This document shows, piece after piece, positions 1 through 21,028 of a stretch of 21,028 nt of DNA; positions within the stretch are counted from its first letter, which is position 1, and every line of letters begins with the position of its first letter. Source of the DNA: a virus; the IMG/VR virus record IMGVR_UViG_3300047668_001673, positions 1-21,028 of that record, one strand, 5' to 3'. The notes below the pieces were generated by a model. It worked only from the letters and a program-made list of their open reading frames with translations, made no database searches and had not been told where the DNA came from. A program made the translations under genes and the position numbers.

Positions 1-287
1 TCCATTTTGGCGTCGGTTTTTGCTATATATTGCTCGGCCTGGGCGCTGGCCTGGATGCTGTGGGCATTCAGCGCGTCGGTCACAATTAGCGACATGGCCA
101 CCACCGTCCGCTCGTCCGCCAATACTAATGGCACCACCTCGTCCTCGGTCGCTATGTTATCCACTTGTTTGTAGGCGGCGCCAATGTTCACGACCAAAGA
201 ACCACACGCAGCAACTAAGCCCGCCATCCATACAATGGTGTATTCGGGCCTCCGCCGATTGGGCAATGGCTTCTCGCCCTTGGTCAT
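1..287 (-). CDS. Single-span membrane protein, C-terminal part beyond window; holin or spanin candidate
   Basis: This frame starts with an ATG at 285-287 that overlaps the TGA stop of the tail-spike gene in an ATGA arrangement. It stays open to base 1, so at least 95 residues are encoded and the end is missing. The N-terminus is basic (MTKGEKPLPNRRR), followed by one hydrophobic segment at about residues 17-38 (from TIVWMAGLVAAC to NIGAA) and then a polar, Ala/Asp/Glu/Gln-rich tail. A GAG lies 5 bases before the start. In T7 the gene after the tail fibre is the class II holin 17.5, with the Rz spanin nearby, so a lysis role is possible by position. The LVAAC sequence around Cys28 could also be read as a lipobox, but it lies in the middle of the hydrophobic stretch. 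Function is not established; that it is a gene rests on translational coupling, the open frame and its membrane-protein composition. Confidence 0.65.
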   Translation of the reverse strand, partial: MTKGEKPLPNRRRPEYTIVWMAGLVAACGSLVVNIGAAYKQVDNIATEDEVVPLVLADERTVVAMSLIVTDALNAHSIQASAQAEQYIAKTDAKM

Positions 288-3265
288 GTCAACTCGACCC
301 AAAGTTTAATGCCATTGGTGTTGCTCCACACACTCCCGTCGCCGGTGCTTTGATATGTTGAACCCATGCCCGCGTAAAAATACGGGGAGGCGTTTGGATC
401 GACAGCCGCACCACTAAGCTGTGACAGACCAGTAAGGTTTTCGGTGTCCACCGTACAGTTCACTAAATTGCTCGATTTTACAGATACCCGTCCGTTGTCC
501 GTTTCGGTAACGCTAAAGTTTTTAACGCCGACCGAAGCCCCCGAAATTGTGCAATCGCCAACCACAACAAGCGCCCGTCGATAACGATAAAGGGGCTGGT
601 TGTCTGCTGCTGGGCCAGCTAGGCCGGTAGCCAGCTCTATGGTTGTTGCGTTTGTAACCGTGCAAAGGTGGCGATCCGAAACGCCCGTATCAAGTATGAC
701 CTCGACCACGTCGCCGTCATAAAAGCCTACTGTGGAATCCACCGCTATCGTGGTGTTTCCCGCCACCTTTGCAGCCGTGAGCTGTGTTTCCACGTCTTGA
801 ATAATATAAATAGCAGCACCGTCGGCTATTGTTACAGTGTTGGCAACCTCCACCACTACATCTTTTGGTTGTCCGTCAGGAATCGCGGTTATTTTAGTCC
901 AGTGTATTGGCCCAGACGTTTGCGTGAAGCCATACAAATCGCCAACCTTGTTGGCGATACCGTCAACCTCGAAGGTCGTTGTTCCTACAGGATATGTTGC
1001 GCCTTCAACCGGGTTTACTATTTTGTTAGCAGATTTAAATTCTGGGCTTGACCCGCCGCTTAGCACGTTTACACCATCGCTTGCCGCTTCTATAACCGTG
1101 TTGCCACCTATGTAAGCATCCCAACCCCTTGCGACTCTTATCCCGTCACCCGGCGCTTTAACATAAACGCCGGAAAGCTGTAAAACATTTCTAGCCCCGG
1201 CTTGAGTTTGCGCCAGATTTATCGCGTGTGAGTTGGCAGACGATGGGTCGTAGTTAATAATTGACCCGCCGGTAATTATTAAGTTTAAATAGTTGCATTC
1301 TGCGATGTCTATAGGATCGCTATATTGATCGTCCCGTGCGCCCTGAATGTCGCAATTACTCAGCCGCACAATTGACTGCCGCTGGCCTGTAAGGCCGCGC
1401 ATAAACAGCCCCGGCTGTTGTGTATTATCTTCTCCAATTACGCAATTAGATATGTTCATGTCAACGCTATTATCATCCTTTCCCTGAATCGTCAGACCCT
1501 CGACGATGCAGTTTGTCATTACAACATCGCGATGCGTTGATCCGGGGCCACCAAGATGTGTAAAATGCCAGCGCCCGCTGTCGCTACCAGACAGCCCATT
1601 GTTGTTGGAATGACAACCAGAAAAAAACAATTTGGTGTTGTCTGCGCTGACCGGAATGCAGATGAATCCCCTGCCGCCGTTGTTTTCAAACTCGCAGTTG
1701 GTGAACCTAATGTTTTCGCTTGAGTCATAATTTTCAATATCAACACCAGCCCACGGGCCAAGGGGCTTTGTTCCAGATTCGCCGTCCCAGACCGTCTTAC
1801 CTATGGCTGCTGCCTGGGTGGTCGATATTGCGCCGTCCAAAGTTATAACCGTTGCCGAGGGCGTGCCGTTTACGGTAGTCCATTTATATTTTCCCGAGTC
1901 AAGGGATATACCAATTTTGTCGCCAGCAACAAACCCATGCGCTGGCGATGCCGGAACCGTGATAGTCGTATCTGTTGAAGCCGCAGCTACCGACAATGTT
2001 GTGCTTTGTTGGATGCCCGTAGCGATCCCCGGCAGGTATGTGTTCATAAAACGGCAGCGGTTAAACTCTAAATAATCCCCGTCTGTGATTGACATGCCTT
2101 GCCTTGTGTTTTTATTGCAAGTAACGTCAACAGCAGTAACGTATCTGGGCCTAGTATCCTCGTCCACAGAAACGGTGTCATATTGGTCGATTCCAATATC
2201 AATTCCGTCCGTTCCACATTGAGAAATCCACAGCTTTTCTAAATGAATGTTGCGAGCCCTGCCAGCAATCTGCACACCATGGAGCCCCCCATCGTCGCTG
2301 CCGGAAGATGAGCCCTGCACCGGGTTCAAATTGTTTTCCCCGTTGCCATTAATAAAACCGTTCTTAACAAGAACATGATCGACTCTGTTAACACCGGGAA
2401 ACTGCCACCCGTCCCCTGCTAAATTTTGCGCACTAATATGCAACACGGCATGTTGCATCTCAACGCCCTTAACAAGCATCAGCGTGGCCCCTTGCAGGTC
2501 TAACGTATTGCCCGAACGAACAAACAACGTGTCTGTCATATAGGTCAGGCCGGGCTGCCACCAAACGTATCCGTTGCTGTTTAGCGCGTTTTGAAAAGCT
2601 GTAGTATTGGCCGTGGTTGTCACCGTTGCCGCTTCACCAGCCACCGCGCCATAGCGACGAACATCGCCGGGTTGATACTTATAGCCGCCAGTAGCAGGCG
2701 TTACACCTGCCGCTGTTTCCTCGGCCGTTCTGGGCCATAAGGCCGCCCCGATGTTGTTCCCGGTAAGCGCCTCAGTATCGACCGCTACCGTTGCAAGTAC
2801 ATTGCCCGTAGCGTCAAAGCCCAAAAACTTGCCCGCCCGGTCGGCGGACATAGGCAGCACCATCGAAGCATCATCATCCAGGTCAGACGGGTGCACACTA
2901 CGCAGAAAATCCCGGCGGCCTTGCTTAACCATAAGCAGAAGGCGCTCGAAATCCTTGTCGAGCACATCGTAGGGTAGTTCACCTCGGTACGCATACTGGA
3001 CCAGCCTGGTGTATTCCATCTGAGAAAACACCACAACCTCCTGCCCTCCGGTCAAAGCCGTTAAAAACGTGACCGCGCCGCCGTCCGCTGTATCGGCTCC
3101 GGTCAGTGTGTATTCGGTATCTATTGCTTTAATCAAGCCGTCAACTGCAACTATTACGTCAGCGGTCAAGAAAAACGGAAACGGCACATCAAAAACGGTT
3201 TGTGAGGCCGTGGCAACGTATAGCCGCCGCTGTACTTCAGAGTTTATATCTATGGGGTGTGACAT
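284..3265 (-). CDS. Tail spike / tail fibre with beta-helix body, possible depolymerase
   Basis: A 993-residue receptor-binding protein. Residues 1-160 resemble the virion-attachment domain of podoviral tail fibres and spikes (QTVFDVPFPFF at 22-32, an aromatic region with YRGELPYDVLDKDFERLL at 93-110, then SADRAGKFLGFD). From about residue 195 (VRRYGAVAG, then TAFQNALNSNG and DTLFVRSGNTLDLQGATL) the sequence has the look of a pectate-lyase-type right-handed beta-helix: repeated short strands with stacked Asn, Cys and Gly, such as FTNCEF, LSNCDI and MTNCIV. Two similar inserts of about 65 residues (424-489 and 827-893) interrupt it. A small C-terminal domain, residues 955-993, ends the protein. 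The start has AGGA 7 bases upstream. It follows the ejection-protein genes, as in T7. Cutting of host capsule or O-antigen is inferred from the fold only; I cannot place catalytic residues. Confidence 0.9.
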   Translation of the reverse strand: MSHPIDINSEVQRRLYVATASQTVFDVPFPFFLTADVIVAVDGLIKAIDTEYTLTGADTADGGAVTFLTALTGGQEVVVFSQMEYTRLVQYAYRGELPYDVLDKDFERLLLMVKQGRRDFLRSVHPSDLDDDASMVLPMSADRAGKFLGFDATGNVLATVAVDTEALTGNNIGAALWPRTAEETAAGVTPATGGYKYQPGDVRRYGAVAGEAATVTTTANTTAFQNALNSNGYVWWQPGLTYMTDTLFVRSGNTLDLQGATLMLVKGVEMQHAVLHISAQNLAGDGWQFPGVNRVDHVLVKNGFINGNGENNLNPVQGSSSGSDDGGLHGVQIAGRARNIHLEKLWISQCGTDGIDIGIDQYDTVSVDEDTRPRYVTAVDVTCNKNTRQGMSITDGDYLEFNRCRFMNTYLPGIATGIQQSTTLSVAAASTDTTITVPASPAHGFVAGDKIGISLDSGKYKWTTVNGTPSATVITLDGAISTTQAAAIGKTVWDGESGTKPLGPWAGVDIENYDSSENIRFTNCEFENNGGRGFICIPVSADNTKLFFSGCHSNNNGLSGSDSGRWHFTHLGGPGSTHRDVVMTNCIVEGLTIQGKDDNSVDMNISNCVIGEDNTQQPGLFMRGLTGQRQSIVRLSNCDIQGARDDQYSDPIDIAECNYLNLIITGGSIINYDPSSANSHAINLAQTQAGARNVLQLSGVYVKAPGDGIRVARGWDAYIGGNTVIEAASDGVNVLSGGSSPEFKSANKIVNPVEGATYPVGTTTFEVDGIANKVGDLYGFTQTSGPIHWTKITAIPDGQPKDVVVEVANTVTIADGAAIYIIQDVETQLTAAKVAGNTTIAVDSTVGFYDGDVVEVILDTGVSDRHLCTVTNATTIELATGLAGPAADNQPLYRYRRALVVVGDCTISGASVGVKNFSVTETDNGRVSVKSSNLVNCTVDTENLTGLSQLSGAAVDPNASPYFYAGMGSTYQSTGDGSVWSNTNGIKLWVELT

Positions 3266-3318
3266 GTTTGTATCCTATACGAAGGCGTGAATGGGCCGGT
3301 TTGTTTGGCCATTACTGG

Positions 3319-5706
3319 TTAGTCCTCTGGCGTCAGTTTTCCGGGGCGCCAATAAAATTCCTGCTCGTAATTACGGCGCCGGTTGTTTTCTTGGGTTTTC
3401 ATGCGCTGCCTGGCTTTGTTGTCAAATTTAAGCGCCAATTGGTCTAGCACCAGGCGCTCGTAAGCAAGGCGTGCATACCACAATGATCCCACTACCGGCG
3501 TATAGCTTTTCATGGTTCTCACCATGTCGCCCGGCAGACTCATATCGTCGCCTTCTATTGCCTGGCCTAGCTGTCCGGCGGTCATTTTCACCGCGTCACT
3601 TGCAAGGCCCACCAGCGGACCACTAAATGTTGTGGCCAACGAACTGCCGAAACGATTACTGCCAAACACGCCGGTATAGAAGAAATCCCCAAAAATACCA
3701 GCGCCGCCGCCCTGGGTAAACGCCGCCGCCCAAAATGTCGAGTCGTTCATGTTCCTGGGCTCTCGGCCCCTTGCAATCTCTTTGAGCTGTAAAGCTAACG
3801 CGCCCATTACCGTCGTCGCCACTACGAGCTCAGCCATATAGGCCGCCTTTTTGCCTGTAGAGGCTTGGTTTAGGCCACGATAAAGGTGGCTTAGAATTAC
3901 AGCAACAGGGAAACTTTTAAACTGCATGCCACTGCGCATTGCCGTGCCTTCGATGCTGGTCCGGGAGAATCCTCCAGACGTTATGGCTCGGGTCCTGGCG
4001 TCGGGCATTGGTATGGCTGCCTTCGTGATCTCGTCGATAGTTTCCAGCACCAGGTTTTGAACTCTTTGTATTTCTGCCGCTGGCAAGTCTGTCCTGGCTG
4101 CCAGGTTAGGCAGAAACACCTGCTCCATCCCTTCGTGTGCATCCACCTTGGTCGTCCGTAAAACCTCCCAATCGCGGGCGGTAAAACCTCCCAGCTCTAA
4201 ACTGTTCCGGTTTTCCGTGGGCAGATCGTCCCAGGCGTTTTTCCGCAGCCCGGCCAGCGTTCCCAAAAACTCCCAGCCTATAGCCTTAGATGCTGCGTCA
4301 GTATGTGCAGACAGACCCGACACCCTTACCGTTAGGTCTGCCGCCCTTGCTGATAAGCCGGAACCTGTAACCTCACTGTATCTGTTCGCGTGCAGCGCCA
4401 GCGTGGTCCATGCCTCCGCGGTTAGGCCGAGCTGCACCGCCCGCAGCCGGTCCGCCGAGTTTGCAGGATTCAACAATTTAAGATATGTGCCCATCGCCCT
4501 GGTAGAACTTAGGCCATTCCATCGAGCGGTTTGTTGAAAAAACGCCAGGTCCGACACCGCCGACAGCATGGCCGAGCCTAGTTTGGCCGACGTTAAAAAG
4601 TTCCGCGCCGCTTCTAGGCGCTCGGCGGCCTCTATTGAAATACCATGCCCGGCCTTCCAGTTACCCGTCGCTACTGCATAAATAGCGTCAGCCATTCCCA
4701 GGTCAAAGTCTCCAGCGCCCCCCTGCTCTGCTATGTCCCGCAGTTTTCTGTAGCTGTGCGCTGGGTTTGGGCCAAGGATTTCAAGCTGTGCAATATCGCC
4801 CGCCATGTTTTCCAGGTGAGTCATTGCCGCCAAAAAAGGGTTATCGTTGCCAAACTTTCCCTGATATTCAAGCCAACTGTTAGCGTCCTTGAACACAAAA
4901 AACCGATGATCTGAGTGCCGATTAGCCAATTTTTTTCCGCCGATTACGCCCGGCGTGATTTTGTTCATTCCGTCTGTGCTAATAGTTGTATAGGCCGCGT
5001 CCAGGGCGTATTCAAACTCCATGTCCGTCAACAATCGCCCCTGGCCGTTTACCATTCTGGCGCGGTCTAACAAGGGCCGAATAAAGTCCTTCCACACGTC
5101 CGCCGTAACCGCCCGCACTGCCCTGGTGTTATGCCCTTGCGGCATTCCCCAACCAATCAACTTTGCGATTGAACCGCCCGCCTCGTTAAACCTTACCCTG
5201 GCATCCTCAAACACCTCAGCAAAGGCCTTCGCTGCCTTTACAGCGTTAGCGTTTCCCGTCGATTCGCCAAACAGCTCCCGTGCCATATCTCTGCCCAGGG
5301 CCATATCCTGCGAAAAACCCAAGTTTTTTGCCCGCAGATCATCTATTGCCTTGCCCAGCTTCATAGTGAAACTGCGCATTACAGCAGCGGATCGCTGGTC
5401 GATATTGCTGTTTCGGGACTGGACGGTCACATCGCGCGCCAGGATTCCCTGCAAGCCCCTGTGCGTGCCTTTCGGGTGATTCTTAACTATCTCTATGTTG
5501 GCGGCGTCCCGCGTCACCTGTAGGGCAGCCTGGCGCTTTTTCAGCGCAAGGGCAATATAGGCGTCGTCCATGACCGCTTTATTAAGGTTTTGAGTTCCCA
5601 GGTCCGCAAGCTCCGTTGCCGTTTTCTGGATTTCGGCAGCCTGTTCCTTGGAAATACGCCCAGCTTGGGCCGCGTCAAGTACACAATCTAATATTGAGTT
5701 CGCCAT
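3319..5706 (-). CDS. Large internal virion (ejection) protein, polyvalent-protein-like
   Basis: A 795-residue, mostly helical protein between the 1481-residue core protein and the tail spike, matching the place of the last core protein (gp16) in T7-like phages. Segments I recognise from large phage core and polyvalent proteins are HSDHRFFVFKDANSWLEYQGKFG (start 264), LGPNPAHSYRKLRDIAEQ (311-328) and the C-terminal run SLWYARLAYERLVLDQLALK (741-760), followed by a basic stretch and the ending YWRPGKLTPED. Residues about 620-710 are hydrophobic and Gly/Ala-rich (AELVVATTVMGALAL, then GGGAGIFGDFFYTGVFG), so this part may enter membranes. I see no lytic transglycosylase motif. ATG is preceded by AAAGGA at 6 bases, 2 bases after the previous stop, so translation is probably coupled. 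Being a core component is inferred from order and similarity; the exact job is unknown. Confidence 0.8.
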   Translation of the reverse strand: MANSILDCVLDAAQAGRISKEQAAEIQKTATELADLGTQNLNKAVMDDAYIALALKKRQAALQVTRDAANIEIVKNHPKGTHRGLQGILARDVTVQSRNSNIDQRSAAVMRSFTMKLGKAIDDLRAKNLGFSQDMALGRDMARELFGESTGNANAVKAAKAFAEVFEDARVRFNEAGGSIAKLIGWGMPQGHNTRAVRAVTADVWKDFIRPLLDRARMVNGQGRLLTDMEFEYALDAAYTTISTDGMNKITPGVIGGKKLANRHSDHRFFVFKDANSWLEYQGKFGNDNPFLAAMTHLENMAGDIAQLEILGPNPAHSYRKLRDIAEQGGAGDFDLGMADAIYAVATGNWKAGHGISIEAAERLEAARNFLTSAKLGSAMLSAVSDLAFFQQTARWNGLSSTRAMGTYLKLLNPANSADRLRAVQLGLTAEAWTTLALHANRYSEVTGSGLSARAADLTVRVSGLSAHTDAASKAIGWEFLGTLAGLRKNAWDDLPTENRNSLELGGFTARDWEVLRTTKVDAHEGMEQVFLPNLAARTDLPAAEIQRVQNLVLETIDEITKAAIPMPDARTRAITSGGFSRTSIEGTAMRSGMQFKSFPVAVILSHLYRGLNQASTGKKAAYMAELVVATTVMGALALQLKEIARGREPRNMNDSTFWAAAFTQGGGAGIFGDFFYTGVFGSNRFGSSLATTFSGPLVGLASDAVKMTAGQLGQAIEGDDMSLPGDMVRTMKSYTPVVGSLWYARLAYERLVLDQLALKFDNKARQRMKTQENNRRRNYEQEFYWRPGKLTPED

Positions 5707-5708
5707 AA

Positions 5709-8700
5709 TTATCCTTTAATGCAGGCCTCCAGGGCCTTTAATCCTTCCAGCTCATCGTCGAGCTCTTTTGCGTATTGGCGTGCGGATTTAAGGATCTCCG
5801 TGCCATCGTTGCGGTATCCGGCGGAAACCTCCATATCTTCCATATCCATCCGCGCCCTCGCAGCATCGAATAAATCGACGTTATTGGCAGGGTCCAGCGC
5901 CTCGTTGCCTGTATCTTTTGCCGCCTCTGCCAGCCTGGCGGCACCAACAACGCCCTGAGTTTTCTCTGCCAGCCTCTCGGCTTCTTGAACCTTAAGCGCC
6001 GCATTGTTCGCCCCGTTTTGGCTTAGGTTTTTGTGCCCCAGCTTTTCCAGCTCGGCCTCCATCCATGTGTGCATAGTCGCAGAAGAATCCCAAAGCCAAG
6101 TGTTACCAAGCTCGTCTTGGGTAGAGCGCGTCAATGGCAATAAGTCAGGGTTAACAACACCGTCGGCCTTCATTTCGGCCCTAATTGAAGCCGTAAACTG
6201 TTGCCGTTGCCCCATCGTGGGATTCTGCAAAACATCGACTGCGCGCCGGTTCACCCTTACCGTTAATTTTTTACTAGGAAGGACGGTTTTGCTTGCAGTA
6301 TCAACTACCTCGCCCGCTTCTCGTACAGGTGGCGCCCAGCTCCATTCGTGCAGACTGTTGCCCTCGGTGTATATATCTCCGGCCCTAACTTCACGACTGA
6401 CTACAACATGACCGCCGCCGCCAGGCTCGCCTACCGAACGCACGCCGTGGTCCTCTGCGTATTTCTTGCTAATGCTTACCCAATCGCCAGGGTTTATTTC
6501 ATCCATGCCCTCTGGTATTGCTCTATATACGGTAACAATCGAATCCGGATTGCCCCTAGCCTGCTTTATTATTTCCGCCGATTCCCTGCTAATATCATCG
6601 CCGTTTGAACCGTACAACCGTGCAGCGTCAGGGCTATAAATATCGTCAGGATAGATATTTGAAACATCATCTAAAGACGCACCGGGTTCCGGTTCAGGGG
6701 CCTCATGTTCCATACGATAAGAACCCGGCGCATCCATTGATTTTTCGCCGGTTTTTGGTATAATGTCGCTGGAGGTTTTAACTGTGTCTAAGGTATTGAT
6801 ATCACGCGACGGATCAACGGTTGTTGTATCAGAGCCGGGGTTTTTCGCAGTCAAGGAGGGCGCCGCCTGGTTGTCCAAACCCTCGGCCGGGCCTTTAACG
6901 GTTGGCGAAGTAGCCGAGGATTTTGTCCCGGTTAAAGATTCAGCCGAAGCTCTCATGTTAATCAAAGAAGCTCGGGCCTCAGCCTCAGTTACTCCGGTGC
7001 GCTCCAGCCCCGCCAAATAGGCAGCCTGGTAGCTGTCATAGCTCTCGGTTACATCGGCCTCATATTCAGCCGCCCGCTTCGGATCGGCCATAACCTTCGC
7101 ATAATCTTCGTCCCGCCATTTTTCAAAAAGAAGGTGATTAGTGCCTTTGGCTTCCTCAAGCTCGCGGAGCGGGATATACCACTCGACCAGTTGCCGGTTT
7201 GGCATCTGAATGTCATAGGCCACCATTCTCCAGCCCCATTCGCCGGGCTCTATAGCCTTTTCATAGTCGATCTTTACAAGCCTGGCCCCCGGCACTTGCT
7301 CAAGGAAAATTTCCAGGGCCTTATAAGAATCATCCACCGTATTCCCGGCCGTCTTGAATCGGAAGGAGTCCCGAATATGCTCCGCGCCAAACCAGGGCCG
7401 CTTTTTTAGTACAGAGGGCCGAGTAACCTTAGAGACAATCGTGGATAGCTTCTTAAAATTGGTTTTTGATTCGGTGCCCAGGGCTTTGTCAATCGCTGCA
7501 AGGGCCGGTTTCACAAGCGCATCGTTCGCTTTTGAGAGCTCCCGGAGCTCCAGGGCTTTTTCCATTGGCGTCGCGTTGCGTGATACCGGGTTAACTGGAT
7601 TGCCCTCCGGGTCCAGTTCGTCGGCTCTAAATGGGGCGTCCTTACGGACAGCATCCAAGCCCCTGGCCTCAATATCAGCATCCCGGAGCTGTCGCCTTTG
7701 CTCTGGTGTTAGGGTTTTTGCGTCGGCTTTTTTCTTGCGTAATCGGTTGAGCCGTTTCGTTTTGTTGCGATTGTCGGCCTTTTCGCGCTTGCTCAGTTTA
7801 GCGGGCCCGCTGGCCTCGGCCTTGTCGGCCGCCCTTACCCTGGCCGCTTCCGTAGCTTCGTCGATCGCCCGCTCTGCCGGATCGTCTACCGATCCCTTTA
7901 CTGCTGCGTCTACCGCCCGCCCTTCTGCCGGTTCAGCTCCACGATTGACCCCGCCAGGGCCATTATCCCCATCAATTTTGCGGCTGACATTTTCGAGTCC
8001 GCTGCTGACGTCTTTGATGACTCCGCCAACGACTGTTCCGGGCTTTTCGCCGTTGGCAATTCTTTGGGCGCCTCGGGTAATGGCTTCGCTAACTGGTCCG
8101 GTTGTGTTGGCGAGCCGCTCGATTTGGTTGAGTACGTTTTCTGCGTCTGTTTTTGCTTCAAGGTTTGCCTCCTGGTCGAGCTTATTGCCTTTGCCTGTTA
8201 TGGTCGTTTCGCGTTCCAACAACTGGTTAAAGGTTGCTTTTTCCTTTTTTAACCGCTTCATCATTGCGCCGATTAACTGCGCCCGTTCAATAAACAAATT
8301 GTTGGCAATATCTACATCGCCAAACAAATCTGTGGTTTTGCCTTGCGTAAAGCCCAACGCTTTAACCTGGTTAACTATCGACCTGGCCTCGTCAATGTTG
8401 CTCGGATCTGTTTTGCGTAACACGTCCAGCGCCTTTAATTGCTGCGCTTCGCCGCTTATGAGATCGCCAACAATCGCCGCATAACTCGGCTTTACGTCCC
8501 CATTAGCAACCAGGCCAAACGCATCGCCCTCCAGCTTTGCCAAACTTTGGCCTTGCGTGTAAGCCACGGATTTTTTGGTAATGGTTGCTTCCAATAGGTC
8601 CAGGGTGTCTTGATCCGTTACTTCGCGCAAAACCTTAGCGGCGTCTATGGCTGTGCCTTTGTCGTCTGCGATGTTTATCATTGCAGCCTCGACTCTGGCG

Positions 8701-10154
8701 TCTTTCGGCGTTACGCCGGTCGCCTCCCGCAGCCGAAAACCTTGCAGCACAACATCGGCAGGGTCTTGGCCAGCGGCCAGAGCCCGCTTTGCTAAACCGA
8801 GGCGCTGGTGTCCGTCGGCCACTATCAGCGTGCCGTCGGTCCTTTCATAAACTGTGATGATCCCCGCCTTAGAGCGGTCAAACCTAGATACCGACGTGAG
8901 CGCGTCCGTTACGCCCTCGGCATCGCCGCCTGCCTTGTACTGCATGAGCTTTGCATCGGTTTCCAACGTTGCCGGATTAAACTCCTCCAGCGTTTTGTTT
9001 GTGGCAAGTCTGCCGCCTGGCAATAACTGCTCCGACGGCACTATTGCCTCGACGTTAATCGGCGCCTGATCTTCAGCCTGGGCACGCGAAACGTCCACGG
9101 CCTCGCTGTGCTCCTTAGTGCCTGTGTTTGATGGCTTAGAAACATTGCGCCGGGTTATTTCTTCCGTAACCTCTTTAAGGCGCAGTGGGTCAACGCCAGA
9201 CTTAGCAAGCTGTTTCACCATTTGTTCGTTTTGCAATATTTCTTTAATGGCGGTATAGCTGCCGGTCCCGCGCTCGAAGCCTTTGGCTGCATAGACTCCA
9301 GTATCTATTAGACCACTTGCAGCGCCGCGCACAACGCCAGCGCCAAGGCTTACGGCTAAAACCGTCGCTAAAGCATCGGCTTTAGTATAAGGGCTGTCGA
9401 TACTCCGCTTATAATCAAAAACCTCTGTTTGTATGTATGTCTCCGAAACCCCAGCGATAGCGCCCTCAGTTAAAACGCCTTTGAGTATATTCGTCCCAAT
9501 GCCCGCGGCTGGCTTTAACCAGCCATACCCTAGAAGCATTGTCGCGGCGACCGCGGGATCTGTAAACGCCGCGCCCGCCGTGCCTGCCATGCTTGCAAGA
9601 CCAGAGCCGCGCTGCATAATAGATTGATTTTTTCTTCGCTTTTCTGCCAGGCCTTCGCTTAATCGGCCTAGCATTTTTTTGTCTGTTTCGATTATATCCG
9701 GAAACTCTACGCTGGCCCGGCGTATTAGCAATGCCTCATAGAGCGAGTCACGCCCTTCCGTCCCTTTGCTGAAATACATCCGGCGGCCTGCTTCTGTTGC
9801 AGCCACCATTTTTAGATTGTCGTCTAAAAATACATCGCCGTTATTTATTAAACCGTCGTTGTATTTCCTTTGCTCCTCACTTGGCAAATTTCGATAATGG
9901 CCATCCATTCCGTGGTAATCGGAGTCAAGATCCTGCAATGAAGCGACATTATAAACCTCTAATAACTTTTCCTGGCGGTCGGCATACGCGGGTCGCTCGT
10001 TCGTGTCTTGCGATGTTGAGAGCCCTTCCAGGCGCAAATTGGAAAAACCAGCGTCAACCGTCTGGCCAAACGTGGGCGTAGTTTGTTCAATGTGCCTGAC
10101 GCCTTCGCTCAGCTCTAGCTTTTTATTGTATTGTCCACCATAGAAGGAACTCAT
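5709..10154 (-). CDS. Giant internal virion protein with membrane region, ParB-like, RelA/SpoT-like and ART-like segments
   Basis: A 1481-residue protein whose ATG overlaps the previous stop (ATGA). Residues 1-180 are polar and helical. Residues 183-290 are Gly/Ala-rich and hydrophobic (ASMAGTAGAAFTDPAVAATM, then ATVLAVSLGAGVVRGAA), typical of podoviral ejection proteins that enter membranes. Residues about 367-475 look like a ParB/sulfiredoxin-fold domain, with DGTLIVADGHQRLGLAKRAL at 440-459. A Lys/Arg-rich linker lies at 788-812. Residues about 905-1015 resemble RelA/SpoT nucleotidyltransferases (HIRDSFRFK, GWRMVAYDIQMPN, LVEWYIPLRELEEAK, HLLFEKWR). Residues 1205-1276 resemble the ADP-ribosyltransferase domain of polyvalent proteins (VTVYRA, NPGDWVSISKKYAEDHG, EGNSLHEWSW). 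No lytic transglycosylase motif is visible. Position after the gp14- and gp15-like genes supports packaging and ejection. Enzyme activities are inferences from motif resemblance. Confidence 0.85.
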   Translation of the reverse strand: MSSFYGGQYNKKLELSEGVRHIEQTTPTFGQTVDAGFSNLRLEGLSTSQDTNERPAYADRQEKLLEVYNVASLQDLDSDYHGMDGHYRNLPSEEQRKYNDGLINNGDVFLDDNLKMVAATEAGRRMYFSKGTEGRDSLYEALLIRRASVEFPDIIETDKKMLGRLSEGLAEKRRKNQSIMQRGSGLASMAGTAGAAFTDPAVAATMLLGYGWLKPAAGIGTNILKGVLTEGAIAGVSETYIQTEVFDYKRSIDSPYTKADALATVLAVSLGAGVVRGAASGLIDTGVYAAKGFERGTGSYTAIKEILQNEQMVKQLAKSGVDPLRLKEVTEEITRRNVSKPSNTGTKEHSEAVDVSRAQAEDQAPINVEAIVPSEQLLPGGRLATNKTLEEFNPATLETDAKLMQYKAGGDAEGVTDALTSVSRFDRSKAGIITVYERTDGTLIVADGHQRLGLAKRALAAGQDPADVVLQGFRLREATGVTPKDARVEAAMINIADDKGTAIDAAKVLREVTDQDTLDLLEATITKKSVAYTQGQSLAKLEGDAFGLVANGDVKPSYAAIVGDLISGEAQQLKALDVLRKTDPSNIDEARSIVNQVKALGFTQGKTTDLFGDVDIANNLFIERAQLIGAMMKRLKKEKATFNQLLERETTITGKGNKLDQEANLEAKTDAENVLNQIERLANTTGPVSEAITRGAQRIANGEKPGTVVGGVIKDVSSGLENVSRKIDGDNGPGGVNRGAEPAEGRAVDAAVKGSVDDPAERAIDEATEAARVRAADKAEASGPAKLSKREKADNRNKTKRLNRLRKKKADAKTLTPEQRRQLRDADIEARGLDAVRKDAPFRADELDPEGNPVNPVSRNATPMEKALELRELSKANDALVKPALAAIDKALGTESKTNFKKLSTIVSKVTRPSVLKKRPWFGAEHIRDSFRFKTAGNTVDDSYKALEIFLEQVPGARLVKIDYEKAIEPGEWGWRMVAYDIQMPNRQLVEWYIPLRELEEAKGTNHLLFEKWRDEDYAKVMADPKRAAEYEADVTESYDSYQAAYLAGLERTGVTEAEARASLINMRASAESLTGTKSSATSPTVKGPAEGLDNQAAPSLTAKNPGSDTTTVDPSRDINTLDTVKTSSDIIPKTGEKSMDAPGSYRMEHEAPEPEPGASLDDVSNIYPDDIYSPDAARLYGSNGDDISRESAEIIKQARGNPDSIVTVYRAIPEGMDEINPGDWVSISKKYAEDHGVRSVGEPGGGGHVVVSREVRAGDIYTEGNSLHEWSWAPPVREAGEVVDTASKTVLPSKKLTVRVNRRAVDVLQNPTMGQRQQFTASIRAEMKADGVVNPDLLPLTRSTQDELGNTWLWDSSATMHTWMEAELEKLGHKNLSQNGANNAALKVQEAERLAEKTQGVVGAARLAEAAKDTGNEALDPANNVDLFDAARARMDMEDMEVSAGYRNDGTEILKSARQYAKELDDELEGLKALEACIKG

Positions 10155-12733
10155 TTACCGGAACCGAGCAGGTCTATATTGAAGAAGCCAGCGCCGCCAT
10201 AACCGATATACCCCTCCCTCCGGCTTGTTTCGCTAAACTGTGGAGTGTCCTCGTACTTAACGGTGAACTTGCTGCCATCCTTTTTTAAGAGATAGTCCCC
10301 GTTTTCTAGGCGCACACAAAACTCGCCGCCAGGTCCCGCAGGCTCTAAGCGCCCTTGGTCCTTATAAATATCAAAAGCCATTTCCGCGTCCGCGTAGTTC
10401 GCCGCCTCCATGTCCTTGTGGATTAGCTTTTCGGCCTCTACTGCCTCCTCTACGGTGCTGTATGACGGCCAAACCATGCCGTCGGCTTGTGTGGTTTCTA
10501 CAAAATCACGCCAGGCCTTAAATTCTTCCGGGTTATCTAAATTGTATTCCTGTCCCGTTTTCGGGTTGTATGTGGCGACCAATGTGGCGCGTCCGTTGTT
10601 TAGGAACTCCTCATTGACAACCGCACCCTTAAATGACGTAACTTCGCCGCCTGGCTGCACTTTTGCGCCGCCGCTTGTGGCCACGCCGTCAGACCAGGCA
10701 AGAATTTCCTTTGCCCCAAAAACCCCGGCGCTGTTTATAGGCGCCTTATTTACCTCGCGTCTGCTAGTTATCACCGCCGCATCTACAAAATTTTCGGCAG
10801 TTAAGTCCTGACGCCAATAATTAAAAGCATCCTGATTAACGTCCCGCCTTGGTGTCGGATACTTAACGCCGTCTATTGAGATCATGCCGCCCGTCGCTAC
10901 CCGCACCGCCTGGTCTAGCAGGCTGCCGTCGATTACATCATCTGCTGGCAGGCCTTGCTTGTACCTGAGTCCGGCATACGCATCCGCTATGGCATTATCT
11001 GCCACGCCTCTGGCGTGAGAGCCATATCCGTTATAAGCCACTGGCCCGATTCGTGAATCAAGCTCGGTTATAAATTTATCGTTGCTTGGGAATTGACCTT
11101 TTCCAAGGTTTTTTCGTATATCTCCCCCGGCTATTATTGTTTTTACGTTTGTGCCCGTTGGATCGTCTAGTAACACTCCACCAAGAAACGCCATTGGTGA
11201 TGCGCCGTTTTTATCCAATGCCTCGAACGTCGCCTGCTGTACTTGCGGATTACTGTCCGAGCTAACTATCTCACGCAGGATCCCGGCCTTTGTGTTTACG
11301 TCGCCTTTTGTATAAGCAACACTTAGAGCGTCTATTTGTTCGGCAGGAAACCCTGTTACCGGCCTACCTAACTGCCTGGATAGTATCTCGCCATTCGTTG
11401 CGGCCTGTTTGTAAGTGTCCGACTCGTTTAAGCCGCCCTTTATTTCTTCCGTCAAGCCCATGACGTTACCGTAATGAGCCGGGTCGCTTGCAATTAGTTC
11501 ACCTTGCGCCTTGTGAGTTGCTTTAAGAGCATCCAGCAAAGATTGATCGCCGCCGCTATAGTTTTCCGCTAGGTCTATTTCTCGGGTTTCTATTATTGCC
11601 CTTTGCATGTCTGGTGTCAGATTGTGAAAATTGGCTTTAGCCATCCATGACATGACATTTGTATCAATAATATTGCTGCTGTCGCCCGACTCGGCGGCCT
11701 TTGCAAACACATCCTCTGCTCGCTCTGGCAATGAGCCCGTTACTGCAAACTCCTTCTGGATCCTATCCACCTCGTCGGTCAGCATTTTGGCGTTCTGTTT
11801 GTCCCTCGCCTTGGCCGCTGCCGCTTCTCGGTTTTCCAGTATTACCTGCTGATTGATCTGCCGCTCTATTGCGTTCTGTACAACGCCCAGCTCTTTCGGT
11901 GACAGGTCACCAGGCTCATAACCAAGGTCTGCCAGGTCCAGCTTTTTCAAATTCTCCGCAAACGCCAGTCCACCCTCTAGGCCATCCCGATCCATGACAC
12001 GCGCAAACTGCCCCAGGATCACCTGTTTATCCATTTCCTTGTCTATTGTCAGACCAAGTTCTGCCGTCTTTAATGGACTTAAACCCAAGCCGCCATCTTG
12101 CTCCGGCAGGGCCGCATTCCTAAGTGATAGTTGGTATTTTTCGCTCAGTTCGCCCAAAACCTCTGCGTTACCATCATTGGCGGCGTTTAGCAGGTCGGTC
12201 CGCTCTTGGTCCAGGTTTGTTAGCAGGGCCGCCTCCTGCACCGCCCGCTCGCGTTTATAAATACGGGCGCTAATTCTCTGGCTGGCGCCCATGCTTATGG
12301 AATCCACCTGGTTCTTAATCATCCCATGCAGGCGAGGATCTGCGGTTTTCATAACTCCGCTATAGGCCCCTTCTACCGCCGCGTTATAACCATCCAGGTC
12401 CTCCGAGTTTAGAAGTTCCTGCTCGCCCACAACCTGGCGAATGTCTATTTGAAGCTCGGCCTGGTAGGCATCGACCGCAGACTTATTGAATGCCGCGCTT
12501 GCAACTGAATCACCTTCCTGCAATGTCGGCGGCGTATAGGCGCCCATCGAACCTGCGGCCAGGCCCTTTTCTGCGCTATCTCGCGCCGTTGCTTGTGTTA
12601 GGTTTTTTGTTATGCTCCGACGTCCAGCGGCCAGGCGCACCTCTAACCCTTGCCACATCTGCGCCTCGCTTGGGTTTGCGGCTATTGCTTGCGGGCTTGG
12701 ATCGAACTCTAAGCGTTTTGCTTTTGGAGGCAT
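10151..12733 (-). CDS. Internal virion protein, gp15-like position
   Basis: An 860-residue helical protein between the gp14-like gene and the 1481-residue core protein, which is the place of gp15 in T7-like phages. I chose the ATG at 12731-12733 (MPPKAKRLEF), 10 bases after the previous stop with GAGAA just upstream. The frame extends to a TTG at 12769 that would overlap the gp14-like gene; that start has no good ribosome-binding site. The N-terminal half is rich in Ala, Gln and Glu helices (for example SAAFNKSAVDAYQAELQIDIRQV and a likely coiled coil around ENREAAAAKARDKQNAKMLTDEVDRI). The C-terminal part is more mixed (MVWPSYSTVEEAVEAEKLIHK, then GGEFCVRLENGDYLLKKDGS). No membrane segment and no catalytic motif is evident. 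In T7 the gp14-gp15-gp16 proteins form the core and then the envelope-spanning ejection channel; by order this protein should belong to that complex. Confidence 0.8.
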   Translation of the reverse strand: MPPKAKRLEFDPSPQAIAANPSEAQMWQGLEVRLAAGRRSITKNLTQATARDSAEKGLAAGSMGAYTPPTLQEGDSVASAAFNKSAVDAYQAELQIDIRQVVGEQELLNSEDLDGYNAAVEGAYSGVMKTADPRLHGMIKNQVDSISMGASQRISARIYKRERAVQEAALLTNLDQERTDLLNAANDGNAEVLGELSEKYQLSLRNAALPEQDGGLGLSPLKTAELGLTIDKEMDKQVILGQFARVMDRDGLEGGLAFAENLKKLDLADLGYEPGDLSPKELGVVQNAIERQINQQVILENREAAAAKARDKQNAKMLTDEVDRIQKEFAVTGSLPERAEDVFAKAAESGDSSNIIDTNVMSWMAKANFHNLTPDMQRAIIETREIDLAENYSGGDQSLLDALKATHKAQGELIASDPAHYGNVMGLTEEIKGGLNESDTYKQAATNGEILSRQLGRPVTGFPAEQIDALSVAYTKGDVNTKAGILREIVSSDSNPQVQQATFEALDKNGASPMAFLGGVLLDDPTGTNVKTIIAGGDIRKNLGKGQFPSNDKFITELDSRIGPVAYNGYGSHARGVADNAIADAYAGLRYKQGLPADDVIDGSLLDQAVRVATGGMISIDGVKYPTPRRDVNQDAFNYWRQDLTAENFVDAAVITSRREVNKAPINSAGVFGAKEILAWSDGVATSGGAKVQPGGEVTSFKGAVVNEEFLNNGRATLVATYNPKTGQEYNLDNPEEFKAWRDFVETTQADGMVWPSYSTVEEAVEAEKLIHKDMEAANYADAEMAFDIYKDQGRLEPAGPGGEFCVRLENGDYLLKKDGSKFTVKYEDTPQFSETSRREGYIGYGGAGFFNIDLLGSGK

Positions 12734-12743
12734 ATTATTCTCA

Positions 12744-13244
12744 TTATTTCGGGCTTGGCGGACCGACAAAATTAGGGCTGTTAGGATTTCCTGACCCCTG
12801 CGGCCCGTCGGAAGGTGTTCCGCCTATCGAGTAAGCATCCATTCCTGCGCCCGCAATCGTTGACACCATAGAAATTCTTGACGTTTGCTGTGCTGTCCTG
12901 GTGTTTAGGTCCAACGCCTTGTTATAGGCCGATGCGCTGGCCTGATCTGTGGCGATACCCAGCTCGCTGTTATAGATTGACTCAGCGGCCATATTGCCGA
13001 AAGAGCCCTCGGTAGCACGAACGCCACCAGCTCCGGCCTTGTTGTTCTGCGAGGCCAGCGCGGTCAATAGGCGTTTTCTGCGCTGTATTTCCCGGCTGTT
13101 TGTTTCGAGCTCGGCGGATGTTTTCTTTTGCTCGTTTGCAGCCTTCACGGCGCTTGCCTGCTGTTTTTGACTGTAAACCGTGGCCGCTGTGGAAACCGCC
13201 AAAGACGCCCACCAAACCCACACTGGAACTGCTGCTTGCGCCAC
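12744..13244 (-). CDS. Internal virion protein A-like (T7 gp14 type)
   Basis: A 166-residue protein with one hydrophobic segment at the N-terminus (VPVWVWWASLAVSTAATVYS, residues 6-25) followed by a long polar helix (QKQQASAVKAANEQKK and onwards) with coiled-coil character. Then come the GGVRATEGSFGNMAAES motif near residues 74-90 and a Gly/Pro-rich tail. This layout (membrane segment, helix, GSFG-like turn) is typical of gp14-like ejection proteins, which in T7 insert in the outer membrane as part of the DNA ejection channel. The start is GTG at 13242-13244, with GGAGG 6 bases upstream that overlaps the end of the preceding tail tubular B gene; only 2 bases separate the two. The spacing implies coupled translation. 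I am confident of the family type from order plus architecture, but no single motif is diagnostic. Confidence 0.85.
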   Translation of the reverse strand: MAQAAVPVWVWWASLAVSTAATVYSQKQQASAVKAANEQKKTSAELETNSREIQRRKRLLTALASQNNKAGAGGVRATEGSFGNMAAESIYNSELGIATDQASASAYNKALDLNTRTAQQTSRISMVSTIAGAGMDAYSIGGTPSDGPQGSGNPNSPNFVGPPSPK

Positions 13245-13246
13245 CT

Positions 13247-15391
13247 TTAGCCTCCTATCTCATGCTCTATAATGATCCCTAGTATAGTCATAGGCTCGGG
13301 CTCATTGTGTAATATGGTCACTGTTGGCGATTGAAGCCACTCACTATCGCCAGGCTCATAATTATAGAATCCGGTTTTACCTGTTGGCACTGTGTCCAGG
13401 TTGTCCACGTTAAGCTCTCGGAGTGACTGCTTGGCGCCGTTGATAGAAATGCCCGCGGTATCCGATGACTGCACTTGAACCTTAACAATTCGCTTAAAGT
13501 CGCCCATCGTCGTGCCGGTTTTGGTCGGAAACGCGGGTGGCATTGTCTCGGCCTTCGCCTCAAACGGCAGGCCAACCTCCACAACGGTCCCACGGCTGTC
13601 CAGTGTAATGGCCCCGTTGGACACCGTCTTATCTACGCGCCTGGCCCCGTCTACCTTAACCTGAACAACCTTCCCGTTAAGATGTGAAAGGCCCGTGACG
13701 GTCTTCCCTGGTGACGCCAGCGTGATAGTTACCTGACTGTCCAAAAAAACGTCGTCTGAAAGTTGTTCTATATAGTATTTATCTTCCCCATTAATCCTCC
13801 TTTTTACCAGGATATAGACTTCATCATCCACTACTGCAACGGATCTGATCTTGCCATCTGTAGACCACGGCACCCAGGCCACGATCTCATACTCCGCACT
13901 TAACAATAAAACCGCCATCGTGCCGTCGCCGTTTACAACATAAACATAGTTAGAATCATCCCGCGTTGTGCCTTTTAAGGCCGCCATATCAATTGGATCG
14001 TTAAATATTTCCGGCGTGAGAGCCGACAGGTTTTGTGAGATAAAGGACTCTTTTAGTAGGTCATAAGTTAACTGCCGGACCTGTTTGCCACGGCGCTGTA
14101 TAAATATGGATGATCCGTCAATTCGCACCGGGCGCACCCTAGACGAACCCCACTCAGTTTGTAATGGTGCCGTCGCCTCGGGCGTCAGAATATCCTCCAG
14201 CACAGCGTGCTCGCCACCCGTTGAGTACAGTTCCAACCTGCGGCCTGGCACAACCGCCTGGACAGCATTGACCTGGTCTGTGTCCAGAACAGTGAAAATG
14301 CCCTCGTCTTCGTAAGCGGACCCAAGCCCCAGGTTATACAGGTCGTTTGTCACAGAACCCAGGAAGGCCGTCGGTTTGTCCCGAAGCCCACCAAGAATAA
14401 GGCGCCCGCCAAAAAAGCACGCCGTCGAAGCCCATCCTCTGGTCGCCGACATAATTGGCTCTCGTCGTGTGCTGCCCGTGCTGGTTCTCACCGTTGTTAC
14501 CGTAATACCGTCTGTAGTAGATCCCAGCCGGATAAGCTGCCAAGGTTGTGCGCTCTCGGCGGAAAATGTCACGTCGAAAACGTCAGACGAAACATACGCC
14601 ACAGAAATCCCGTTCGCCGTTAGGCCCTGTATTCTAGAGGCGCCGATGTATGGCGCTCGTGTTGCCAGCCTGATTGTAGCTGACATGGTCATGCTTCTTG
14701 AATTTGGCGGGGCTGATCGACCAACTCGGCCACCTGTTAGGCCTACTTTGAGCGCCTTCTCTATGGCGTCGGCCATGGCTGCGCCGTTGCTGGTGTACCA
14801 TATATCACCAGCAACATAGGCATTATCCACTAGCAGGCTAAAAGCACCCGACTTTGTGCCGCCCAAAGTTATGCGCTGAACCTCGTCTGCTGCTGTTGGG
14901 CTCGAAGGATCGAAAAAATCTCCCAGGGGTATGTTTTGAAAATCAAATTCCTCAAGCGTCCAGGCTGTATGGGATGTACCGCGCACCAGGCGGCGCTGCT
15001 TCAGTTGCGGATGAAAGATAAACATGGTATCCGCAGACTGCGTATAACCAATTCTTCGGGCTCTTGTCGTGCCCCAGGGCGCCCCTTCGCCCGCTCCGGT
15101 TTTTGTTGCTTGCAGCACGCCGTCCTTATAAACGCGGAGATTCTCGTCAGAAAAAGCAATAAGATAGCGTTGCTCCGTATTAAATTGGAACGGCGCAAGT
15201 TTCCCGTCGCTTGGGATCTCTGCAATTATCTTTGTGCCGGGGCGCCGACTGAATCCGCCCTGGATTAATATACGAATGTTATTGGCTGATTTTAACCCGT
15301 TAAAATACTGCTGTAGGTCCATTCTGGACGCCAGGCGAGGGTCTAAAACTCCCGATGTGAATTTGGACTGTAGCGGGTTTACTGTAGCCAC
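13247..15391 (-). CDS. Tail tubular protein B-like tail nozzle protein
   Basis: A 714-residue beta-rich protein. The N-terminus has the conserved opening of podoviral nozzle/tail tubular B proteins (SKFTSGVLDPRLASRMDLQQY, then IRILIQGGFSRRPGTKIIAE and TEQRYLIAFSDENLRVYKDG). Later beta-propeller-like segments include YVYVVNGDGTMAVLLL and AEYEIVAWVPWSTDGKIRSV. T7 gp12 is 794 residues, so the size is close to that family. It builds the tube end below the gp11 adaptor through which core proteins and DNA pass, and it contacts the spikes. The start is GTG, overlapping the TAG stop of the preceding gene by one base (TAGTG), so ribosomes very probably re-initiate. The tail adaptor gene lies directly upstream and the gp14-like core gene directly downstream, the same order as T7 genes 11-12-14. 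Confidence 0.88.
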   Translation of the reverse strand: MATVNPLQSKFTSGVLDPRLASRMDLQQYFNGLKSANNIRILIQGGFSRRPGTKIIAEIPSDGKLAPFQFNTEQRYLIAFSDENLRVYKDGVLQATKTGAGEGAPWGTTRARRIGYTQSADTMFIFHPQLKQRRLVRGTSHTAWTLEEFDFQNIPLGDFFDPSSPTAADEVQRITLGGTKSGAFSLLVDNAYVAGDIWYTSNGAAMADAIEKALKVGLTGGRVGRSAPPNSRSMTMSATIRLATRAPYIGASRIQGLTANGISVAYVSSDVFDVTFSAESAQPWQLIRLGSTTDGITVTTVRTSTGSTRREPIMSATRGWASTACFFGGRLILGGLRDKPTAFLGSVTNDLYNLGLGSAYEDEGIFTVLDTDQVNAVQAVVPGRRLELYSTGGEHAVLEDILTPEATAPLQTEWGSSRVRPVRIDGSSIFIQRRGKQVRQLTYDLLKESFISQNLSALTPEIFNDPIDMAALKGTTRDDSNYVYVVNGDGTMAVLLLSAEYEIVAWVPWSTDGKIRSVAVVDDEVYILVKRRINGEDKYYIEQLSDDVFLDSQVTITLASPGKTVTGLSHLNGKVVQVKVDGARRVDKTVSNGAITLDSRGTVVEVGLPFEAKAETMPPAFPTKTGTTMGDFKRIVKVQVQSSDTAGISINGAKQSLRELNVDNLDTVPTGKTGFYNYEPGDSEWLQSPTVTILHNEPEPMTILGIIIEHEIGG

Positions 15392-15972
15392 TAGCCTCTG
15401 ACCAGTATAATGTCCGGCGTTGGCGGCATTTCCGGAGGCCTTCCGGATGCGTCTGCTTGGATAGCGGACGCAATTAAGCCGTTATCCCTGGCGTTACCAT
15501 ATAGCGCCGTGTGCAGCGTGGCCGTGTCGCTCTTAACTCCCGTTACCGGCTTGGCCATGCGAAGGGCCAAAAGATGTGTCAGCGCCGGAACGTAATAGGG
15601 CGGAAGATACTCCTCGCTTACCCTATAGATAAAATCCACCTCCATCGTGGTGTTATTAGTGAAAACCTTATCCTCATATATCTCATATTCAGCCCGAGGA
15701 TAAACACCTTTGAGCTTTAATAATTTCGGATCCGACGGGAGTTGAAAGGCATTTTGCCACTTATGGTTCGGCTTGCCAGCAAGCAACGCTAGAGAACGCT
15801 GCGCACTGGCAAACCGCCAATAGTGATTTACATTTGTTAGAAGTTCCCTATAGATGTCCTCATACATAGCAAACCCGGTAGTGGCTGCCTTGCCTGGATC
15901 ATCTATTGACACAATGACCTTAGAGCCCAACAAAAGGGCCGCCGAAGAAACTATGCTGATCTTTGAAGCCAT
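15391..15972 (-). CDS. Tail tubular protein A-like tail adaptor
   Basis: A 193-residue protein resembling T7 gp11, the adaptor ring between portal and nozzle. Family-like segments are ISIVSSAALLLGSKVIVSID at the N-terminus, YEDIYRELLTNVNHYWRFAS around residues 38-57, WQNAFQLPSDPKLLKLKGVYP around 73-93, and the C-terminal helix region YVPALTHLLALRMAKPVTG with a Pro-rich end (PPEMPPTPDIILV). T7 gp11 is 196 residues. I use the ATG at 15970-15972, which has AGGA 7 bases upstream; a TTG directly before it could extend the protein by one residue. The ribosome-binding site lies between the T-run of the strong terminator and the start codon, so this gene would be expressed mainly by read-through or from a promoter not seen here. 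Confidence 0.88.
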   Translation of the reverse strand: MASKISIVSSAALLLGSKVIVSIDDPGKAATTGFAMYEDIYRELLTNVNHYWRFASAQRSLALLAGKPNHKWQNAFQLPSDPKLLKLKGVYPRAEYEIYEDKVFTNNTTMEVDFIYRVSEEYLPPYYVPALTHLLALRMAKPVTGVKSDTATLHTALYGNARDNGLIASAIQADASGRPPEMPPTPDIILVRG

Positions 15973-15983
15973 CAAAAAATCCT

Positions 15984-16028
15984 AAAAATTGGACCAGCGC
16001 CAACGGGGTTAACCGCCGACGCCGGTCC
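15984..16028 (-). terminator. Intrinsic terminator after the capsid module
   Basis: On the minus strand the arm GGACCGGCGTCGGCGG (16028 down to 16013) pairs over 16 positions with CCGTTGGCGCTGGTCC (16006 down to 15991), counting G-U pairs, around the 6-base loop TTAACC. The stem is followed at once by AATTTTT. This is a textbook rho-independent terminator for minus-strand transcripts. It lies between the decoration-like gene and the tail adaptor gene, the place where T7 has its T-phi terminator. Confidence 0.93.
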
Positions 16029-16052
16029 TAGAGGGCCACCAAAGCCACAAGT

Positions 16053-16361
16053 TTAACGCGAGTCAGTTATTGTTACCGCAGTCTGATCTGTGGTATCTAC
16101 CACTCCAGCCGCGTTAGTAATTACAACAACGATTGCCGCATCTGCCAGTGCCTCATTACTGAGGCCCAAGTTGGTCACAATAGTAACGAAAATGGTGTCG
16201 CCAATTTGTGCCGTGCTCGCTATAGATTGCCCGTCTGTGGTGCCGCCAAAGTATCCGGCGGCGTCCACTACGGTAATAGCGTCCTGGGTTTTGTATGTAA
16301 ACAAACCAGGGGCATTGGGACCGCCGCCTGCTCTGCTCATTAAGTCACGATTAAAAGCCAT
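16053..16361 (-). CDS. Small head protein, probable capsid decoration protein
   Basis: A 102-residue protein encoded directly after the major capsid gene. The ATG at 16359-16361 (MAFNRDLMSRAGG) has GAGGAG 6 bases upstream; a longer frame from 16379 would place that ribosome-binding site inside the gene, so the short form is preferred. The N-terminal half (NAPGLFTYKTQDAITVVDAAGYF at about residues 16-38, then IGDTIFVTIVT) matches a type of small protein I know next to capsid genes in many tailed phages. The second half is a Val/Thr-rich strand pattern ending in TAVTITDSR. A cement or decoration role on the capsid surface is inferred from position and size. It shares the transcript segment that ends at the terminator just downstream, so it would be made at high level with the capsid protein. 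Confidence 0.75.
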   Translation of the reverse strand: MAFNRDLMSRAGGGPNAPGLFTYKTQDAITVVDAAGYFGGTTDGQSIASTAQIGDTIFVTIVTNLGLSNEALADAAIVVVITNAAGVVDTTDQTAVTITDSR

Positions 16362-16401
16362 GCTGTTCTCCTCGAACAATAAATATAAGGCTATAAGATG
16401 C

Positions 16402-17244
16402 TTACGCTTCTTTAGTCTGGATTTTTACCACGCCATTAGGATCACGAACTACCGACCCAGCCTTTAGGATTGCGTTACACAACCAAGAGGTACGAGTAGG
16501 AATCCAATCCACGGAAGTCTGGATATTTATGCCACGCGCCAGGCCTACAGCCTTGTCGTGATAAGCGTATCCGTCTCGGATTGTGGCCGTAATTGTCAAA
16601 CCGTCCTCGTCCCGAGCCTCAATGATGTGCGGCATTAAGCCAACGAAACTATTCATTTCGCCGTTTACCAAAGCCTTAACTGTATTGTAGTCAGAACTTT
16701 GCACCTTAGTCTCGCCCAGCATTGCCTCCAGGCCTGCGGCAGTCATAAGAATATGACGACCCGAGCCAGGCACACCTTTATCATTTAAATAGCGAGAAGT
16801 ACGCTGCCACTTTTCGATGTTGTGGTCTGTATCAGCTCCGCCAATGTCTTTGGTTACTGTGCCTGCATAGGTTGCGCTGGCGTCCAAAGCATCAATAATG
16901 AGCTGATCCTCACGACGTCCGATAGAACCGGCCAATACCTCGGCAAGCTCGCTCTTTTCGTCAAAGTTAACTGTCGCAGCGTCAAAAATATCTGTGTACT
17001 CTGGCGCGTTCCAGTTTTCAAGGACCGCAGGGATCAATGTATGGGTAATGCCCATTGGAGAGACTTCTTCAGAAGTACCCTTCTTGTTGGCCAAGCCCTT
17101 ACCGATTTTGCGGAAGTGATAAGTAGATCCTACGACGTTGTCGCGGGTTGTTACTGTTGAAGCCAGGCCGCCCATGCCCTGATAGGTCTGCTTTACATCG
17201 CTATCAAACTGCTGAGAAGCTGCTCCGGATAAAAATTTAGACAT
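16402..17244 (-). CDS. Major capsid protein
   Basis: A 280-residue capsid protein. The segments SDVKQTYQGMGGLASTVTTRDNV (start 15), STYHFRKIGKGLANKKGTSEE (start 40), ENWNAPEYTDIFDAATVNFDEKSELAEV (start 76) and GRREDQLIIDALDAS (109-123) are characteristic of the podoviral Phage_capsid_2-type family with the HK97 fold. I see no sign of a protease cleavage domain at the N-terminus, which fits phages using a separate scaffold. The ATG has GGAGA 7 bases upstream. A 166-base leader with a strong hairpin precedes it, and the intrinsic terminator lies one gene downstream, so the capsid and its neighbour form a unit that can be expressed apart from the tail genes. It is shorter than T7 gp10A (345 residues) but within the range of this family. 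Confidence 0.92.
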   Translation of the reverse strand: MSKFLSGAASQQFDSDVKQTYQGMGGLASTVTTRDNVVGSTYHFRKIGKGLANKKGTSEEVSPMGITHTLIPAVLENWNAPEYTDIFDAATVNFDEKSELAEVLAGSIGRREDQLIIDALDASATYAGTVTKDIGGADTDHNIEKWQRTSRYLNDKGVPGSGRHILMTAAGLEAMLGETKVQSSDYNTVKALVNGEMNSFVGLMPHIIEARDEDGLTITATIRDGYAYHDKAVGLARGINIQTSVDWIPTRTSWLCNAILKAGSVVRDPNGVVKIQTKEA

Positions 17245-17410
17245 TTTAATGTCTCCAGAATGAGTTAATAAGAATTATGTTTATCGACTCGGTGCTCCTT
17301 TCGGGCCTTGTCTGGATCTTTTAGCGGGCCCTTTCGGGTGCTCCGCTCCAATCGTTAGGATGACTTTAACAAAATGCTAAAGCCACCCCGGCGCGTTGGC
17401 CATTTTTGGT
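17245..17410 (-). promoter_or_regulatory. Capsid gene leader region
   Basis: This 166-base stretch between the scaffold stop and the capsid start is the longest non-coding region in the window. On the minus strand it contains a strong hairpin (17358-17388) and then two copies each of GGAGCACC and CCCGAAAGG in swapped order (within 17326-17344 and 17291-17307). Downstream of these are an A/T-rich part and the GGAGA ribosome-binding site. A host-type -10 box (CATAAT) occurs near the gene but without a convincing -35 box, so I do not call a sigma-70 promoter. A phage-polymerase promoter or an RNA processing site here is possible by analogy with the region before T7 gene 10; the sequence alone does not decide it. 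Confidence 0.45.
17358..17388 (-). other. Stable RNA hairpin upstream of the capsid gene
   Basis: On the minus strand GGGTGGCTTTA pairs over 11 positions (two G-U) with TAAAGTCATCC around the 9-base loop GCATTTTGT. It lies about 20 bases after the scaffold stop codon. No T-run follows, so it is not a normal intrinsic terminator. A processing site, an mRNA-end stabiliser or a leaky attenuator are the plausible readings. Confidence 0.6.
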
Positions 17411-18292
17411 TTATCCGATAACCTGGCGATTTGGACCAGCGCCGTAATAATCCTTAAATGCCTGGTCAACCTGCTTGCGATAGGCCGGATCTGTTTCAAC
17501 CAGGCGCTTGCCGCTTTTCTCGTCCAGCTTGCCATTCATGCTGTCGAGCTCGTCCCTCGACATGCCTGGGCCTGCGGGCGTGTTAAAGTTTGGAAGGTTT
17601 ACCGTCTTGGCTGCTCCCATTAGATGCTGCACAAACTTTGCTGTTGAGGCCGACACAACCGCGTCCCGATACCCTTGCAGCAAAGCCTCCTTATCGGCGG
17701 CGGGCAATTCACTAATGCTGTTCTCAAATGCCGTTGTCATTACACCAATCTGCCGCTCGCCATCGTCGCCTAGTTTTGCAATTTCCGCTACCCGTTGATC
17801 TTCTGGCGTCGTCTGATTCTGTAGGCCAGCGAGTTGGCTGCCAACCTGCAAAGTCATGAGCTCTTCATATAGTTCCTGGCTCATATTGTGTTTTTTTGCA
17901 ATCTCGGAAAACTGCTCCACCAGGGTTTCGTCCGACTCCATGCCAGAGCCTTCCGGAAACATTGTGTCTGGGATCGTGTACTCGTCCGGGGCCCCTGCAA
18001 AAGAGCCTAGCTTGCTCTCCAGGGTGTTATGCCGCTCCAGCATGGCCGGTGCGTTTATTGTCTTGGTTTCGTTATTCCAGTATTTTTCCGGCAGGTTTGA
18101 TGGCCGCCCCGTGCTTGGGTCTGCCTCGCCAAACGCCTCGGGGTTATAGTCAAAACCCGGTGCAGCCGCCTCTGTTGTGGCCTCCGGCGCCAGGGTTTGG
18201 CGGCCTGGTTCTTCTGAGATTGTAGTGCCAGGATCGCCGTCTGCTGGTGTTTCTTCTCTAAGCCATTGGCCTGATACATTTAATTTTTTCAT
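17411..18292 (-). CDS. Capsid assembly scaffolding protein
   Basis: A 293-residue acidic protein with the features of podoviral scaffolds (T7 gp9 is 307 residues). It has a disordered, Pro/Glu/Thr-rich N-terminal third, the conserved-looking NLPEKYWNNETKTINAPAML segment starting at residue 66 followed by ERHNTLESKLG, long helical stretches (for example DETLVEQFSEIAKKHNMSQEL), and a C-terminus rich in Lys, Asp and Arg (GKLDEKSGKRLVETDPAYRK) of the kind that binds the capsid protein. It guides capsid protein into a procapsid and leaves before or during DNA packaging. The start has AAAGGAG 6 bases upstream, and this site overlaps the TAG stop of the preceding gene, so expression is coupled. Its position between portal and capsid genes agrees with this role. 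Confidence 0.87.
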   Translation of the reverse strand: MKKLNVSGQWLREETPADGDPGTTISEEPGRQTLAPEATTEAAAPGFDYNPEAFGEADPSTGRPSNLPEKYWNNETKTINAPAMLERHNTLESKLGSFAGAPDEYTIPDTMFPEGSGMESDETLVEQFSEIAKKHNMSQELYEELMTLQVGSQLAGLQNQTTPEDQRVAEIAKLGDDGERQIGVMTTAFENSISELPAADKEALLQGYRDAVVSASTAKFVQHLMGAAKTVNLPNFNTPAGPGMSRDELDSMNGKLDEKSGKRLVETDPAYRKQVDQAFKDYYGAGPNRQVIG

Positions 18293-18295
18293 GTG

Positions 18296-18637
18296 CTACT
18301 CCTTTGGTGGGATTGTGTTATTTGATCCGTTAGCCCGAGCAAACTCCATATCGTGCAATATTTGGTTTACAAGGTTTGCCGCGCCCGACTGTATCAGCGC
18401 CTCGTCGGCGCTACCTGGTAATTGGCGAAGCATAAACGCCTGGATCAATCGGTTTAATGTTCTCCGCCCGACGCCCGTGCTAAATGTTGCCAGGGTGTCG
18501 TTAGCCCGAGCAAGGGCCTGGTCATGGTCGCCGCGGTCTATTTCATGGATAGACTGCCCCGCGCTCGGATCATGGCCGCCGTTATCTATCAACATCGACG
18601 CCACGTTGGCGCTCATGCCTGCGTTGTTTTCGCTCAT
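18296..18637 (-). CDS. Hypothetical protein between portal and scaffold
   Basis: A 113-residue protein whose ATG overlaps the portal stop codon (ATGA) and whose end carries the scaffold gene's ribosome-binding site. The first half is polar and Asp/Ser/Gly-rich (IDNGGHDPSAGQSIHEIDRGD at about residues 17-37). The second half is predicted helical (LNRLIQAFMLRQLPGSADEALI, then AANLVNQILHDMEFA). I see no membrane segment, signal peptide or known domain. The tight coupling on both sides makes it certain enough that it is translated. A role in head assembly is a guess from its neighbours only. Confidence 0.8.
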   Translation of the reverse strand: MSENNAGMSANVASMLIDNGGHDPSAGQSIHEIDRGDHDQALARANDTLATFSTGVGRRTLNRLIQAFMLRQLPGSADEALIQSGAANLVNQILHDMEFARANGSNNTIPPKE

Positions 18638-20229
18638 TGCGGAGGCTCGCCCCCGCCCTGCTCAGCCTGTGCGCCCTGTTCGGCCATCTGCTGTTGTTGC
18701 AGGGCCTCCTGCGCCCCTTGCATCATCTGCTCACGTTCTGCCTCGGAACGCATTAACTGAGACGACACGCCCAGCTTGCGGCTAAGATACTCCGGCACTG
18801 CCTCCATTCGGACGCCAAGAGCCATAGCTTCGGGGCCGATTGTTGCGTTTCCGATCTCAAACATTCGCGTCAATCCATTAACCTCGTCCATGTCCTGACT
18901 TCGTGATATTGGGCTGGTGTGCTTAATGGCCACTTCTTGCCCATCGACCTGCACCTTAGCCATTAGCCCCAGGTTTGCCAGGATTCGCAGTTTACGCTTC
19001 AGCGTTCTGTCCGTGAGCTCGGTTTGTAATCGACCAAAAACCGCGGACTCGTCCTCGACCATTTCCTGCTTGTCTATCGCAATCTCGGTAGCAGACTTAA
19101 CAGGCCCATCGGGGCGCCGCATCGACGCCAAAAATGTGCGCTTTATATCTTCCCGGAGCTGTTCCAGGACAAGATTCTGCACGTTAAAGTTACCGGCAGG
19201 CGGCAAGGCTCTTAGGCTTGGGTTGCTGTTGCTGTTAGATCCCACGGGCAAAACTGTTCCCGGTATCATTCTGGCGGTCTGCGGATTTAATATGCCATCC
19301 GATACGCCGGTCCACATTCCAATACTTGACCAGGCCATATGCCGCAGTTCAAGCTCAACGGCCTTGTTTGCGCTTAATATGTTCGGCAGGGCTGCAAGGG
19401 CTGGTCCACGGCCCATTACCTCACCGGGCATTTTATCGCCACGGAAAATAATCCACGGGCTGGCGCCTTCGCCAACGCCATAATCCTCGGACCACATAAG
19501 CGTTTTGCTGTTTCGGCAAATGACAAGACCAATATATCGCCCGCTCTTGGGCTCGAACAGGGTCCCCTCTATAATGTTGGCTTTTGCGTCGGTGTGTTTG
19601 TTGTTGGCCATCTGATCTTTTAATTCTGACGACAAGGTTAGCCCATCATATTCCCGAGTAAGCAATCCAACCTCGATAGAGGGCTTGCGCCACACGTTTT
19701 CGATAGTGCCCCGCGGGCCCTCCTCAAAAAACAATGTTGATATTGCTGGCGCCTGACACTGGAAAGGATCTTCAAGCGTTCCCTGGTCAATCTTTAAGGC
19801 CCCCGTCGTTACCTTTAGGTCGTGCATGGCCTCGGGCAGAACCAGTGAAAAATTGCTTTGTTTGTCATAAGCAAACAGGTCGTCGGTCACTTCTTCCAGG
19901 ACGTTGGTAAGCTCGTCCTCCGCCGGGTGTCCTTTATACATTCGCCCAGGCCGCAGCGTTACATACTGCTGGCGCGTTGGCATAACCTGGGAGATAACAC
20001 GCGATACCCAATGATTACCGGCAACAATAGCCGTCATATCATAAATATCTTTATATCTGTTGGATCCCGCCTCGCGTTCGTTGAACGTGTCGCGGTTTGG
20101 TGCTGTATAACGAAAGGCCTCCGTTAGGAAACCGATCCACGGATCCCGGCGGGCCTTTGCTTTATCAAAACGCCGGATCAATTCCTCGACAGTGCCCAGC
20201 TCGCTTGGGATTGTGTGCTGTGTTTCCAT
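18634..20229 (-). CDS. Portal protein (head-tail connector)
   Basis: A 531-residue portal protein of the T7 gp8 type (536 residues in T7), which forms the dodecameric ring at the DNA-entry vertex. The N-terminal block is characteristic: ELIRRFDKAKARRDPWIGFL, then YTAPNRDTFNE at 41-51, RYKDIYDMTAIVAGNHWVSR and PTRQQYVTLRPG. Further family-like parts are ALKIDQGTLEDPFQCQAPAI, MPGEVMGRGPALAALPNILSANK and the region around SATEIAIDKQEMVEDESAV. The C-terminal end is Gln/Glu/Gly-rich (EALQQQQMAEQGAQAEQGGG) and probably flexible inside the head. The ATG lies 2 bases after the preceding stop with only a weak GGTGG ribosome-binding site, so it is likely coupled to the 88-residue gene. The neighbouring scaffold and capsid genes confirm the identity. 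Confidence 0.95.
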   Translation of the reverse strand: METQHTIPSELGTVEELIRRFDKAKARRDPWIGFLTEAFRYTAPNRDTFNEREAGSNRYKDIYDMTAIVAGNHWVSRVISQVMPTRQQYVTLRPGRMYKGHPAEDELTNVLEEVTDDLFAYDKQSNFSLVLPEAMHDLKVTTGALKIDQGTLEDPFQCQAPAISTLFFEEGPRGTIENVWRKPSIEVGLLTREYDGLTLSSELKDQMANNKHTDAKANIIEGTLFEPKSGRYIGLVICRNSKTLMWSEDYGVGEGASPWIIFRGDKMPGEVMGRGPALAALPNILSANKAVELELRHMAWSSIGMWTGVSDGILNPQTARMIPGTVLPVGSNSNSNPSLRALPPAGNFNVQNLVLEQLREDIKRTFLASMRRPDGPVKSATEIAIDKQEMVEDESAVFGRLQTELTDRTLKRKLRILANLGLMAKVQVDGQEVAIKHTSPISRSQDMDEVNGLTRMFEIGNATIGPEAMALGVRMEAVPEYLSRKLGVSSQLMRSEAEREQMMQGAQEALQQQQMAEQGAQAEQGGGEPPQ

Positions 20230-20231
20230 AG

Positions 20232-20498
20232 TTAGGCCACCAGGCTTTTAGGGCTGCCAGAAACTTGGCCGCCGTAGCTCGTTGTTTGTCCGCCGGATGA
20301 AGCCGCCCCGCCGCCCGGCGCATCTTTTATCCCGCGCTCGGATCCCGATATTAGACTTGATCTACCGCGCCGCCGTCCAAATGCCTGCTTCCGGTGGGCC
20401 TCGTCCGCCTTCAGCTTGTTAAGCTCGGTAATCTGCATGTTCATCAATTTGACCTGTTGAGGACTAGGCCCGCCGCTGCCGCCGCCGCCGCTGCCCAT
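20232..20498 (-). CDS. Small Gly-rich protein, gp7.3-like position
   Basis: An 88-residue protein just before the portal. It has a Gly/Ser-rich beginning (MGSGGGGSGG), a short helix (QQVKLMNMQITELNKLKADEA), a basic stretch with FGRRRGRSSLISGSERGIK at about residues 40-58, and a Gly/Ser-rich end. T7 has a small protein in this place, gp7.3, with a similar Gly-rich and basic character near its C-terminus and a role in the tail. A comparable head-tail role is inferred from position and composition, not from a clear family match. Six bases separate it from the preceding stop; the ribosome-binding site is weak (GGGAAG upstream), so coupling is probable. Confidence 0.7.
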   Translation of the reverse strand: MGSGGGGSGGPSPQQVKLMNMQITELNKLKADEAHRKQAFGRRRGRSSLISGSERGIKDAPGGGAASSGGQTTSYGGQVSGSPKSLVA

Positions 20499-20504
20499 TA
20501 AAAT

Positions 20505-20927
20505 TTACTTCCCATGCTGTTTGTCCTTAATATAATTGAACAACTGCCACGGTGTCCAAACCCACCAGGCCCGAATGCCTAAAACTGACTTCGCCACCTC
20601 GACACAAGTAAACGGGGCGAACAACATCGGCGTGCGCATCGTTTGCTTTTCGCCTATAACGGCCCGCTCCGCCAGGTATTCGATTCCAGTGTGGCCTATG
20701 CGACTCGCTATTGTGTCGATTGTGTCTGATTCTACAGCAGTTAATATGCTGATCTCTGTATAGGCCAAATTCGGCTCGCACTTGATCCAATTAAAACCGT
20801 CGAACCGCACCAGCACCACATGCGACCAGGAAGGCCGCAGAAACCTCACCCACCAATAGCTTCGGTCTGCGCCTCTGAATATTACATGCCACGACTCTGG
20901 TGGCAGTTTGTTGTTTGGTTCGTCCAT
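20505..20927 (-). CDS. Unknown protein, candidate permuted NlpC/P60-type cysteine peptidase
   Basis: A 140-residue protein beginning 8 bases after the preceding stop, with AAAGGA 5 bases upstream of its ATG. The first half is aromatic and strand-like (SYWWVRFLRPSWSHVVLVRF, then FNWIKCEPN). The second half carries APFTCVEVAKSVLGIRAWWVWTPWQLFNYI. The layout His36, Glu51, then Cys108 at the start of a helix, followed by a TPWQL segment, is the order expected in circularly permuted NlpC/P60 (papain-like) proteins. I recognise similar small proteins in phage head regions, usually without a known function. No signal peptide or membrane segment is evident. The gene call is strong; the peptidase idea is moderate and depends on whether His36 and Cys108 face each other. 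Confidence 0.8.
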   Translation of the reverse strand: MDEPNNKLPPESWHVIFRGADRSYWWVRFLRPSWSHVVLVRFDGFNWIKCEPNLAYTEISILTAVESDTIDTIASRIGHTGIEYLAERAVIGEKQTMRTPMLFAPFTCVEVAKSVLGIRAWWVWTPWQLFNYIKDKQHGK

Positions 20928-20935
20928 GTTGTCCT

Positions 20936-21028
20936 TTAATCATACAGAGGGTTATAAGTGTCCAGGTTCGGATGCTTGCCTTGTTGCGGTTTGGCCGTTA
21001 AAAACATGCCCTCCCGCCATTGTTGCGC
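20936..21028 (-). CDS. C-terminal end of an upstream gene, possibly terminase large subunit
   Basis: The last 30 codons of a frame entering at the right edge and ending with TAA at 20936-20938. The encoded end reads AQQWREGMFLTAKPQQGKHP and then NLDTYNPLYD. The next gene starts 8 bases further on, which fits the compact operon. Many podoviruses with this head module carry the large terminase gene just before the portal region, and a short polar tail like this would suit it, but 30 residues hold no diagnostic motif. T7 itself has its terminase at the other end of the late region, so another upstream gene is equally possible. Confidence 0.55.
   Translation of the reverse strand, partial: AQQWREGMFLTAKPQQGKHPNLDTYNPLYD

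What the first reader, a model, noticed from the sequence alone, without database searches (positions are those of the whole stretch)
5709..10154. Virion core protein that looks like a polyvalent multi-effector
Seen: one 1481-residue protein, in the place of an ejected core protein, joins a membrane-active region (183-290) to three segments with enzyme-like motifs: DGHQR in a ParB-like context (447-451), a RelA/SpoT-like segment (905-1015) and an ART-like segment (1205-1276). Known: polyvalent proteins of phages and conjugative elements combine such domains and are thought to enter the cell with the DNA. Inference: this phage delivers nucleic-acid- or nucleotide-targeting and protein-modifying activities at the moment of infection, which core proteins of T7 do not.
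Basis: partly seen in the sequence, partly recalled or inferred. Interest (0 to 1): 0.78.

Follow-up and report, generated by a model that had tools for sequence, protein, structure and literature searches.

The report
Phage ejection protein with swappable toxins
This short-tailed phage has an inner protein, probably injected with the DNA, that carries a DNA-binding ParB-like clamp, an alarmone-synthetase-like domain and an ADP-ribosyltransferase-like domain in an exchangeable slot, and its tip carries a lone cysteine that, across about a hundred related phage groups, pairs with a lone cysteine at the start of the next protein and is absent when the two are fused.

Summary
The 1481-aa ORF (minus strand, 5709-10154) sits in the gp16 ejection-protein slot and contains three real domains, supported by homologue alignments, structure prediction and structure searches: a full ParB/Noc module (N-domain plus HTH, ~382-601), a small-alarmone-synthetase (RelA/SpoT) fold (~859-1045) and an ART-like fold (~1146-1280, weaker statistics). 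Family-conserved residues of each are intact. In relatives the stretch between ParB and C-terminus is an exchangeable cassette: Rel-like, zeta-toxin-like or nothing. Two otherwise ~97%-identical phages carry zeta and Rel at the same point. The 'polyvalent multi-effector' reading is supported as anatomy; injection and enzymatic activity are inferred.

A further feature emerged. The protein's only cysteine is four residues from its C-terminus (C1478), and the next protein's only cysteine is at residue 8. Such a pair of terminal cysteines occurs in 96 of 101 clusters of related phages and prophages (exceptions mostly ORF-calling or adjacency problems), including phiV10, VP5 and BcepC6B. In all six clusters where the two proteins are one ORF there is no cysteine. 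I infer that the thiol pair replaces a peptide bond, most simply as an inter-protein disulfide. I found no report of it in the papers searched.

The parts
5709..10154 (-). 1481-aa ejection (gp16-slot) protein P0001 carrying ParB-like, alarmone-synthetase-like and ART-like domains
   Evidence: ORF and translation; synteny
9120..10154 (-). N-terminal module (residues 1-345) with the Gly/Ala-rich hydrophobic region 183-290 (window 9285-9608)
   Evidence: Homologues in the same position, e.g. Vibrio phage ZCVPP1, L010, L018; hydropathy
8352..9011 (-). ParB/Noc-like module, residues ~382-601: ParB N-domain with D447-GHQ-R451 and N494, then HTH DNA-binding domain
   Evidence: AlphaFold model of 380-1045; Foldseek Noc 7nfu E 4.5e-5; VIA Z 10.1 ParB 6t1f, HTH part Z 8.6 (4umk) and 7.7 (6y93); conserved residues
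7980..8351 (-). Conserved helical continuation of the ParB-like region (residues 602-725)
   Evidence: PHROG 10691 match 343-721, E 2e-40; alignment A1; model
7020..7580 (-). Small-alarmone-synthetase (RelA/SpoT) fold, residues ~859-1045, with K909, R912, S914, D929, R932, E991, H1007 conserved in its family
   Evidence: Foldseek RelP 6ex0 E 8e-5; VIA Z 12.9 Rel, 12.5 RelP, 11.4 CapRel, 10.7 Tas1; conservation
6285..6740 (-). ADP-ribosyltransferase-like domain, residues ~1139-1290, with H1150, R1211, D1224-W1225 and E1270 conserved in its family
   Evidence: Alignment A6 of 50; model pLDDT 82; Foldseek and VIA top hits in the ART superfamily
5712..5807 (-). Conserved C-terminal tail (residues 1450-1481) ending ALEACIKG; C1478, codon 5721-5723, is the only Cys of the protein
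   Evidence: 79 of 80 complete ParB-bearing homologues have a Cys in the last 12 residues; in 75 of 80 it is the only Cys
3319..5706 (-). Partner protein P0003 (795 aa, PHROG 684 virion structural protein); C8, codon 5683-5685, is its only Cys
   Evidence: PHROG 684 E 9e-165; Cys counts; the Cys column is invariant in A7 and A9
10151..12769 (-). gp15-like ejection protein P0004 (872 aa)
   Evidence: Syntenic, similar to the ZCVPP1 protein; homologues nearly Cys-free
12744..13244 (-). gp14-like internal virion protein P0005
   Evidence: PHROG 418 internal virion protein E 6e-5

Best explanation
The ORF encodes a gp16-class ejection protein that works as a carrier. Shown by sequence and structure prediction: an N-terminal hydrophobic module; a ParB/Noc-type DNA-binding module; an exchangeable cassette (here an alarmone-synthetase-like plus an ART-like domain); and a conserved C-terminal tail with a single Cys. 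Inferred: the protein leaves the head before or with the DNA. The N-module helps form the envelope conduit. In the cytoplasm the ParB/HTH module binds the incoming DNA. The synthetase-like domain makes an alarmone or pyrophosphorylates a host nucleotide or RNA, and the ART-like domain ADP-ribosylates a host target, holding back host growth or defence at the start of infection. Also inferred: the C-terminal Cys is linked, most simply by a disulfide, to the N-terminal Cys of the next protein (PHROG 684). The two then behave as one chain during ejection and can be separated on reaching the reducing cytoplasm.
For: Folds. Family-conserved residues kept in the window. Position in the ejection-gene cluster. 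Cassette exchange: relatives carry Zeta_toxin in 15 of 40 and RelA_SpoT in 1 of 40 by Pfam. L061 (zeta-like) and L065 (Rel-like) are 97.4% identical over 8.0 kb upstream and 95.9% over 3.4 kb downstream of the cassette. L068 (819 aa, no cassette) and L075 (1053 aa, Rel-like) share ~92% identical flanks. Cys pair: both terminal Cys in 60 of 62 split clusters and 96 of 101 in the enlarged set; named phages phiV10, VP5, BcepC6B, YA3, SI2 and ZCVPP1; bacterial prophages. Fused ORFs: 37 of 41 with zero Cys, 6 of 6 clusters. Their N-part is homologous to the upstream protein in 35 of 35, and the gene before them is gp15-like in 31 of 31. The tree needs at least two changes between fused and split.
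Against: No proteomics shows this protein in virions. No activity was tested. The ART structural match is weak (Foldseek E 0.077, Z at most 4.7). The residue before N494, Glu in chromosomal ParB (own knowledge), is not Glu in any of 46 relatives, so CTP hydrolysis is doubtful. Virions assemble in a reducing cytoplasm, so a disulfide would have to form late. gp11-like proteins also often have a Cys near the N-terminus, so a terminal Cys alone is not unique. The second fusion rests on one contig-edge ORF (L413).
Confidence: 0.7

Rival explanations
1. The terminal cysteines are part of a non-covalent docking motif, or form same-protein rings, and do not make a disulfide between the two proteins.
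For: The tails have other conserved positions and look like short helices, so docking is plausible. Assembly happens in a reducing cytoplasm. gp11-like proteins also often carry an N-terminal Cys.
Against: The Cys itself is the invariant residue, while the proteins otherwise nearly exclude Cys. Both Cys are absent when the proteins are fused.
Confidence: 0.3
2. The cassette acts in the cell that makes the phage (host takeover or exclusion of other phages) and is not injected.
For: Rel-like, zeta-like and ART-like folds are common in toxin-antitoxin and defence systems; the ART-like domain also occurs as a stand-alone gene far from virion genes in mycobacteriophages.
Against: It is fused into the ejection protein between the N-module and the conserved tail, in the ejection-gene cluster of many phages.
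Confidence: 0.15
3. The ParB-like part is a DdrB-type nuclease or nucleotidase, as proposed for polyvalent proteins, and not a DNA clamp.
For: PMC5512222 proposes nuclease/NTPase activity for phage ParB-like domains; the DGHQR box is conserved.
Against: The model continues into a ParB/Noc HTH DNA-binding domain (VIA Z 8.6 and 7.7) and N494 is kept in 46 of 46 rows.
Confidence: 0.25
4. The Rel-like and ART-like domains are decayed or purely structural spacers.
For: Virion proteins reuse folds, and several relatives have no cassette at all.
Against: Residues conserved family-wide, including charged residues of the kind expected for catalysis, are intact in the window; whole cassettes are replaced by unrelated enzyme-like domains.
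Confidence: 0.12

Closest known systems
Phage polyvalent proteins (Iyer et al. 2017, PMC5512222), incl. DdrB-like ParB, RelA/SpoT and ART domains
   Same: Several enzyme-like and DNA-related domains in one protein encoded among late virion genes; ParB-like, RelA/SpoT and ART are all listed there.
   Different: Here they sit on a conserved gp16-slot carrier with fixed N-module, ParB+HTH module and Cys tail. The variable part is one internal cassette. Zeta-toxin domains occur in relatives; the phrase 'zeta toxin' does not occur in that paper.
T7 gp16 / epsilon15 gp16-type ejection proteins (reviewed in PMC8954989)
   Same: Gene order (gp14-, gp15-, then gp16-like) and presumed role in the trans-envelope conduit; phiV10 p19 (similar to epsilon15 gp16) has the same tail Cys.
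   Different: phiV10 p19 is 600 aa; the window protein adds ParB, synthetase-like and ART-like domains.
N4 virion RNA polymerase (gp50)
   Different: A different enzyme (RNA polymerase); no relation by sequence was found here.
Small alarmone synthetases and toxSAS (RelP, CapRel, Tas1)
   Same: Fold and conserved charged residues.
   Different: A domain inside a virion-type protein, too divergent for Pfam to detect in the window.

Membership tests
Phage polyvalent protein | Two or more effector-type domains in one polypeptide | tested here: met
   ParB/HTH and alarmone-synthetase-like folds; the ART-like part is weaker
Phage polyvalent protein | Encoded next to late virion genes | tested here: met
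   gp11-, gp12-, gp14-, gp15-like and PHROG 684 genes adjoin it
Phage polyvalent protein | Packaged in the virion and injected | not testable with these tools
   Needs virion proteomics and a delivery assay
ParB/Noc (ParB-CTPase) fold | ParB N-domain fold followed by HTH domain | tested here: met
   VIA Z 10.1 (6t1f, 183 residues, 4.5 A) and 9.8 (7nfu, 200 residues, 4.7 A); HTH part Z 8.6 and 7.7
ParB/Noc (ParB-CTPase) fold | Conserved nucleotide-box residues (GxxR box, ENxxR box; own knowledge) | tested here: inconclusive
   DGHQR and N494 conserved, but the Glu before the Asn is never present in 46 rows
RelA/SpoT synthetase superfamily | Synthetase fold | tested here: met
   Foldseek E 8e-5 (RelP); VIA Z 12.9 (137 residues, 3.6 A) and 12.5 (158 residues, 3.4 A)
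RelA/SpoT synthetase superfamily | Catalytic Asp and Glu in the expected order | tested here: inconclusive
   D929 and E991 conserved in 21 family rows; no residue-by-residue superposition on a solved enzyme was made
RelA/SpoT synthetase superfamily | Pyrophosphotransfer activity | not testable with these tools
   Needs the purified domain
ART superfamily | ART fold | tested here: inconclusive
   Top Foldseek hits are Vis (E 0.077) and ExoS; VIA top rows are KptA/Tpt1, CNFy, Vis and ParT, but Z is at most 4.7
ART superfamily | Conserved R-S/T-E order of active-site residues (RSE clade) | tested here: inconclusive
   R1211, S/T at 1227 and E1270 occur in that order; positions were not superposed on a solved ART
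gp16-type podovirus ejection protein | Gene order gp14-gp15-gp16 and relation to known ejection proteins | tested here: met
   Synteny in relatives; same position and tail Cys in phiV10 p19, similar to epsilon15 gp16 (PMC8954989). Relation to T7 gp16 by sequence was not found

The most novel reading that the evidence does not exclude
A widespread group of podophages builds one ejected chain from two separately encoded proteins. A lone cysteine at the C-terminal tip of a cargo-bearing ejection protein is joined by a reducible disulfide to a lone cysteine at the N-terminal tip of the next protein, so the cargo travels tethered and is released in the reducing cytoplasm. In other phages a gene fusion does the same job without cysteines.
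Probability: 0.55. Interest if true: 0.88.

Novelty: new variant of a known kind. Interest (0 to 1): 0.74.

Why it matters
How podophage ejection proteins leave the head in order and assemble outside it is an open question. A single-cysteine pair that is present when two ejection proteins are separate and absent when they are fused points to a specific, easily tested link between them. It can be tested in cultured phages such as BcepC6B and phiV10. The exchangeable cassette shows that phages swap candidate injected effectors (alarmone-synthetase-like, zeta-toxin-like, ART-like) on a fixed delivery protein, so the effector repertoire can be read from sequence.

Tried and rejected
Direct Pfam and NCBIfam scans of the protein gave nothing usable. 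PDB sequence searches with the protein and with profiles found no credible relative. A viral scan with the whole protein found only an identical fragment, and one with the single Rel segment found nothing; alignments were needed. Labels from a first cassette classification were contaminated by the shared tail, so only pairwise comparisons and Pfam counts are used. A nucleotide-level cause of the Cys pair was considered and rejected: the codons lie in different genes, about 36 nt apart, and the pair persists where the genes are not adjacent (ZCVPP1, L058). The pooled 'CARGO' row of the control mixes unrelated giant proteins and is not used. Paper searches on cysteine or disulfide in ejection proteins found no report, but most subscription journals and one epsilon15 genetics paper were not held.

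Full report
Check of the observation. The window is a 21-kb phage fragment held as a virus record. The ORF at 5709-10154 is 1481 aa on the minus strand. Gene order, reading along that strand, is portal (Pfam Head-tail_con, E 5e-53), scaffold-like, major capsid, gp11-like, gp12-like, gp14-like, gp15-like, the 1481-aa protein, a PHROG 684 virion structural protein, and a tail spike. In 96 loci with a ParB-bearing relative, gp12-like was found near it in 81 and PHROG 684 in 77. The protein therefore occupies the gp16 ejection-protein slot.

Domains. Pfam and NCBIfam see nothing usable in the protein. PHROGs give 10691 (no function, residues 343-721, E 2e-40) and 2579 (named 'ParB C-terminal domain', residues 1139-1280, E 1e-33). 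tblastn against phages shows different parts matching different phage proteins. Alignments seeded from those found at least 574 viral loci for the ParB-like part, 213 for the ART-like part and 41 for the Rel-like part. AlphaFold models were made from these alignments. Residues 380-1045 gave mean pLDDT 84. Residues ~382-601 match the Noc/ParB N-domain plus HTH, and residues ~859-1045 match small alarmone synthetases (Foldseek 4.5e-5 and 8e-5; VIA Z ~10 and 12-13). Residues 1135-1310 gave pLDDT 82; the best hits are nearly all ART-superfamily or ART-like proteins, but weak. Conserved residues include D447-GHQ-R451 and N494; K909, R912, S914, D929, R932, E991, H1007; and H1150, R1211, D1224-W1225, E1270.

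Exchangeable cassette. Relatives keep the N-module, ParB-like module and tail, but differ between ParB and tail. Pfam finds Zeta_toxin in 15 of 40 and RelA_SpoT in 1 of 40 of these stretches. Several relatives have no cassette (SI2, L076, L088). Vibrio phage ZCVPP1 lacks even ParB but keeps N-module and tail. L061 and L065 are 97.4% identical over 8.0 kb before the cassette and 95.9% over 3.4 kb after it, yet one carries a Walker-A zeta-like domain and the other a Rel-like domain. L068 and L075 differ by presence of a Rel-like cassette within ~92% identical DNA. The window protein is the only one of the ParB-bearing tail-Cys proteins sampled that was seen to have both the Rel-like and the ART-like domain.

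Terminal cysteines. The only invariant column among 40 aligned C-terminal regions is a Cys. Of 80 complete ParB-bearing proteins under 2000 aa, 79 have a Cys within the last 12 residues, and in 75 it is the only Cys. The next protein, PHROG 684, has exactly one Cys in 70 of 73, near its N-terminus. In the window these are C1478 of 1481 and C8 of 795 (codons 5721-5723 and 5683-5685). gp15-like proteins are nearly Cys-free.

Test on other sequences. A scan with the 684 family gave loci whose upstream proteins mostly lack ParB, yet they keep a tail Cys, usually 4-7 residues from the end, and 684 keeps its head Cys. Cultured phages show the same: phiV10 C596/600 and C5, VP5 C386/390 and C5, BcepC6B C757/763 and C5, YA3 C634/640 and C5, SI2 C790/792 and C6, ZCVPP1 C612/615 and C20. 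Prophage loci in bacterial genomes agree. Over all sets clustered at 65% identity, 96 of 101 split pairs have both Cys. I read the five exceptions as an intervening gene (L058, whose ParB protein does have the tail Cys), a longer tail (L279), two reading-frame problems (L381, L382) and an over-extended start (L408).

Fusions. Some relatives encode both proteins as one ORF, 1818-2914 aa when complete. Of 41 such ORFs (some cut by contig ends) 37 have zero Cys. Of the other four, two have a single Cys in what looks like an over-extended start and two have an internal Cys cluster. Their N-terminal part is homologous to the upstream protein in 35 of 35, never to gp15-like proteins, and the gene before them is gp15-like in 31 of 31, so they are true fusions. 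The tree needs at least two changes between fused and split; the second rests on L413, an ORF cut by the contig edge. The simplest reading is that the two thiols replace a peptide bond, that is, an inter-protein disulfide. This is inference: no disulfide has been seen, and docking without a covalent bond is not excluded.

Literature. Polyvalent proteins with ParB-like, RelA/SpoT and ART domains are known (PMC5512222). That paper reads phage ParB domains as DdrB-like NTPase/DNase domains; the HTH found here favours DNA binding. Papers on ejection proteins that I could search do not mention cysteines or disulfides (PMC8954989, PMC10386132, PMC13320782, PMC12633501). Most subscription papers were not searchable, so absence of a report is not proof of novelty.

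Verdict. The terminal cysteine pair is the most surprising feature and the most testable.

Noticed in passing
window 5721-5723 and 5683-5685; L010-L424: Lone Cys at the C-terminal tip of the ejection protein pairs with a lone Cys at the N-terminal tip of the PHROG 684 protein; both present in 96 of 101 split clusters and both absent in all six fused clusters.
   Followed up: yes
L252, L255, L268, L273, L295-L316 and others: Upstream ejection protein and PHROG 684 protein fused into one ORF (up to 2914 aa) with, in most, no Cys at all.
   Followed up: yes
L061 against L065 (cassette near 9242-10183); L068 against L075: Near-identical phages that differ by a zeta-like or Rel-like cassette, or by having none.
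   Followed up: yes
L355 and L318: Fused proteins that do have Cys, as an internal cluster (residues 955-1167 of 2369 in L355), possibly a metal-binding insert.
   Followed up: no
L008 2992-3381 (Mycobacterium phage Pumpkin gp129): The ART-like domain occurs as a stand-alone 129-aa protein; its 'ParB C-terminal domain' label in PHROG 2579 and RefSeq looks misleading.
   Followed up: partly
L170-L210: The same Rel-like domain lies in phage proteins of about 2200-3100 aa in which the ParB-like part was not detected.
   Followed up: partly
gp11-like proteins in L010-L089: 87% of distinct gp11-like proteins have a Cys in the first 25 residues (the window's gp11-like has none).
   Followed up: no
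L413 2-5236: Second, contig-edge fusion with a zincin-like HExxH motif (HETQH) upstream of the 684 part.
   Followed up: partly
L002 7996-8376: Another viral contig encodes residues 1-127 at 100% identity, so the same or a very near phage was sampled elsewhere.
   Followed up: no
model of residues 1135-1310: Weak structural match (VIA Z 2.3) of the ART-like model to cyanophage A4 pre-ejectosome chain 9k3a_B.
   Followed up: no
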